Source: Opitutus sp. GAS368
GTDB taxonomy: Bacteria; Verrucomicrobiota; Verrucomicrobiia; Opitutales; Opitutaceae
NCBI RefSeq assembly: GCF_900104925.1
Contig: NZ_LT629735.1
Span: forward strand, 528,291 to 592,290
DNA: 64,000 nucleotides
Reading direction: 5' to 3'
In this document: piece by piece, positions 1 through 64,000 of the stretch
Numbering within the stretch: position 1 is the stretch's first letter
Layout: each line of letters opens with the position of its first letter
Notes under the pieces: model-generated
The model's input: only the letters and a program-made list of their open reading frames with translations
What the model was told of the DNA's origin: nothing
The model's database searches: none
Translations under genes and position numbers: made by a program

Positions 1-1137
1 TTGCGCCCGCAGCTGCTCGATCAGACCGGAGCTGTCGCCGCCGCCGGCGATCTGCTGCTCCAGCCGTGCCTTTTCCAGTTCGAGCCGCTGGTTGGCCTCG
101 GCGAATTGCGCGTTGGCCTCCTTGGCCTGCTCCAACGCCGTGGTCAGCTCCTCGACGCGCGCCGGGGCGGCGGCTTCGGCCGGCGGCACCGTCGGACGGA
201 CCGGGACGGCCGCCACCGTCGTCGCGGGCGCCTTGCCGGACTTGCGGTCCGCCAGCAATTGCTTCGCGGCCGCGAGCTGCTCGGCCGAAAATCCCCGGGC
301 CAGCAAGTCACGCGGCGTGGGATTGGCCCCGTTTTCCACCGCGAGGCTGAGCCAGACCCAGGCCTGCAGCGGATCCTTGGTCAAGCCGCCTTTCCCGTCA
401 GCCAGCATACGACCGTAACTGCTCTGCGCCCCGGGAAGTCCCTGCTCCGCCGCTGCGCGGTAAAACGCCGCGGCCGCCGCCTCGTTCTTCGCCACGCCGC
501 GGCCATCCTCCAAGAGCAGGCCCAGGTTGTGCTGCGCCCGGGGATAACCCCGGTCCGCCGCCTGCTTGTAATAGCGCGCGGCCTGCGCCTCGTCCTTCTT
601 CAGACCCCGGCCGGCCTCGTAGGCGAGCCCGAGGTTGAACTGCGCCTCGACGATGCCTTTCTCCGCCGCCTGCTTGAACCAGAGGTTGGCCTCGAAGAGG
701 TCCTGCCCGATGCCCCGGCCGGCGGCATACATGTTGCCGACGTTGAACTGCGCGGCGGCGAATCCCTGCTCGGCAGACATCAGGTAATACTTGAAAGCCT
801 GCTGGTCGTCCGCCGGCACGCCGTGCCCCAGCTCGTAAGCGAGACCGAGATTGTACTGGGCGGGCGCGAAACTCTTGTCGGCCGCCGCCCGAAACCACTT
901 CAAGGCCTCGGCGTAATCCGGCTTCAGGCCGGCGCGGCCTTCCGTGTAGGCGCGGCCCAGCGTGTTCTGCGCCTCGACATCGGCCTGCTCGGCGCGGGCC
1001 CGCAGTTTTTCAAGCTCGGGGCCCGTCTGCGCCGGGGCGGAGAGCCAGCCGAAACCGGCCAAAAGCATGGCCGCGGCGAGAGCCCTTCCCTTCTGCGCAG
1101 ATACTTGGAAGCGGGTTGGCGGGACCGGATAAGGCAC
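1..1137 (-). CDS. SEL1-repeat (TPR-like) protein, 3' end outside window
   Basis: Reading the minus strand gives about six SEL1-type repeats of roughly 36 residues, with the recurring pattern A-Q-x-N-L-G-x-x-Y-x-x-G-x-G and A-x-x-W/Y-x-x-x-A-A-x-x-G. They are followed by an Ala/Pro-rich linker and a Glu/Gln-rich, probably coiled-coil tail that runs off the window edge. SEL1 repeats form alpha-solenoid scaffolds for protein-protein contacts. A basic stretch (KGRAL) followed by a hydrophobic run ending S-A-P-A-Q looks like a signal peptide, so the protein is probably exported. To include the basic residues translation must begin upstream of the first ATG (1068). The only candidate is the GTG at 1137, three bases after the TAG of the upstream gene. 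No clear ribosome-binding site is visible, so the start is uncertain. The specific function is unknown. Confidence 0.75.
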   Translation of the reverse strand, partial: MPYPVPPTRFQVSAQKGRALAAAMLLAGFGWLSAPAQTGPELEKLRARAEQADVEAQNTLGRAYTEGRAGLKPDYAEALKWFRAAADKSFAPAQYNLGLAYELGHGVPADDQQAFKYYLMSAEQGFAAAQFNVGNMYAAGRGIGQDLFEANLWFKQAAEKGIVEAQFNLGLAYEAGRGLKKDEAQAARYYKQAADRGYPRAQHNLGLLLEDGRGVAKNEAAAAAFYRAAAEQGLPGAQSSYGRMLADGKGGLTKDPLQAWVWLSLAVENGANPTPRDLLARGFSAEQLAAAKQLLADRKSGKAPATTVAAVPVRPTVPPAEAAAPARVEELTTALEQAKEANAQFAEANQRLELEKARLEQQIAGGGDSSGLIEQLRAQ

Positions 1138-1140
1138 GCG

Positions 1141-2556
1141 CTACGTTAAGGAGAAAACCCTACACGGGAGCAAGGCTGCATCGACCATCCCGTGGATGAT
1201 TTTTTTGTCCGGCGGACAGAAGGTCGCCAGGGCGCCGGACAGGCGGGCCTGGCCCTCCACCACGAAATAATAGGGGCAGAGCCGCAACCGGCCGTCCTTC
1301 GCCACGGCGGGCCCGCCCGCCCCGCTCTTTTCATACAGCGGGTGTGACACGCGCTTCGGCTTCCGGTATTCCTGCAGCAAATGAAGGTTGGTCGGCGCCA
1401 GCTTGAGCGCCTGCTCGACACCCTGTTGCCACTCCTCACGCGAGCAATCGCTGCCAAGAATGACGCTCCGCGCGCCCCAGGCCGTCTCATGGAAGCCGGA
1501 AATCTTGATGATCAGGTCGCGTTCTTTCTGCGAAGCCCCGGCCAGATCCCGCCAGTCGTTGAGCATGCGACCGCCGATGCGCGGGCCGTCGAGCACGGCG
1601 CCGGGGGGCAGCGGCGCCGGGTCCATGACCCACGACTGCGGAATGAGCGAGCGCAGCAGCTTTAGGCTCCGGCCGCTGAGCGTCTCGGCCCAGAATTCCG
1701 CCAGCAAGTGGTGGTGGAACAGCGCGAGCGCCAGCTTCTCCTCTTGAAAGGGCCGCATGGGCGGCGCAATGGCGACCGTCCCGTTGGCCCAGGCTTCGAG
1801 GATTTCGCGGCCGACCTTGACGTTGGCCCAGTCGAAGAGCTCAAAGAAGCGGTAGAGGATGTCGATTTTATCCGGCGTGCCTTCGACGTCGAAAAACAGC
1901 TCGCTGCCGAGCGGGAACACGTCCTCCGGCCGCAGGCAGAACACCCGGCGGCCGGCGCGCTGCAGCTGCTCCGCAAGCCAGAGCATCTCCGGGCGGTAGG
2001 TCGCCGCCTCGTCGCTCACCAGGATGGCGATGAGCGGGTTGCGCACAGCCGGGCGCAGGCCGGCGAGCGACTGGTAGAAATTCTCCACCATTGCGCCGCC
2101 GTGGCCGAGCACCGCGGGATCGGTGTCGCCGCCGTAAAGCTTGTTGAGGAATCCGGTGAGGCCGATGCCGCCGGGCACCGAGTCGAGCTCGGTCAGCGCG
2201 AAGCCCTCGTCCGTCAGCAGCAGGTCGGGCCGCAGCACGGTGGGAAACATGCCGCGGTTCTTCGGGTCGCGCGCATGCGCGACGAGCCCCGCCGGCTTGC
2301 CGCGGTCCAGGTAGTCGGCCACCCACGGCGCCAGCAGCGGCTTGTTGCGGAGCAGGTTTTTGCCGGCGGCGGAGCGAAGGTAGAGGGTCTCCAGCGCCGC
2401 ATGGAACTCGAGGCACGCCGCGCCGATCTGCTCCAGCTCCGCCACCTGCGCCGGCGTCAGCGGCCAGGCCGCCGGCGAGAGCTGCCACGTCTTGTCCTCG
2501 AACAGGGACTGCGTGGCGAAGGCCGTGCGGAGGGTTTCTTGGGAGAGATCGGGCAT
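1141..2556 (-). CDS. Conserved hypothetical protein of about 470 aa
   Basis: I do not recognise a precise family. The protein is soluble, lacks a signal peptide or membrane segment, and is rich in conserved-looking motifs (LTELDSVPGGIG, ISGFHETAWGARS, LLQEYRKPKRVSHPL). The pattern loosely recalls ATP-grasp-like ligases, but I cannot identify ATP-binding residues with confidence. I chose the ATG at 2556 (M-P-D-L-S). The open frame extends 27 codons further upstream, but that extension is a translation of the GGACGGAG-type repeat next door and is unlikely to be coding. It lies between prfB and the SEL1 gene on the same strand, with the SEL1 gene following almost immediately, so the two may be co-transcribed. 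Confidence 0.6.
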   Translation of the reverse strand: MPDLSQETLRTAFATQSLFEDKTWQLSPAAWPLTPAQVAELEQIGAACLEFHAALETLYLRSAAGKNLLRNKPLLAPWVADYLDRGKPAGLVAHARDPKNRGMFPTVLRPDLLLTDEGFALTELDSVPGGIGLTGFLNKLYGGDTDPAVLGHGGAMVENFYQSLAGLRPAVRNPLIAILVSDEAATYRPEMLWLAEQLQRAGRRVFCLRPEDVFPLGSELFFDVEGTPDKIDILYRFFELFDWANVKVGREILEAWANGTVAIAPPMRPFQEEKLALALFHHHLLAEFWAETLSGRSLKLLRSLIPQSWVMDPAPLPPGAVLDGPRIGGRMLNDWRDLAGASQKERDLIIKISGFHETAWGARSVILGSDCSREEWQQGVEQALKLAPTNLHLLQEYRKPKRVSHPLYEKSGAGGPAVAKDGRLRLCPYYFVVEGQARLSGALATFCPPDKKIIHGMVDAALLPCRVFSLT

Positions 2557-2562
2557 GGGATC

Positions 2563-2671
2563 AGAGGACGGAGGACGGAGGACGGAAAACGGAAGACGGA
2601 GGACGGAGGACGGAAGCCCGAAACGTCCGGAACACAATCTGTCCTCTGTTCTCTGTCATCTGTCCTCCGTG
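2563..2671. repeat. Family H: imperfect palindrome built from GGACGGAG-type units
   Basis: The left arm (about 2563-2613) is a run of ACGGAGGACGGA-like units. The right arm (about 2636-2671) is an imperfect reverse complement made of TCTGTCCTC-like units. It fills the space between the prfB stop and the next gene. A related CTCTGTCCTCGGTCAT-type stretch occurs inside the rsmB-like gene at 37961-37992. Confidence 0.7.
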
Positions 2672-3815
2672 CTAGTCATCCATCTGGATGTCCTTGTTGC
2701 GGTGCCGCGGCGAGCCGGCGCGCAGCCAGCCGTAGATAAAGCGGTCGAGGTCGCCGTCGAGCACGGCCTGAGTATCACTGGTGCTGACGCCCGTGCGAAG
2801 ATCCTTCACCATCTGGTAGGGTTGCAACACGTAGCTGCGGATCTGCGCCCCGAAGCCGATCTCACCCTTTTCGCCGTAAAACTTGTCCATCTCGGCGCGC
2901 TGTTCATCCTGGCGCCTCTCGTAGATGCGGGCCTTGAGCACCTGCATGGCGGAGGCCTTGTTCTTGATCTGGGAACGTTCGTTTTGGCACACGACCACGA
3001 TGCCGGTGGGCGCGTGCGTTAGGCGCACGGCCGAGTCGGTCGTATTGACGCCCTGGCCGCCCTTGCCGGAGGAACGGTAGACGTCCACACGGATGTCCTC
3101 CTCCTTCAGCTCCACGTCGATGTCCTCGGTGATTTCCGCCACGACATCGACCGCGCAGAAGGAGGTGTGACGGCGCTTGTTCGAGTCAAACGGGCTGATG
3201 CGGACGAGGCGGTGGACGCCGCGCTCGGCCTTGGCGTAACCGTAGGCGTTCTCGCCCTTGATGAGGATGGTGGCCTTGGAGATGCCGGCGGTGTCGCCCG
3301 GCTGCACGTCCATCAGCTCGACCTCGAAGCCGCGGCGCTCGCACCAGCGGGAATACATGCGGAAGAGAATGTCGGCCCAGTCGTTGGATTCGGTGCCGCC
3401 GGCGCCGGCCTGGATGCTGAAGATGGCGTTGTTGCGGTCGAACTGGCCGGTGAGGAACGAGGCGATCTCGAGCTTGTCGAGCTCGTCCACCATGGCGGTG
3501 ACGGAGGCGGTCAGCTCCTTGGCGTAGTCCTCCTGCTCGGCCGGGGTGGCCGACTCGATCAGCTCGACCATGACCGCGGCGTCGTCGAGCCGCTTGTTGA
3601 AGGCCACGAGGCCGCCGATGATCTTCTTCAGGCCGTTGAGCTTGCCGATGTGCTTCTGGGCCCTGTCCGGGTTGTTCCAGAACTCCGGGGCGCCCATCTC
3701 GGCCTCCATCGCCTCTATCTCCCGCTGCTTTTGTTCGACGTCAAAGAAACCTCCATAAGTAGCCGGCGCGCTTCTTTATGTTCTCTAAGTGGGAAAAGGT
3801 TTCGGGTGCGATCAT
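2672..3815 (-). CDS. prfB: Peptide chain release factor 2 with programmed +1 frameshift
   Basis: RF2 recognises UGA and UAA stop codons and triggers peptide release. The main frame (from 3742) carries the SPF stop-recognition tripeptide in [12 protein letters not shown] and the catalytic GGQ in [11 protein letters not shown] 24-codon leader starts at ATG 3815, with a GGAGG ribosome-binding site six bases upstream, and reads [24 protein letters not shown]. It ends at an in-frame TGA (3743-3741) right after CTT. A +1 slip on CTT-TGA-C continues as [11 protein letters not shown] into the long frame, giving about 380 residues. This is the classical RF2 autoregulation: low RF2 favours slippage at its own UGA. 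The ATG at 3709 is internal and not the true start. Confidence 0.95.
3740..3754 (-). promoter_or_regulatory. prfB: prfB +1 frameshift site with internal Shine-Dalgarno
   Basis: On the mRNA strand, GGAGG (3754-3750) is followed after three bases by CTT (3746-3744), TGA (3743-3741) and C (3740). Order and spacing match the known RF2 recoding site: internal Shine-Dalgarno, three bases, CUU, UGA, C. Confidence 0.93.
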
Positions 3816-3875
3816 GGACGGCCTCCACCCTTGGCAGCCCGGCCCGCGCCGCAAGCGGAAAGTCGCCGGGCCGAC

Positions 3876-4151
3876 TCAGAACCAGCCCTTCTTTCCCGTC
3901 ACATAGGTGGCGACGAACTCCGCGTCGCTTTTGGTCAGGTAGACAATGCCTTCGATCAGCCCGATGATGCCCATGACGCCGGCGCCCAGGCCCAGCGTGA
4001 CCGTGCCGACGACCAGGGTCACCACCAGCATGATGATGCCCTCCTTGGTGTAACCGAGAATGAACTTATGGATGCCCAGCGCGCCCAGCAATATGCCGAG
4101 GACGCCGGCCGCGATTTTCTTGTCCGCCCCAGCCGGTGTGTTGTCGCTCAT
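3876..4151 (-). CDS. TM2-domain membrane protein
   Basis: This 91-residue protein has a short polar N-terminus followed by two hydrophobic segments. The first contains GVLGILLGALGIHKFILGYTKEG, with the G-x-H-K/R-F-Y/I-L-G pattern typical of TM2 domains; the second is a glycine-rich helix. TM2 proteins are small inner-membrane proteins whose molecular function is generally not known. The gene stands alone between prfB and the histidine kinase gene on the same strand. The ATG at 4151 gives the normal family length. Confidence 0.85.
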   Translation of the reverse strand: MSDNTPAGADKKIAAGVLGILLGALGIHKFILGYTKEGIIMLVVTLVVGTVTLGLGAGVMGIIGLIEGIVYLTKSDAEFVATYVTGKKGWF

Positions 4152-4219
4152 TGATGCGGTGGATCTATCGGGACGCTACCGTACAGCCCCGGGCTTGTCC
4201 ACGCCAACCTTCGGTCCGG

Positions 4220-5623
4220 TCAGGTCCCGCCCGTGGCGCAACTCAACGTGAAAACCAGCTGGCGCTGGCCGTCAAACGCCGCGGTGAGCGTCCAGCCCAT
4301 CGCCCCGGCGAAGGCGCGGGAGAGCGAGAGTCCCAGCCCGAGATGCGCGCCGCCGGTGCGCGCCGCCTCCTTGCGCCAGAAACGGTCAAACAGCTTGGAC
4401 ACATCCTCCGGCTCAAGGTCGTTGGCGGGATTGGCGATGCGCACCACCGCCCCCGCGGGGGCCGGCTCCACGCTGATCGTCACCTGCCCGCCTCGCGGGG
4501 TGTAGTCCACGGCGTTGTCGCAAAGATTGGTGAGGATGGCGCGCAACAGCACCGCGTCGGCGGATACGGTCACCGGGGCGACAGCCAGGACCGCCTGCAG
4601 CCCGTTGCCCGTCGCCCGGCCGGCAAATTCCGCCCACACGTCACGCACCAGCCGGTCGACGGCGACGGCCTCGGGTTTCACCGCGAGGTTGCCCTGTTCG
4701 CCGCGCGTCAGCGCCAGCATGTAGTCCACCATCCGTTCCATCTGCCGGCTGATGGCCAACGTCTCGGCGTCCGTGGCGGGATCGCGCGACTCCGGCCATT
4801 TGAGGGCGCACTCCGTCATGCTGCGCAACTCCGCCAGTGGCGTGCGCAGCTCATGGGCCAGGTCGGCGCTGAAACGCCGCTCGCGTTCGAAGGATTGCTC
4901 GAGGCGGGCGAGCAGCTCGTTGAGGCGGCCGGCGATCGGCCTCAGTTCGTCCGGCAGTCCGTCCGCCGGCAGACGGGTGGACAGCGAGCCGGCGTCAATC
5001 CGCATCACCTGCTCGCCCAGCCGGTCGAGCGGCTGCAACTCGCTCCGCAGGACCTGCGGCACCACCCAGAGGGTCGCCCCGACCAGCAGCAGGGCGCAAC
5101 CGACCGCAAGGCCTGTAAGCAGCAGCAGGGTTTCCTCGAGATCCTCGCAATCGCTCGCCACCACGAGCAGCAGCTCGGGCACCGGCGCGTCCTTGGGCAG
5201 TCCGGCCAGAGGCTTGGGCTTGAAACTCGTCGTCAGCACCCGTCCGGCCCGGCCGCTGGGCAGGCTGGCGAGCGCCAGGGTCATCTTCTTGGGACGGACG
5301 GACGGACGGACCAACTCGCCATTCCGCAGTGACTCGGACCGGGCGATAGTCGCCCCGGTGTCCAGGCGCCAGATTTGAAAATAGTCACGATCACTGTCGT
5401 CGTCGAATCCGCGCAGAAACCGGTCGCTGAACACAAAGCGAATGCCCTCCGGCGTCGCGAGGGTGGTCGTGGAGATGGCGAGCGCCTTGGCCCGCAGGGC
5501 GACATCGAATTGATCGATGACCGCGTAGCAAGCCGCAACCAGCAGGGCACCGAGCCCGAGGCCGAGCAAGCTGAGCGTGACGCGTAACAGGCGGCGGGTC
5601 AGCCGGCGGCGGATCGAATTCAT
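4220..5623 (-). CDS. Two-component sensor histidine kinase
   Basis: This 467-residue kinase starts at ATG 5623, whose first four bases overlap the regulator's stop as ATGA, so translation is probably coupled. An N-terminal membrane helix (about residues 15-40) is followed by a periplasmic sensor of about 130 residues, a second membrane helix, a HAMP-like linker, a HisKA domain with the phospho-acceptor motif FSADLAHELRTPL, and a HATPase domain with an N box (NLCDNAVDYT) and G box (GLGLSLSRAF). It is the cognate partner of the regulator at 5620-6312. Both are divergent from the TonB-dependent receptor gene, which suggests that the receptor is their target. The signal sensed is unknown. Confidence 0.92.
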   Translation of the reverse strand: MNSIRRRLTRRLLRVTLSLLGLGLGALLVAACYAVIDQFDVALRAKALAISTTTLATPEGIRFVFSDRFLRGFDDDSDRDYFQIWRLDTGATIARSESLRNGELVRPSVRPKKMTLALASLPSGRAGRVLTTSFKPKPLAGLPKDAPVPELLLVVASDCEDLEETLLLLTGLAVGCALLLVGATLWVVPQVLRSELQPLDRLGEQVMRIDAGSLSTRLPADGLPDELRPIAGRLNELLARLEQSFERERRFSADLAHELRTPLAELRSMTECALKWPESRDPATDAETLAISRQMERMVDYMLALTRGEQGNLAVKPEAVAVDRLVRDVWAEFAGRATGNGLQAVLAVAPVTVSADAVLLRAILTNLCDNAVDYTPRGGQVTISVEPAPAGAVVRIANPANDLEPEDVSKLFDRFWRKEAARTGGAHLGLGLSLSRAFAGAMGWTLTAAFDGQRQLVFTLSCATGGT

Positions 5624-6312
5624 GGGACCGGCGCCGCCACCGGCGCATCGCCCAGCACGTAACCCAGGCCGCGCCGCGTGTGGATCAACGGGGCGCGACC
5701 GGCGGTCCCGAGTTTCTTGCGCAGGTTGCAGACCGCGGAGTCCACCACGTTGCTCATGGGGTCCACCTGGCCGTCGTAAATGTGCTCCTCGATTTCCGTC
5801 CGTGAGACCACCTGGCCCTGACGGCGGGCCAGGTATTCCAACAGCAGGTATTCGCGCGCCGTCAGGTCGACGGGCTGGCCGTCGCGCCGCACCGTGCGGG
5901 CCTGCGGGTCGATGCACAGGTCCGCCACCTGCAGGTTGGGCTGCTTGGTGCCGTAGGCCCGGCGGCACAGCGCCTGGACGCGCGCCAGCAGCTCCTCCAG
6001 GGCAAACGGCTTCACGAGGTAGTCGTCGGCGCCCGCCTGGAGCCCGGTCACCCGGTCCGGCACCGTGTCGCGCGCGGTGAGCAACAGCACATGCACCTCC
6101 CGGCCGCGCCGCCGCAACTCCGCGAGCACCGAGAGGCCATCCCGTTTCGGCAGCATGACGTCGAGCACGATGGCATCATAGCCATTCTCCCCCGCCAGCC
6201 ACAACCCCTCCTCGCCGTCGCCCGCGACATCAACCGCGTAACCGGACTTGCGCAACGCCGTGGCCAGGCTGCGTTGCAGCCGGAGGGAGTCTTCAACGAT
6301 CAGGATGCGCAT
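5620..6312 (-). CDS. OmpR/PhoB-family response regulator
   Basis: This 230-residue protein has a receiver domain (residues 1-115) with acidic pocket E7/D8, phospho-acceptor D51 (VLDVMLP), T79 and K101, followed by a winged-helix DNA-binding domain ending in THTRRGLGYVLG-like wording (IHTRRGLGYV). Regulators of this class usually bind direct repeats spaced 11 bp apart, and such a pair (CCCGTAA twice) lies at 6384-6401 in the divergent intergenic region. The gene overlaps the downstream kinase by four bases. The start at 6312 gives the normal receiver N-terminus (MRILIVEDS); no strong ribosome-binding site is visible. Confidence 0.94.
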   Translation of the reverse strand: MRILIVEDSLRLQRSLATALRKSGYAVDVAGDGEEGLWLAGENGYDAIVLDVMLPKRDGLSVLAELRRRGREVHVLLLTARDTVPDRVTGLQAGADDYLVKPFALEELLARVQALCRRAYGTKQPNLQVADLCIDPQARTVRRDGQPVDLTAREYLLLEYLARRQGQVVSRTEIEEHIYDGQVDPMSNVVDSAVCNLRKKLGTAGRAPLIHTRRGLGYVLGDAPVAAPVP

Positions 6313-6383
6313 GGAGGGTGGAGCTTAGGCCAGCGCACATTACCGGAAGATTATGCCGGTGCAACCCCGGCGGGCTTGTTACT

Positions 6384-6401
6384 CCCGTAATGTTCCCGTA
6401 A
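6384..6401 (+). promoter_or_regulatory. Candidate operator: CCCGTAA direct repeats spaced 11 bp
   Basis: CCCGTAA occurs at 6384-6390 and 6395-6401, exactly one helical turn apart, between the divergent regulator and TonB-dependent receptor genes and about 37 bp before the receptor ATG. Spacing and position suit an OmpR-family binding site. This is inferred from pattern only. Confidence 0.45.
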
Positions 6402-6437
6402 CGCGCCTTCTGCCACACTGCCGTCCTCCCGTTTCTT

Positions 6438-8876
6438 ATGCCGAGTCCCACCCGCCCGTTCAAAACCCTTGCCCTCCTGAGCGCCCTTTCCCTCAGCCTG
6501 ACCAACGCGTTCCCGGCGCCCGAGGCCGCCACCGGCACCGTGACCGGCCTGGTCATTGACCCGGCCACCAGCCAGCCGGTCGAATACGCCGCCGTGGCCG
6601 TGAAGCCCGGCACCGGCGGACCGGCGGTGGCTACCGCCGCCACCGACGCACACGGCCGCTTCACCTGCGACAACGTCCCGTTCGGCGACTACCGGCTCGC
6701 CTACGGCCGCGTGGGTGAATCCAGCCAGGAGACGCCGGCCTTCACCGTGGACGCCGCGCACCGGTCCGCCGACCTCGGACGGCTGGCCCTCGGTGGCGAT
6801 GCGACGCTCAAGCTGGAGCGCATGCAGGTGACTGCCATCAAGGAGACCTTCTCTAATACCATCGACCGCAAGACCTACAATGTCGGCAGGGACATCCAGA
6901 GCACGACGGGCTCGGCCAGCGACCTGCTGCAGAACGTTCCCTCCGTATCGGTGGACATCGAGGGCAACGTCAGCCTGCGCGGCTCCCCCGACGTCCTTAT
7001 CCTCATCAACGGCAAGTCCTCCACCCTCATGGGCCGCAATCGCGCCGCGGTCCTCGAGCAGTTGCCGGCCGACGGCATCGAGAAGATCGAGGTCATCACC
7101 AACCCCTCGGCCAAATACAAGCCCGATGGCACGGCCGGTATCATCAACCTCACGATGAAACACCAGCAGGACCCCGGCTACTCCGTCAGCGTCCGCGCGA
7201 GCGTCGGCACCGCGCGCCGGGCCAACGGCAGCGTCACCGCCAACTTCAACCCCGGCCGTTTTAATGTGTTCGGCACCTTCGGGCTCCGACAGGACGACCG
7301 CCCCCGCACCAACACCGATGAGCGCACCCACCTTGACACCGCCACCAACAGCCTGGTGTCCACGTCCCTGCACACCGTCGAAAACTCCCGGCCCCTGACG
7401 CGCCTCGCCCAGACGGGGGTCGACTACAAGCTCTCGGATGACACGAAGCTCGGCGCTACCTTCAACTACAACTACCGCGACCTCCTGCGCCATGCGACCG
7501 AGACGGACATTTCCCGCAACAGCGCCGGGGCCGTCACCAGCGACTATGACCGCGTGCGCACCGATCCCGAGTTCGAGAAGGACGTGGAGTTCGGCGCCAC
7601 CCTCCAACACACCTGGCCCAAGACGGACCACGAGCTGAACTTCGAGGTGCAGCACGGCCGCACCACCGAGGCGGAGCAAAACAGTTACCTCAACGCCTAC
7701 CGCACGCCCGCGACCGCCGCCACGCAGGACCGGAAGTTCGTCAGCAACATCGAGGAGAATACCGAGGCCCTCGTCGAGGGCGTCTACGTGATCGACGACT
7801 CCTCGAAGCTTGAGACCGGCTACTCCTGGCGCCTGAACAAGCTCGACCAGGATTTCGCCAGCAGTTTGCTGGATCCGGTCACGGGCCTCTGGATCCCCGA
7901 TGTCGCCCGTTCCAACCGCTTTCTCTACGATCTGGGCGTTCATGCCGTCTACGCCACCTACGGCCGGTCCTTCGGCGCGTTCGGCGTCCTGGGCGGCCTG
8001 CGGTTCGAACACGCGACCCTCAATACCGACCAGCGCACCACGCACACGGTCGACCAGACCGTCTACGCCCGCGTCTACCCCACCCTGCACCTGAATTACA
8101 ACCTGACGGACGAGCAGCAGCTGCAGCTCAACTACAGCCACCGGGTCCACCGGCCCGAGGGCGACGACCTGAATCCCTATCCGGAATACCAGGACCCGTT
8201 CAACCTCCACGAGGGCAACCCACACCTGCGGCCCGAAGAGATCCACTCGGTGGAGGCCGGCTACCAGTTCAAGCGGAAGGAGACGACCTTCCTCGCCGCC
8301 GCCTACTATCGCTACCGGTATGACAGCATGACCTCGGTCACCCGCTATATCGACGCCACCACGCTGCTGACCACCCGGGAGAATCTCGGCTCGAACATTT
8401 CCACCGGACTGGAACTGGCCGCGACCGGCACCGTCGCCAAGACCGTGTCGCTCAATTTCAGCGCCAATCTCTACTGCAACGAGATCGACGCGAGCAACCT
8501 CGGCTTCAGCGACCGCCAATCCGCCTTCGCGTGGGAGGCCAAGCTCAATGCCAACTGGAGCGTGACCAAAAGCACCCTCGTGCAGCTCAACTCCAACTAC
8601 TCGGCCAAGCGGCTCACGCCGCAGGGCTACCGCTACCCGACCTACGTGCTCAATCTCGGCCTCCGGCACAACTTCGCGGACAAGAAGACCGCGCTGATCC
8701 TGACCGCCTCCGACCTGCTTGACTCCCTGCGCGAGCATACCCTGATCGATACGCCCACGTTGCATGACGACAGCATCCGCCGGCGCAGCGCCCGGATTTT
8801 CTACGCCGGTTTCATTTACAGCTTCGGCAAGGCCACGAAGAAGAAGGACGACCTGCAGTTCGACAACCAGCTTTGA
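6438..8876 (+). CDS. TonB-dependent receptor-like outer-membrane protein with N-terminal carboxypeptidase-regulatory-like domain
   Basis: The protein has 812 residues. A signal peptide (about 1-28, ending NAFPAPEA) is followed by a carboxypeptidase-regulatory-like beta-sandwich (about 33-115, G-x-V-x-D-P-A-T-x-x-P-V-x-Y-A-x-V), then a plug domain (about 140-245, with LLQNVPSVSVDIEGNVSLRG, VLILINGK and IEVITNPSAKY), and a long beta-barrel of the OMP_b-brl_3 type rich in aromatic-ended strands. The last residues (DLQFDNQL) do not form the usual aromatic-terminated strand. Such receptors import large nutrients or metal chelates with TonB energy; the substrate is not evident. The gene is divergent from a two-component system and a candidate operator lies just upstream, so it is probably regulated by that system. 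Confidence 0.88.
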   Translation: MPSPTRPFKTLALLSALSLSLTNAFPAPEAATGTVTGLVIDPATSQPVEYAAVAVKPGTGGPAVATAATDAHGRFTCDNVPFGDYRLAYGRVGESSQETPAFTVDAAHRSADLGRLALGGDATLKLERMQVTAIKETFSNTIDRKTYNVGRDIQSTTGSASDLLQNVPSVSVDIEGNVSLRGSPDVLILINGKSSTLMGRNRAAVLEQLPADGIEKIEVITNPSAKYKPDGTAGIINLTMKHQQDPGYSVSVRASVGTARRANGSVTANFNPGRFNVFGTFGLRQDDRPRTNTDERTHLDTATNSLVSTSLHTVENSRPLTRLAQTGVDYKLSDDTKLGATFNYNYRDLLRHATETDISRNSAGAVTSDYDRVRTDPEFEKDVEFGATLQHTWPKTDHELNFEVQHGRTTEAEQNSYLNAYRTPATAATQDRKFVSNIEENTEALVEGVYVIDDSSKLETGYSWRLNKLDQDFASSLLDPVTGLWIPDVARSNRFLYDLGVHAVYATYGRSFGAFGVLGGLRFEHATLNTDQRTTHTVDQTVYARVYPTLHLNYNLTDEQQLQLNYSHRVHRPEGDDLNPYPEYQDPFNLHEGNPHLRPEEIHSVEAGYQFKRKETTFLAAAYYRYRYDSMTSVTRYIDATTLLTTRENLGSNISTGLELAATGTVAKTVSLNFSANLYCNEIDASNLGFSDRQSAFAWEAKLNANWSVTKSTLVQLNSNYSAKRLTPQGYRYPTYVLNLGLRHNFADKKTALILTASDLLDSLREHTLIDTPTLHDDSIRRRSARIFYAGFIYSFGKATKKKDDLQFDNQL

Positions 8877-8955
8877 CGCACGGCCCCGGCGGTCCCCTCA
8901 CCGTGTTTGCCTCGCAGCCCTGCTTATGCCGACCCCTGCCGCGGGGCGGCCGGCC

Positions 8956-9939
8956 TCAGGCCGGAGCCGCCAGCGCCCCGCGCTGCTTCCGCTCCCAATA
9001 CCAGGCGATCCAGATACAAATCTCGTAGAGGAGATACAGGGGGATCGCCATGGCCACCTGGGTGATGACCTCGGGGGTCGTGAGCACGGCGCCGAGAATG
9101 AAGGACGCCACGCAGACATGGCGCCGGTATTTCGCCAGCTGGGCGTGGGTGAGGTAGCCGAGCTTCACCAGGAACAGCACGACGATGGGAAACTGGAAGC
9201 CCAGCCCCATGCCGAAGATGAAATGCGTCACGAAGCTGATGTAGTCTTCGGCGCGCCAGTCGAGCCCCTCGAAGCCGAGCAGGTCGGAATAGGCCACGGA
9301 CGCGCGCAAGGCCACCGGCAGCAGCACGAAATAGGTCGACAGCACGCCGGCGAGGAACAGGAACAGGCTCCAGCCCACCCAGGGAAAGATCGCCTGGCGT
9401 TCCGTCTGCTTCAGGGCCGGCATGATGAAGCTGCCGATGAAATACATCCAGAACGGGGCGGACAGGATCAGCGCGCCGTAGAGCGCCACATGGAACGCGA
9501 TGAAGAACCCCTCCGCCGGGCCGAAATTGTGCAGGCGCACGTGCAGCGGGCTCACGTCGGCCCCGGGCGCATCCGGCAGCAGCCGCAGGGCGGCAACCTG
9601 CTGCGGGCCGACCTTCGCCGTCCCCACCTGGAAGACCACGTGCGGCGCCGCACCGGCCGGCAGGCCGGCAAACTGCTCGCGCGTGACGGTGTAGGGCCCG
9701 AGACGGGTGGAGCCGATCTCGAAGCTGACCGTGGGCTGCGGCTTCTCGAAGAGGTCGATGTTGCGCAGCGGGTATTCCACGATGGCCACCAGCCGGTCCA
9801 CAAAGGTCAGGCAAAGCAGCAGGGCCACCCCCACCGCAATCAGGGAGCGAATGAGCACCTGACGGAGATCCTCCAGATGACCGAGGAACGACTTGTGCGC
9901 GGCCGGGGCCGGTTCGACGTCGATGGTTTCGTCCGCCAT
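8956..9939 (-). CDS. tatC: Sec-independent protein translocase TatC
   Basis: TatC is the multi-spanning receptor subunit of the twin-arginine translocase for folded proteins. The N-terminal motif FLGHLEDLRQVLIRSLIAV and the segment GPAEGFFIAFHVALYGALILSAPFWMYFI are diagnostic, as are the later helices. The protein is long for TatC (327 residues, usually 240-260). The extra length is an insertion of about 80 residues (roughly 60-145) in the first periplasmic loop, between the first membrane helix and the conserved P-x-E-x-F segment. No tatA or tatB is visible nearby. The gene is convergent with the receptor gene and lies downstream of fcl on the same strand. Confidence 0.95.
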   Translation of the reverse strand: MADETIDVEPAPAAHKSFLGHLEDLRQVLIRSLIAVGVALLLCLTFVDRLVAIVEYPLRNIDLFEKPQPTVSFEIGSTRLGPYTVTREQFAGLPAGAAPHVVFQVGTAKVGPQQVAALRLLPDAPGADVSPLHVRLHNFGPAEGFFIAFHVALYGALILSAPFWMYFIGSFIMPALKQTERQAIFPWVGWSLFLFLAGVLSTYFVLLPVALRASVAYSDLLGFEGLDWRAEDYISFVTHFIFGMGLGFQFPIVVLFLVKLGYLTHAQLAKYRRHVCVASFILGAVLTTPEVITQVAMAIPLYLLYEICIWIAWYWERKQRGALAAPA

Positions 9940-9978
9940 GGGTCAGGTGGTTTCAGTCGGGCGGGTCATGCGGTTGCA

Positions 9979-10914
9979 TCAGGTCCGCAGTGTGCCGGCC
10001 GCCGACTCGGCGAGGAAGCTCGCGTAGGTCTTCGCCACGCCTTCGCGGACGCCGATGCGGGCCTTCCAGCCGAGCGCGGTGAGCCGTGAGACATCCATCA
10101 GTTTGCGCGGCGTGCCGTCGGGCTTGGTGGCGTCCCACACGATCTTGCCCTTGAACCCCACGACGGCGGCCACGATTTCCGTAAGTTCCCGGATCGTCAC
10201 GTCCGTGCCGGTGCCGATGTTGAGGAGGTCGGGCGGGTTCGCCTGCGGGAGCAGGAACGCGCAGGCGTCGGCCAGCTCGTCCACGTGGAGGAACTCGCGC
10301 TTCGGGGAGCCCGTGCCCCACGCCGTGACCTCGGCCTGGCCGGCCTGCTTCGCCTCGTGGAACTTGCGGATGAGCGCCGGCATCACGTGCGAGTTCCGCA
10401 GGTGGTAGTTGTCGCCCGGGCCGTAGAGGTTGGTCGGCATCGCCGAGTGGTAGAGCACGCCGTGCTGCTTGCGGTAATACTCGCAGAGTTTCAGGCCCGC
10501 GATCTTGGCAATGGCGTAGGCCTCGTTGGTCGGCTCGAGCGGACCGGTGAGCAGGCTGCTCTCGGGCATCGGCTGCGGCGCGAGCTTGGGATAGATGCAG
10601 GAGCTGCCGAGGAAGAGGAAGCGCTTCACCCCGGCCGCGTAGGCGCCGTGGATCGTGTTGTTGGCGATGGCCAGGTTGTCGTAAAGGAAGTCCGCCGGGT
10701 AGGTGTTGTTGGCGAGGATGCCGCCGACCTTGGCCGCGGCCATGATGACCGTGTCGGGTTTCTCCCTGGCGTAGAACGCCGCGACCGCCGCCTGGCTGGT
10801 GAGGTCGAGCTCCTTCCGCGTGCGCAGCAGCAGCGTCACGCCCGGTTCGGCCTGGAAGCGGCGCACGAGGGCGCCGCCGACCATGCCGTTGTGTCCTGCG
10901 ATGAAGAGTTTCAT
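9979..10914 (-). CDS. fcl: GDP-L-fucose synthase
   Basis: This NADPH-dependent epimerase/reductase converts GDP-4-keto-6-deoxy-mannose to GDP-L-fucose, a precursor for surface polysaccharides. The extended SDR fold is clear: the nucleotide-binding motif [13 protein letters not shown] near the N-terminus, the SSCIYP segment, and the catalytic Tyr-Lys pair in [17 protein letters not shown]. Length is normal (311 residues). It lies downstream of gmd, which makes its substrate; the two are separated by a palindrome (10926-10993) but run in the same direction. Confidence 0.95.
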
Positions 10915-10925
10915 TTCAGAGGGTG

Positions 10926-10993
10926 CCCACGAAACACACCAAAAGGCACGAAAGCGAATTCCTCAATTCGTGTCCTTTGGTGTGTTTCGTGGG
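10926..10993. repeat. Family E palindrome (CCCACGAAACACACC / GGTGTGTTTCGTGGG)
   Basis: This near-perfect inverted repeat lies between gmd and fcl, with arms of about 27 bases around a short loop centred on GAATTCCTCAATTC. Related TTCGTGTCCTTCGTGGTTA-type single arms occur at 16213-16248 and 50955-50990. Confidence 0.8.
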
Positions 10994-11009
10994 AAAAATC
11001 AGGGTTGGT

Positions 11010-12044
11010 TCAGGCAAACGGCGCCTTGGAGGGCTCGCCGAGCGAGGCGATCTGCGCCTCGCGCTTGGCGAGGGCGAGGTCCGCCTCGGTCATGATCTTG
11101 ACGAGCTCCTTGAACTTGACCTTGGGCTCCCAGCCGAGCTGCCTTTTGGCCTTGGCCGGGTTGCCGATGAGCAGCTCGACCTCGGCGGGGCGCTCGTAAC
11201 GGGCGTCGTATTTCACGTATTTCTGCCAGTCGAGGTTGAGCAGGCCGAAGGTCTCCTGGATGAATTCCTTGACGCTGTGCGTCTCGTTGGTGGCGACCAC
11301 GTAGTCGTCGGGTTTGTCCTGTTGGAGCATGACCCACATCATCTCGACGTATTCCTTGGCGTAGCCCCAGTCGCGCTGCGCGTCGAGGTTGCCCATGTAG
11401 AGCGACTCCTGCAGGCCCAGCTTGATGCGCGTGGCGGCGCGGGTGATCTTGCGGGTGACGAAGGTCTCGCCGCGGCGCGGGCTCTCGTGGTTGAAAAGGA
11501 TGCCGCTCGACGCGTGGAGGTTGTAGCTCTCGCGGTAGTTCACCGTCAGCCAGTGCGCATACATCTTGGCGCAGCCATAGGGTGAGCGCGGCCAGAAGGG
11601 CGTGGTCTCGGTCTGCGGCACCTGCTGCACCTTGCCGAACATCTCGGACGACGACGCTTGGTAGAACCGGCACTTCTTGACGAGGCCGGCCTCCCGGATG
11701 GCCTCGAGGATGCGGACGGAGCCGAGCCCGACCACGTCGCCGGTGTATTCAGGGATGTCGAACGACACGCGCACGTGCGACTGGGCGCCGAGGTTGTAGA
11801 TTTCGTCGGGCTGGAGCTCGTAGAGGAGCTTCACCATCTGCACGGAGTCGGCGAGGTCGCCATAGTGCAGGAAAAGCTTCACGCCGTTGACGTGCGGGTC
11901 GCGGTAAAGGTGGTCGATGCGGCTCGTGTTGAAGGTCGAGGCGCGGCGGATGACGCCATGCACCTCGTAACCCTTGGCGAGAAGCAGCTCGGCGAGATAG
12001 GAACCGTCCTGGCCGGTGATGCCGGTAATCAGGGCTTTTTTCAT
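11010..12044 (-). CDS. gmd: GDP-mannose 4,6-dehydratase
   Basis: The enzyme converts GDP-D-mannose to GDP-4-keto-6-deoxy-D-mannose, the first step of GDP-fucose synthesis. It shows the Rossmann motif [15 protein letters not shown] at the N-terminus, the [19 protein letters not shown] segment typical of Gmd, and the catalytic Y-x-x-x-K in [13 protein letters not shown] chose the ATG at 12044 ([12 protein letters not shown]); the longer open frame from 12098 adds an unrelated leader. It has 344 residues, as usual. It forms a two-gene pathway unit with fcl. Confidence 0.96.
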
Positions 12045-12101
12045 GTGGGAGCCAGCTAGATAGAGCGAATAAATCCCCTCAGGCAAGCGCCGAGGCATCT
12101 T

Positions 12102-13163
12102 TCATTTTCCGCTGGCCGCCAGCAGTTTGACCAGTTCGTCCTTCCACAGCGCCGCGATCGTGTGGCTGCCGTGGCCGCGGGTCTTGTCGCTGAGCGGAAT
12201 CACGATCGCCCGGCCGTGCGCCACGCGCCTGATCTCGCGCTCCAGGATGCCGAGTTCGGGCGGGTTGATCAGGTCGTCGGCGGAATTGATGGCGAGCAGC
12301 GGCGCCGTGATCTTCTCCAGGGCCGGGTTGGGATCGTAGTCGGCCGAGGCCTCGAGCGCATAAAGGCAGTCGTTCGCATCGATGGTCTTGAAGTAGCTCG
12401 CGACAAAGGCGTCGAGCGCGGCGTCGGTCTGCGCCAGTGTCGGCGTCTCGGCCTGGCGCAACACCGGGTTGCTGCTCATCAGGTAAAGCATCTCCACGTC
12501 CGTGCGCAGCGACTGCGGCTGAGTCTTGTAGTCCCCGCCCTGCCATTCGGGATCATGGCGGATGGCGTCGATGGCCAGCCGCCGCCAGGCGCGGTTGCGG
12601 CCGGCGATCTGGGTCGGCAGCGAGGCCAGCGGCATCAGCGCGTCCATGAAATCCGGGTGCAGCTCTCCCCACAGCCAGGTGTGCATGCCGCCCATCGAGG
12701 TGCCCATGATCAGCCGGGCGTGGTCTACCCCGAGGCCGTCGGTCAGCAGCCGGTATTGGGCCTCGACCATGTCGAGATAACGGTAGTGCGGGAACTTCGC
12801 GTGCAGGCCGTCGCTGGGCTTGCTGGATTTGCCGTGGCCAATGCCGTCGGGCAGCACGAGGAAATATTTCGTCGCGTCCAGCGGCTGACCGACACCGAAG
12901 AGCTCGCCGGCGAACTCCGGCCGGATGAACTGCGCCCCGCTGCCCGTGGTGCCGTGGGTGATGAGCACGGCGTTGGTCACGCGCCCGGCGGCGTCGCGCC
13001 GCGGCGTCCCGAGCGTGCGGTAGTGGATCCGCAGTTCCGGCAGCGACTCGCCGGAGCGAAACTGGAAGTCCTTCAGGATGAAATCGCCCTCGGTGGGCGC
13101 GGGATAATCCGCCGCGAATGCGACCGAGGCGGCCAACAGGAGCAACAGGGGGATGCGCTTCAT
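12102..13163 (-). CDS. Exported alpha/beta hydrolase of the MetX-like family
   Basis: This 353-residue protein has a clear signal peptide (MKRIPLLLLLAASVAFA) and an alpha/beta-hydrolase fold resembling homoserine O-acetyltransferase. The nucleophile elbow is GTSMGGMHTW, the acid is in NSADDLINPPE, and the catalytic His is in RGHGSHTIAA. The L-I-T-H-G-T-T-G-S segment would form the oxyanion hole. True MetX enzymes are cytoplasmic, so export argues for a different substrate, perhaps an ester hydrolysed in the periplasm. It stands between gmd and valS without an obvious partner gene. Confidence 0.82.
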   Translation of the reverse strand: MKRIPLLLLLAASVAFAADYPAPTEGDFILKDFQFRSGESLPELRIHYRTLGTPRRDAAGRVTNAVLITHGTTGSGAQFIRPEFAGELFGVGQPLDATKYFLVLPDGIGHGKSSKPSDGLHAKFPHYRYLDMVEAQYRLLTDGLGVDHARLIMGTSMGGMHTWLWGELHPDFMDALMPLASLPTQIAGRNRAWRRLAIDAIRHDPEWQGGDYKTQPQSLRTDVEMLYLMSSNPVLRQAETPTLAQTDAALDAFVASYFKTIDANDCLYALEASADYDPNPALEKITAPLLAINSADDLINPPELGILEREIRRVAHGRAIVIPLSDKTRGHGSHTIAALWKDELVKLLAASGK

Positions 13164-13270
13164 CTCCGACGACTAGCCGACCGCGCTGCGGACGCAATAC
13201 GCTTAAACGCGTTGCCGCGACTTGAGCTGCCCGCGCCATTCCCGTCCTACGTCGCGGGAACTTCGGCAAG

Positions 13271-13341
13271 GTGGAACCCGGCCTCCGGACGGGTTGGTTT
13301 GGGCGCATACCCTGAAAACCCGTCCGGAGGCCGGGTTCCAT
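13271..13341. repeat. Family B palindrome (GTGGAACCCGGCCTCCGGAC ...)
   Basis: This almost perfect inverted repeat (arms 13271-13295 and 13316-13341) lies between valS and the hydrolase gene. The arms read GTGGAACCCGGCCTCCGGAC and its complement. Copies occur at 23401-23586 (interrupted) and 56771-56842. Confidence 0.88.
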
Positions 13342-13346
13342 CTAAA

Positions 13347-16070
13347 TCAACCCAATGCCGCCAACAGACGCTCCAGCTCGGCTTGCTTGGCCTGCTGGTC
13401 GGCGAGCTGCTTGCGCGCGCCCTCGAGCACCGCGGGCGGCGCCTTGCTGACGAACGCCTCGTTCGTGAGCCGCGCCTGCGTGCCGGCGATGTGCTTGGTG
13501 ATCGTCTCGATCTCCTTCTTGAGCCGCGCCTTCTCCTCGGCGGGGTCACCCTTGATCTGCTTGATGAGATTCCACGAGCCGAACGCCGTCACGATGGCCG
13601 GGGCGTTGGGCGACATCGCCCCGCGCACGACCGAACCGGCGCCCATCATGCGCTTCAGCTTGGCGAGGTTGGCGTCGAGCACGGCCCAGTGGGCGTCGTT
13701 CGCCTCGACCACGAACTCAGAGGTCTTGCTGGCGGCCTCGCCGTGTTCGGCCTTGAAGGCGCGGACCTGCGAGACGACCGCCTTGAGCTGCGCCACCTGT
13801 GCCGCCGCCGCCGTGTCGAGCTTCAGCCCGCGGCCGGCGAGCTGCGACGGGTTGTCGAGGTGCGTGTCGCGCATGAGGAACTTGCCCTCGGCGCCATAGC
13901 CGAGCAGATGCCACAGTTCCTCGGTGATGAACGGCGTGAACGGATGCAGCAGCAGCAGTGTCTGGCGCAACACGAGGTCCTGGATGGCCAGGCAGTTCGC
14001 CTTGGTGGCCGGGTCTTGCAGCTTCGATTTCGAGACCTCCACATACCAGTCGCAGAAATCATTCCAGAAAAACCCGTAGAGCGCCTGCACCGCCGCGCTG
14101 AACTCGAATTCCGTGAAGCAGCGGTCCACCTCGCGGGTCGTGCTGCACAGGCGGTCGAGGATGGCATGGTCGTCGGCGTCAAACTTCGGCGGCTCGATGC
14201 GGGCGAGGATGGCGCTGACCGCGGAGTTGTCGGCCATGTCGCCGCTCATCTGCCGGAAGCGGCAGGCGTTCCAGAGCTTGTTGCAGAAGTTCTTGCCGCC
14301 CTCGATGCGGTCCTCCTGGAAGCGGATGTCCTGCCCCTGCGGTGCGATCGACACGATGCCGAAGCGCAGGCCGTCGGCGCCGTATTTGGCGATGAGGTCG
14401 AGCGGGTCGGGCGAGTTGCCGAGGGACTTCGACATCTTGCGACCCTGCTGGTCGCGGATGATGCCGGTGAAGTAGACGTTCTTGAACGGAATCCGCTTCT
14501 CCAGCGGCGCGCCGGGATGGGTGAACTCCAGGCCGGCCATGATCATGCGTGCCACCCAGAAGAAGATGATGTCCGGGCCCGTCACGAGCGTCGTGGTCGG
14601 GTAGAAATAATCGTAGCCGGCCTTCGCCATCGCGGCCTGGTCCGGCCAGCCGAGCGTGGCGAACGGCCAGAGCCACGACGACGCCCAGGTATCGAGCACG
14701 TCGTCCTCCTGCACCCAGTTGGCCGGGTCGGTCGGGCCCGCGAGCGACACGTGCACCTTTTTCGGATCGCGAATGTCCGCCTCCGTGAGCGTCTCCTTGT
14801 CGAGGCCCTTGGCATACCACACGGGGATGCGGTGGCCCCACCAGAGCTGGCGGCTGATGCACCAGTCCTGGATGTTCTCGAGCCAGTGCAGGTAAACCTT
14901 CGACCAGCGCTCCGGGTAGAACTTGATGTGGCCGTCGCGCACCGCCGTCTTGGCCTCTTCGACGCGGGGATACTTGAGCCACCACTGCCAGGTCAGGCGC
15001 GGCTCGATCGGCACGTCGGCGCGCTCGGAGTAGCCGACGTTGTTCTCGTAGGGCTCCTCCTTCACTAGGTTGCCGCGCTCCTTCAGTAGTTCGGCGGCCT
15101 TCTTGCGGCCGGCAAAACGGTCCAGCCCCGCCAACTCCGGGCCGGCGAGCTCGTTGAGCTTGGCGTCGGGCGTGAGCACGTCGATCGGTGCGAGCTGGTG
15201 TCGCTGGCCGACCTCGAAATCCACCTTGTCGTGCGCCGGGGTGATCTTGAGCGCGCCAGAACCAAACTCCTTGTCCACCGCCTCGTCGGCGATGATCGGG
15301 ATATCCGCCTTGGGCCCGATCGGCCGGCGCACCTTCTTGCCGATCCACGCCCTGTAGCGCGGGTCGGCCGGATGCACCGCTATGGCGACGTCGCCGGGGA
15401 TCGTCTCGGGGCGCGTCGTCTTGACCTCGATGAACTGGCCGGGCGCGTCGGTCCGCTCGTAGCGCACCGAGTAGATCGTGCCCTTCACGGGCTTCATGAT
15501 CACTTCCTCGTCGGAGAGCGCCGTGAGGCTCGCCGGGCACCAGTTGACCATGCGCTTGCCGCGGTAGATGTGGCCCTTGCCGTAAAGATCGACGAACACC
15601 TTGAGCACGGCCGACGAGTAGGCCGGGTCCATCGTGAACTGCGTGCGGCTCCAGTCTGCCGACGCGCCGAGGGCCTGCAGCTGCTGCAGGATGATGCCGC
15701 CCTTCTCCTCGCGCCAGGACCAGACCTTTTCCAGGAATTTCTCCCGCCCGAGGTGGTGGCGGGTCTTCTTCTCCTTGCGCAGCTCGCGCTCCACCACGGA
15801 TTGCGTGGCGATGCCGGCATGGTCGGTGCCGGGCAGCCAGAGCGCCTCGCGGCCCTCCAGCCGGGCGCGGCGGATCAAAATGTCCTGCAGCGTGTTGTTC
15901 AGCACGTGGCCCATCGTCAGCACGCCCGTGACGTTGGGCGGCGGGATCATGATGGTGTAGGGCTGCTTGCCCGGCTGCGCCTTGCCGGCAAACGCGCCCG
16001 CGGCCAGCCACGCAGCATACCACTTCTTCTCAACGTCGTGCGGTTCGTAGCTCTTGGTGATCGCGGCCAT
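13347..16070 (-). CDS. valS: Valyl-tRNA synthetase
   Basis: This class I aminoacyl-tRNA synthetase charges tRNA-Val. The HIGH-equivalent motif appears as PPNVTGVLTMGHVLNN, the KMSKS motif as GRKMSKSLGNSPDP, and the large editing (CP1) domain lies between them. The C-terminus carries the coiled-coil tRNA-binding arm (LKKEIETITKHIAGTQARL...). The ATG at 16070 (MAAITKSYEPHDVEKKWYAAW) is preferred over the longer open frame from 16118. Length, about 907 residues, is normal. It is a stand-alone gene. Confidence 0.97.
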   Translation of the reverse strand: MAAITKSYEPHDVEKKWYAAWLAAGAFAGKAQPGKQPYTIMIPPPNVTGVLTMGHVLNNTLQDILIRRARLEGREALWLPGTDHAGIATQSVVERELRKEKKTRHHLGREKFLEKVWSWREEKGGIILQQLQALGASADWSRTQFTMDPAYSSAVLKVFVDLYGKGHIYRGKRMVNWCPASLTALSDEEVIMKPVKGTIYSVRYERTDAPGQFIEVKTTRPETIPGDVAIAVHPADPRYRAWIGKKVRRPIGPKADIPIIADEAVDKEFGSGALKITPAHDKVDFEVGQRHQLAPIDVLTPDAKLNELAGPELAGLDRFAGRKKAAELLKERGNLVKEEPYENNVGYSERADVPIEPRLTWQWWLKYPRVEEAKTAVRDGHIKFYPERWSKVYLHWLENIQDWCISRQLWWGHRIPVWYAKGLDKETLTEADIRDPKKVHVSLAGPTDPANWVQEDDVLDTWASSWLWPFATLGWPDQAAMAKAGYDYFYPTTTLVTGPDIIFFWVARMIMAGLEFTHPGAPLEKRIPFKNVYFTGIIRDQQGRKMSKSLGNSPDPLDLIAKYGADGLRFGIVSIAPQGQDIRFQEDRIEGGKNFCNKLWNACRFRQMSGDMADNSAVSAILARIEPPKFDADDHAILDRLCSTTREVDRCFTEFEFSAAVQALYGFFWNDFCDWYVEVSKSKLQDPATKANCLAIQDLVLRQTLLLLHPFTPFITEELWHLLGYGAEGKFLMRDTHLDNPSQLAGRGLKLDTAAAAQVAQLKAVVSQVRAFKAEHGEAASKTSEFVVEANDAHWAVLDANLAKLKRMMGAGSVVRGAMSPNAPAIVTAFGSWNLIKQIKGDPAEEKARLKKEIETITKHIAGTQARLTNEAFVSKAPPAVLEGARKQLADQQAKQAELERLLAALG

Positions 16071-16121
16071 GGCAGGTAGGTAGCCGGGCAGTGAAAGGCC
16101 CCCACCCCGCCCTGCCAACTA

Positions 16122-16248
16122 ATTTCACAGGAGGTAACGGAGGAAACTGAGACCTGATCCCGGGCCCATTCCTCATCTCTGTTCCCTCGGTTCTCTCCTG
16201 TAAAATCCCTGTCTTGCTTCGTGTCCTTCGCGTCTTCGTGGTTAAACT
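16122..16248. repeat. Family K palindrome plus family E single arm upstream of valS
   Basis: TTTCACAGGAGGTAACGGAG (from 16122) pairs imperfectly with CTCTCCTGTAAAAT (ending near 16206). It is followed by a CTTCGTGTCCTTCGCGTC-type arm ending TTCGTGGTTAAA (16213-16248). It fills the gap between valS and the PstS-like gene. Confidence 0.65.
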
Positions 16249-16252
16249 GACC

Positions 16253-17122
16253 CTACTTCAGCTCTTCCAACTCAAACACCAGCTGGTTGCGCACACCCAC
16301 GGGCAGCGGCAGGAAGCCGGCCGGCGCCAGCGTCGCCGCGGTTTCGTCGGCCAGCAGGAACTTCAGGAAACGCTGCAGGTCCGGCGCGGCCGTCCGCCGG
16401 AAGGCCACATAAAGCACCAGGCGCAAGGGATAGCTGCCGCGGTGGACATTCTCGGCGGTGGGGCCGTAGGCCGGCTCGGCCGGACCGGCTGCCAGCGCCA
16501 GCACGCGCAAGCCCGGGCTCCCGGCCACCCCCGCACCGGCCACGCCGATGCTGTTTTCCGCCGTCCGCAACCGTTGGGCCAGCATCGCGCCGTCGGCCGA
16601 AAATTCTACGCCGGCCTTCGCCACGGCGTCCTGCAGGATGACGCGCTGGAAGAGCGGCCAGGCCAGGTCGTCTGCCGGCGCCACCGCCTTCAGCGCGATG
16701 GGCCGTGCCGCCCACTCGCCCGGCAGGTTGAGATCGCCCCAGCGAGTGAAGCCAGCGGCCGCTTCGCCAAAAATACCACGCAGCTGCCCGGTCGTGACCT
16801 GGCTCAGCGGCGAGGTCGCGGGCACGACCACCACGACGACCTGATAACCCATGACCCGGCTCACGACGGCCCCGACCGGCGGCGGCTCGGAGGCGGGCAG
16901 CAGAAATATCCCCACGTCGGCGCGGCCGGCCGCCAGGTCCTCGCTGCCCGGCCGCGTGCCGCGCAGGTCGAGCTTCACGGCGGTGTCGTCCTGCCGGGCG
17001 AAGCCGTCCACGGCGCGGACAAAATCGTCGCCAAGCAGATCTGATCCGACGACCCGGATTTCCGCGGCGGTGGCGACGACAGCCAGTGCGGACAAAATCA
17101 AGGCGCGTGCGATGCGTTTCAT
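16253..17122 (-). CDS. PstS-like periplasmic substrate-binding protein
   Basis: The protein has 289 residues with a signal peptide (MKRIARALILSALAVVATA) followed by a phosphate-binding-protein-like fold (EIRVVGSDLLGDDFVRAVDGF; GRADVGIFLLPASE; VTTGQLRGIFGEAAAGFTRWGDL; ENSIGVAG). No permease or ATPase gene is adjacent, so it may act as a sensor input or scavenging protein rather than in a complete transporter here. It lies downstream of the NtrC-type regulator gene on the same strand, with a palindrome between them, so the regulator may control it. The ligand cannot be read from the sequence. Confidence 0.75.
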   Translation of the reverse strand: MKRIARALILSALAVVATAAEIRVVGSDLLGDDFVRAVDGFARQDDTAVKLDLRGTRPGSEDLAAGRADVGIFLLPASEPPPVGAVVSRVMGYQVVVVVVPATSPLSQVTTGQLRGIFGEAAAGFTRWGDLNLPGEWAARPIALKAVAPADDLAWPLFQRVILQDAVAKAGVEFSADGAMLAQRLRTAENSIGVAGAGVAGSPGLRVLALAAGPAEPAYGPTAENVHRGSYPLRLVLYVAFRRTAAPDLQRFLKFLLADETAATLAPAGFLPLPVGVRNQLVFELEELK

Positions 17123-17213
17123 GCTGGGCGTGATTCTGCGGGCGCCCCGACTGCATTGCGCCATGAATGACCGCCTGTTTTATGGCGGCAATCGGCGCGC
17201 GTCGCGACAGTGG

Positions 17214-17284
17214 TGTGGGAGGGGCTTCATGCCCCGACTCGCGCGCTTTTCATGGATCGGTCGGGGTATAAAACCCCTCCCACA
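17214..17284. repeat. Family A dual-hairpin palindrome (TGTGGGAGGGG variant)
   Basis: The terminal arms TGTGGGAGGGG and CCCCTCCCACA enclose two short hairpins (GGGGC-ttcat-GCCCC, and CGGGG-tataaa-ACCCC imperfect). It lies between the PstS-like gene and the NtrC-type regulator gene. Confidence 0.8.
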
Positions 17285-17296
17285 TGGCCCGGCCAT

Positions 17297-18670
17297 TTAC
17301 CCCCGGTCCACCACGTCGAGCTCGGGCCACTCCGCGATCTTGCGGTGCAGCGTGCGCCGGCTGATGCCGAGCAGCTGCGCGGCCTTGGTGCGGTTGCCGC
17401 GCGCCTTCATCAAGGCCTCCTTCAGCAGGCGCTTTTCGTTGTCCTCGACGGAATACGGGTTGGCGGGCGTCGCCGTGACCATCTGGGGCGGCGGCGCCAC
17501 CTCGCCGCGGAACTTCGGCTCGAGGTCGAACTCGCTGATCTTGCCCCCGCGGCGGAGCACGACGGCGTTCTCGGCAAAATTGCGCAGCTCGCGGATGTTG
17601 CCGGGCCACGGATAGGCTTGCAGGTAACGCATCGCGCCGGGCTCGATCGTCACCGGCTCATAGCCGTTCTCCTTCGAGTAGACCTTGATGAAATGCTCCA
17701 GCAGCACCGGGATGTCGTCGGTCCGCTCGCGCAACGGCGGCGTGGTGATGCGCACGACGTTCAGCCGGAAGAACAGGTCCTCGCGGAACTTCCCCTCCTT
17801 TACCATCTGCTCGAGGTTGCGGTTGGTGGCGGCCACGAGGCGCACGTCCACCGTGATCGTCTTGCTGCTGCCGATGCGCTCGAAGCTCTTGGTCTCGATG
17901 AAGCGCAGCAGCTTCACCTGGATCTCCGGGCCGATCTCGCCGATCTCATCGAGAAACACCGTGCCTCCGTCCGCCGCCTCGAAGCGTCCCTCGCGCTTCT
18001 CCGTCGCGCCGGTGAACGACCCGCGCTCGTGGCCGAACAGCTCGCTCTCCAGCAGCGTCGCCGGCAGCGCGGCGCAATGCACCGGCACGAACGGCGCCCG
18101 CGCCCTCGGGCTGGCCTGGTGGATGGCCTGCGCGATCAGCTCCTTGCCCGTGCCGGTCTCACCCTCGATGAGGATGGTGGCCTTCGACGGCGCCACGAGC
18201 TTCACGCGCTCGATGACCTCCGCCAGCTTCGGCGAATGGCCGACGATGCCCTCGACGTTGAACTTCTCGTCGAGCCGCTCGTGCAATTGCTTCACCTCGA
18301 CCTCGAGGGTCTTGGTCTTGAGCGCGCGCTGGATGAGGATCTCGAGGCGCTCGATCTGCACCGGCTTGGTCAGGAAATCCACGGCGCCGCGTTTCATGGC
18401 CTCGACGGCCGAGTCGATGCTGCCGTAGGCGGTCATCATGATGACAGCGGGCTTGTTCGGCAGCGCCAGGGCCTTGTCGATGATCTTGAGGCCGCTTTTG
18501 CCCGGCATGCGGAGGTCGGTGATGATCACCTCGAACTCCTGCGCATCCATCAGGTTGAAGGCCTCGTCGGCGCTGGCAGCGACCGACACGTCGTAGTGCT
18601 CCTGCAACGCCTGCTGGAGCCCCTCGCGGGTGTGCTTCTCGTCGTCGACGATCAGGAGACTGGGCACCAT
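17297..18670 (-). CDS. NtrC-family sigma-54-dependent response regulator
   Basis: This 457-residue protein has a receiver domain (1-120, phospho-acceptor D52 in IITDLRMPG, T80, K102), an AAA+ sigma-54 interaction domain with Walker A (GETGTGKE), a GAFTGA-type loop reading GSFTGA, and Walker B (GGTVFLDEIGE), and a Fis-type helix-turn-helix (TKAAQLLGISRRTLHRKIAEW). Such proteins activate RNA polymerase-sigma54 from a distance. The ATG at 18670 (MVPSLLIVDDEKHT) is chosen over a longer frame. Its likely partner is the NtrB-like kinase at 23595-24773, now separated by a block of accessory genes. The GSFTGA substitution is found in functional members of the family. Confidence 0.95.
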   Translation of the reverse strand: MVPSLLIVDDEKHTREGLQQALQEHYDVSVAASADEAFNLMDAQEFEVIITDLRMPGKSGLKIIDKALALPNKPAVIMMTAYGSIDSAVEAMKRGAVDFLTKPVQIERLEILIQRALKTKTLEVEVKQLHERLDEKFNVEGIVGHSPKLAEVIERVKLVAPSKATILIEGETGTGKELIAQAIHQASPRARAPFVPVHCAALPATLLESELFGHERGSFTGATEKREGRFEAADGGTVFLDEIGEIGPEIQVKLLRFIETKSFERIGSSKTITVDVRLVAATNRNLEQMVKEGKFREDLFFRLNVVRITTPPLRERTDDIPVLLEHFIKVYSKENGYEPVTIEPGAMRYLQAYPWPGNIRELRNFAENAVVLRRGGKISEFDLEPKFRGEVAPPPQMVTATPANPYSVEDNEKRLLKEALMKARGNRTKAAQLLGISRRTLHRKIAEWPELDVVDRG

Positions 18671-18765
18671 GTGCGTATGAAGCCCCCGCCCGCCGCCCCG
18701 GTCAACGGGAAATGAGACGAGGTGGCACAGCTTTACTTCCACCTTACTCCGTGGACCGACTGAGC

Positions 18766-18817
18766 TGTAGGAGCGGGTTTATCCCGCGATGCCTCGGGGC
18801 GTAAAGCCCCTCCTACA
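18766..18817. repeat. Family A dual-hairpin palindrome
   Basis: The terminal TGTAGGAG/CTCCTACA arms enclose the hairpins AGCGGG-tttat-CCCGC and GGGGC-gtaaa-GCCCC. It lies upstream of the NtrC-type regulator gene. Confidence 0.9.
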
Positions 18818-18867
18818 ATGAGCATTCCCCACTTGCGGCAAAAAAACAGGCGACTAAATCTTCCCTC

Positions 18868-19095
18868 GTGAGCACCGTTCAGGAAATCGAAGCCGCTATC
18901 AAGCGCCTGCCGCGCGAGGAGTTCCTCAAGCTCCATGCCCGGCTGCAGCGCCGTTTCGACGATGAATGGGATCAGCAGATGAAAGCAGATGCCAAAGCGG
19001 GCCGCTTGGACCATCTGGCCGGGGAGGCGATTGCCGACTACCGCGCCGGAGGAACCAAACCGTTCCCGCCGGATGAAAAGCCACGCCACCGGTAG
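18868..19095 (+). CDS. Putative type II antitoxin
   Basis: This 75-residue, strongly charged helical protein (MSTVQEIEAAIKRLPREEFLKL...) ends in a flexible tail (AGGTKPFPPDEKPRHR). The I-E-x-A-I-x-x-L-P-x-E-E and D-x-E-W-D-x-Q-M-x-x-D-x-x-x-G-x-L-D patterns are those of small antitoxins usually found in front of RelE/ParE-like toxins. The following toxin gene begins 23 bases before this gene ends, as expected for coupled translation of a toxin-antitoxin pair. It would bind and neutralise the toxin and probably repress its own operon. Confidence 0.75.
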   Translation: MSTVQEIEAAIKRLPREEFLKLHARLQRRFDDEWDQQMKADAKAGRLDHLAGEAIADYRAGGTKPFPPDEKPRHR

Positions 19096-19330
19096 GTTCT
19101 GGTCGCGCTACCGTGCGCTGCCTCCGCCAGTTCAGGCGCAGGCATTGAAACAATACCGGCTCTGGCTGCGTGATCCCACCCACCCTTCGCTGCATTTCAA
19201 GCCGGTCGGCTGCCTCTGGTCGGTTCGTGTCACCCGGAGCGTTCGCGCCCTCGGCGTGCGCGACGGCGAAACGATGGTCTGGTTCTGGATCGGCTCGCAT
19301 GATGAATATGAGCGAATCATCAAGGAATAG
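19073..19330 (+). CDS. Putative RelE/ParE-superfamily toxin
   Basis: This 85-residue basic protein starts at ATG 19073 inside the antitoxin gene. Segments such as MKSHATGRFWSRYRALPP, HPSLHFKPVG, WSVRVTRSVRALGVRDGETMVWFWIGSHDEYERII follow the RelE/ParE layout: two helices, then a beta-sheet ending in W-I-G-x-H-x-E-Y. Members are mRNA interferases or gyrase poisons; which applies here cannot be told. The toxin gene is intact, with no frameshift. Confidence 0.75.
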   Translation: MKSHATGRFWSRYRALPPPVQAQALKQYRLWLRDPTHPSLHFKPVGCLWSVRVTRSVRALGVRDGETMVWFWIGSHDEYERIIKE

Positions 19331-19435
19331 GTCGTGATTTGCATGGGCCTCCTCCGCTCGACACCGCCAGCAATCAGGAAGGGCGCACTCTCCGCTCGCC
19401 CACACAAGGCACATCTGTATCGTTAGCCATAGAAA

Positions 19436-19933
19436 ATGAAGCCTACGGAAGTAAAGTCGCCAGCCTGGATGATGTGGCTTCCTCTCACCGCCCTCATTGT
19501 GTCGCTGGCAAGCCTTGTTTTCACTGGCATTGGATTTTTTCGGCAGAGTCGCGAATCGGAGCTCCAGTTGTGGAATTCGCTGCGCAAAGAGTTCGACTAT
19601 GAATTGAAGCAGGAGCGTCGAGTGTGTGCGCAGGCATACTCCGAGGGAAGATTGTCCGAGCAGTATTCGAATGTGATGAATTTCTTCGACACCATCGGGT
19701 TTTTGGTGCGAACAGGCCGACTCGACAAAGAGCTTGTCGACGACACGTGGGGCTACGAGTTCACCGGCTATTTCAGGGCGACGAAGGAGTTCATGCTGGA
19801 GGATCGGAAGAAGGATCCGAGATCATGGGACGATGTGTTTTATTTGATGCAGCGGCTTAGTGTAGATCCCACCCTCAGGACGCCAGATGACCTCAAAGCA
19901 TTTTTCGAAGATGAAAAGCGTCTGCCAAATTGA
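19436..19933 (+). CDS. Small membrane-anchored protein of unknown function
   Basis: This 165-residue protein has one hydrophobic segment (about residues 12-34) followed by a long charged helical region that I take to be cytoplasmic (SRESELQLWNSLRKEFDYELKQERR ... FFDTIGFLVRTGRLDKELVDDTWGYEFTGYF). The layout recalls DUF4760-type proteins. The gene at 27261-27740 has the same architecture, so the two may be distant relatives. The coding DNA is less GC-rich than its neighbours, which suggests recent acquisition along with the toxin-antitoxin pair beside it. No function can be assigned. Confidence 0.6.
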   Translation: MKPTEVKSPAWMMWLPLTALIVSLASLVFTGIGFFRQSRESELQLWNSLRKEFDYELKQERRVCAQAYSEGRLSEQYSNVMNFFDTIGFLVRTGRLDKELVDDTWGYEFTGYFRATKEFMLEDRKKDPRSWDDVFYLMQRLSVDPTLRTPDDLKAFFEDEKRLPN

Positions 19934-19964
19934 AGAAGCCGAACCAGATTCCACAGCCACCAGC

Positions 19965-20294
19965 ATGAGCCCGGAAGAGAGGTTTGCCCGGATCGTTGCC
20001 GCGCTGAAGCGGAGTCCGCAGGTGACGGTCGGCGCCTCGAAGAAAGGCTTCGGCTCGTCGGCCCTGTGTGTGGGCGGGAGAATTTTCGCGATGATCTCCT
20101 CCCAAAGCGGATTCGTGGTGAAGCTTCCAAGGGAGCGGGTCGATGCGCTTGTCGCCGCCGGCACCGGGACCCGTTTCGAGCCCGCCCGCGGTCGCGTGAT
20201 GAAGGAGTGGGTGGTGGTCAAACCCGCCGCAGACGAAGATTGGTTGTCCTTGGCGCGCGAAGCGCTGAAGTTTGTCGGCGCCGGCACCGCATAA
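19965..20294 (+). CDS. TfoX N-terminal-domain-like protein
   Basis: This 109-residue protein (MSPEERFARIVAALKRSPQV...) has the sequence F-G-S-S-A-L-C-V-G-G-R-I-F-A-M and L-P-R-E-R-V-D-A-L-V-A-A-G, resembling the TfoX N-terminal / MmcQ-YjbR-type small fold. Members are widespread small proteins without a firmly known biochemical role; TfoX itself regulates competence in gamma-proteobacteria, which need not apply here. The frame is open upstream to 19887, overlapping the previous gene. I prefer ATG 19965, where similarity to the family begins. Confidence 0.6.
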   Translation: MSPEERFARIVAALKRSPQVTVGASKKGFGSSALCVGGRIFAMISSQSGFVVKLPRERVDALVAAGTGTRFEPARGRVMKEWVVVKPAADEDWLSLAREALKFVGAGTA

Positions 20295-20476
20295 AAGCCG
20301 GCTTTGGCGCACTCGTCGCCACCTGCCGACGCTCCCGACGAACGCGGCTCACTGCGAACACTGGGACAAACCGGCGCGACCGGCCCAACATTTTCGGTCA
20401 CTCATCTCCCGAACTGCCTTACAGGACCCTTACTGTAGCTACTGTAGCCTGAGTCGTGTCAGGATGACCCGGACGC

Positions 20477-20980
20477 TCAGTCCGCGAGACGGCTGAGGTC
20501 GGAGCCGTCGAGGAGCAGTTTCACCGCGGCTTGCAGGCCGGCGGCGTCCTCGGCGTCGAAGCGGGCGAGGCTCGGGCTGTCGAGATCCAGCACGCCGAGC
20601 AGGCGGCCGTTGTGGAGGAGCGGCAACACGATCTCCGAGCGCGAGGCGTGGTCGCAGGCGATGTGTCCGGGGAATTTCTCCACATCGGGCACCACGATGG
20701 TCTCGCGTTTCCGCGCGGCCGTGCCGCAGACACCCTTGCCGAGCGCGATCCGGATGCAGGCAACCTTGCCTTGGAACGGCCCGAGCACGAGTCCGCCATC
20801 GCGCATAAAGTAAAACCCGGCCCAGTTGAGCCCGGGCAGCGCCTGGAAGAGCAGCGCCGCCATGTTCGCCGTGTTGGCGAGACCATCGCGCTCGCCGGCG
20901 AGAACGGCGGCGAGCTGGGCGTGGAGGGCGCGGTAGGCCTCGGGCTTGGTCAGGCCGGTGGTGGACTTGATCTCGTGCAT
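20477..20980 (-). CDS. msrC: Free methionine-(R)-sulfoxide reductase (GAF domain)
   Basis: This 167-residue GAF-domain enzyme reduces free methionine-R-sulfoxide, protecting against oxidation. The three characteristic cysteines are present: VACIRIALGKGVCGTAA and GHIACDHASRSEIVLP. The family pattern G-P-F-Q-G-K-x-A-C, G-K-G-V-C-G-T and H-I-A-C-D is intact. The ATG at 20980 (MHEIKSTTG) is preferred over an upstream ATG. It lies alone on the minus strand beside the IS110 element. Confidence 0.9.
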   Translation of the reverse strand: MHEIKSTTGLTKPEAYRALHAQLAAVLAGERDGLANTANMAALLFQALPGLNWAGFYFMRDGGLVLGPFQGKVACIRIALGKGVCGTAARKRETIVVPDVEKFPGHIACDHASRSEIVLPLLHNGRLLGVLDLDSPSLARFDAEDAAGLQAAVKLLLDGSDLSRLAD

Positions 20981-21110
20981 GAGAGTTGGCCGCAAAAAGG
21001 CGCAAGAGGCGCAGAAATAACAAGCTTCAATTCCTCCGCATCCACCACGGATTTCACGGATAACACGGATGCGGGTCTCAAGTCATCCTGAACGGAGTGA
21101 AGCAGCGGTG

Positions 21111-22067
21111 TCAGCCGACAAGGGTAAAGTGTGGGTCTTTGAGCATGCGGTTGAGCACGACAATCATTTTGCGCATGACGGCGAGCAGGCAGACGTTGGC
21201 GGGTTTGCCGGCGGCCTGGAGTCGCTGATAGAACAGCGACAGGACCGGGTTGTGCTGGGAGGCACTGACTGCGGCCATGTACAGGACGTTGCGGACCTCC
21301 ACGCGGCCACCGCGGGCATGGCGCGGCCGGGAGGTTTCGCCGCTGTCGTGGGCATGCGGGGCCACTCCGACCAAGGCGGCGATGCGCTTGTCGTCCTCTT
21401 CGCCCAGTTCCGGCAGGTACGCCAACAGCGTCGTCGCCAGCACCGGACCGACCCCTTGCAACTGCTGCATCCGCTCTGCCTTGGCCCGCAGGGCGGGATG
21501 CGCCCGCACCTGCTGCGCCACCAACTCGTCGGCCTTGGCCAGGGCGGCGGCTTGTTGCTCGCGTTGCGCCTGCAGCAAGGCCTGCAAGGTCGGGCCTGCT
21601 GTTTCCAGCCGGTTGGCCGTTTGCGTGCCTTGATCTACCAGCTGCCGGCGATAATCCAGCAGCTCGCGCAACGCGGTTACCTCGGGCAGCGGCGGCTTCT
21701 CCACGCGGGGATGCATGGCGCAAGCGTAGCGATAGATCAGCCCCACATCAATCTTGTCGGTTTTGGCCAGCGTGCCCTCCGCCCGGGCGAAGTTACGCAC
21801 CCGCCCGGGCTGCAAGCGGCAGACCGGTACGCTCGCTTGGTGCAGCTGCTCCAGCAACCGGCGTTCATACCCGCCCGTCGCTTCGCATACCACGCGCACT
21901 CCCGGCAGCGGCTGGACGAGGGTGATCAGCGTGGCAATGCCCGCTGCCGTGTTCGGGACCTGCCGGCACTTCTGGCCGGCAATGGTGTAGTCCAGGCGCG
22001 CCTTGGAGATATCCAAGCTGACGTACCGCACAGGTTCGGTCGACTCTACCTTGTAATACGAGTTCAT
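21111..22067 (-). CDS. IS110-family transposase (DEDD recombinase)
   Basis: This 318-residue protein has the N-terminal RuvC-like DEDD domain (acidic residues in SLDISKARLDY, VVCEATGGYERRLLEQL and LAKTDKIDVGLIYRYA) and the C-terminal Tnp20 domain (LQGVGPVLATTLLAYLPELG ... DKRIAALVGVAPHAHDSGE ... VRNVLYMAAVSA), which carries the nucleophilic serine in this family. Length and frame are intact, so the element may be active. I chose ATG 22067 (MNSYYKVEST); the frame is open to 22103 but that leader is probably non-coding. The enzyme works with a bridge RNA that pairs with both donor and target. Confidence 0.93.
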   Translation of the reverse strand: MNSYYKVESTEPVRYVSLDISKARLDYTIAGQKCRQVPNTAAGIATLITLVQPLPGVRVVCEATGGYERRLLEQLHQASVPVCRLQPGRVRNFARAEGTLAKTDKIDVGLIYRYACAMHPRVEKPPLPEVTALRELLDYRRQLVDQGTQTANRLETAGPTLQALLQAQREQQAAALAKADELVAQQVRAHPALRAKAERMQQLQGVGPVLATTLLAYLPELGEEDDKRIAALVGVAPHAHDSGETSRPRHARGGRVEVRNVLYMAAVSASQHNPVLSLFYQRLQAAGKPANVCLLAVMRKMIVVLNRMLKDPHFTLVG

Positions 22068-22338
22068 GACTCTTTCAGCGGTTCGAGGTTTGACCAGGCA
22101 CAAGACCGCGACCCGGCTTCACTACGGGCTCGAGGGCCCAAGGATCCAGCGATCTGTCGGTCTTGCCGTCCACCGTGCGGCCTGCACGGCGAACGCCCTG
22201 GTGGGCGGCCTCCAGTCAATCCACCCGGACTGACTTGGCAACCCAGCCCAAGCCGGCCTCCTCCGACGAGCCATCGGGCCCATTCTCGGAGCCCGGCTCG
22301 GGCCAAACCCTTTTCAACTTTCATCGCCCAAGACATAC
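22068..22338 (-). ncRNA. Candidate IS110 bridge RNA region
   Basis: These 271 bp lie between the IS end and the transposase start. On the transposase strand they can form several hairpins, for example CCGTGC-aggcc-GCACGG and CAGTC-cgggtggatt-GACTG. They also contain CTGGATCCTTG (22149-22139), an 11-base copy of the insertion-site sequence across the putative CT core (22348-22338). IS110-subgroup elements encode their bridge RNA in this position. The RNA ends and loops are not determined. Confidence 0.55.
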
Positions 22339-22489
22339 AAGGATCCAGAGGCGTGGCTACCCGTGCACATCGCGCTGGATTCTTCGCTGCGTTCAGCATG
22401 ACAGGTTTGGGGAATCCATCCGTGTGAATCCGTGCAATCCGTGGTTAAACCATCTTGCCGTTCCAAAGGCTGGCCGTCAGCGTCCGGTC

Positions 22490-23098
22490 ATGCCCGCCAA
22501 GAAGGATCCCCGCGTCGACCGCTACATCGCGGAGGCCGAGCCCTTTGCCCGGCCGGTCCTGCAACACTTGCGCAAACTCGTCCATCAAGCCTGCCCTGAA
22601 GCCGAGGAGGCCCTGAAGTGGAGCAGCCCCTTCTTCATGTATCGCGGCAAAATCCTGTGCTATATGGCTGCGTTCAAGGCGCACCTGGCCTTCGGCTTCT
22701 GGGGTCCGGCCATGAAGAAGATCATCGCTGCCGACGGCCATGCCAAGGACGGCCTCGGCCTGCTGGGCCGTATCACGAGCCGGGCCGACCTCCCCTCCGA
22801 CAAAGTGCTGCTCGGCTACATCCGCACAGCCCGGAAACTTCATGACGCCGGCCTGTCCGTCCGCCCGAAACCGAAGGCCAAGCCCGCCCTGCCCGTGCCG
22901 GCCGACCTCGCCGCCGCGCTCAAACGCAGCAAGAAGGCCGCGGCCGCCTGGGCGGACTTCAGCCCCAGCGCCCGCCGCGAATACACCGAGTGGATCACCG
23001 AGGCCAAACGCCCCGAGACCCGCGAGGCGCGCCTGCTCACCACCATCGAGTGGACCGCCGAGGGCAAGCAGCGGAACTGGAAATACATGAATTGCTGA
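22490..23098 (+). CDS. YdeI/DUF1801-like protein
   Basis: This 202-residue protein has an N-terminal DUF1801-type domain (DPRVDRYIAEAEPFARPVLQHLRKLVHQACPEAEEALKWSSPFFMYRGKILCYMAAFKAHLAFGFW) and a C-terminal YdeI/OmpD-associated-type helical region (LAAALKRSKKAAAAWADFSPSARREYTEWITEAKRPETREARL). Such proteins are common in soil and freshwater bacteria but their function is not established. The ATG at 22490 directly follows the D-family arm that flanks the IS110; the open frame further upstream runs through IS sequence and is ignored. Confidence 0.8.
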   Translation: MPAKKDPRVDRYIAEAEPFARPVLQHLRKLVHQACPEAEEALKWSSPFFMYRGKILCYMAAFKAHLAFGFWGPAMKKIIAADGHAKDGLGLLGRITSRADLPSDKVLLGYIRTARKLHDAGLSVRPKPKAKPALPVPADLAAALKRSKKAAAAWADFSPSARREYTEWITEAKRPETREARLLTTIEWTAEGKQRNWKYMNC

Positions 23099-23105
23099 CC
23101 GCCTA

Positions 23106-23160
23106 ACTGTAGGAGGGGCTTTATGCCCAGATGATCGCGGGATAAACCCGCTCCTACAGT
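23106..23160. repeat. Family A dual-hairpin palindrome
   Basis: The terminal arms ACTGTAGGAG and CTCCTACAGT form a perfect 10-bp inverted repeat around the hairpins GGGGC-tttat-GCCC and GCGGG-ataaa-CCCGC. It lies between the YdeI-like and VF530-like genes. Confidence 0.92.
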
Positions 23161-23176
23161 TCCGAAAAACCACCCC

Positions 23177-23401
23177 ATGACCGGCCACGTTTCCAAGGAT
23201 CCCCTGCACGGCGTTACGCTGGAGAAAATCCTCGAGGCGCTTGTCGCGCACCACGGCTGGAACGGGCTCGCGGCCCGGATCGAGATCCGCTGCTTCATGT
23301 TCGACCCGAGCATCACGTCGTCGCTGAAATTCCTGCGGCGCACGCCCTGGGCCCGCGCCAAGGTCGAGCAGCTCTACCGGGAGATGATGGCGGGGCATTG
23401 A
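23177..23401 (+). CDS. VF530-family (DUF2132) small DNA-binding-like protein
   Basis: This 74-residue protein shows the full family signature: [58 protein letters not shown]530 proteins are small helical proteins thought to bind DNA; their cellular role is unclear. The gene is complete. Its stop codon abuts the outer arm of the nested palindrome at 23401. Confidence 0.88.
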
Positions 23402-23430
23402 GGTGGAACGCGGCCTCCGGACGCGTTTTT

Positions 23431-23542
23431 GGGTAGTGGATCAGTTTGGTTTCTCCGCTGTTGTAGGTCGGAGTTTATCCCCGACAGATCGCGCGGAATG
23501 TCGGGCATAAAGCCCAACCTACATCAAACTGACCCACTACCC
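23431..23542. repeat. Palindrome nested within family B, flanked by GTTTTT(G) direct repeats
   Basis: GGGTAGTGGATCAGTTTGG (23431-23449) pairs with the complement ending CCCACTACCC (23524-23542). GTTTTTG occurs on both sides (23425-23431 and 23543-23549), resembling a 6-7 bp target-site duplication. Confidence 0.78.
23462..23523. repeat. Family A palindrome, innermost of three nested elements
   Basis: The terminal TGTAGGT/ACCTACA arms enclose CGGAG-tttat-CCCCG and TCGGGC-ataa-AGCCC-type hairpins. It sits in the loop of the palindrome at 23431-23542. Confidence 0.8.
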
Positions 23543-23594
23543 GTTTTTGCCCGCTCGCCAAACCCGCCCGGAGGTCGGGTTCCACCTTCCATCC

Positions 23595-24773
23595 TCACGT
23601 CCCCGGCAACATCCGCACGCGGCGGTGCTTCTGCGGGAACTGGAGCGTCACGACCGTGCCGACGCCCTCCTTGCTCTCGATGCCGACGTGCCCGCCGTGG
23701 TCGCGCATGATGCGCTGCACGATCATCAGTCCGAGCCCGTGGCCGCCGGTCTTGGTCGTGTGATAGGGCGAGAAAAGCTTGGCGAGGTCCTCGGTCTTGA
23801 TGCCCGCACCGGTGTCGGCCAGGCGGACGAATACCGAGTCGTCGTCCGCCCCGACGCGCAGCCCCAGCTTGCCGCCGGCCGGCATCGCCTCCATGGCGTT
23901 CTTCACGAGGTTGAAAAACACCTGCTTGAGCTGGTTGCGGTCCGCCATGATAACGGGGGTGCTGGCGGGCAGCTCGGCCTCCACCGCGAGGCCGCGATCG
24001 GCCAGTTCCTTGCCTTGGAAGCGCAGCACGTCCTCGATGACCTCGACGACGTTGACCTCGGCCAGGTCGGGCGGACGCGGGCGGATCGCCTCGAGAAAGT
24101 TCCGGATGATGCCGTCGAGCCGCGTCACCTCGTCCTGGCAGATCCGGATCGAGTCGCCCAGCGAGTCGGCCTCCTTCGAGCCCTTGAGCTTTTTCAGCTT
24201 CCGCTCAATGAGCTGGAGGTGGATGGTGAGGGAGTTGAGCGGGTTGCCCAGCTCGTGGGCCACGCCGGCGGCGAGCAGCAGGATGGACGAGACCTTCTCG
24301 TTCTCGATCAGTTCCTCGGTGGATTTCTTCGCGCTGGTGATATCCGTAAGGATGATGGCGAAGCGCGGCACCCCGCCTTCGCCCTCGCTGAACGGCACCA
24401 TGTAAAGCCGCACGACGCGCGGGGCCGGGTAAGTCAGCTCGAACTCGCGGGTGACGACGGGCTGCCCGGCCTTCGGCCCGCCGGCCGTGGCGCCCTCGAG
24501 CGAGGCGCGCAGGCCGGGGACCAGCCGCCACAGCGTCGTGCCGGCGCCGGTTTCGTCCTTGAAACCGATGAGCCCGCGCGCGGCTACATTGGCGTAGTCG
24601 ATCTCCCCGTCGGCGGTGATGACGAGCACGCCCTCCTGCAGGGTGTTGAAGACGGTCTCGAGCAGCGCGCGCTCGCGGGCGAGCCGCTGCACGAGCGTCC
24701 GCAAGCCGGCGTCGTCGAGCCGGTCGAGCCGGTCGAGCACCTTGTCGAGCGAACTGGGTTTCTTGCCGGCCAT
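23595..24773 (-). CDS. NtrB-like PAS-domain sensor histidine kinase
   Basis: This 392-residue kinase without membrane segments has an N-terminal helical region, a PAS domain (about 35-150: LLETVFNTLQEGVLVITADGEIDYAN), a HisKA domain with the phospho-acceptor His in LLAAGVAHELGNPLNSL, and a HATPase domain (NLVKNAMEAM, DTGAGI, GGHGLGLMIVQRI). The GNPL-type H box is typical of NtrB-like kinases that pair with NtrC regulators. The regulator at 17297-18670 is therefore its likely partner. Both genes point the same way, and the block between them looks inserted. The signal is unknown but should be cytoplasmic. Confidence 0.92.
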   Translation of the reverse strand: MAGKKPSSLDKVLDRLDRLDDAGLRTLVQRLARERALLETVFNTLQEGVLVITADGEIDYANVAARGLIGFKDETGAGTTLWRLVPGLRASLEGATAGGPKAGQPVVTREFELTYPAPRVVRLYMVPFSEGEGGVPRFAIILTDITSAKKSTEELIENEKVSSILLLAAGVAHELGNPLNSLTIHLQLIERKLKKLKGSKEADSLGDSIRICQDEVTRLDGIIRNFLEAIRPRPPDLAEVNVVEVIEDVLRFQGKELADRGLAVEAELPASTPVIMADRNQLKQVFFNLVKNAMEAMPAGGKLGLRVGADDDSVFVRLADTGAGIKTEDLAKLFSPYHTTKTGGHGLGLMIVQRIMRDHGGHVGIESKEGVGTVVTLQFPQKHRRVRMLPGT

Positions 24774-24821
24774 GGGTCCGCCCCCAATTGACCAGAGGAT
24801 TTCTCCCGCTGCAATTCATTC

Positions 24822-24902
24822 TGTAGGGCGGGATCACCGTATCCCGCCTCGAACGTGATATCGTTCTCAAACGAAGGCGGGATGCGGTGATCCCGCCCTA
24901 CA
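24822..24902. repeat. Family A dual-hairpin palindrome (GTAGGGCGGGATCACC subtype)
   Basis: TGTAGGGCGGGATCACC and GGTGATCCCGCCCTACA enclose two GC-rich hairpins (GGCGGGAT...ATCCCGCC twice) joined by TCGAACGTGATATCGTTC. The same linker appears in the copy at 32978-33058. Confidence 0.92.
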
Positions 24903-24919
24903 ACAGGGCCGCCCAATCG

Positions 24920-24943
24920 AACAGGATCATCTGGCCCTCGAGG
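24920..24943 (-). repeat. 24-bp duplicate of the rnhB 3' end
   Basis: This stretch is identical to 26405-26428 inside rnhB. On the minus strand it encodes L-E-G-Q-M-I-L-F, the C-terminus of RNase HII. It flanks the beta-propeller gene on the side opposite the intact rnhB, so the propeller gene lies between two direct repeats. Confidence 0.9.
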
Positions 24944-24950
24944 CCCCGGG

Positions 24951-26000
24951 CTATTTGTCCAGGCCGTAGACCAGGATCTTGAAGCTCCCGGCGATCATCT
25001 TCGGCCGCGGCGGGCGGCCGCCCCCGGCGGGTGCCGGGGCCGGTGCCTCGTATTGGGCCGAGGCGAGGTAAATTTTGTGCGTCACAGTATCCAGCGTCAT
25101 GGTGCGCGCGCCGCGCTCGGTGGCCAGTTTCTGCACCGGGGTGAACTTGTCCGAGGTGTCCTCGTGGGCGATGGTGACCGTGCCGTCGCCGGCGGAGGCG
25201 AACGCCAGCTGCGTGCCGGGATCAAACGACGTGGCGTCGATCCCCTTGCCGGCGTCGAGGCTCGCGACCACCTTGCCGGTGGCGCTGTCCATGATGACCA
25301 TCTTGGCGTTGCTGCAACCGATGACGAGCCGATGGTGGTCCAGGTCGATGGCCATGCCGCTGGCTTCCTCCCCGGGGGCGATGGGCCAGTGGTTCACGAT
25401 CGTGTGCGTCTTGGTGTCGATGGCGATGACCTCGTTCAGATCCTCGATGTTGCAATAGACCCGGGCCGCGGCGGGGTCGGCCTGCGCGAACTCGGGCTTG
25501 CCGCCGACCGGGATCGTGGCGACGACCTTGCCGGTGGCCGCCTCGAACACGGTGGCCGTCTTGCCGCGCCCGTCGAAGGTATACACTTCGCTCCGACCGG
25601 GCTCATAGAGGATGGCGTCGGGGTTCTGCCCGGTGTCGACCTTGCTCAGCGTCTGCAGGGTCTTCAGGTCCACGATGCTGGCCTTGTTCTCGCGGCCGTT
25701 GCTGGTAAAGCCGCGCCCTAGTTCGGGAGCGACGACCATACCGTGGATGCCCGGCGTATCGGCCACCTCGCCGACAACCTTGTCCGTGGCCGTGTCGATC
25801 ACGACGACCTTGGTTGCGTGGGACACATAAAGCCGGTGGCTGGCGGAATCCACCGAGAGGTAGTCCCAGCCGCCGTCGCCGCCGACCGGGATTTCGTTCA
25901 ACAGATGATAGGAGCCCTCGGCACGGCCGAGCGCGGCAACGAGGCAGGAGAGAAGACCAAAGGTGAACAGACGGACGGGTCGCGAGGTAGGGTTTTTCAT
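24951..26000 (-). CDS. Exported YncE-like beta-propeller protein
   Basis: This 349-residue protein has a signal peptide (about 1-27, FTFGLLSCLVAALGRA) and seven-bladed propeller repeats of the YVTN/YncE type: RLYVSHATKVVVIDTATDKVVGEV, ASIVDLKTLQTLSKVDTGQNPDAILYEP, TVFEAATGKVVATIPVGGKPEFAQADP, and so on. A Pro/Gly-rich loop (APAPAPAGGGRPPRP) precedes the last strand. Such propellers act as periplasmic scaffolds or binding proteins without a fixed enzymatic role. The gene sits between two 24-bp copies of the rnhB 3' end, suggesting that it arrived at this spot by insertion. Confidence 0.85.
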   Translation of the reverse strand: MKNPTSRPVRLFTFGLLSCLVAALGRAEGSYHLLNEIPVGGDGGWDYLSVDSASHRLYVSHATKVVVIDTATDKVVGEVADTPGIHGMVVAPELGRGFTSNGRENKASIVDLKTLQTLSKVDTGQNPDAILYEPGRSEVYTFDGRGKTATVFEAATGKVVATIPVGGKPEFAQADPAAARVYCNIEDLNEVIAIDTKTHTIVNHWPIAPGEEASGMAIDLDHHRLVIGCSNAKMVIMDSATGKVVASLDAGKGIDATSFDPGTQLAFASAGDGTVTIAHEDTSDKFTPVQKLATERGARTMTLDTVTHKIYLASAQYEAPAPAPAGGGRPPRPKMIAGSFKILVYGLDK

Positions 26001-26210
26001 GGGAGATCGGCGGGATAGGTTTCGGTAAAAGCATCACTCAGCGTGATGCCGTGCGGAGGAGCGAACCAGGTGACGATACTGCTTCTGCCGGGTTACTAAA
26101 CCCAATTTTATGAAAAGATGCTCCCGGCCGCCGGTAATGTTCCCCTCATGTTCATCCCCTGTGGGCCCGATACACCGAAGCAAGCTTGCTTCGAGTTGAA
26201 TAAGCAAAGA

Positions 26211-26276
26211 CCACGGCGAGGTCGCCGTGGCTCCAGCACGTGAAGAGCTGGAGCGCGGGCGACCTCGCCCGCGTGG
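26211..26276. repeat. Family J triple-hairpin element in the gap between the propeller gene and rnhB
   Basis: Three hairpins lie in a row: CCACGGCGAGGTCGCCGTGG, CTCCAGC-acgtgaa-GAGCTGGAG and GCGGGCGACCTCGCCCGC. An element of the same architecture lies in frame in dnaE (35638-35691). The rest of the 397-bp gap 26001-26397 holds a short CAAGCTTGCTTCGAGTTG stretch but no gene that I can support. Confidence 0.82.
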
Positions 26277-26397
26277 GATTGGGCCAATGCCCCGGGGCCC
26301 TGGTCGCCTTCGGCACCGCCGCAGGCGGGTAAACTTGCCCCGGGAATCTTCACCTTCATCGAGCCAGACTGGCGGCCACCAAGGCGGCCTGCCTCGT

Positions 26398-27156
26398 TCA
26401 GTCAAACAGGATCATCTGGCCCTCGAGGTCGCGCGGCTGGGCGAAGAGCTTGCGCAGGAAGCTGTCGCGGTGCACGGCGCTGCGGCCGAGCCGGAGGATG
26501 GCCTCGCGGTGCTCCTCCGTGCCGTAGCCCTTGTGCTGCGCGAAGCCGTAGCCGGGGTGCAGCTTGTCGAGCTCGTCCATCAGCCGGTCGCGCGTGACCT
26601 TGGCGATGATCGACGCCATCGCAATGCACAGCGAACGGGCGTCGCCGCTGACGATCCCTTGGTGCGGATACGGGAAGCTGCGCAGCGGCAGGCCGTCGAT
26701 CAGGATCGAGCACGACACGGTCGGCCGGAACGCGGCCTTCTCCGCCTCGCTGGCGAAGAGGTCCGGCTCGGTCTTCCGCGCGAAGGCGTCGGGCGGATAG
26801 ATGCCCTCGAGGGCGCGGCGCATCGCGAGCTTGGTGGCGCCAAGGATGTTGACCGTCTCGATTTCGACCACCGTGGCGGCGCCAAAGTTGGCGTGGATCT
26901 GGCCCTGCGCGACCAGTTCCTCGAACTCCGCATACAGCTCGCTGCGCTCGGCGGCGGTCAGCTGCTTGGAATCGTTGACGCGACCGGACTTGCCGACGGC
27001 CCAGCGGCCCTCGAGGAATTCCGGCGACACGAGCACAGCAGCGGCCACGACCGGTCCGGCGAGCGCCCCGCGTCCGGCCTCGTCCACGCCGATCAGCCCG
27101 CCGAAGCCGTAGATCTGCTTCAGGTCGAACCCGCGGAGTTGTCGGCGTTTAGCCAT
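26398..27156 (-). CDS. rnhB: Ribonuclease HII
   Basis: RNase HII cleaves the RNA strand of RNA-DNA hybrids and removes single ribonucleotides from DNA. The active-site motifs are present: GVDEAGRGALAGPVVAAAV, NDSKQLTAAER, the ILIDGLP strand, and SGDARSLCIAMASIIAKVTRD. Length is 252 residues, with a short extra segment in the middle (GIYPPDAFARKTEPDLFASEAEKAAF) that is longer than in E. coli. The last residues (LEGQMILFD) overlap one of the 24-bp direct repeats that flank the propeller gene. It is close to rnhC (27871-28878). Confidence 0.96.
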   Translation of the reverse strand: MAKRRQLRGFDLKQIYGFGGLIGVDEAGRGALAGPVVAAAVLVSPEFLEGRWAVGKSGRVNDSKQLTAAERSELYAEFEELVAQGQIHANFGAATVVEIETVNILGATKLAMRRALEGIYPPDAFARKTEPDLFASEAEKAAFRPTVSCSILIDGLPLRSFPYPHQGIVSGDARSLCIAMASIIAKVTRDRLMDELDKLHPGYGFAQHKGYGTEEHREAILRLGRSAVHRDSFLRKLFAQPRDLEGQMILFD

Positions 27157-27260
27157 GCGATGTTTGTAGGGGCGGACCGCCGGCAGGCAAGCGCAGCCGC
27201 CGGGCCCAAACCCCGCCGCCCGCGGCTGGTCTTTTGCACCCGGCTGGTTTCATTGGTGGC

Positions 27261-27740
27261 ATGGACCTCCTCCAGACCTGGGAACTGCTCAGTTACGTTG
27301 TCACGGTCGTGGCTCTGCCCGCCGCCGTCGTCGCCTTCGTGCTGGAGCAACGCAAGGAACGCCAGAACGAGGAGGAGGAAATCTACCAGCGCCTCTCGGA
27401 CGAATACCGCGAGTTTCTCAAGCTTGTCCTCGACAACGCCGACCTGCACCTGCTCCGCCAGGTCAGCACCGCCCATGACTTCACCGAGGAGCAGAAGGAG
27501 CGCCGGCATGCCATCTTCGGCATCCTCGTCTCGCTGTTCGAGCGCGCCTACCTGCTGGTTTACGAGCCGAAGATGGACAAGCAGACGCGCCGCATGTGGC
27601 GATCGTGGGAGGACTACATGCGCGAATGGGTGCGGCGCCCGGATTTCCGCGACGCCCTCAAGATCCATCTCGAAGGCGAGGACGAGGAGTTCACGGACTA
27701 CATCACCAGGCTCGTCAATGAGGAACAGAAGGCGTTGTGA
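27261..27740 (+). CDS. Small membrane-anchored helical protein of unknown function
   Basis: The protein has 159 residues. An N-terminal hydrophobic helix (about 8-28, LLSYVVTVVALPAAVVAFVLE) is followed by a charged, mostly helical domain (RKERQNEEEEIYQRLSDEYREFLKLVLDNADL ... MDKQTRRMWRSWEDYMREWVRRPDF). The layout equals that of the protein at 19436-19933. No catalytic motif is visible. The gene lies between rnhB and rnhC on the opposite strand. The ATG at 27261 puts the hydrophobic segment at the N-terminus; an upstream in-frame start at 27234 is possible. Confidence 0.7.
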   Translation: MDLLQTWELLSYVVTVVALPAAVVAFVLEQRKERQNEEEEIYQRLSDEYREFLKLVLDNADLHLLRQVSTAHDFTEEQKERRHAIFGILVSLFERAYLLVYEPKMDKQTRRMWRSWEDYMREWVRRPDFRDALKIHLEGEDEEFTDYITRLVNEEQKAL

Positions 27741-27748
27741 AAGCACCG

Positions 27749-27856
27749 ACACACCCCGGTGCTGCGCACCACCCCTCTTGATAGAGGGGACCCAAACGCC
27801 CGGTTACCGGAGATCCCCTCTATGAAGAGGGGTGCCCGACAGGGCGGGGTGTGTTG
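27749..27856. repeat. Family I palindrome (CACCCCTCTTGATAGAGGGGA type)
   Basis: The left arm contains ACACACCCCGG and CACCCCTCTTGATAGAGGGG; the right arm contains CCCCTCTATGAAGAGGGGTG and CGGGGTGTGTT. Each arm holds its own small hairpin, so the whole forms a cloverleaf-like structure in the gap between the small membrane-protein gene and rnhC. Confidence 0.8.
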
Positions 27857-27870
27857 AAGGTCACGCGACC

Positions 27871-28878
27871 TCACCGCTTCCACTCGGTCTTTTCCTTCGG
27901 CACGGGCAGCGGCAGCTCGTTGAGCTTGCCGGCCTCCGAGACGACCTCGTAGCAGGTGCGGAAGTGCAGCTTGGCGAAGCGGCCGAGCGCCTTGGCGCCG
28001 AACCGGTCGATCAGCACCCTCGCCTGGGCCTTGGCCTCCGCGCCGGCACCCTTCTGGAGCTTGTCGCCGAACTCGCGGGACAGGTCGCGCATGAGGCGGA
28101 CAAACTCGGCGCGCGCCACGATCGAGGCCGCGGCGACGACCGGATCCTCCTCGGCCTTGGTGCGCATCGCGAGGTTGAAGCGCTCGAGGCCGAGCTTCTT
28201 GAGCTCGCGCTGGACGAGCGGTTCCTTGGAAAACTGGTCGAGCAGGCCGCGCGGCACCCATTTGCGCTTCAGCGCGGCGTCGAGCGCGTCGGCGTGGTGC
28301 TGCGCGAGCAGCCGGTTGAGGCTGGCGTAGGGCCGGGCCATGACGCGGTTGTATTCCGCCATCGTCATGTAGCGGGTCTCGACCACGACACCCGGCGTGG
28401 TGCGGATGAGCTCGTCGAGCTTGAGGATCTGGGTGTCGACGACGGTCTTGCTGTCGCGCACGCCGGCCGCCTGCCAGGCCAGCACCGCATCCTTGTCGGC
28501 GATGACCGTCGCGGCGACGACCGGGCCGAAGAGGTCGCCCTTGCCGCTTTCGTCGAGGCCGGCGTGGGGCTCATACCAGTCGGGATGAAGCACCTCGTCG
28601 TAGCCCAGCTTGGGGGCGCCGGTGACCTCGGCCTCGATGACGTTCTGCACGAAATCCTCGGTGTCCTTACCGGCCACGACGACCTTGCCGCTGGTGTAGG
28701 CGGTCACGTTGACTTTCGGGCCCTTGAAGGCGAAACGTGCATACGGCACCTCGGCCTCCTCCCAATTCTTGGCGGCGACGGCCGAACGCAGTTTCTCCAT
28801 CTGCGCGTCGTCGAGCTTGATGGTGTAGGAGGTGATCGCCTTGGGCTTCTCGTCGGCGTCGTCGAACCGTTTGGGCAT
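27871..28878 (-). CDS. rnhC: Ribonuclease HIII
   Basis: RNase HIII degrades the RNA of RNA-DNA hybrids. The N-terminal TBP-like substrate-binding domain (about residues 1-90, ITSYTIKLDDAQMEKLRSAVA ... RFAFKGPKVNVTAYTSGKVVVAGKD) distinguishes it from HII. The catalytic domain shows HAGLDESGKGDLFGPVVAATV, RDSKTVVD and EEDPVVAAASIVARAEFV. I chose ATG 28878 (MPKRFDD); the longer frame upstream comes from the AAAAAGGCGC repeat. Having HII and HIII within 1.5 kb is notable. Confidence 0.94.
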   Translation of the reverse strand: MPKRFDDADEKPKAITSYTIKLDDAQMEKLRSAVAAKNWEEAEVPYARFAFKGPKVNVTAYTSGKVVVAGKDTEDFVQNVIEAEVTGAPKLGYDEVLHPDWYEPHAGLDESGKGDLFGPVVAATVIADKDAVLAWQAAGVRDSKTVVDTQILKLDELIRTTPGVVVETRYMTMAEYNRVMARPYASLNRLLAQHHADALDAALKRKWVPRGLLDQFSKEPLVQRELKKLGLERFNLAMRTKAEEDPVVAAASIVARAEFVRLMRDLSREFGDKLQKGAGAEAKAQARVLIDRFGAKALGRFAKLHFRTCYEVVSEAGKLNELPLPVPKEKTEWKR

Positions 28879-28887
28879 GGGAGTAGA

Positions 28888-29356
28888 TGGCCACAAAAAG
28901 GCGCAAAAACACACAAAAAAGTGTTTCCGACTTCTGAACCAAGGCTTTTGAAACCACTAATGGGTTCCACCAAGGGTGAAACCTTAAGTCACCGCTTCGG
29001 CTTATCGCCTTCGCCGTAATTACCGGGGTCTGCTGATCGCAGACTAGGGCGTGTTTGCAAAATCCTCTGATTGTCATCCTGAGCCGGGCGAAGGATCCAG
29101 AGGCACGCGCGAATCCTGCTGGATCCTTCGCGCGGCTCAGGATGACCGGTGGCGAAAGTGACGGATTGAGCGCCAGATTGGGCGGTTAAGGTATTTTGCA
29201 AACACGCCCTAAAAAAGCCGGCGATTAGCCGACCCCAAGTCAATTGTGGTGACGATCAGTCACCACCCACTGCGTAGGATTCATCTCTTGATGAATCCCA
29301 TTAGTTGTTTTCCAACCTGCTGCTCATTTTTGTGTCTCTTCGCGCCTTTTTGTGGC
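28888..29356. repeat. Family F inverted repeats bounding the rnhC-mutY gap
   Basis: GGCCACAAAAAGGCGCAAAA (from 28886) and TCGCGCCTTTTTGTGGC (ending about 29356) form a large inverted repeat enclosing the roughly 470-bp gap. The gap holds the MITE-like element at 29045-29211 and AT-richer DNA, but no gene that I can support. The right arm overlaps the proposed GTG start of mutY. Confidence 0.7.
29045..29211. mobile_element. MITE-like element with 17-bp terminal inverted repeats and TA duplication
   Basis: GGGCGTGTTTGCAAAAT (29047-29063) and its exact complement (29193-29209) are flanked on both sides by TA (29045-29046 and 29210-29211). The interior includes a family C palindrome (29073-29146) and no open frame. 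A short non-autonomous element with a TA duplication fits mobilisation by an IS630/Tc1-like or similar TA-targeting transposase; none is in the window. Confidence 0.82.
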
Positions 29357-30416
29357 TAAACCTGCCGATCTCGTGGCCAATTCCGAAAACCTAATCGCCC
29401 GCCGCGCCGGCTTCCAGACCGCCCTGCACGCCTGGTATCGCGCCCACCACCGGAAGCTGCCGTGGCGCGACACCCCGTCGCTCTACAAGACTGTCGTGTC
29501 AGAGTTCATGCTGCAGCAGACACAGGTGGCGACCGTGCTCCCCTACTTCAACCGCTGGCTGCGCGAATTGCCGGACTTCGTCGCGCTCGCCGCCGCGCCC
29601 GAGACCAAGGTCATGAAACTCTGGGAAGGCCTCGGCTACTATTCCCGCGCCCGCAATCTCCACAAGCTGGCGCAGGCTTACATCGCAGCCCCGGCCAAGC
29701 CGCGCACGCCGGCCGAGTGGCGCGAATTGCCCGGCATCGGCCCCTACACCGCCGCAGCCATCACCAGCATCTCCTTCGGCGAACCCGCTGCGGTCGTCGA
29801 CGGCAATGTCGTCCGCATCCTCGCGCGATTGGTCGGCGAAGGCCGGCTCTTCCGCGACGGCACCGAGGCGGTAAAACATTTCACCCCGCTGGCCGATGCG
29901 CTCGTGATCGGCAGCAATCCGGGCGAGCACAACCAGGCCATGATGGAGCTCGGTGCGACGGTTTGCCTGCGGGCCAACCCGATGTGCCTCGTCTGTCCCG
30001 TGGCCGGATTCTGCGCCGCCCGTGCCGCCGGCACGCCGGATAAATTTCCACGGCTGAAGCCAAAGGTCATTGAACAAAAGGCCGTCGCCCGCGTCTGGTG
30101 CGAGCACCACGGCCGGCTCCTGCTCCGCCTTGGTCACGCCAAGGCGAAGCGCCTCGCCGGCCTGCACGAACTGCCCGAGACCTCCGACCTTGGAATTAAG
30201 CCCGGCGCGAAGTCTCTTCTTGCCGTGAAACGCCGGACGATCACCCGTTTCGCGATCACCGAATCCATCTACGTGGTGAAACCGACCGCCGCACTCCTGA
30301 AACGAATCGCCCGGGACGCCGCGCTCGAGTGGGTGCCGCTGAAGCAGCTCGACCAAGTCACCCTCTCCGGCCCGCACAAACGGTGGATCGGCGATCTGCT
30401 CGACGGACGGGGCTAG
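29352..30416 (+). CDS. mutY: A/G-specific adenine DNA glycosylase
   Basis: MutY removes adenine mispaired with 8-oxoguanine. Present are the catalytic segment WRDTPSLYKTVVSEFMLQQTQVATV, the helix-hairpin-helix LPGIGPYTAAAI with the following VVDGNVVRILAR (catalytic Asp), the iron-sulfur cysteines C-x6-C-x2-C-x5-C in CLRANPMCLVCPVAGFC, and a short NUDIX-like C-terminal domain. No ATG is available; the GTG at 29352 lies in the family F repeat, and a second GTG at 29373 is equally possible. Length is about 354 residues. Confidence 0.94.
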   Translation: MAKPADLVANSENLIARRAGFQTALHAWYRAHHRKLPWRDTPSLYKTVVSEFMLQQTQVATVLPYFNRWLRELPDFVALAAAPETKVMKLWEGLGYYSRARNLHKLAQAYIAAPAKPRTPAEWRELPGIGPYTAAAITSISFGEPAAVVDGNVVRILARLVGEGRLFRDGTEAVKHFTPLADALVIGSNPGEHNQAMMELGATVCLRANPMCLVCPVAGFCAARAAGTPDKFPRLKPKVIEQKAVARVWCEHHGRLLLRLGHAKAKRLAGLHELPETSDLGIKPGAKSLLAVKRRTITRFAITESIYVVKPTAALLKRIARDAALEWVPLKQLDQVTLSGPHKRWIGDLLDGRG

Positions 30417-30441
30417 CGCTTTCGCATTGCGACCCAGCCGA

Positions 30442-31515
30442 TCACCCCGTGGTCGCCCGCAGCAGCGCGTGCTGCCCGGCGGTGTGGAGATTGCGCCAGA
30501 CGCGGTTGATCTCACTGCCCAAGTCGGCGGCGCGCAGGCCGCAAAGCGGGTAGATGGCGTCGACCGACTTCCGGGCGACCACGGCAAGTTGCCGGCTGGC
30601 ATCGCTGACCTGCACCAGACCTTGCGCGGGAATGGTTCCCTCGTCCTGCAGGGCTCGCCAGGATTCGTTGACGGCGGCGAACAGCGCCCGTCGGGTCGCA
30701 TCCAGCCGTCCTTGTGCCGCGACCAACGCAGCGCCGGCCTGTTCCGGCATGAAGTCCGCCGCCAGCTCCAGGAAGCGCAGGGCCAGGCCCGACAGATTCA
30801 CCGCGAGGGTGGCCTCGGCGAGTTGCAGGAAAGGATATTGGTAGACGATGTCCGGCAGCGTGGCGTGGCGGGCCTCGAGGTAGAAGCGGTGCCGGGCCGG
30901 CACCGCGAGCTGTCGCACCGCAAATGCATGGCTGCCGGTGGCCGCCAGACCCATGCTGTTCCAGGTGCGCCGCAGGATCACTTCCTCGCGCGCAAAGACG
31001 AAGGCGGCGACCTGCCGCGCCCCGGTGTCGTCGATCAGCGGCTTGCCGCCACGCGTCAAAAGACAGTTGGCGGTGAAGGCCGTGGCGTGCTCCGCGCCGG
31101 AGGCATACGGCCAGACCCCGTTGACGAGATAGCCATCGCCGATGGCTTCCGCGGTGCCGGCCACGGCTCCGCTGCCGGCCAGGCAGCTTTCCGGGGCCGC
31201 AAACAGCCCGTCGCGGATCGCGGGGTCCACAAAGCCGGCAAACCAGCCAGCCCCACCGCAAAGCGTGACAACCCAGGCCGTGCTGCCGTCCGCCCACGCC
31301 AGCGCCTCCTCAAGTTCCAAGGCCTGCGGCAGCGTCAGGCCCAGCCCGCCCCACGGCGCGGGCACGAACAGCTTGAACCATTTGCGTTCGCGGATGATCT
31401 CCAGCTGCCGATCGTGCAGTTTTTTGGCGGCTTCCGCCGCGGCGGCGTGCGTGCGCAGGACGGCGACGGTTTCGTCGTCGAGGAACGCGGAGGGATGCGC
31501 GAGGTTGCCGCTCAT
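30442..31515 (-). CDS. Acyl-CoA dehydrogenase-fold flavoprotein
   Basis: This 357-residue protein with the acyl-CoA dehydrogenase fold has an N-terminal helical domain (LRTHAAAAEAAKKLHDRQLEIIRERKWFKLFVPAPWGGLGLTLPQALELEEALAWADGSTAWVVTLCGGAGW), a middle beta-domain (VNGVWPYASGAEHATAFTANCLL) and a C-terminal four-helix domain. The A-D-G-S-T-A-W segment and the lack of a clear catalytic Glu resemble the group D flavin monooxygenase-like branch (HsaA/DszC type) rather than beta-oxidation dehydrogenases. No reductase partner is adjacent. The substrate is unknown. It is convergent with mutY. Confidence 0.8.
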   Translation of the reverse strand: MSGNLAHPSAFLDDETVAVLRTHAAAAEAAKKLHDRQLEIIRERKWFKLFVPAPWGGLGLTLPQALELEEALAWADGSTAWVVTLCGGAGWFAGFVDPAIRDGLFAAPESCLAGSGAVAGTAEAIGDGYLVNGVWPYASGAEHATAFTANCLLTRGGKPLIDDTGARQVAAFVFAREEVILRRTWNSMGLAATGSHAFAVRQLAVPARHRFYLEARHATLPDIVYQYPFLQLAEATLAVNLSGLALRFLELAADFMPEQAGAALVAAQGRLDATRRALFAAVNESWRALQDEGTIPAQGLVQVSDASRQLAVVARKSVDAIYPLCGLRAADLGSEINRVWRNLHTAGQHALLRATTG

Positions 31516-31549
31516 GGGGATAAACCGGGGGCAGGAGCCGCGGCCGGCT

Positions 31550-32500
31550 TTACCCGAACCGCGCGGCGACGAGCTGCTCGACGCGCTGCTTGGACGAGAG
31601 CACTTCCTCGGGCGTCAACCGCGGGCTGAGCTCGATGACGAGCGTGTGCCCGGGCCGCCAGAAGCGGCTGACCATCTCGAAATCGATCTTGCCGGAACCG
31701 ATGGCCTGGTGGTCGCGGCCCTCGGCGCTGACATCGTGCAGGTGGAAGCCGATGGCGTTGGGCGCGTTCTTCTCCAGGTGCTCGCGGTGATTGAGCAGGC
31801 ACATCGTCTGCTTGATCTGGGCGTGGCCTGTGTCGTGCCAATAACCGCAGGCGGCGGGCTTGGCCATGATGGTGATCAGGTCGGGATGATCGGCGTCGAG
31901 CGGCAGTTCGTCGAAGGCCTCGCGGTTCTCGAAGCCCAGCAAAATGCCCTTTTGCTCCGCATAGGGCAGCAACTCGGTCAGGCCCTGCTTGGTGTTCTCC
32001 CAGTAGCGCGGCAGGCGGTCCTTCAGCTTGACGAGGGACTTGGCGAGCAGCTTCTGGTAGTCGGCGTCGGCGGACAGGTCGGTGTCGGGGTGCGCGTCGA
32101 CGTAAGCGTCCACCTTGCCCGCCGGGTTGAGCCAGAAGAACTCGACGGCGCCGAGGTGCAGGACGACCTTGCGGGCCTTCACCTGGTGCGCGAAGTCGAT
32201 GGTGCGCTTGCTGTGGCGCATCCACTGGTCGCGCTCGCGGGCGTCGGCCGAGGAACAGGTGTAGAGGTTGGGCGCGGCGTGCATGACGCCGGTGGGCAGC
32301 GGGCAGAAGTTGTGGCAGGAGGCCACCTTGACGACACCCTCCTCCACCGCCTTCAGGATGCCCGGCACCAGCGTGATCCGGATGCCATGGCTCAGCTCGA
32401 CGTATTCGAAGCCCATCCCCGCCATTTCCTGCAGCATCGCATAGCCGTCTTGGTGGCGGTGCGAGCACCAGCAGGTGGAAAGGGCGACAATCGGCTTCAT
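31550..32500 (-). CDS. Xylose-isomerase-like TIM-barrel protein (sugar phosphate isomerase/epimerase family)
   Basis: This 316-residue protein has the AP-endonuclease-2/xylose-isomerase TIM barrel layout: GFEYVELSHGIR, VVLHLGAVEFFW, GILLGFENREAFDELP, CGYWHDTGHAQIK, AIGFHLHDVSAEGRDHQAIGSGKIDF and GHTLVIELSPR. The metal ligands would be the Glu in GFENRE, the Asp/His in WHDTGHAQ, the His in HLHD and the final Glu. Members isomerise or epimerise sugars or hydrolyse related substrates; the specific reaction cannot be told. I chose ATG 32500 (MKPIVALSTCWCSHRHQDGY). Confidence 0.82.
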   Translation of the reverse strand: MKPIVALSTCWCSHRHQDGYAMLQEMAGMGFEYVELSHGIRITLVPGILKAVEEGVVKVASCHNFCPLPTGVMHAAPNLYTCSSADARERDQWMRHSKRTIDFAHQVKARKVVLHLGAVEFFWLNPAGKVDAYVDAHPDTDLSADADYQKLLAKSLVKLKDRLPRYWENTKQGLTELLPYAEQKGILLGFENREAFDELPLDADHPDLITIMAKPAACGYWHDTGHAQIKQTMCLLNHREHLEKNAPNAIGFHLHDVSAEGRDHQAIGSGKIDFEMVSRFWRPGHTLVIELSPRLTPEEVLSSKQRVEQLVAARFG

Positions 32501-32565
32501 ATGGGGGCCATCACTAGGACAGGAGGCGCTTGGTAAATCAAGCCGGGGCAAGGTGGAGCGGATCC

Positions 32566-32624
32566 TGTAGCGGCGCTCTATGAGCGCCGTTTCCGAACGT
32601 CGGCGGTCATAGACCGCCGCTACA
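32566..32624. repeat. Family A dual-hairpin palindrome (GTAGCGGCG subtype)
   Basis: TGTAGCGG and CCGCTACA enclose the hairpins CGGCGCT-ctatg-AGCGCCG and CGGCGGT-catag-ACCGCCG. The same subtype occurs at 40205-40260. Confidence 0.92.
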
Positions 32625-32648
32625 ACGTGGAACGCGGGTCACAAAGCA

Positions 32649-32680
32649 ACCGGCCGGACATCCGAGGACGTCCGGCCGGT
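32649..32680 (-). terminator. Rho-independent-type terminator hairpin after rpsU
   Basis: ACCGGCCGGAC (32649-32659) pairs perfectly with GTCCGGCCGGT (32670-32680). On the rpsU strand the hairpin is followed by TTGCTTTG, a short T-rich stretch. The position, 22 bases beyond the rpsU stop, supports termination. Confidence 0.75.
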
Positions 32681-32702
32681 AATAAAAGAAAAGGCCGTGG
32701 GC

Positions 32703-32900
32703 TTACTCGGCGTAACGGCGGCGCAGCATGGCGGTGAAGGCCATGACCTTGTTCTTGCGGCGCTTGCGCTCCGACGGCTTCTCGGCGTAACGCTTCATGC
32801 GGACATCCTTGATGATGTTCTCGCGCTCGAGCTTCTTCTTCATGCGGCGCAGCGCACGGTCGATCGGCTCATTCTTGCGCATCTTGATCTCAATAGACAT
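32703..32900 (-). CDS. rpsU: Ribosomal protein bS21
   Basis: This 65-residue, very basic small-subunit protein has the family signature KNEPIDRALRRMKKKLERENIIKDVRMKRYAEKPSERKRRKNK. bS21 assists translation initiation on the 30S subunit. The ATG at 32900 (MSIEIKMRKNEPID) gives the usual length; the longer open frame is spurious. The gene is monocistronic, with a hairpin terminator just downstream. Confidence 0.96.
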   Translation of the reverse strand: MSIEIKMRKNEPIDRALRRMKKKLERENIIKDVRMKRYAEKPSERKRRKNKVMAFTAMLRRRYAE

Positions 32901-32977
32901 GGGAAAGGGAGTGGTTGGCGTTGTGGAAAACGAGCAAGAAGCCACCCGCTCCGGCCACCGTCAACAGCAAATTACCC

Positions 32978-33058
32978 TGTAGGGCGGAGTCACCGCACCC
33001 CGCCTCGAACGTGATATCGCGCTCGGCCAGAGGCGGGGTGCGGTGACCCCGCCCTGCA
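32978..33058. repeat. Family A dual-hairpin palindrome
   Basis: TGTAGGGCGG and CCGCCCTGCA enclose two hairpins joined by TCGAACGTGATATCG, nearly the linker of the copy at 24822-24902. The gap 32901-33135 between the divergent rpsU and dnaE otherwise shows nothing distinctive. Confidence 0.88.
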
Positions 33059-33135
33059 AACCTAAACCCCGCAGGTGAATAACCTTACGCTTTCCGGCTT
33101 GCGAGGGCCTTGGCACCGGCATCCCATCACCTCCC

Positions 33136-36100
33136 GTGGGTTCCGCCGACCAGAATTTCGTCCATCTGCACGTCCATAGCGACTACAGCCTCCTTGACGG
33201 CGCCTGCCGCATCGACCGCCTGATGGACCGCGCCACCACCCTCGGCATGTCGGCCCTCGCCCTCACCGACCACGGCAATCTCTACGGCGCGATCGAATTC
33301 TACAACCAGGCCAAGGCAAAGGGCATCAAGCCGCTGGTCGGCTGCGAACTCTACCTCGCCGCCGGCTCGCGCCTCGATCGTCAGGGCCGGTCCGACGAGG
33401 GCAAGAGCATCTTCCACCTCGGCCTGCTCGCCCGCGACCTCACCGGCTACCAGAACCTCCTCAAGCTCGTCTCTGACGCCCACCTCAAGGGTTTCTATTA
33501 CAAGCCCCGCACCGACCTCGAGACGCTCGCCCAGTATTCGAAAGGCCTCATCGGCTTCACCGGCTGCCTCGCTTCGCTGGTGCCGCAGCACCTCCTCAAC
33601 GACAACTACCCCGAGGCGCGCAAGGCCTGCGGCCGCTTCGTCGAGATCTTCGGCCGGGAAAACTATTTCGTCGAGATCCAGGACCACGGCATCCCCGAGC
33701 AGCGCAAGGTCATCCCCGGTTTGCTCAAGCTCGGCGAGGAGTTCGGCCTGAAGGTCATCTGCTCGAACGACGTCCATTACGTCAACGCCGCCGACGCCGG
33801 CCCGCACGACACCCTGCTCTGCATCCAGACCGGCGCGAAGATCGCCGAGGAGAACCGGATGAAGTTCTCCGGCACGCAGTTCTTCCTCAAGTCGCGCGAG
33901 GAGATGGCGCGCACCTTCGCCGAGGTGCCCGAGTCCGTCACCAACACCGCGCTCGTCGCCGAGATGTGCGATCTCTCGATCCCCTTCCCCAAGGGCTCCG
34001 AGCGCTACCCGAAATATCCGCTGCCGCCCGAGGTGAAGACCGACCGCACCGGCTACCTCAAGGAACTCTGCCTCACCGGCCTGAAGGCGCGCTACGGCGT
34101 CGATTACGCGAAGCCCGAAAAGGCGAAGGACCAGGAGCTGGCCAAAATCCTCGTCGAGCGCCTCGACTACGAGATCTCGATCATCGCGAAGACGGGCTTC
34201 GTCGACTACTTCCTTGTCGTCTGGGATTTCATCGACTGGGCGAAAAAGCAAAGCATCCCGGTGGGTCCCGGCCGCGGCTCGGGCGCCGGCTGCATCGTCG
34301 CCTACCTGCTCGGCATCACCAACCTCGACCCGCTGCGCTTCAAGCTGCTCTTCGAGCGCTTCCTCAATCCCGAGCGCGTGTCGCCGCCCGACTTCGACAT
34401 CGACTTCTGCATGCGCCGCCGCGGCGAGGTCATCAACTATGTCCGCCAGAAATACGGCAACGAGTGCGTGGCCAACATCATCACCTACGGCACGCTCGGC
34501 GCCAAGGCGGTCATCCGCGACGTCTCCCGCGTGCACGACCTGCCCTATGCCGAGGCCGACCGCCTGGCCAAGATGATCCCCGACGAGCTCAACATCGAGC
34601 TCCAGGCCGCCATCGACAAGTCCGCCGAGCTGCGCCACGAATACGAGAAGAACCCGGTCGCGCGGAAGATCATGGAGCAGGGCCTTGTCCTCGAGGGCAT
34701 GGTGCGCAACACCGGCAAGCACGCCGCCGGCATCATCATCACCGACCGGCCGCTGGAGGAGTTCGTTCCGCTCACGCTGCAGGAGGGCGACATCACGGTG
34801 CAGTATGACATGAACGCCGTGGGCAAGCTCGGCCTGCTGAAGATGGACTTCCTCGGCCTCAAGACGCTCACCGTCATCGCCGACGCCATCGACAACGTCC
34901 ATCGCACCGCCGACCCGAAGTTCGACATCGAGGTGGTCGGCTTTGAGGACCCCAAGACCTACGCCCTGCTCAACTCCGGCCGCACCACCGGCGTGTTCCA
35001 GCTGGAATCCGGCGGCATGCAGGCGCTCTGCCGCCAGATCGGCCTGTCGTCGATCGACGAGATCGTCGCGCTCATCGCGCTCTACCGCCCGGGCCCGATG
35101 GAGTGGATTCCCGACTATGTGCGCGGCAAAAAAGACCCGAGCACCGTCTCGTTTCCGCACAAGCTCCTCGAGGAGGTCTGTCGCGAGACCTACGGCGTCA
35201 TGGTCTACCAGGAGCAGGTCATGGAGGCCGCCAAGATCATCGCCGGCTACACGCTCGGCGGCGCCGACATGCTGCGCCGCGCCATGGGCAAGAAGGACGC
35301 CGAGGCCATGGCCAAGGAGCGCGCCAAGTTCGTCGAGGGCGCGGCCAAGGTGAACAAGATCGACGCCAAGACGGCCAACTCGATCTTCGACATCCTCAAC
35401 AAGTTTGCCGGCTACGGCTTCAACAAGTCCCACTCCGCCGCCTACGCCGTCCTCAGCTACCAGACCGGCTACCTCAAGGCCAACTACCCGGTGCAGTTCA
35501 TGGCGGCCATGCTCACCTCCGAGCTGGGCAACTCGGAAAAGGTCGCCCATTTCGTCGCCGAGTGCGAGGCCATGGGCCTCAAGGTGCTGGGTCCCGACGT
35601 GAACGAATCGCGCGTGAACTTTACCCCGGTGGCAATCCGCAGCGAGGTCGCTGCGGCTCCAGGTGCTGGAGGCGCGGCGACCCCGCCGCGCACCTTCAAC
35701 GCCATCCGCTTCGGCCTCGCCGGCATCAAGGGCGTGGGCGAGCAGGCCGCGCAGAAGATCATCGAGGAGCGCGAGGCGAACGGGCCGTTCAAGGACTTCG
35801 CCGATTTCACGGCCCGCGTCGACGCCCGGGCGCTCAACAAGCGCGTGCTCGAGCATCTGGTGAAAACGGGCGCCTTCGACTTCAGCGGCGCCCAGCGCAA
35901 GCCGCTCTTCGAATCCATCGACGGCGCCATCGCCGGCGCGGCGGCGCATGCCCGCGACAAGGCCGCCGGCCAGCACTCCTTCCTCGACGTGCTCAACGAG
36001 CCGCCGACCATCGTCAAGGGCGTCCCCGCCCGCGCGACCAACGGCCATGTCGCGCACACCACGTCCGCGACGGATTTCACCGCGGCCGAGCGCCTCCAGT

Positions 36101-36768
36101 TCGAGAAGGAGCTGCTCGGCTTCTACGTCTCCGGCCACCCGCTCAACGCCTACAGCGGCCTGGCCGAGGCGCTCTGCACGCACACCGAGGAGTCGGTGCT
36201 GCAGGAGGGCGACCGCATGGAGTTCCGGCTCTGCGGCATCATGAGCGGCATCACCAAGAAGCTCTCGAAAAAGGACAACCGTCCCTGGGCCTTCTTCAAC
36301 CTCGCGAGCAAACAGGCCACCCTCTCGGTGAACATGTATGCCGACGCCTACGAGGCCTACGGCAAGACCCTCGCCGAGAACCAGCCCGTCGTCGTGCTCG
36401 GCACCGTGATGAAAGGCAACGACGGCGCCCGGCTCAACGTGAAGGAGCTCTACCCGCTCGATGGCTACCTCGGGAACAACATCCGCAAGGTCACCTGGCT
36501 GCTGTCGCCCGAGCACCCCGAGCTGCCCGATTTCCTCAAAAAACTCCGCACGGCCATCAACGGCTCCGGCGGCGACACGCGCGTCGAGCTGGCCTTCGTG
36601 TTCGAGAACCGCGTGGCCCCGGTCGCGGAGGCCCCGGCCAGCCTCAACTGGCGCGTGGCGCCGGCCGCGTTTCAGGAACTGCGCGTGCATCCGGCCGTCG
36701 CCGGCATTCTCGCCGAGGCCCGCCGGCCCGAATTGAAGGAAGTGAAGCGCTGGGGGAAGAAATTCTGA
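33136..36768 (+). CDS. dnaE: DNA polymerase III alpha subunit
   Basis: This is the replicative polymerase of 1210 residues. An N-terminal PHP domain (HLHVHSDYSLLDG from residue 10; LALTDHGNLYG) is followed by the C-family polymerase palm with catalytic aspartates in SPPDFDIDFCMRRRGEV (about residue 415) and LKMDFLGLKTL (about 570), the fingers (YRPGPMEWIPDYV, YGVMVYQEQVM), the HhH region (FGLAGIKGVGEQAAQKI) and an OB domain. The start is GTG 33136. An extra segment at residues 835-853 (from a family J element, 35638-35691) interrupts the normal run from V-N-F-T-P-V to I-R-F-G-L. A single alpha subunit gene with this layout is DnaE1-type. Confidence 0.96.
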   Translation: MGSADQNFVHLHVHSDYSLLDGACRIDRLMDRATTLGMSALALTDHGNLYGAIEFYNQAKAKGIKPLVGCELYLAAGSRLDRQGRSDEGKSIFHLGLLARDLTGYQNLLKLVSDAHLKGFYYKPRTDLETLAQYSKGLIGFTGCLASLVPQHLLNDNYPEARKACGRFVEIFGRENYFVEIQDHGIPEQRKVIPGLLKLGEEFGLKVICSNDVHYVNAADAGPHDTLLCIQTGAKIAEENRMKFSGTQFFLKSREEMARTFAEVPESVTNTALVAEMCDLSIPFPKGSERYPKYPLPPEVKTDRTGYLKELCLTGLKARYGVDYAKPEKAKDQELAKILVERLDYEISIIAKTGFVDYFLVVWDFIDWAKKQSIPVGPGRGSGAGCIVAYLLGITNLDPLRFKLLFERFLNPERVSPPDFDIDFCMRRRGEVINYVRQKYGNECVANIITYGTLGAKAVIRDVSRVHDLPYAEADRLAKMIPDELNIELQAAIDKSAELRHEYEKNPVARKIMEQGLVLEGMVRNTGKHAAGIIITDRPLEEFVPLTLQEGDITVQYDMNAVGKLGLLKMDFLGLKTLTVIADAIDNVHRTADPKFDIEVVGFEDPKTYALLNSGRTTGVFQLESGGMQALCRQIGLSSIDEIVALIALYRPGPMEWIPDYVRGKKDPSTVSFPHKLLEEVCRETYGVMVYQEQVMEAAKIIAGYTLGGADMLRRAMGKKDAEAMAKERAKFVEGAAKVNKIDAKTANSIFDILNKFAGYGFNKSHSAAYAVLSYQTGYLKANYPVQFMAAMLTSELGNSEKVAHFVAECEAMGLKVLGPDVNESRVNFTPVAIRSEVAAAPGAGGAATPPRTFNAIRFGLAGIKGVGEQAAQKIIEEREANGPFKDFADFTARVDARALNKRVLEHLVKTGAFDFSGAQRKPLFESIDGAIAGAAAHARDKAAGQHSFLDVLNEPPTIVKGVPARATNGHVAHTTSATDFTAAERLQFEKELLGFYVSGHPLNAYSGLAEALCTHTEESVLQEGDRMEFRLCGIMSGITKKLSKKDNRPWAFFNLASKQATLSVNMYADAYEAYGKTLAENQPVVVLGTVMKGNDGARLNVKELYPLDGYLGNNIRKVTWLLSPEHPELPDFLKKLRTAINGSGGDTRVELAFVFENRVAPVAEAPASLNWRVAPAAFQELRVHPAVAGILAEARRPELKEVKRWGKKF
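35638..35691. repeat. Family J triple-hairpin element inside dnaE, in frame
   Basis: The hairpins CCGCAGCGAGGTCGCTGCGG, CTCCAG-gtg-CTGGAG and GCGCGGCG-acc-CCGCCGCGC follow one another, matching the intergenic element at 26211-26276 in architecture and in words (GAGGTCGC, GGCTCCAG). It adds about 18 residues (R-S-E-V-A-A-A-P-G-A-G-G-A-A-T-P-P-R) with no stop or frameshift. Confidence 0.78.
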
Positions 36769-36779
36769 TGCCTTGGTTT

Positions 36780-36861
36780 GTCATTCTGAGCGCAGCGAAG
36801 AATCCAGCAGTATGAACGCCAGCGCACATCATTCTGGATCCTTCACTTTGTTCAGGATGAC
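36780..36861. repeat. Family C palindrome (GTCATTCTGAGCGCAGCGAA ...)
   Basis: GTCATTCTGAGCGCAGCGAA opposes an imperfect arm ending TTGTTCAGGATGAC, with ATCCAGCA and TCTGGATC in between. It lies between dnaE and the rsmB-like gene. Confidence 0.85.
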
Positions 36862-36872
36862 ACGTCTCTAAC

Positions 36873-38054
36873 ATGGCCGAATCCAAGATCATCAACAACG
36901 CCGCCCGGGTGCTGAAGCTCGTGGCGGCCGGCACACCTGCCGACCAGGCGCTGCGTGAATCACTGACGCAGGACCGGCACTTCACCGCCCCGGCCGAGCG
37001 GCGCGGCATCAGCCGCGCGGTATTCGCCTATTTCCGCTGGTGGCGCTGGCTGGAGCCCAAGGACTCGCCGCAAAAGCAGCTCGCCGCCGCCCTGGAGCTG
37101 CAAAAGCGCTTCGACGCCAACCCCGCCGGCTTCAAGCCCGAGGCGCTCGCCGACCGCGCCGTGCCGGACTGGTTGAAGGATGAAATGGCCTGGCCTGAAT
37201 CGGTAGGGGCCGTTGCCCCCAACGGCCCGATCAGGGCGCTTGAGGGCAAGCGCCCCTACCCGACTGAAACCGCCTGGTTACAGCAACTCCAGCGCGAACC
37301 CGCGCTCTGGATCCGCGCCAAGGCCGGCACCGGCATCGCACTGACCAAAAAGCTCAGCCATTGCATCCCCGCCTCCCAGTCGCCTGACGCGTTGCGCTAC
37401 ACCGGCCTGACCGATCTTTACCGCACCAAGGAATTCCAAGCCGGCGAGTTCGAGATCCAGGACCTCGCCTCGCAGCTGGTCGGGCTCGCCGCCGCGCCCA
37501 AGCCGGGGGAAACCTGGTGGGACGCCTGCGCCGGCGAAGGCGGCAAGACGATGCATCTTTCCGACCTGATGCAGAACAAGGGCCTGCTCTGGGCCAGCGA
37601 CCGCTCCGTGCGCCGGCTGGCCAAGCTCAAGGACCGCGCCGCCCGCGCCCAGGTCTTCAATTTCCGCGCCGCGCCGTGGGAAGGCGACGCCAAGCTGCCG
37701 ACCAAGACGAAGTTCGACGGCATTCTCGTGGACGCCCCATGCAGCGGCGTCGGCACCTGGCAGCGCAACCCGCACTCGCGCTGGACCACGTTGCCCAAGG
37801 ACGTTCACGAACTCGCCGCCGTGCAGCAGAAGCTGCTCAATAACGTTGCCGGCTCGCTCAAGCCCGGCGGCCGGCTGGTCTATACCGTATGCACGCTCAC
37901 CCGGGCCGAGACTGCTGATGTGGCGGCGAAATTCACCTCCGAGCATTCCGGGTTCGAGCCGTCCTCTGTCCTCGGTCATCCGTCCCCTGTCACCCTCTGG
38001 CCACACGACCTGAACGCGAACGGGATGTTCATCGCAATCTGGAGAAAGAGGTAG
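36873..38054 (+). CDS. RsmB/NOP2-type rRNA (cytosine-C5) methyltransferase
   Basis: This 393-residue SAM-dependent RNA m5C methyltransferase has an N-terminal NusB-like helical region, a SAM-binding fold (WWDACAGEGGKTMHLSDLM), motif IV with the cysteine that assists product release (DAPCSGVGTWQRNP) and motif VI with the catalytic Cys (YTVCTLTRAE). It ends LNANGMFIAIWRKR. Two pieces look foreign: residues 111-129 (VGAVAPNGPIRALEGKRPY) are encoded by a complete family A palindrome, and the SSVLGHPSPV segment comes from a family H-like stretch. The stop codon lies in another palindrome. RsmB is the best-known relative, but the exact target base is not proven. Confidence 0.88.
   Translation: MAESKIINNAARVLKLVAAGTPADQALRESLTQDRHFTAPAERRGISRAVFAYFRWWRWLEPKDSPQKQLAAALELQKRFDANPAGFKPEALADRAVPDWLKDEMAWPESVGAVAPNGPIRALEGKRPYPTETAWLQQLQREPALWIRAKAGTGIALTKKLSHCIPASQSPDALRYTGLTDLYRTKEFQAGEFEIQDLASQLVGLAAAPKPGETWWDACAGEGGKTMHLSDLMQNKGLLWASDRSVRRLAKLKDRAARAQVFNFRAAPWEGDAKLPTKTKFDGILVDAPCSGVGTWQRNPHSRWTTLPKDVHELAAVQQKLLNNVAGSLKPGGRLVYTVCTLTRAETADVAAKFTSEHSGFEPSSVLGHPSPVTLWPHDLNANGMFIAIWRKR
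37203..37259. repeat. Complete family A dual-hairpin palindrome inside the rsmB-like gene, in frame
   Basis: GTAGGGGC and GCCCCTAC enclose GGCCGTTG-cccc-CAACGGCC and GGGCGCTTG-aggg-CAAGCGCCC. The element is 57 bp and begins exactly on a codon boundary, so it adds 19 codons without a stop. Confidence 0.92.
37961..37992. repeat. Family H-like stretch inside the rsmB-like gene
   Basis: GTCCTCTGTCCTCGGTCATC followed by CGTCCCCTGTCA resembles the right arm of the repeat at 2563-2671. It encodes S-S-V-L-G-H-P-S-P-V-T. Confidence 0.5.
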
Positions 38055-38110
38055 GGCGCGGACTCAGTTCCGCGCCGCGCCCCCGGCGGCGAGCGGAGTC
38101 GCCGCCCTAC
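38051..38110. repeat. Family A palindrome containing the rsmB-like stop codon
   Basis: GTAGGGCG and CGCCCTAC enclose GC-rich hairpins (GGCGCGGACT...TTCCGCGCC and GGCGGCGA...GTCGCCGCC). The TAG of the opening GTAGG (38052-38054) is the stop of the rsmB-like gene. Confidence 0.88.
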
Positions 38111-38119
38111 CCCAAGACC

Positions 38120-38893
38120 ATGTCCGAACCCATCACCAAAGTTGACGGCGCGACCGTGCGCGATGACTTCAACGCCATCAACGCGGTCCTCCACTACACG
38201 CGGGCCGCGCATTTCGTCGGCCTGTGGAAATCCGAGCTGACGCTGATCGCGAAGTATTTTCCCGACCCGTCGGCGCGCCTGCTCGAGGCCGGCTGCGGCG
38301 CCGGCCGCGTCGCGGTCGGACTCTGGCACCAAGGCTATCGGGACATCACGGGCTTCGACTTCGCCTCCGAGCTGGTCGACCAGGCGCGGAACCTCGCGCA
38401 GGAGCAAGGCATTGCCGGCCTCACCTTCCTGCAGGCCGACGCGACGCAGTTGAATTCTGGTAGTCTATTAAACTACCAACCGTTCGACGGCGTGCTTTTC
38501 ATGTTCAACGGCCTGATGCAGATCCCCGGGCGCGAGAATCGCCGGGCGGCGCTGCACGGCCTGCACCGCCTCTGCCGGCCGGGCGGGCACTTCATCTTCA
38601 CCACCCACGACCGCGACGACCCCAAGGACGTCAAGGAGTGGGCGCAGGAGGCCGAGCGCTGGGCCAAGGGCGAACAGAACCCGCGGCTGGTGGAGTTCGG
38701 CGACCGCTATTTCTCGGACGACAACGGCAACACCTTCATGCACCTGCCCGACCGCAAGGAAGTGTTGGCGGAGCTGGCGGCCACGGGCTGGACCTATCTC
38801 GAGAGCGCCACCCGCAACGAACTCGCCAGCGAAACACCCAAGGTCCGGAATTTTTCGGACAACTGCACGTTCTGGGTCGCGAAAAAGCTGTAG
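38120..38893 (+). CDS. SAM-dependent methyltransferase
   Basis: This 257-residue class I methyltransferase has the motif I segment ARLLEAGCGAGRVAVGLW, the acidic residue in ITGFDFASELVDQA, and motif IV-like QPFDGVLFMFNGLMQIPG. The substrate is unknown (Methyltransf_25/11 type). A short AT-rich palindrome (38458-38478) sits between the D-A-T-Q-L and F-D-G-V segments and encodes an atypical S-G-S-L-L-N-Y. The stop TAG is supplied by the opening TGTAGG of the palindrome that follows. It may be co-transcribed with the rsmB-like gene. Confidence 0.88.
   Translation: MSEPITKVDGATVRDDFNAINAVLHYTRAAHFVGLWKSELTLIAKYFPDPSARLLEAGCGAGRVAVGLWHQGYRDITGFDFASELVDQARNLAQEQGIAGLTFLQADATQLNSGSLLNYQPFDGVLFMFNGLMQIPGRENRRAALHGLHRLCRPGGHFIFTTHDRDDPKDVKEWAQEAERWAKGEQNPRLVEFGDRYFSDDNGNTFMHLPDRKEVLAELAATGWTYLESATRNELASETPKVRNFSDNCTFWVAKKL
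38458..38478. repeat. Short AT-rich palindrome inside the methyltransferase gene
   Basis: TGGTAGT and ACTACCA pair around the loop CTATTAA. The composition is strikingly AT-rich within a GC-rich gene, at a place where relatives normally have a short loop. Confidence 0.6.
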
Positions 38894-38959
38894 GGTCGCC
38901 GCTAGTCGGCGGACCATTCGGCGCGCAAGGGTGGTCCGGCGGCAAGCGCCGACCCTACA
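38889..38959. repeat. Family A palindrome containing the methyltransferase stop codon
   Basis: TGTAGGGTCG and CGACCCTACA enclose GTCGCCG...CGGCGGAC-type and GTCCGGCGG...GCGCCGAC-type hairpins. TAG at 38891-38893 is the stop of the methyltransferase gene. Confidence 0.88.
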
Positions 38960-39025
38960 AAAGCCAGAAGTTCTTGGTCGCGCGAAAGAGCTAGCCGAAT
39001 TTCGCCCGCTGACTAGGTTGCCCAC

Positions 39026-39514
39026 ATGAAATTGCTGACCGCCCTCGTCCTTCTCGCCGCCACCGTCGCACTCCGCGCCGAACCCGAATACCCCCAGATG
39101 GGACCCGATATCTACGACGTGCAGGCGGACGGCACCGCGCAGATCGCCGCCGCGGTCGCGCAGGCCCGGGCGGAGCACAAGCACGTCCTCGTGAAACTCG
39201 GCGCCAACTGGTGCATCTGGTGCCGCCGGCTCAGTCACACCTTTGAGACGGACGCCGCGGTCGCGGCGGCGCTGCACGAGAACTACGTGCTGGTGCTGGT
39301 GGACGTGAATCACCGCCAGGGCAAGGCTCGCAACGACGCCGTGAACGACCGCTATGGCAACCCGATGGCGCAGGGCCTCCCGGTGTTGGTGGTGCTCGAC
39401 GAAAACGGCCGGCAACTGACCACGCAGGAGACCGGCGCGCTCGAGGACGGCAAGTCCGCCCACGACCCCGCCAAGGTGACCGCCTTCCTGCGCCAGTGGG
39501 CGCCGAAGCGGTAG
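39026..39514 (+). CDS. Exported thioredoxin-like protein
   Basis: This 162-residue protein has a signal peptide (MKLLTALVLLAATVALRA) and a thioredoxin fold of the thioredoxin_7/DUF255-like kind. The active site is C63-I-W-C66 (NWCIWCRRLS) and the cis-proline region reads QGLPVLVVLDENG. The C-I-W-C dipeptide differs from classical C-G-P-C and is seen in periplasmic thioredoxin-like proteins. It probably handles disulfides in the periplasm. The stop TAG lies in the palindrome at 39511-39562. Confidence 0.88.
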   Translation: MKLLTALVLLAATVALRAEPEYPQMGPDIYDVQADGTAQIAAAVAQARAEHKHVLVKLGANWCIWCRRLSHTFETDAAVAAALHENYVLVLVDVNHRQGKARNDAVNDRYGNPMAQGLPVLVVLDENGRQLTTQETGALEDGKSAHDPAKVTAFLRQWAPKR

Positions 39515-39562
39515 GGCGGTGACTCCGTCACCGCCGCGGCGCGGACGGAGTCCGCGCCCTAC
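39511..39562. repeat. Family A palindrome supplying stop codons to both convergent genes
   Basis: GTAGGGCGGTGACTC and GGACTC-like complements end in CCCTAC. TAG at 39512-39514 ends the thioredoxin-like gene on the plus strand, and TAG read from 39561-39559 ends the GNAT gene on the minus strand. Confidence 0.93.
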
Positions 39563-40158
39563 CGATTCAGCTTCGCCTCGAGCCCGGCCTTGGCCGCCGG
39601 CCACTCGGCGTCAAGGAGGCTGAACATGGCGGTGTTCCGGACGAAGCCGTCGTGGCGCAGCTGGTAGCGGCGCAGGATGCCCTCGAAGGTGCAGCCGAGC
39701 CGCGCAATCGCGGCCCGGGACCGGGCGTTGCGCTCGTCGGTCTTCAACTGCACGCGCCACGCGCCGAGGTCCTCGAAGGCGTGCCGCAGCTGCAGATACT
39801 TCGCCTCCGTGTTGACCGCGGTCCGCCACACCTCGGGCGAAAGCCAGGTGTTGCCGATTTCCAGGCCGCGGTTCACGCGCCGGATGTCGAGGAAGGTCGT
39901 CGCCCCGACCACCCGGTTGTCGCTGATCCGCACCGTGGCCCAGCCCACGTCGGTGCCGGCCGCCTGCCCTTTCAGGATCTGGTCCATCCATTGGGTCATC
40001 TCGCTTTCCACGCCCAGCGGCGGCGTCACGAAATACTGGAAAGTCGCCGGATCCTGCGCCGCGGCGACCAGCGCCGGCAGATGGCGCCGCTCCAGCGGTT
40101 CGAGCCGCACATGGCGGCCGGTGAGCAGAATCGGCTTGGGCTCAAAGGCGGGAGGCAC
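39559..40158 (-). CDS. GNAT-family N-acetyltransferase
   Basis: This protein of about 199 residues is similar to RimJ/RimL-type acetyltransferases: ILLTGRHVRLEPLERRHLPALVAAA at the start, VGATTFLDIRRVNRGLEIGNTWLSPEVWRTAVNTEAKYLQLRHAFEDLGAWRVQLKTDERNARSRAAIARLGCTFEG in the core. The acetyl-CoA-binding region and the N-x-x-S-x-x-A-I-x-x-L-G-x-x-x-E-G motif are intact. I prefer the GTG at 40158 (PPAFEPKPILLTG) because the only longer start is a TTG at 40203 with a poor leader. The substrate is unknown. Confidence 0.85.
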   Translation of the reverse strand: MPPAFEPKPILLTGRHVRLEPLERRHLPALVAAAQDPATFQYFVTPPLGVESEMTQWMDQILKGQAAGTDVGWATVRISDNRVVGATTFLDIRRVNRGLEIGNTWLSPEVWRTAVNTEAKYLQLRHAFEDLGAWRVQLKTDERNARSRAAIARLGCTFEGILRRYQLRHDGFVRNTAMFSLLDAEWPAAKAGLEAKLNR

Positions 40159-40204
40159 GCCGCCAGCTTGTGGTTCAATTCCGTGCGGCCAACCCTGAAA
40201 CAAC

Positions 40205-40260
40205 TGTAGCGGCGGTCTTTGAGCGCCGTTGCCTGACGGCGGTCATAGACCGCCGCTACA
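40205..40260. repeat. Family A dual-hairpin palindrome (GTAGCGGCG subtype)
   Basis: TGTAGCGGCGGTC and GACCGCCGCTACA enclose two hairpins, the second nearly identical to that at 32566-32624 (CGGCGGT-catag-ACCGCCG). Confidence 0.9.
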
Positions 40261-40357
40261 GACCCTCCGATAAGCCAGGCGCCCGACCTCTGCGTCCCAG
40301 CCTAATTCCTCAGTCGCGGGGCTTGCCGCACTCCGCCCCGGATGCCAAGTTGCCCTC

Positions 40358-41203
40358 ATGTCCTCGTTGCTCACCGACCGGGCCCTCCTCTGGCTCGGCG
40401 CCCTGCTCTACCTCGCCGGCTTCCTGACCGGCCTGGTGGCGCTGACCCGGCGGTCGGCGCCTGCCGGCCTGCGCACGATCCTGAACACTTTCCTGGTCGG
40501 CGGCTGGGTTTTCCAGATGGCCGGCCTCTATGTCCGCGGCCTCGCCGTGGGCGGCTGCCCGCTGGGCAACACCTTTGAGATCATCCAGTTTGTCGCGTGG
40601 TCGGCCATGGTGCTGTATTTCTTCGTCGGCACCACCTTCCGGGGCAGCCTGCTCGGACTGTTCACCGCCGGCTACGCCGCCGCCCTGGCGCTGGTGTCGC
40701 TCCTGATGCCCGCGTGGGACCTCGCGCACGGCCCAAAGATCTTTGGCAACAACCCGTGGATCGAGCTGCACGCCGCGCTCGCCGTGTTCAGCTACGGCGT
40801 GTTCGGCCTGCTCGCGCTGACCTCGGTCATGCACCTGCTGCAGAACTGGAGCCTCAAGCACAAGCGCCTGAACGGCCTCTTCTGGTTCCTGCCCTCCGTC
40901 GTCCAGCTCGACCACATCAACTTCCGGTTGCTCGCGCTGGGGGTGCTGCTGCTGACCTTCTCGCTGGGCGTCGGGGCCGCTTGGTGGATCCGCGACACCG
41001 CCTCGGTGGACCTCCCGAAGCTCACGGTGACGCTCGGCGTGTGGTTCGTCTACCTGGTGGTCGGGCTGCTGCGCTGGCGGGCCAGACTGGTGTCGGTGCG
41101 CTTCGCCTGGGTCTGCCTCGTGATGTTCCTCCTCGCCCTGCTTTCGCTCGGCCCCGTCAACTCCAGCCGGCACCACGAGATCGTGCTCACCCCCGAACGC
41201 TGA
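40358..41203 (+). CDS. HemX/CcsA-like cytochrome c assembly membrane protein
   Basis: This 281-residue protein has about eight membrane helices and the segments GGCPLGNTFEIIQFVAWSAMVLYFF and NPWIELHAALAVFSYGVFGLLAL, typical of the CcsA/ResC/HemX superfamily. The conserved histidines (ELHAAL, LDHINF) would bind haem. It ends three bases before hemA. The hemX-hemA pairing is known from other bacteria, where HemX affects glutamyl-tRNA reductase levels. A role in cytochrome c biogenesis is the alternative. Confidence 0.88.
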   Translation: MSSLLTDRALLWLGALLYLAGFLTGLVALTRRSAPAGLRTILNTFLVGGWVFQMAGLYVRGLAVGGCPLGNTFEIIQFVAWSAMVLYFFVGTTFRGSLLGLFTAGYAAALALVSLLMPAWDLAHGPKIFGNNPWIELHAALAVFSYGVFGLLALTSVMHLLQNWSLKHKRLNGLFWFLPSVVQLDHINFRLLALGVLLLTFSLGVGAAWWIRDTASVDLPKLTVTLGVWFVYLVVGLLRWRARLVSVRFAWVCLVMFLLALLSLGPVNSSRHHEIVLTPER

Positions 41204-41206
41204 CCG

Positions 41207-42250
41207 ATGGAGCCGACCGCCCCCGTCCTTTTCCTCCTCGGTGCCAGCCACCACACCGCGCCGCTCGCCATCCGCGAGAAACTCGCGCTCGACGACGCCC
41301 GGGCCGCCGCCCTGGCCACGCGGCTGCAGGCCACCCCGGGCGTGCGGGAGTTCGCCCTGCTCAACACCTGCAACCGCGTCGAGGTCTACGGCGTGGCGAG
41401 CGCCGCCAGCGTGGACCGGCTCGCCGCCACCGTCGGCGCGGTCACGGGCTGCACGGCGGCGGAACTGGCCGGCGTGCTCCAGGCCCGCCTCGGGCACAAC
41501 GTGGTGGAGCACCTCTTCGCCGTCGCGGCCGGGCTCGACTCGCAGGTCGTCGGCGAGACGGAGATCCTCGGCCAGATGAAGGCCGCGTATGAGGCCGCGC
41601 TCGCCCGCCACTGGACGGGGCCGGTGCTCAACCGCGTTTTCCAAAAGAGCTTCCAGGCCGCGAAGCATATCCGCACGCACACGGCCATCGGCGCGGGGCA
41701 GGTCAGCATCGCCACGGTGGCGGTGGACCTCGCGGGACGCATCTTCGGCGAACTCGGCCCCAGCCGGGTGCTGGTGGTCGGCGCCGGCGACATCGGGCTG
41801 AAGACCGCGCAGGCGTTCCAGAGCCGCGGCGCCGCGGCCATCACCGTGGCCAGCCGCACGCTGTCCAGCGCGGAGGCCGCCGCCGCGCAGGCCGGCGGCT
41901 GGGCCGCGAGCCTGGCCGAGCTGCCCGAACTGCTGGCGACCGCCGACATTGTCGCCAGCTCGACCTCCGCCCCCGGCTTCGTCCTGACCGCCGCGCTCGT
42001 GGCCGCCGCCATGAAGCACCGGCCGGCGCGCCCGCTGTTCCTGATCGACCTGGCCCTGCCGCGCGACATCGACCCGGCCGCCGCCGCGCAGGCCAATGTG
42101 TTCCTCTACAACCTCGACGACCTGGCCGCCATCGCCGAGGAGAACCTCGCCCAGCGCGAGGCCGAGGCGGCGAAGGGCCGCGCGATCGTCGCCGAGCGCA
42201 CCGCGGCCCTCTGGCCGCAAGTCGCCCACTCGCTCAACCCGCCGGTTTGA
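41207..42250 (+). CDS. hemA: Glutamyl-tRNA reductase
   Basis: HemA reduces glutamyl-tRNA to glutamate-1-semialdehyde, the first step of C5-pathway tetrapyrrole synthesis. The catalytic cysteine is C55 (LLNTCNRVEVYGV). Also present are GASHHTAPLAIREKLAL, the GLDSQVVGETEILGQMKAAYE segment, the NADPH-binding VLVVGAGDIGLKTAQ and the FLIDLALPRDIDP motif. The protein has 347 residues and lacks most of the usual C-terminal dimerisation helix of about 70 residues, so it is short for the family. It is coupled to hemX three bases upstream. Confidence 0.95.
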   Translation: MEPTAPVLFLLGASHHTAPLAIREKLALDDARAAALATRLQATPGVREFALLNTCNRVEVYGVASAASVDRLAATVGAVTGCTAAELAGVLQARLGHNVVEHLFAVAAGLDSQVVGETEILGQMKAAYEAALARHWTGPVLNRVFQKSFQAAKHIRTHTAIGAGQVSIATVAVDLAGRIFGELGPSRVLVVGAGDIGLKTAQAFQSRGAAAITVASRTLSSAEAAAAQAGGWAASLAELPELLATADIVASSTSAPGFVLTAALVAAAMKHRPARPLFLIDLALPRDIDPAAAAQANVFLYNLDDLAAIAEENLAQREAEAAKGRAIVAERTAALWPQVAHSLNPPV

Positions 42251-42269
42251 ATTCCGATCGCACCGCTTG

Positions 42270-42325
42270 GTAGGAGCCTGCTTGCAGGCGATTCGGCAGG
42301 CCATCGCCTGCGAGCAGGCTCCTAC
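42270..42325. repeat. Family A dual-hairpin palindrome
   Basis: GTAGGAGCC and GGCTCCTAC enclose two hairpins, GCCTGC-tt-GCAGGC and GCCTGC-ga-GCAGGC. It lies between the convergent hemA and hybrid kinase genes. Confidence 0.92.
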
Positions 42326-42353
42326 AGAGAAATCGAAAGGGTTTGAAATTCCC

Positions 42354-44975
42354 CTACGCCGGGGTCACCGGCGCGGCGCTGCCGTCCCGCTTGGCGAAAA
42401 TCGCCAGCAGCGCATCGAAGAGCTGGGTCGGCTTCACCGGCTTGGTCAGGATGGCGCGGAAGTGTCCGCCGGGATTCTCCTTGCGGCCCGGATTGGCGAG
42501 CAGCACCAGCGGCAGCGACGGCCGGCCGGGCAGCTCACGGATGCTCCGCGCCAACGCGCGGCCGTCGAGTTCCGGCATCTGCAGGTCGAGGATGGCGGCG
42601 TCGAATTGCTCGCCCCCGGCGAGCAATTCCAGGGCCCGCGCCGCTGCGTCCACCGCGACCGCCTCCATGCCCCAGCGCCGGACCATGCCGGAGAGGATGC
42701 GGCGGCTGGTGGCGTTGTCCTCGACAATCAAAATGCGCCGGCCGCACAGCTCGGTGGGCACGCCGGCCGCGACCGATGGGATCTCCTGCAGGCGCAGCAC
42801 GAAGCTAAAACTCGAGCCGCGGCCGACCTCGCTCTCGACGCTGATGCCGCCGCCCATCAGCTCGACCAGCCGGCGGCAGATGGCGAGGCCGAGGCCCGTG
42901 CCACCGAAACGGCGCGTCATCGAGGCGTCCACCTGGCTGAACGGCAGGAACAGCCGGTCCATGTGCCCGGCGGGGATGCCGATGCCGGTGTCCCACACGG
43001 TGAAGACCAGGTCCACCTCCGGGCCGGAACGGGCCAGCGCGCGCACCTTCACCAGCACCTCGCCGCGCTCGGTGAACTTGACCGCGTTGCCGATGAGGTT
43101 GACCAGCACCTGGCGCAGGCGCACCGGATCGCCCCGCACCATGTCCGGGACGTCACCGGGAATCTCGCACAGGAGATCCAGCTGCTTCTGGGCCGCGGTG
43201 GGCCCGAGCACGTCCACCGCACCCTCGATGCAGTCGCGCAGGCTGAACTCGGTATGATCGAGCTCGAGGCGGCCGGACTCGATCTTGGAGAAATCCAGGA
43301 TGTCGTTGATGATGGCGAGCAGGGCCTGGCCGCTCTGGCGGATGGTTTCGGCCGACTCGCGCTGATCCGGGGTCAGCGGCGAGTCGAGCAGCAGGCTGGC
43401 CATGCCGATGACGCCGTTCATCGGCGTGCGGATCTCGTGGCTCATCATCGCGAGGAACTGGCTCTTGGCGACGTTGGCGCGCTCCGCCGCCTCCTTGGCC
43501 TCGCGCAGCTGCGCGGCCTGCTGCTTGCGGCCGGTGATGTCGAGCTGCAGGCCCATGAAGCCGGTGAGGGCGCCCGCCTCGTTGCGCACCGGCTGGATCT
43601 CCAGCTCGATCCACACCTTGCGGCCGTCCTTGGCGTAATTGAGGATCTCGCCAATGTAGGGGCGCCCCGCGGCGCCCGCCTGCCCCATCGCCTCCAGCAC
43701 GCGCGGATCGGTCTCGGGGCCGATCATGAAGGTGACCGGCTGCCGTCCGCGGATCTCGTCGAGGGTGAAGCCGAACAGGCGGGTGAAGCCCTCGTTGATC
43801 CACTGGACGCGCCACTCGGTGTCGGTGAGCATCACGCCGCTGCTGGTGCGGCTGGCCACGAGGGCGAGCCGGCGCGATTCCTCCTCGGCCCGGCGCAAGC
43901 CGGTGATCTGGTCCTCGGCGAGCCGGAGCGCCCGGCGGCGCGAGTGCACGAGCGCCCACGTCAGCACGGCGACCAGCGCGCTCATGGCCAGCCCGCCCGC
44001 CAGCACCACGGTGGGCAGCACGCTGAAATTGGCCCGCTCGAACGCCGGCCGGGTGCTGAAGCGCAGGGTCCACTGCCGGCCGAAGATCATCATCGTCTGC
44101 AGGTCGTGGAACGCCCGGGCGGAGAAATCCCGGTCGGTGATCTCCCGCGCCAGGCCGGAGTTGAGGTGGCCGTCCTCGTCGTAGAGCAGCGCTTCCGGGC
44201 GGGTGCCGTCGCCCTCGAAGACCTCGAAATCAAGCTGCCCGCCGGCGACGTCGGCGATGCCGGTCATCAACTCGTCGATGCGGATCGGCGCGTAGACCCA
44301 GCCCTCCACCGCCGCGAGCCTTTCCGCCGGCGTGCCGATCGGGGCCCCCTTCTGGTAGACCGGCAGGAACAGGAGGAAGCCCGGCACCTTGCGGTGCTCA
44401 TAGTCGAGGCCGATGCGGCGCGAGAGCACCATCTCGTTCTGGCGCGCCGCCGCCTCGGCGGCGCCCTTCCGCGTCTTGCCCGAACCGACGTCCAGGCCGA
44501 GCACGCCGGTGTTGCGCTCCTGCGGCTCGATGGCCACCACGACGTAGAGCCAGGGATTGTTGCCGGCGCGCTCGACCGTGAAGCCGGGCTGGCCCTCGGC
44601 GCGCACGCGTTGCTCCAGGGCCTCCAGGTCGGCGCGGTCCACCGACTCGACGTAACCCAGGCCGACGACGCCGCTGTCCAGCTGGGCGGCGGCGTGGCGC
44701 AGATAAACGGACCATTCGGTGGCGGTCACCTGGCTGCTGGCCTCGGGCAGCGCGGCCGCGCCGTGCAGCAGGTGGGCCGCGGTGTTGAAACGCAGGCGGA
44801 TGGTGTTGTTGATGCGCTCGGCCAGCCGGTCAAACCGCGCCCGGGCCGTGCGCTCGGTCTCCGCCGCGAGCAGCCACCAAGCCGCCACCGTCAGCGCGGC
44901 GAGGACGGCGAAGACCGCCCACGGGAGCCAGCCGATGCGGCGCCGCGTGGCTTGCTGGAGTGGGGCCGAGGGCAT
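42354..44975 (-). CDS. CHASE-PAS hybrid sensor histidine kinase
   Basis: The protein has about 873 residues: membrane helix (about 13-33), periplasmic CHASE sensor (about 70-290; GVVGLGYVESVDRADLEALEQRVRAEG, YAPIRIDELM), second membrane helix (about 300-325), one PAS domain (about 355-480), HisKA ([23 protein letters not shown]), HATPase (NAVKFT, DTGIGI, GGTGLGLAI) and one receiver with Asp in ILDLQMPELDG. The receiver has Ala where Ser/Thr is usual (LVLLANPG). It is a paralogue of the next gene upstream. No output gene is adjacent. Confidence 0.94.
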   Translation of the reverse strand: MPSAPLQQATRRRIGWLPWAVFAVLAALTVAAWWLLAAETERTARARFDRLAERINNTIRLRFNTAAHLLHGAAALPEASSQVTATEWSVYLRHAAAQLDSGVVGLGYVESVDRADLEALEQRVRAEGQPGFTVERAGNNPWLYVVVAIEPQERNTGVLGLDVGSGKTRKGAAEAAARQNEMVLSRRIGLDYEHRKVPGFLLFLPVYQKGAPIGTPAERLAAVEGWVYAPIRIDELMTGIADVAGGQLDFEVFEGDGTRPEALLYDEDGHLNSGLAREITDRDFSARAFHDLQTMMIFGRQWTLRFSTRPAFERANFSVLPTVVLAGGLAMSALVAVLTWALVHSRRRALRLAEDQITGLRRAEEESRRLALVASRTSSGVMLTDTEWRVQWINEGFTRLFGFTLDEIRGRQPVTFMIGPETDPRVLEAMGQAGAAGRPYIGEILNYAKDGRKVWIELEIQPVRNEAGALTGFMGLQLDITGRKQQAAQLREAKEAAERANVAKSQFLAMMSHEIRTPMNGVIGMASLLLDSPLTPDQRESAETIRQSGQALLAIINDILDFSKIESGRLELDHTEFSLRDCIEGAVDVLGPTAAQKQLDLLCEIPGDVPDMVRGDPVRLRQVLVNLIGNAVKFTERGEVLVKVRALARSGPEVDLVFTVWDTGIGIPAGHMDRLFLPFSQVDASMTRRFGGTGLGLAICRRLVELMGGGISVESEVGRGSSFSFVLRLQEIPSVAAGVPTELCGRRILIVEDNATSRRILSGMVRRWGMEAVAVDAAARALELLAGGEQFDAAILDLQMPELDGRALARSIRELPGRPSLPLVLLANPGRKENPGGHFRAILTKPVKPTQLFDALLAIFAKRDGSAAPVTPA

Positions 44976-45054
44976 GCGCGGCAGATTCCGCCGGACGGGC
45001 CGGACCAAGGCGAATTATTTTTCAGAGGAAAACCACCTATAACCGGGTGGTTTT

Positions 45055-49623
<4,569 letters not shown>

Positions 49624-49677
49624 GCGGTCAGTGCAATTAAAACGCGTGCCGGAGGCGATAACTTTAACGGCCGGAAA

Positions 49678-50838
49678 TCAAGAAGGCCCGAGCTGCCGCG
49701 CCAGCCAGTCCGCCGCGGTGCCGCTGGCGGGTTGCGCCAGCAACGCCCGCAGTCTGGCCCGTTGTGCCGCGGTGCGGGCGGCCCGGGCCGGGTCCTGCAG
49801 GCACTCGCGCAACTGCGCCGCGAGCGCGGCCGGCGTTGCCGCGCCCTGGATGAACTCGGGATACATGGCTTCCTTCAGCAGCAGGTTCGCGATGCCGATG
49901 AATTCCACCTTCACCAGCAACCGGCCGAGAAGGTAGGTGATCAGATCGGTCTTATAGGTCAGCGCCCCGGGAATGCCGGCCAGGGCACAGTGCATCGACA
50001 TGGTGCCGCTCGCCGTGAGCACCGCGGCCGCGCGCACGGGGCCGTCCGTTGCACCCGTGCGTCGCAGCGTGACGCCCGCCGGCGGATTGGCCGCCCGCAG
50101 CACGGCCAGGATATCCTCGCTCGGGTAAAGCACGACCGCCGGACGTGTCGGGCCGGACGCCCGATACGCCGCCAGCAACAGCGGAAAGATCCGTTGCACC
50201 ACGCCGCGCCGGCTGCCGGGCAGCAGCAGCACCGGGCCGGCCGGGTCGAAGGCCACCGGCGGCACGTAGTCCGGCGCGAGGAACGGATGCCCGACGAACT
50301 CCACCGGCAGGTCCGTGTCGGCATAGACCGCCGGCTCGAACGGAAAAATCGCCGCCAACCCGTCGAGGTGCGCCGCCATCTGAAACCGCCGCCCGGCGCG
50401 CGAGGCCCAGATCTGCGGACTGATGTAGTAGAGGGCCTTGGTCGGCCCGCCCGCCTTGGCGGAGAAACCGCGCGCGTGCAGACCGGCGGCGATGCGGAGG
50501 TTCAGCCCGGACGAATCGACGAAGCACACCGCTCGCGGCCGGTGCCGGCCGATCCAGTCCACGATGTCGGCGATGAGTTTCCGGTAGTGGGCGAGCTTCG
50601 TGACGACCGCGAAGCCCATGGCCGATTCCGCCGTCAGGTCCCGCAGCAGTTGCGCGCCGGCTGCGGCGAGGTGCGGCCCGCCGAGGGCGCAGACGCGCAG
50701 GCCGGGCTGGCGGGCCCGCAGGTCGCGCAGCACGCGCGCGGCGTTTTCGTCCCCGGAGTGCTCGCCGACGACAAAGAGCAGGTCGACCTGGCCGCCGGCC
50801 GGTGGCGGGAGATCAAGGGGATGCGTGAGCTTATCCAA
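49678..50838 (-). CDS. lpxB: Lipid-A-disaccharide synthase
   Basis: LpxB joins UDP-diacylglucosamine and lipid X to the disaccharide core of lipid A (inner membrane, cytoplasmic face). Family segments are clear: LLFVVGEHSGDENAARVLRDLR, LGGPHLAAAGAQLL, SAMGFAVVTKLAHYRKL, YYISPQIWASRAGR, LPVEFVGHPF, LLLPGSRRGVVQRIFP, ASGTMSMHCALAGIPGALTYKTDLITYLLGRLLVKVEFIGIANLLL, EFIQGAATP. The fold is the GT-B type of GT19. At 386 residues its length is normal. It lies downstream of a Gfo/Idh oxidoreductase on the same strand. Confidence 0.93.
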   Translation of the reverse strand: MDKLTHPLDLPPPAGGQVDLLFVVGEHSGDENAARVLRDLRARQPGLRVCALGGPHLAAAGAQLLRDLTAESAMGFAVVTKLAHYRKLIADIVDWIGRHRPRAVCFVDSSGLNLRIAAGLHARGFSAKAGGPTKALYYISPQIWASRAGRRFQMAAHLDGLAAIFPFEPAVYADTDLPVEFVGHPFLAPDYVPPVAFDPAGPVLLLPGSRRGVVQRIFPLLLAAYRASGPTRPAVVLYPSEDILAVLRAANPPAGVTLRRTGATDGPVRAAAVLTASGTMSMHCALAGIPGALTYKTDLITYLLGRLLVKVEFIGIANLLLKEAMYPEFIQGAATPAALAAQLRECLQDPARAARTAAQRARLRALLAQPASGTAADWLARQLGPS

Positions 50839-50852
50839 GACTCCCCTCCTTT

Positions 50853-50990
50853 GTCACTCTGAGCGGAGCGAAGAATCCATCGGCCTGTCCGCCAGCGATC
50901 ATCATTTTGGATTCTTCGCTGCGCTCAGAATGACACGCCTTGGTTGCTTCCGCCTCTTCGTGCACTTCGTGTCCTTCGTGGTTATTTCCC
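50853..50990. repeat. Family C palindrome plus family E arm
   Basis: The C element (50853-50934) runs from GTCACTCTGAGCGGAGCGAA to TTCGCTGCGCTCAGAATGAC. It is followed by CTTCGTGTCCTTCGTGGTTA (to 50984), whose TTA (50982-50984) is the stop codon, read as TAA, of the Gfo/Idh gene on the minus strand. Confidence 0.85.
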
Positions 50991-51974
50991 GGCCTTCCGG
51001 ATCTGCTCCGTGATCGCGATGGCCACCTCGAGCGCCGACTTGCCGAGGGCGCCGCCGACCTTGGGCTGCTTCGCCTCGCGCACGCTCTCGACGAAATGCG
51101 CCAGCTCGATGGCCAGCGGCTCGCCCTTCTCGATGGGAATCTCGTGCACCGGGATGGACGAGGCGTCGCCGGCCTTGGCCAGACCGACCTTCAGCTTCAC
51201 CCCGTAGGCGATGATGTCGCTCTTCTTCACGAGGTGGCCCTTCTGGTTCATGAAATCGAGCGAGAGGTAGGCGTTGTCCTGGAAAACGCGGATCTCGCGG
51301 TTCTTCTTCAGGCTCATGCGCGAGGCGGTGAGGTTGGCCACGCAGCCGTTCTCGAACTCGATGCGGGCGTTGGCGATGTCCTCGGTCTTGGAGAGCACGC
51401 TGATGCCGACGGAATCGATCTGCTTGATCGGCGACCCCACCAGCGCGAGCACGATGCCGATGTCGTGGATCATCAGGTCGAGCACGACGCCGACCTCGGT
51501 GCCGCGCGGCGTGTAAGGCGCGAGGCGCTCCGTCGTGATGTATTGCGGGCGGCCGGCATGCTTCTCGAGGTAGCTCATCACCGGGTTGAAATGCTCGATG
51601 TGGCCGACCTGCACGAGGCGGTTGGCCTTGCGCGCGGCGGCCAGCACCTGCTCGGCCTCCTCCAGGCTCGCGCACAGCGGCTTCTCGATCAGCAGGTGGC
51701 AGCCGGCGGCCAGCAGCGGCAGCGCGACCTCGGCGTGCCGGTCGGTCGGGACGACGACGCTGACGGCATCGCAAGCCGCGCCCAGCTCGGCGATGGTGGC
51801 GAAGCGCCGGCAGTGGTGCTGCGCACAGATCTCCGCCGCACGGGCGTCATTGGTCTCAAAGATGCCGGCGAACTCGACGTGCGGCAGGGTCGAGTAGATG
51901 CGGGCGTGGTGCTGGCCGAGCGAGCCGACGCCGGCGACGCCGCAACGAATCTTGCCGGGGGAACGCTTGAACAT
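50982..51974 (-). CDS. Gfo/Idh/MocA-family NAD(P)-dependent oxidoreductase
   Basis: The protein has about 330 residues. The Rossmann motif is GVAGVGSLGQHHARIY, followed by SVVVPTDRHAEVALPLLAAGCHLLIEKPLCASLEEAEQ with the typical EKP, and VGHIEHFNP. The G-H-x-E-x-F-N-P wording and the position beside lpxB suggest UDP-GlcNAc 3-dehydrogenase (GnnA-like), which makes an amino-substituted lipid A precursor in some bacteria. No GnnB aminotransferase is visible here, so this stays a hypothesis. I chose ATG 51974 (MFKRSPGKIRCGVAG). Confidence 0.82.
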   Translation of the reverse strand: MFKRSPGKIRCGVAGVGSLGQHHARIYSTLPHVEFAGIFETNDARAAEICAQHHCRRFATIAELGAACDAVSVVVPTDRHAEVALPLLAAGCHLLIEKPLCASLEEAEQVLAAARKANRLVQVGHIEHFNPVMSYLEKHAGRPQYITTERLAPYTPRGTEVGVVLDLMIHDIGIVLALVGSPIKQIDSVGISVLSKTEDIANARIEFENGCVANLTASRMSLKKNREIRVFQDNAYLSLDFMNQKGHLVKKSDIIAYGVKLKVGLAKAGDASSIPVHEIPIEKGEPLAIELAHFVESVREAKQPKVGGALGKSALEVAIAITEQIRKAGK

Positions 51975-52044
51975 GGCCGCATGGCAGGGAATTCCCGCCC
52001 CGGTTGCAACGCGGGAAACGCCGGCAGAGCCGGAGGGCGGACGC

Positions 52045-53055
52045 TCAGGGCAGTTTCCGCAGCGCCTCGTCGGCGAACGCGTTGGTGTAGGTCCTGGCCG
52101 GCTGCACCTTGAGGTATTTGGGCTGCGCCGCGGCGAGCACCTGCCATTCCTTCTCGGCGGCGTCCGCCGGCATGCGCCCGTCGGTGGCAAACATCGGGAT
52201 CTCCTGCCGCAGCACCTTCAGGTAGGCCGCGCGGTCCTTGCCGGCGATCTCGTCGGGGATGACGGCCGCGATTTCCTCTGGCGTGTGAGTGTTGATGAAG
52301 CGGAGGGTGCGGACAAAGGCATTGGCCAGGTGCTGCGCGATCTCGGGGTGCGCCCCGGCCTGGGCGGTCCGCATGTAGATGGCGGCCGACGGGAACAGCG
52401 TCCCGAAATATTTCCGCGTGCCTTCGACGGTGGTCAGGTCGGCCCAGACGGTCGCGACGCCCGCCGCCTCGTAGAAATCGCCGTCAGGGGTCGGTGCCAC
52501 GATGAAGTCGGCCTGGCCCTCCCGGAGCGCAACGACGTTCTTCTCGCGGCCGTCGGTCCCGGCGCGGGAGTAGTCGCCCAGCTTCAGTCCGCCGGCGAGC
52601 ACGAGGTAGTTCGCCAGGGTGGTCTTGGATGAACCCGCGCCACCGGAAATGAAGCGGCTGCCTTTCAGGTCGGCCGTCGTCCGGTATTTGCCCTTGGCCG
52701 CGTTCGCCACGAGCACCTTGGCCCCGGGCGTCATCCCGAGCGCGACGATCGCCTCGAAATCGCCCCCTTCGGACTGATTGACCACGGTGTGGTGATAGTA
52801 GGCCATCACCGCGTCGACCCGGCCGTCCATCAGCATGTCGGTGGTGCTGGCATCGTCGCGGATGTTCATGACCGTAACCACGACGCCGTTCTCCGCAAAA
52901 TAGCCCAGCCGCTCGGCGAGGACGACCGGGAAAGAGCGGATCTGCTTGATCTCGTCCACGAGCAGGACGATGCGGCCGGGCTTCGCGGACTCGGCGCGGA
53001 GGCCTGCGGTGCAAAGCAGGAAAAGGAGGGGCAGGATGAAGCGGGGAAGTTTCAT
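52045..53055 (-). CDS. ABC-transporter substrate-binding protein, NMT1/SsuA-like
   Basis: This 336-residue protein has a signal peptide (MKLPRFILPLLFLLCTAGLRA) and a type II periplasmic-binding fold: FPVVLAERLGYFAENGVVVTVMNIRDDASTTDMLMDGRVDAVMAYYHHTV, DLKGSRFISGGAGSSKTTLANYLVLAGG. The family binds nitrate, sulfonates, taurine or thiamine precursors. No permease or ATPase gene of that type is adjacent (the neighbouring ATPase is LolD-like), so it is an orphan here. The ligand is unknown. Confidence 0.8.
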   Translation of the reverse strand: MKLPRFILPLLFLLCTAGLRAESAKPGRIVLLVDEIKQIRSFPVVLAERLGYFAENGVVVTVMNIRDDASTTDMLMDGRVDAVMAYYHHTVVNQSEGGDFEAIVALGMTPGAKVLVANAAKGKYRTTADLKGSRFISGGAGSSKTTLANYLVLAGGLKLGDYSRAGTDGREKNVVALREGQADFIVAPTPDGDFYEAAGVATVWADLTTVEGTRKYFGTLFPSAAIYMRTAQAGAHPEIAQHLANAFVRTLRFINTHTPEEIAAVIPDEIAGKDRAAYLKVLRQEIPMFATDGRMPADAAEKEWQVLAAAQPKYLKVQPARTYTNAFADEALRKLP

Positions 53056-53115
53056 GGGGACGGACAGCTTGCCCTTGCAACATTAACCCCGCCTGAACGC
53101 TCCCTGAAATGGAAA

Positions 53116-53808
<693 letters not shown>

Positions 53809-53881
53809 GGTGTTTAGAGGGGTGGGCGCAGGGGGCGGGTTCGCCAGCTTTCAGCTATTCAGTTCTTCAGCCATTCAGCCC

Positions 53882-55117
53882 TTATTCAGAGCGCAGCGCC
53901 TCCACGGGTTGCAGCTTGGCCGCGCGCCAGGCGGGGATCAGGCCGGCGATGGTCGAAGCGACGATGGAAAAACCGATGATCAGCACCACGTCCCTTGGCT
54001 CGGTATTGGCCGGCAGCGAGCTGAACTGGTAGAATTTCTCAAACACCTCCTGCCCCATTGTCAGGCCGGCGATCAGATGCACCACGGCGTTGCGGTAATG
54101 CAGCAAACCAAAGCCGAGGCCGAGGCCCAGCGTGGTGCCGCCCAGGCCGATGACCAGTCCCTGCACGCAGAAGCATGCTGCGATGTGCCGCGCCCGGCCG
54201 CCCATGGCGCCGAGCAGGCCGATCTCGCGGGTCTTGCGCACCACCGTCACGAGCAGCGAGCTGGTGATGGAGAACGCCGCCACGACGATGATGAACGTGA
54301 GCAGGAAGAAGATCATGTTCCGCTCGAAGGCGAGGACGGCCTGGAAGTCGGCGTTGGACTCGAACCAGGTCTGGGCCCGGGTGTCGGCGGGGAGTTGCCG
54401 GTTGAGCGCCGCCGCCACGGCGTATTCGTCGGCCCCGGGCTGCAGGCGGACGTTGTAGCCGTGCACCCGTTGCTCGAGGCCGTAGAGGTCCTGCATCAGC
54501 CGCAGCGAGCACAGCACCGTGGAGCTGTCGAGCTGCTGGTGGCCGACCGCGAAGATGCCCGCCACGCGCACGTCGCGCGGCAGCAGCAGCTCGTTCTTCC
54601 GGGCGCGCTCCAGGGCCAGCGGCGAGTAGATGCTGACCGTGTCGCCCACGCCCGCGCCCAGCGAGTTGGCGAGGATCGAGCTCAGGATGATGGAGTCGTC
54701 GTCCAGTTGCTCGAGCGAGCCGGCGGTCAGGTAGCGGTCGAGCGGCACGACCTTTTTCATCTGCGCGTAATTGAAACCCTGGATGGCCGGGAAGGCCGGC
54801 CGGTTCTGGTATTCGAGCATCACCATGCCGGCCGCGTAGGGGGCAAAGGCCTGCACGCCCGGCGTGGCCGCCAGGGTTTTTTCCACTTCCGCCGCCGCGG
54901 GCCGGTCGAGCAGCAGGGACGCCTTCACCTGCACCTCGCCCTGGGTGTCGATGATCATCGTTTTGATCTGGTGGCCGAAGCCGCCCATCACGCTCATCGT
55001 GACCAGCATCAGCGCCACGCCCAGCGCGACACCGAGCACGGAGATCAGGGTGAAAAACGGCACCCGGCGGCCCGACGGGAAAAGCTGCTTCAGCGCGAGG
55101 TAGACGGGCCAGGGCAT
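53882..55117 (-). CDS. lolC: LolC/LolE-like lipoprotein-releasing permease
   Basis: The protein has 411 residues. An N-terminal membrane helix (about 20-45, FFTLISVLGVALGVALMLVTMSVMGGF) is followed by a large periplasmic MacB-PCD-like domain and three C-terminal helices with the conserved VRKTREIGLLGAMGGRARHIAACFCVQG and IIGFSIVASTIAGLIPAWRAAKLQPVEALRSE. It would form the Lol complex with LolD encoded downstream. One permease gene suggests a LolF-type homodimer rather than a LolC-LolE pair. I chose ATG 55117 (MPWPVYLALKQLFPSG). Confidence 0.92.
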   Translation of the reverse strand: MPWPVYLALKQLFPSGRRVPFFTLISVLGVALGVALMLVTMSVMGGFGHQIKTMIIDTQGEVQVKASLLLDRPAAAEVEKTLAATPGVQAFAPYAAGMVMLEYQNRPAFPAIQGFNYAQMKKVVPLDRYLTAGSLEQLDDDSIILSSILANSLGAGVGDTVSIYSPLALERARKNELLLPRDVRVAGIFAVGHQQLDSSTVLCSLRLMQDLYGLEQRVHGYNVRLQPGADEYAVAAALNRQLPADTRAQTWFESNADFQAVLAFERNMIFFLLTFIIVVAAFSITSSLLVTVVRKTREIGLLGAMGGRARHIAACFCVQGLVIGLGGTTLGLGLGFGLLHYRNAVVHLIAGLTMGQEVFEKFYQFSSLPANTEPRDVVLIIGFSIVASTIAGLIPAWRAAKLQPVEALRSE

Positions 55118-55127
55118 GGGGAAAGAA

Positions 55128-55205
55128 AGACTGAAGGCTGGAAGGGCTGAAAGGCTGGATTTTCCCGGCGTGTGTTCAGCTTTCAGTCCTTCAGTTTTCA
55201 GCCCT
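55128..55205. repeat. Family G palindrome between lysS and lolC
   Basis: GACTGAAGGCTGGAAGGGCT-like and AGTCCTTCAGTTTTCAGCCC-like arms face each other. The right arm includes the lysS stop codon (55198-55200). Confidence 0.78.
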
Positions 55206-56688
55206 TTGCGTCCGAAGGACGCAGGGACGGGAACAAAATCACGTCGCGGATGCTCTCGGCGCCGGTGAGCAGGATGCACAGGCGGTCGATGCCGACGCCC
55301 ATGCCGCCGGCGGGCGGCATGCCGTGCTCGAGCGCGAGCAGGAAGTCGGTGTCCATCTTCTGCTGCTCCTCGCCCACCTGCTTCTCGAACATCTCCCGCT
55401 GCACGAACGGGTCGTTCTGCTCGGAGTAGGCGGGCGCGACCTCCATGCCGCCGATGATGCACTCGAAGACGTCGATCAACGCCGGATCCTCGGCGTTGAG
55501 CTTGGCCAGGGGCGACAGCTCCTTGGGCAGGTGCGTGACGAAGGTCGGCTGGATGAGGGTCGGCTCGATCTTCTTGCCGAAAATCTCGTTAACGATCTCG
55601 TGTGTCTCCCAAGCCGGGTGGATCTCGAGGCCGAGCTTCTGCGCGGCTTCCGTGGCCTTCGCCTTGTAGTCGGCGGCGGTGCGCAGCGCGCTGAGCTTGA
55701 AGCCCACGGCCTCGTCGATCAGGTCGAAATAGCGCACCTCGCGCCACTCGCCGGCAAAGTTGATCAACTGGCCGCTGCCGGCGTGCTTGATCTCGGTCGC
55801 GCCGATGACGTCGCGGCAGATGTCGGTGAAGATGCCCTTGAGCAGCTCCATCATGCCGCGGAAATCCGAGTAGGCCTGGTAGACCTCGAGCATGGTGAAC
55901 TCGGGGTTGTGCTTCCGCGACACGCCCTCGTTGCGGAAGATGCGGCCGATCTCGAACACGCGGTCGTAGCCGCCGACGAGCAGGCGCTTGAGGCGCAGCT
56001 CGAGCGCGATGCGCAGGTAGAAATCGACGCCCAGCGCGTTGTGGTGGGTGACAAACGGCCGCGCCGCGGCGCCGCCGGCCACGCCCTCGAGCACGGGCGT
56101 CTCCACCTCGATAAATTTCCGGGTGGCGAGCGTCTGCCGGATGCTGGCGACGATGCGGCTGCGCAGCATGAGGCGCTTCCGCGACTCCTCGTTGACGATG
56201 AGGTCGAGGTAGCGCTGGCGGTAAACCTGCTCGGCGTCGGTCAGGCCGTGCCACTTCTCGGGCAGCGGACGCAGCGCCTTGGACACGAGGACATACTTGT
56301 CCACCCGCACGGTGACCTCGCCGCTCTTGGATTTGAACAGCGCGCCCTCGGCGCCGATGATGTCGCCGAGGTCGAGCTTCTTGAACGCCGCGTAGGCGTC
56401 GTCGCCCACCAGGTCCTTCTTCACGTAGAGCTGGATCTGGCCCTGCTGGTCGAGGATCTTGACGAACTGGCTCTTGCCCATGTCGCGGATGACGACGAGG
56501 CGGCCGGCGACCTTGACCGGCACGCTGTAGTCCGCGCCGTCGACGTAGGCTTTCAGCGCCTCCCCCGAAAAATGGGTCTGCACGGCGTTGGCACGGAAGG
56601 GATCCGAGCCCGCCGCGCGCATGTCCTGCAGCTTCTTGAGCCGCACGGCATACTGGTCGTGGGAAATGTCCGGAGGAATGTCGCTCAT
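55198..56688 (-). CDS. lysS: Lysyl-tRNA synthetase (class II)
   Basis: This 496-residue class II synthetase has an N-terminal OB-fold anticodon domain (VKVAGRLVVIRDMGKSQFVKILDQQGQIQLYV), motif 1 (FIEVETPVLEGVAGGAAARPF), motif 2 (FEIGRIFRNEGVSRKHNPEFTMLEVYQAY) and motif 3 (GGMGVGIDRLCILLTG). It charges tRNA-Lys. Length is typical. The last codons and the stop run into a family G repeat. lolC and lolD follow on the same strand. Confidence 0.97.
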   Translation of the reverse strand: MSDIPPDISHDQYAVRLKKLQDMRAAGSDPFRANAVQTHFSGEALKAYVDGADYSVPVKVAGRLVVIRDMGKSQFVKILDQQGQIQLYVKKDLVGDDAYAAFKKLDLGDIIGAEGALFKSKSGEVTVRVDKYVLVSKALRPLPEKWHGLTDAEQVYRQRYLDLIVNEESRKRLMLRSRIVASIRQTLATRKFIEVETPVLEGVAGGAAARPFVTHHNALGVDFYLRIALELRLKRLLVGGYDRVFEIGRIFRNEGVSRKHNPEFTMLEVYQAYSDFRGMMELLKGIFTDICRDVIGATEIKHAGSGQLINFAGEWREVRYFDLIDEAVGFKLSALRTAADYKAKATEAAQKLGLEIHPAWETHEIVNEIFGKKIEPTLIQPTFVTHLPKELSPLAKLNAEDPALIDVFECIIGGMEVAPAYSEQNDPFVQREMFEKQVGEEQQKMDTDFLLALEHGMPPAGGMGVGIDRLCILLTGAESIRDVILFPSLRPSDAKG

Positions 56689-56770
56689 GGAATGGCGCAG
56701 GCTTGGTCACCGGCCCACCGGGGGCAATTGGAAATTAATGCGGATCGGGCCCTGCGTCATCGTATTCCAA

Positions 56771-56842
56771 AGGTGGAACCTGACCTCCGGGCAGGTTATT
56801 CGTGCGCGCGCCCAAAACCCGTCCGGAGGCCGGGTTCCACCC
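56771..56842. repeat. Family B palindrome upstream of lipB
   Basis: GGTGGAACCTGACCTCCGGG faces CCGTCCGGAGGCCGGGTTCC; the gap between the divergent lysS and lipB genes is otherwise plain. Confidence 0.85.
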
Positions 56843-56889
56843 ATGAAAAAGTTGCGCTCAGGGCGGCCTTGGCCGAAAGTGGCGGCCGC

Positions 56890-57561
56890 ATGAGCACCTC
56901 CGCCCCCGCCGCCCCGGCCCTCGCGACCCTTGATTGGGGCCGCACCGGCTACGCCGATGCCTGGTCGCGGCAGGAGGAACTCGTGGCCCGGCGCAACGCC
57001 GGCGAGGCGGGCGACACGCTGGTCTTCACGGAGCACGACCCGGTCTACACCCTCGGCGTGCGCAAGGGCGCCGAGGAACACCTGATCTGGGACGAGGCCG
57101 AGCTGACCCGCCGCGGCATCGCGGTCTGCAAGACCAACCGCGGTGGCGACATCACCTACCACGGCCCCGGCCAGATCGTCGGTTACCCGATCATCAATCT
57201 CGCCTCGCGAAAAGACCTCCACGCCTACCTCCGCCTGCTCGAGCAGATCCTGATCAACACCGTCGGCACCTTCGGCCTCGCCGCGGCCCGCCGCGAGGGC
57301 AAGACCGGCATCTGGCTCGGCCCGCGCAAGATCGCCGCCATCGGCGTCGCGGTAAAGAAGTGGACGACCTATCACGGTTTCGCCCTCAACGTGGATGCCG
57401 ACCTCGCGCCCTTCACCGGCATCGTGCCCTGCGGCATCACCGACGGCACCGTCACCTCCCTGGCCGCCGAGCTCGGGTCGGCGCCCTCCGCCGAAGAGGT
57501 GAAACGCGTATTGGCGCTTGAATTCTCGACCCTCCTGCCGAGATTCTTCGCCGGTCTATGA
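56890..57561 (+). CDS. lipB: Octanoyl-ACP:protein N-octanoyltransferase
   Basis: LipB transfers octanoate from acyl carrier protein to lipoyl domains. The motifs are RGGDITYHGPGQIVGYPIINL, the lysine in RKIAAIGVAVKKW and the acyl-thioester cysteine in IVPCGITDGTVTSL. At 223 residues its length is normal. Its stop overlaps the lipA start by four bases (ATGA), so the two lipoate genes are translationally coupled. Confidence 0.96.
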   Translation: MSTSAPAAPALATLDWGRTGYADAWSRQEELVARRNAGEAGDTLVFTEHDPVYTLGVRKGAEEHLIWDEAELTRRGIAVCKTNRGGDITYHGPGQIVGYPIINLASRKDLHAYLRLLEQILINTVGTFGLAAARREGKTGIWLGPRKIAAIGVAVKKWTTYHGFALNVDADLAPFTGIVPCGITDGTVTSLAAELGSAPSAEEVKRVLALEFSTLLPRFFAGL

Positions 57562-58457
57562 CGCCCACCAACCGCAAACCCGACTGGCTCCGCGCCAAGC
57601 TGCCCTCCGGCCCGGCCTACCAGGCCACGCGCCGGCTGGTCGAGGAGAACAAGCTCCACACCGTTTGCCAGAGCGCGCAGTGCCCCAACATCGGCGAATG
57701 CTGGTCGCGCGGCACGGCGACGGTGATGATCCTGGGCAACATCTGCACGCGTTCCTGTAATTTCTGCGCGATCCAGACCGGCCGGCCGACCGAATTCGAC
57801 TTGGGCGAGCCCGCCCGCGTGGCCGACGCCGTCGCCAAGATGGGCCTCAAGCACTGCGTCATCACCTCCGTCGCCCGCGACGACCTGAAGGACGGCGGCG
57901 CCAGCGTCTGGGCCGCGACCATCCGCGCCACGAAATACCGTAATCCGCAGTGCGCGATCGAGGTGCTCACGCCCGACTGGAAGGGCCGCATGCACGACCT
58001 CGACACCGTGCTCGACGCCAAGCCCGACATCTTCAACCACAACGTCGAGACGATCGAGCGCCTGCAGAAGCCCGTCCGCGTGCAGGCCCGCTACGAGCGC
58101 AGCCTCAGCGTGCTGCGCCACGCCAAGGCGCGCGGCTTCACGACCAAGACCGGCATCATGCTCGGCCTGGGCGAGACGCCGGCCGAGGTGGAAAAGTGCC
58201 TGCGCGACATCGCCGCCGAGAAGGTCGATATCCTCACGCTCGGCCAATATCTCCAGCCCACCCCGCAGCACTGGAAGATCGACCGCTGGGTGACGCCCGA
58301 GGAGTTCAAGCACTGGAAGGAATTTTGCCTCGGCATCGGCTTTGGCGTCGTGGAGAGCGGCCCGCTCGTGCGCTCGAGCTACCACGCCGACGAGCAGTCG
58401 TCGAAATACACCGGCGAGGAGCACCTGAACATCTCGCCGACGCTGGCGAACGCATGA
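57558..58457 (+). CDS. lipA: Lipoyl synthase
   Basis: This radical SAM enzyme inserts two sulfurs into protein-bound octanoate. The auxiliary-cluster cysteines are in CQSAQCPNIGEC, the radical SAM cysteines in CTRSCNFC, and the C-terminal serine ligand is in VRSSYHADEQS. It has 299 residues. Together with lipB it provides the complete endogenous lipoylation pathway. Confidence 0.97.
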   Translation: MTPTNRKPDWLRAKLPSGPAYQATRRLVEENKLHTVCQSAQCPNIGECWSRGTATVMILGNICTRSCNFCAIQTGRPTEFDLGEPARVADAVAKMGLKHCVITSVARDDLKDGGASVWAATIRATKYRNPQCAIEVLTPDWKGRMHDLDTVLDAKPDIFNHNVETIERLQKPVRVQARYERSLSVLRHAKARGFTTKTGIMLGLGETPAEVEKCLRDIAAEKVDILTLGQYLQPTPQHWKIDRWVTPEEFKHWKEFCLGIGFGVVESGPLVRSSYHADEQSSKYTGEEHLNISPTLANA

Positions 58458-58536
58458 TGTAGGGCGGGATCACCGCATCCCGCCGGTTCGTGATCAGGGC
58501 GATATTCCAGGCGGGATACGGTGATCCCGCCCTACA
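58458..58536. repeat. Family A dual-hairpin palindrome (GTAGGGCGGGATCACC subtype)
   Basis: TGTAGGGCGGGATCACCGCA and TACGGTGATCCCGCCCTACA enclose two hairpins joined by GGTTCGTGATCAGGGCGATA. It directly follows the lipA stop. Confidence 0.92.
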
Positions 58537-58540
58537 ATAA

Positions 58541-58737
58541 GATTTCCCTCGCAGAAAGCCTCGGCGGGGCTGATTTCTTGCCGCAAAAGCCCACGCATAG
58601 AAACCAGAAGGAAATCGTCGAGGACCGGCTGCCGCGTTTCACAGCCGTGCCCCTCAAGAACTTCGATCGTTACATCCTGCTGACCAACTTCGACGCTACG
58701 CCGAGCTGTTCGTCCACTGGAACCCGCGTGCGATGCC
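58541..58737 (+). pseudogene. Decayed copy of the 5' end of amn
   Basis: This stretch aligns throughout with 60820-61015, the upstream region and first codons of amn (shared words include GCCCCTCAAGAACTTCG, ACATCCTGCTGACCAACTTC and GAGCTGTTCG). The start ATG has become ATA, one base is missing near 58694, and the copy ends after about 45 codons. It is a non-functional fragment. Together with intact amn it brackets the TonB-dependent receptor gene. Confidence 0.9.
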
Positions 58738-58776
58738 GGCAATTTTAGGCTCTACAGGTTGTCCTCCCGCGGTTGA

Positions 58777-60804
58777 ATGTCCGCCTCCATGCCCCTCCGT
58801 CCGCCGGCCTTCCTCACCACCCTCTGCCTCTGCGCGTTCGCCCACCCGCTTTTCGCCCAGTCCGCCGCCCCTGAGGCCGTCAAGCTCCCGACCCTCTCGG
58901 TCAACGAGCGACTGGACCAGACCGCCGACCATCCCAGCCTCGTCCCCGTCGCCGACGGCCTGGCAGACGGTGCTTTCGCCGGGCTCGCCCGGCAAGTCGC
59001 CGGCCTCGCCGTGAACGATTCCGGCGCCCGCGGCTTCGGTCAGACGGTCACGCTGCGGGGACTCGGCAACACGCCGTTCTTCGGCGACGCCTCGGTGCCG
59101 GTCTATCTCGACGACATCCCGCTCGCCAGCGGCTTCACGTTCCCCACGGAGCTGTATGATTTCGGCCGGATGACCGTCTACCGCGGCCCGCAGGCCGCCA
59201 CGCTCTTCGGCCGGGCGGGCGACGCCGGCGTGATCCAGTTCACTTCCACCGCCCCGGGCGCCAGCGGCACGGCGCGCCTCGGCGCCACCGTGGGCTCCTA
59301 CGGTCAGCTCGCTTTCAATGTGTCGGCCCAGACGGCGCGCAGCACGGAGTCCGACGTCTCGGCGCAACTCGGCACGAGCCGGCGCGACGGTTACATTGAG
59401 AATACTTTGCTCAAGCAGACCGTGGATGACCGCCGGGCCGTGTTCGGGCGCGTCCAGCTGCACTACCGGCCGGCCCCGGACCTGGAACTCTCGCTGCATC
59501 TGCTCGGGCAGCAATCCCGCGACGGCGCGCAGGCCCTCGTCCCGCTCGGTGGGCCGTATTACGAGGTCAGTCGCGGCAAGGAAGGCGTGTCCGACGCGGA
59601 CTTCGCCGCGATCGCCGCCGGCCTCACCAAGCGGCTGGCCGGCGCCACGCTCACGGCCACCACGAGTTATTCCGACTGGAACCTGTCCCCCTACTCCAAC
59701 CGCTTGGTCGTCTTTGGCGGCGTCAACTTCGACTCGGCGCTGACCCAGTCGCAACGCACCTTCAACGAGGAGCTGCGCTATGCCGGCGAACATCTGACGC
59801 TCGGCGCGTTCTACTCGACCTCCCGCACCCGCGGCGCGGCCGACCGCATCTTCAACGGCTTTCCGGTCGAGGGGTCGGCTTTCACCACCGACGCCGATCT
59901 GCTCGCGCTGTCCGGCCGCGTGTCCTTCACGCCCGCGCCGGGCTGGTCGATCACACCCGGCCTGCGCGTCGAACGCACCGCGAAGGAATTCGAACGCATC
60001 GAGACCATCCCGTCCTCGACCGTGATGCGGCGCGACGACGCCTGGCCGGCCTTTCTCCCGAGCATCGTCGTGGGCCGCCGGTTCGACGAGACGACCGATT
60101 TCACGCTCACCCTGGGCCGCGGCTTCAAGCCCGGCGGTTACTCGGCCTACACGGGCCGGGCCGACCTGGCGGGCTTCGGCCCCGAGAGCTCCTGGAGCCT
60201 GGAAGCCGCGGTGACCGCCGCGCCGCGTGATTCCAACCTCAGCTGCACGGCCCGGGCCTACGTCTCCCGTGTCAGCGGTTACCAGATCGAACGCTCCTTC
60301 GCCGTGCCGGGCGCCACCGCCGACGAATACCTCGTCGTCAACGCCAGCCGCGCACGGGTGCTGGGCGTTGAGCTGGAGTCCGTGTGGCGGGCCGGCCACG
60401 ACATCAGCGTGACCCTCGCGGCCTCCGTCTCCCGCGCCACGCTGGAGGACTTCACCGATCCGTTCACCGGCGCCACTTACTCGGGCCGCCAGGCGCCCTA
60501 CGCCCCGGCCGGCAACGGCGCGCTGCGCGTCGATTACCGGCCCGCCACCGGTTTCTTCGCCGGCGCCGGGCTCACCTGGACCGGCACCACCTACTACGAC
60601 GAAAAGGAGACGGCGTCGCTGGCGCAGCGCTCCTACTCCTTGGTCGACGCGGAGGCCGGCTACGCCTTTGCCCGCGGCGACATCCGTCTTTTCGGCCGCA
60701 ACCTCACCGACAAGGCCTACTACAGCGCCATCATCCCCGGGGTGAAGCACGGCACCCCGGGCGCCCCCGCCACCTGGGGCGCCGCGCTCGCGCTCCGCTG
60801 GTAG
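58777..60804 (+). CDS. TonB-dependent receptor
   Basis: The protein has 675 residues. A signal peptide (TTLCLCAFAHPLFAQ) is followed by a short N-terminus, a plug domain (about 45-155: VTLRGLGNTPFFGDASVPVYLDDIPLASG, MTVYRGPQAATLFGRAGDAGVIQFTS) and a 22-strand-type barrel ending in an aromatic-terminated strand (WGAALALRW). The sequence resembles receptors for ferric siderophores or other metal chelates (RPGTLYG-like wording as RGPQAATLFG, and NLTDKAYYS at the end). Regulation is not visible. It lies between a partial copy and the intact copy of amn. Confidence 0.93.
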   Translation: MSASMPLRPPAFLTTLCLCAFAHPLFAQSAAPEAVKLPTLSVNERLDQTADHPSLVPVADGLADGAFAGLARQVAGLAVNDSGARGFGQTVTLRGLGNTPFFGDASVPVYLDDIPLASGFTFPTELYDFGRMTVYRGPQAATLFGRAGDAGVIQFTSTAPGASGTARLGATVGSYGQLAFNVSAQTARSTESDVSAQLGTSRRDGYIENTLLKQTVDDRRAVFGRVQLHYRPAPDLELSLHLLGQQSRDGAQALVPLGGPYYEVSRGKEGVSDADFAAIAAGLTKRLAGATLTATTSYSDWNLSPYSNRLVVFGGVNFDSALTQSQRTFNEELRYAGEHLTLGAFYSTSRTRGAADRIFNGFPVEGSAFTTDADLLALSGRVSFTPAPGWSITPGLRVERTAKEFERIETIPSSTVMRRDDAWPAFLPSIVVGRRFDETTDFTLTLGRGFKPGGYSAYTGRADLAGFGPESSWSLEAAVTAAPRDSNLSCTARAYVSRVSGYQIERSFAVPGATADEYLVVNASRARVLGVELESVWRAGHDISVTLAASVSRATLEDFTDPFTGATYSGRQAPYAPAGNGALRVDYRPATGFFAGAGLTWTGTTYYDEKETASLAQRSYSLVDAEAGYAFARGDIRLFGRNLTDKAYYSAIIPGVKHGTPGAPATWGAALALRW

Positions 60805-60876
60805 GCCGGGGCGCCGGAGGATTTGCCTCGCCGAAATCCGCGGCAGGGTTAATTTTTTGCCGGCAAAAGCCCATTC

Positions 60877-61647
60877 ATGGAAACCAAGAAGAGAATCGTC
60901 GAGAACTGGCTGCCGCGCTACACGGGCGTGCCCCTCAAGAACTTCGGCCGCTACATCCTGCTGACCAACTTCGACCGCTACGTCGAGCTGTTCGCCCACT
61001 GGAACCGCGTGCCGGTCCACGGCCGGAACAAGCCCATGCCCAGCGCCACCGCGCACGGCATCACCATCATCAACTTCGGCATGGGCAGCGCCACCGCCGC
61101 CACCGTCATGGACCTGCTCAGCGCCATCAATCCCGAGGCCGTCCTGTTCCTCGGCAAGTGCGGCGGCCTCAAGCACCGCGCCAAGATCGGCAGCCTCATC
61201 CTCCCCATCGCCGCCATCCGCGGCGAGGGCACGAGCAACGACTACTTCCCGCCCGAGGTGCCCGCCCTGCCCTCCTTCGCGCTGCAAAAGGCGATCTCCA
61301 CCACCATCCGCGATCACAAGAAGGACTACTGGACCGGCACCGTCTACACCACCAACCGCCGCGTCTGGGAGCACGACCTGGACTTCAAGAAATACCTGAA
61401 GAAGGTCCGCGCCATGGCCGTGGACATGGAGACCGCCACCATCTTCACCACCGGCTTCGCCAACGAGATTCCCACCGGCACGCTCCTGCTCGTCTCCGAC
61501 GAGCCGATGACCCCCGAGGGCGTCAAGACCGCCGAGAGCGACAAGAACGTCGACGACAAGCACGTCTCGATGCACCTGCGCATCGGCATCGATTCCCTGA
61601 AGCAGCTCATCAACAACGGGCTCACCGTAAAGCACCTGAAGTTCTGA
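60877..61647 (+). CDS. amn: AMP nucleosidase (short form)
   Basis: The enzyme splits AMP into adenine and ribose-5-phosphate. The 256-residue protein has the nucleoside-phosphorylase fold: VHGRNKPMPSATAHGITIINFGMGSATAATVMDLL, EAVLFLGKCGGLKHRAKIGSLILPIAAIRGEG, AVDMETATIFTTGFAN and LLLVSDEPMTPEGVK with the catalytic aspartate. It is the short variant without the N-terminal regulatory domain of the E. coli protein. A truncated, broken copy of its 5' end lies 2.3 kb upstream. Confidence 0.92.
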   Translation: METKKRIVENWLPRYTGVPLKNFGRYILLTNFDRYVELFAHWNRVPVHGRNKPMPSATAHGITIINFGMGSATAATVMDLLSAINPEAVLFLGKCGGLKHRAKIGSLILPIAAIRGEGTSNDYFPPEVPALPSFALQKAISTTIRDHKKDYWTGTVYTTNRRVWEHDLDFKKYLKKVRAMAVDMETATIFTTGFANEIPTGTLLLVSDEPMTPEGVKTAESDKNVDDKHVSMHLRIGIDSLKQLINNGLTVKHLKF

Positions 61648-61660
61648 ACGAAGCGGGATT

Positions 61661-61830
61661 CTCCGCGGATTACACAGATGAACGCGGATGAATACTCTAG
61701 ATTGTCATTTTGAGCGCAGCGAAGAATCCAGGACGATGCACGCCGGCGGACACACTGATAGATTCTTCGCTGCGCCCAGAATAACGGTTATCTGAATTTA
61801 TCCGTGTTAATCCGTGTCATCCGTGGTTAA
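61661..61830. repeat. Family D palindrome with a family C palindrome inside
   Basis: The outer arms are GCGGATTACACAGATGAACG-like (61661-61693) and TCCGTGTTAATCCGTGTCAT-like (61800-61830). The inner family C element spans 61704-61785 (GTCATTTTGAGCGCAGCGAA ... TTCGCTGCGCCCAGAATAAC). The arrangement equals the pre-insertion state of the IS110 site at 21045-22444. Confidence 0.85.
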
Positions 61831-61842
61831 AGAAATGCCGCG

Positions 61843-62535
61843 ATGCTGATCAGGATCAAAGGCGCGATTTCCAACTGCTACCTGCTGCCCGGCGAAAAAC
61901 CCGTGCTGGTGGATACCGGCGCGCCGGGCGATCTCCGGCGCATCCTCGCGGCGCTCAAGTCGCACGGGCTCGAGCCGAGACAGCTCGCGCTCATCCTGCT
62001 CACCCACGGCCACAGCGACCACGCCGGCTGCGCCGCCGAATTGAAGCGCCGCAGCGGCGCGCAGGTCGCGATCCACGCCGGCGACGCCGCGCTGGTCCGG
62101 GCCGGGCGCAACGGCGTGATCGCCGTGCAGGACACGCTTGGGCGCATCCTCCGCCCGTTCGTCGACGAGGAGTTCGAGGCCTTCGAGCCCGACCTGGTCT
62201 TCCAGCAGGGCATCGCGCTCGAGCCCTACGGCCTCCGGGGCCGCGTGGTGCCGACGCCGGGCCACACCCCCGGCTCGGCCTCCGTGGTGCTCGCCAGCGG
62301 CGAGGCGCTCATCGGCGACGTGCTCCGCGGCAGCCTTGTCTGGCCGAACAAGGCGCGCGACCACTACTTCTGCAACGACCCCGAGCGCAACCAGCGCAGC
62401 ATTGTGAAGCTCGCGCGCGAGGGCCTGCTGCGCTGCCACCCGGGCACCTTCGGCAGCTTTCCCGGCGCCGAGCTCGGCCGCTTCCTCTCCACCGACGGCG
62501 GCGAGGTGTTCGAGCTCTCCGGCGAACCGGTGTGA
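61843..62535 (+). CDS. Metallo-beta-lactamase-fold hydrolase
   Basis: This 230-residue protein has the metal-binding motif LLTHGHSDHAGCAAELKRR, further ligands in PTPGHTPGSASVVL, LIGDVLRGSL and CHPGTFG. It is related to the glyoxalase II-like branch (VLVDTGAPGDLRRIL, NCYLL). Members hydrolyse thioesters, lactones or other esters; the substrate is unknown. The final His ligand sits in the unusual context R-C-H-P-G-T. Confidence 0.88.
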   Translation: MLIRIKGAISNCYLLPGEKPVLVDTGAPGDLRRILAALKSHGLEPRQLALILLTHGHSDHAGCAAELKRRSGAQVAIHAGDAALVRAGRNGVIAVQDTLGRILRPFVDEEFEAFEPDLVFQQGIALEPYGLRGRVVPTPGHTPGSASVVLASGEALIGDVLRGSLVWPNKARDHYFCNDPERNQRSIVKLAREGLLRCHPGTFGSFPGAELGRFLSTDGGEVFELSGEPV

Positions 62536-62545
62536 CCCAAAACCG

Positions 62546-62605
62546 GTAGGGCGAATCCTCCGGATGAGCCGCGAATCAACGGCTCGTCGGGACGACTCGC
62601 CCTGC
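62546..62605. repeat. Family A-like dual-hairpin palindrome
   Basis: GTAGGGCGAATCCTCCGG faces GGACGACTCGCCCTGC, with a GAGCCG...CGGCTC hairpin in the middle. It separates the convergent MBL and YtkA-like genes. Confidence 0.78.
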
Positions 62606-62612
62606 CAACGAA

Positions 62613-63506
62613 TCACGGCGCCACGTCCACCCAGAAGGGCACGAAGGCCTCGCTGCCGTCGAGGTTGACCTGCGCCCAGATGACGTAGCGGCCGGGTGCC
62701 GGGATCGTGACCTTGAAATTCAGCTCGGGCCGCAGCGCGTCGGGCGGCTTGCTCAGGTCGATCTCGGCCGGATGCAGGTGGGCAAAGCCGCTGCGGGCCT
62801 CGTCGAAGGCCACCAGATGGGCGAAGGCGCCCATCACCGGCTGCAGCGGCACGGGGATTTTCTCCCGGCCCTGGCTCTCGATCCGGAACTTGAGGTCCGC
62901 CACCTTGCCGGCCTGGAACACCGGCGGCGTCACGAGCTCGAAGTTGAAGCCGCCCAGCTGGGCCGTCGTGTTCGGCTCGCGGGTGACCGTGGCCACGGTG
63001 CCGGGCACGGTGAAATCGGCCGAGGCGTAGAGGCCGCGCTGCGTCGCGGCCGGCGTGAAATCGGCGAACACCCGGTAGGTGCCGGGGCGGGCCGGCGTCA
63101 GCGTGAACTTCCACTCCCCGTCCCGGCGGCCGGGCTCGGGGTGCACGTGCTGGTAGTCGCTGAGCGTGGGATCGACGATGAGCAGGTGCAGCTTGCGGGT
63201 GTGCGCGACGAGGAGATCCGCCGGGGCGACGGGCTTGCCGCTGGCGGTGGCCAGCTTCAGCGTGAAGTTCACCGGCGAGCCGACCGCCGGGGCGCGGTCG
63301 GCCGTCAGCGTGACCACGACCGGCGAGCGCACGGCGACGACCGGGATGAACTGCGGGTTCGCGGGATCGCAGAATTCGAGCACACCCTTCCCCTCCATCC
63401 GGAAATCCATGTGGTTGAGGTTGCTGCCCGTCGGCAGCAGCCGCACACCCACGTAGAGCGCCAGCGCCACGGCGGTGATGAGGATGATCTGGTTGCGCGG
63501 GGTCAT
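62613..63506 (-). CDS. Membrane-anchored YtkA-like protein
   Basis: This 297-residue protein has one N-terminal membrane helix (about 5-25, IILITAVALALYVGVRLL) and an exported domain made of beta-sandwich segments (VNFTLKLATASGKPVAPADLLVAHTRKLHLLIVDPTLSDYQHVHPEPGRRDGEWKFTLTPARPGTYRVFADFTP and a similar second half: MGAFAHLVAFDEARSGFAHLHPAEIDL). The H-x-H-P-E/A motifs in both halves look like copper-binding sites. It follows a SCO1/SenC gene on the same strand, so a role in copper handling for cytochrome oxidase assembly is plausible but inferred. Confidence 0.7.
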   Translation of the reverse strand: MTPRNQIILITAVALALYVGVRLLPTGSNLNHMDFRMEGKGVLEFCDPANPQFIPVVAVRSPVVVTLTADRAPAVGSPVNFTLKLATASGKPVAPADLLVAHTRKLHLLIVDPTLSDYQHVHPEPGRRDGEWKFTLTPARPGTYRVFADFTPAATQRGLYASADFTVPGTVATVTREPNTTAQLGGFNFELVTPPVFQAGKVADLKFRIESQGREKIPVPLQPVMGAFAHLVAFDEARSGFAHLHPAEIDLSKPPDALRPELNFKVTIPAPGRYVIWAQVNLDGSEAFVPFWVDVAP

Positions 63507-63543
63507 GGGTGGAACGTTTCGCCGCCCCTAAATCTCACGATTT

Positions 63544-63625
63544 GTCATTCTGAGCGTAGCGAAGAATCCAGCATGATACACGCCGACGGTCATGTTGATG
63601 GATTCTTCGCTACGCTCAGAATGAC
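63544..63625. repeat. Family C palindrome
   Basis: This is the best-preserved family C copy: GTCATTCTGAGCGTAGCGAA (from 63544) faces TTCGCTACGCTCAGAATGAC (to 63625). It lies between the SCO-like and YtkA-like genes. Confidence 0.95.
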
Positions 63626-63650
63626 AGCAAAATACATTTTGCCGGCTCGC

Positions 63651-64000
63651 TCATCCTTTCTTCAGCCGCCGGACGAAGTCCTCGACCAGCCAGGTGCTGC
63701 CGTCGACGCGGTAGCTGATCTTGCCCTCCGCGTTGATGAGGACGGTGGCGAGGGTGTGCTTGATGGTATTGCCCTCGAATTCGCGAATGATGCCCAGCTG
63801 CGCCAGCAGGTGGCGCACGGCGGCGTCGGGCCCGGTGAGGAACGACCAGTTCGACGTGTCGAGGCCGCGGATCTGCGCGTATTCCTTCAGCACGCCCGGG
63901 GTGTCGTATTCCGGGTCGAGCGAGATGGTGATGAGCTCGAAGTCCTTCGCGCCGGCCTCTTTGGCCGCCTTTTGCAGCGCGGCCATCCGCTGGGTGGACG
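63651..64000 (-). CDS. SCO1/SenC-family copper chaperone, 5' end outside window
   Basis: The C-terminal part of a thioredoxin-fold SCO protein: RMAALQKAAKEAGAKDFELITISLDPEYDTPGVLKEYAQIRGLDTSNWSFLTG, then the copper-ligand histidine region IKHTLATVLINAEGKISYRVDG and WLVEDFVRRLKKG. The C-x-x-x-C copper site should lie just beyond the window edge, because the frame is open to base 64000. SCO proteins deliver copper to the CuA centre of cytochrome c oxidase. Confidence 0.9.
   Translation of the reverse strand, partial: STQRMAALQKAAKEAGAKDFELITISLDPEYDTPGVLKEYAQIRGLDTSNWSFLTGPDAAVRHLLAQLGIIREFEGNTIKHTLATVLINAEGKISYRVDGSTWLVEDFVRRLKKG

Follow-up and report, generated by a model that had tools for sequence, protein, structure and literature searches.

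An in-frame REPIN in an RsmB-like methyltransferase gene of an Opitutaceae bacterium, and repeat inserts of several families in protein loops of its relatives

The window analysed here is a stretch of 64,000 nucleotides from the single-contig, 4.15-Mb genome (4,150,783 bases) of the Opitutaceae bacterium Opitutus sp. GAS368. Within it lies an intact gene for an RsmB/F-type 16S rRNA m5C methyltransferase-like protein that carries a palindromic repeat inside its reading frame. In profile searches, the product of this gene matches Pfam Methyltr_RsmB-F (E 1.5e-39). Its matches to the NCBIfam RsmB equivalog models all fall under the cut-offs, and therefore the name 'RsmB-like' is used. Because of these scores, and because other RsmB/F-like matches are present elsewhere in the same genome, the gene may be dispensable, which counts against the main reading proposed below. 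The features at the locus, in window coordinates, are as follows.

36873..38054, forward strand: RsmB/F-type 16S rRNA m5C methyltransferase-like gene, 393 aa, intact, insert-bearing (open reading frame, Pfam, NCBIfam)
37200..37268, forward strand: 69-nt segment by which the window gene exceeds the commoner same-genus loop length (120 nt, versus 189 nt in the window, over the compared stretch)
37202..37260, forward strand: REPIN made of two inverted GTAG-tagged REPs (unit 37203-37259 of the initial annotation)
37202..37228, forward strand: left REP, 27 nt, with GGTAG, a 9-bp stem and a 4-nt loop (from the fold)
37229..37233, forward strand: spacer GATCA, 5 nt (from the sequence)
37234..37260, reverse strand: right REP, 27 nt, inverted (from the fold and from copy comparison)

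A separate dispersed palindromic repeat, TCATTCTGAGC...GAAGAATCCA, occurs in the window at 36778-36880, 22339-22403, 50851-50953, 61702-61804 and 63542-63644, and one of its copies extends to the start codon of the RsmB-like gene.

The initial annotation had described a 57-bp palindrome, GTAGG...CCTAC, lying in frame within this gene, and its coordinates, frame and peptide prove exact. The gene opens with an ATG at 36873, its codon 111 begins at 37203, and the 57 nt from 37203 to 37259 correspond to the stop-free codons 111-129, with the predicted translation VGAVAPNGPIRALEGKRPY. With one additional G and C at its ends, the unit becomes a 59-nt strand that forms two 9-bp hairpins and a GGTAG/CTACC closing stem. 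The fold of this single-stranded DNA is predicted at -24.5 kcal/mol (z -6.1), and none of 200 dinucleotide shuffles was equally stable. Both hairpins have GGTAG at their outer ends, and the 9-bp stems, 4-nt loops and 27-nt units in inverted pairing lie within the dimensions of GTAG REPs and REPINs (stems of about 6-9 bp, units of 20-40 nt). The stems of the right and left REPs differ (GGGCGCTTG versus GGGCCGTTG, respectively), the spacer between REPs varies from copy to copy, and the 27 nt of the left REP recur alone, as a single REP, at genome position 3139970. The 69-nt segment is bounded by CTGAA at 37195-37199 and 37264-37268; these exact limits (37200-37268) are putative, and so is a reading of CTGAA as a target duplication, a signal that is absent over 85 copies of the element.

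The sequence of the element recurs across its own genome with E values down to 4.6e-19, and thus is not a product of chance. Twenty-eight distinct places were listed, one of which (genome position 2288492) was dropped as a chance match inside a gene. This leaves at least 27 places, comprising 24 REP pairs and three single REPs, a minimum because only 40 of 44 candidates were scored. Matches to the family are contained in 16 of 21 genomes of the genus, own genome included, with 46 in G017, 39 in G005, 20 in G011, 19 in G019 and 17 in G009, some places being counted on both strands. The copies are many per genome and mainly intergenic, as is typical of GTAG REPs and REPINs. Among the fetched loci, those of relatives bearing labels such as Opitutus, Lacunisphaera, Oleiharenicola or Opitutaceae, 86 of 106 elements are '+-' pairs. 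In the window, the rsmB copy is the sole member of its REP family found. Its kinship with the intergenic elements termed 'family A' in the initial annotation (24823-24901, 32979-33057 and 58459-58535) stands for the shared architecture, whereas identity of the sequence family is ruled out, as those elements belong to another REP family (GTAGGGCGGGATCACCG). Further inverted-pair REP families (GGTGGAACCCGG, GTAGGGCGAGTC and GTAGGGCGGGATC) are present in the window at 13270-13342, 23402-23586, 56772-56841, 62546-62605, 24823-24901, 32979-33057 and 58459-58535.

Inverted ends, small size and the CTGAA on either side of the rsmB copy are also features of a MITE moved by a DDE transposase. However, no target-site duplication was detected over 85 REP pairs, for which the longest word common to both flanks averaged 3.08 versus 3.06 when permuted. 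The internal hairpins and the existence of single 27-nt REPs likewise argue against a MITE. A DDE-type MITE with target duplication was rejected on the evidence of the 85 pairs, and we regard this origin as extremely unlikely. The absence of such duplications, a property of GTAG REPs and REPINs, is expected of Y1 enzymes.

Homologues of the RsmB-like protein reveal the loop without the insert. In 25 of the 29 homologues aligned first, only 5-6 residues are present where the window gene has 29, the exceptions being L019, L029, L030 and L041. Addition of named loci gave 102 distinct homologues, of which 99 span the loop. The short form, with 27-28 residues between fixed motifs, is present in 83 of these 99 proteins, and the other 16 are longer, at 31-61 residues, compared with 51 for the window protein. 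The insert is missing from L021 and L127, which are the nearest homologues and make up the sister group of the window gene (clade of three, 100/97). The clean gap that had been anticipated for relatives is therefore observed. An equally long loop lacking the palindrome, the pattern that the initial annotation had set against an insertion, is true only of a minority, as 16 of 99 loops are longer and four of these are repeat-bearing or repeat-derived.

A comparison with repeat families covered five of the 16 longer loops (L124, L019, L029, L138 and L158). L124 has the rsmB element, and L019, L029 and L138 carry or derive from other repeats; the score of the L158 insert was reached by 21 of 200 shuffles. 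L029 holds a different palindrome (CCCTCCGTAGTCCCGCTGAGCGGGACGAAGGAGGG) that occurs at three more places in its own genome (E 9.1e-8 to 5.6e-4), and its shuffle score is circular because the CCTCCGTAG consensus was taken from L029 itself. L138 contains a decayed relative of the L029 insert and is counted solely as such. The imperfect CCTCCGTAG piece in L019 did not score above shuffles against the CCTCCGTAG consensus (57 of 200), and L019 is counted on three more places in its genome, of 26-39 nt, that match with E values of 1.9e-5 to 8e-4. Relatives also have inserts of 6-28 residues, several of low-complexity appearance (e.g. L150, L151 and L155), in two further loops, around residues 170 and 369 in window numbering. 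Since these loops gather inserts as well, permissiveness is not peculiar to REPINs, a point against the main reading.

L124, which comes from a groundwater Opitutia genome with 15 matches to the rsmB-element family, encodes a protein 76% identical to that of the window and has this element at the corresponding loop. Over its 55 nt, the L124 element shows no difference from a copy in the CusA gene of the window genome. On the main gene tree, built from 59 chosen rows out of 103 distinct, L124 falls outside the 21-row clade that contains the window gene (100/96). Constraining them to group lowers the log-likelihood by 96 units (p 3.7e-47, a guide only, as the pair was picked for its insert and after the first tree). 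The 24 REP pairs in the genome, the in-frame CusA copy and this same-loop copy in a non-sister lineage bear out the earlier suggestion that the element moves as a unit. Parsimony on the 59-row tree yields five state changes at the loop, or four if L158 is grouped with its sisters. Repeat inserts at this loop are recurrent: the gene tree requires no fewer than four changes, and the family of the window element occurs there a second time in a non-sister lineage.

Because change counts cannot separate gain from loss, we also considered an ancestral REPIN that was deleted from the loop in most lineages, leaving the window gene and L124 as two survivors. These two genes have the flanking residues WPE...PTE in common, and their element DNA is nearly the same. 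However, the genes are distant on the tree, as the cost of joining them attests, and two changes explain the presence of this family in rsmB, whereas one ancestral gain needs many in-frame losses. The identity of the L124 element with the CusA copy of the window genome favours recent arrival, and retention from an ancestor is judged decidedly improbable.

An AlphaFold2 model of the RsmB-like protein, computed from a 64-row alignment, has a mean pLDDT of 93.6 and a pTM of 0.90. The only stretch of at least three residues with a pLDDT below 50 is 114-119, which lies inside the insert, and averages are 52 for residues 111-120 and 64 for residues 121-130. The model places the insert between helices 99-103 and 130-139, in keeping with the loop location that the initial annotation had foreseen. 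Among solved structures, none aligns over the insert, and matches start at residue 138 or beyond. The modelled insert is probably disordered. What is established comprises the REP family with its many copies, the position of the insert within the reading frame, the homologues that lack it and its location in a low-confidence part of the model.

A second in-frame REP pair of the same genome resides in a gene for a CusA/CzcA heavy-metal pump. The closest relative of this protein, L114 (96% identical over 1027 columns), has no insert, and at this loop L104 carries a REPIN of another family, GTAGGGCGGGATC (0 of 200 shuffles as good). For the inserts of L110 and L105, 19 and 13 of 200 shuffles, respectively, reach the score. 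DNA identity between the window-genome gene (L103) and L114 is 67% over the 15 codons past the insert, compared with 89-98% in the next four 15-codon blocks, and the residues after the insert resemble those of other insert-bearing relatives. This drop beside the insert suggests that short recombination may have played a part.

A more general proposal would be that short-tract recombination between species carried loop and insert together, rather than a new transposition occurring each time. The CusA pattern, in which a gene so close to its empty sister resembles insert-bearing relatives just past the insert, speaks for this proposal. The rsmB codons directly upstream of the insert, however, differ between the window gene and L124. 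Moreover, neighbouring lineages carry different families in HrpA and CusA, and so the insert itself is not what they share. We consider this explanation unlikely.

The coding copies extend to further genes. A codon-usage scan scored 103 elements in the fetched loci, three of 106 having no flank, and found six REPs inside genes with coding signal on both sides and one open frame. These reside in the genes for the RsmB-like protein, CusA, HrpA (L242), a monomeric isocitrate dehydrogenase (L252, a single REP), a penicillin amidase (L085) and a helicase (L220). The figure of six in 103 is a lower bound because the scan was limited to fetched loci and missed three of four HrpA copies. Two coding-looking pattern hits, in L066 and in L073 at 861, were taken for chance and dropped. 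In a seventh case, a REP pair forms the C-terminus of citramalate synthase (L003, genome positions 2969665-2969726), providing its final residues together with the stop codon. For isocitrate dehydrogenase, a motif search read seven of 19 loci, and the clean-gap argument is weak because the loop length varies in relatives. Repeats of the CCTCCGTAG...GAAGGAGGG kind were also observed in frame in linkers of dihydrolipoamide acyltransferases (L097 in G018 and L100 in G035), of both the succinyltransferase and the pyruvate dehydrogenase type, and in the UvrA gene L098 of G018. REPs have been reported by Di Nocera et al. (PMC3733652) for both of the uvrA genes in Opitutus terrae.

In HrpA, the insert site is readable in 18 genomes of the genus, own genome included (19 rows, two from one gene; L310-L327 and L329). 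Between FYA.. and the next conserved block, two residues are present in five of these genomes and 24-39 in the other 13. For nine of these 13, the insert matches a REP family better than any of 200 shuffles does, and three families are represented. The rsmB-element family is present in G011, G017, G009 and G005, the GGTGGAACCCGG family in the window's own genome, G012 and G010, and the GTAGGGCGAGTC family in G018 and G020. A GTAGGGCGAGTC-type query matches 75 times in G000, 36 times in G018 and 50 times in G020, many places being counted on both strands. Scores of the weak or unassigned inserts were reached by 4 (L316), 146 (L317), 200 (L318) and 1 (L320) of 200 shuffles. On a quick tree of HrpA, families are mixed with empty sites: L313 (GTAGGGCGAGTC) is next to the empty L326, and L319 is next to the empty L324. 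Likewise, L322 (rsmB-element family) adjoins L316, a weak match to another family, and L315 adjoins the weak L320. The copies in the four genomes with the rsmB-element family display differing decay and look partly inherited, a point in favour of ancestral insertion followed by loss.

An insert could also be kept for a function, as an RNA hairpin or a peptide, beyond being tolerated. The GTA-GGG frame is read in 11 of 11 coding copies found (six scan genes, L003, L124 and three further HrpA copies), and the rsmB element is almost unmutated. The GGT-AGG frame is likewise open in the first REP and would encode an Arg- and Cys-rich peptide. Against a selected role, most relatives do without the insert (short loop in 83 of 99), the HrpA site is filled by unrelated families in one species and another, and HrpA copies decay yet stay in frame. 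Such a role is very unlikely.

GTAG REPs and REPINs are expected to have a cognate RAYT gene flanked by the same REP, and the own genome has nine Y1_Tnp matches. L009 and L010 are identical Y1 genes of 152 codons with an IS200-like appearance, and the other seven were termed RAYT-like from their palindromic flanks (GTAG, GGAG or GGTGG). L012-L015 are flanked on either side by hairpins of the GTAG or GGAG type, as determined by script, and L011, L016 and L017 have GTAG or GGTGG palindromes alongside, as judged by eye. REPs of the kinds GTAGGGCGAGTC and GTAGGGCGGGATC adjoin the Y1 genes L016 (by eye) and L013, respectively. The search covered the own genome and six relatives, five of which had matches, and no RAYT flanked by the rsmB-element REP was found within about 1.5 kb on each side of the nine own and 26 relatives' matches. 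The nearest flanking REP class is GTAGGGGCG...CGCCC, located beside L014, L253, L264 and L272; 3-mismatch REP matches beside L016 and L254 were taken for chance. When the Y1 proteins of the own genome were compared by tblastn with the remaining fetched loci, L164 and L165 alone were matched. Because no RAYT with these flanks was found, a RAYT acting in trans is the presumed source of movement.

Our preferred reading, to which we assign a probability of roughly 0.8, is that a GTAG REPIN inserted into a short inter-helix turn upstream of the methyltransferase domain and was retained in frame, and that the rsmB, HrpA and CusA loops are permissive sites. A RAYT, a Y1 tyrosine transposase, would move the REPIN through a single-stranded hairpin intermediate (GGTAGGGGCCGTTGCCCTCAACGGCCC hairpin), and the REPIN would land in the turn between two helices. 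The insert would be retained because its length keeps the frame, the landing frame is stop-free and the 23-24 added residues could form a flexible loop. The peptide is presumably translated and harmless, and selection would purge copies with stops, frameshifts or bad placement. One loop each in the RsmB-like protein, HrpA and CusA would thus accept whichever repeat family is active in the lineage.

A bolder and rather doubtful extension is that such positions in housekeeping genes act as landing pads, at which a resident REPIN is replaced repeatedly by unrelated families so that the loop is rewritten from species to species. Replacement might proceed by targeted insertion into or beside an old element, or by REP-REP recombination. 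This proposal goes further than a loop that merely tolerates insertions.

If the preferred reading of tolerated insertion is correct, new peptide sequence arises from selfish DNA that persists within conserved genes, and the rsmB copy, with its empty relatives and confident structure model, is a clear example of one such event. The presence of different REPIN families at one HrpA position in close species makes targeted versus tolerated insertion testable, and the pattern is relevant to the mechanism of REPIN movement. A genome-wide test of such repeated arrival at a single position is warranted.

Several known systems invite comparison. Rickettsia palindromic elements are palindromes found in frame in unrelated protein genes (Ogata et al. 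2000, as described in the available portions of PMC3733652 and PMC10969869). According to the same portions, the first such elements were about 150 bp (PMC10969869), and those of R. conorii end in CGTC (PMC3733652). The initial annotation had noted the resemblance, and the analogy holds, as in-frame insertion affects known protein genes here too (rsmB-like, CusA, HrpA, isocitrate dehydrogenase and others). Membership does not: the rsmB element has GTAG ends with no CGTC tag at one end, is 59 nt long and comes from another phylum.

REPINs are defined by Bertels and Rainey (2011, PMC3116915, in the portion available) as two inverted REPs that form a hairpin, with the pair proposed as the mobile unit and single REPs as remnants. 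REPs adjoin RAYT genes, and how REPINs move is called unresolved in that portion. The rsmB element is similarly an inverted REP pair whose REPs also occur singly. Unlike the SBW25 REPINs described there, which occupy extragenic space, the rsmB copy is intragenic, and a cognate RAYT was not found in the Y1_Tnp search.

The closest parallel is with the GTAG REPs within open reading frames reported by Di Nocera et al. (2013, PMC3733652). Judged by titles and abstract openings among the matches listed, with most subscription journals outside the scope, no other paper concerns GTAG REPs inside genes of Verrucomicrobia. In the accessible part of that report, such REPs come mostly from Opitutus terrae and are often dimers that encode 20-30 residues. 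The recB genes of two Xanthomonas species carry different REPs at roughly the same site, and loops and linkers are proposed as tolerated sites. The rsmB element likewise is a GTAG-tagged hairpin dimer wholly inside an open reading frame, and O. terrae is a relative of the window organism. It differs in organism and apparently in gene. Because intragenic GTAG REPs are already known from O. terrae, the rsmB case is a clear example of an ordinary kind. What is new relative to the accessible part of PMC3733652 is the recurrence of repeat inserts at the rsmB loop, the set of empty homologues, the gene trees, the structure model and the occurrence of several families at one HrpA position.
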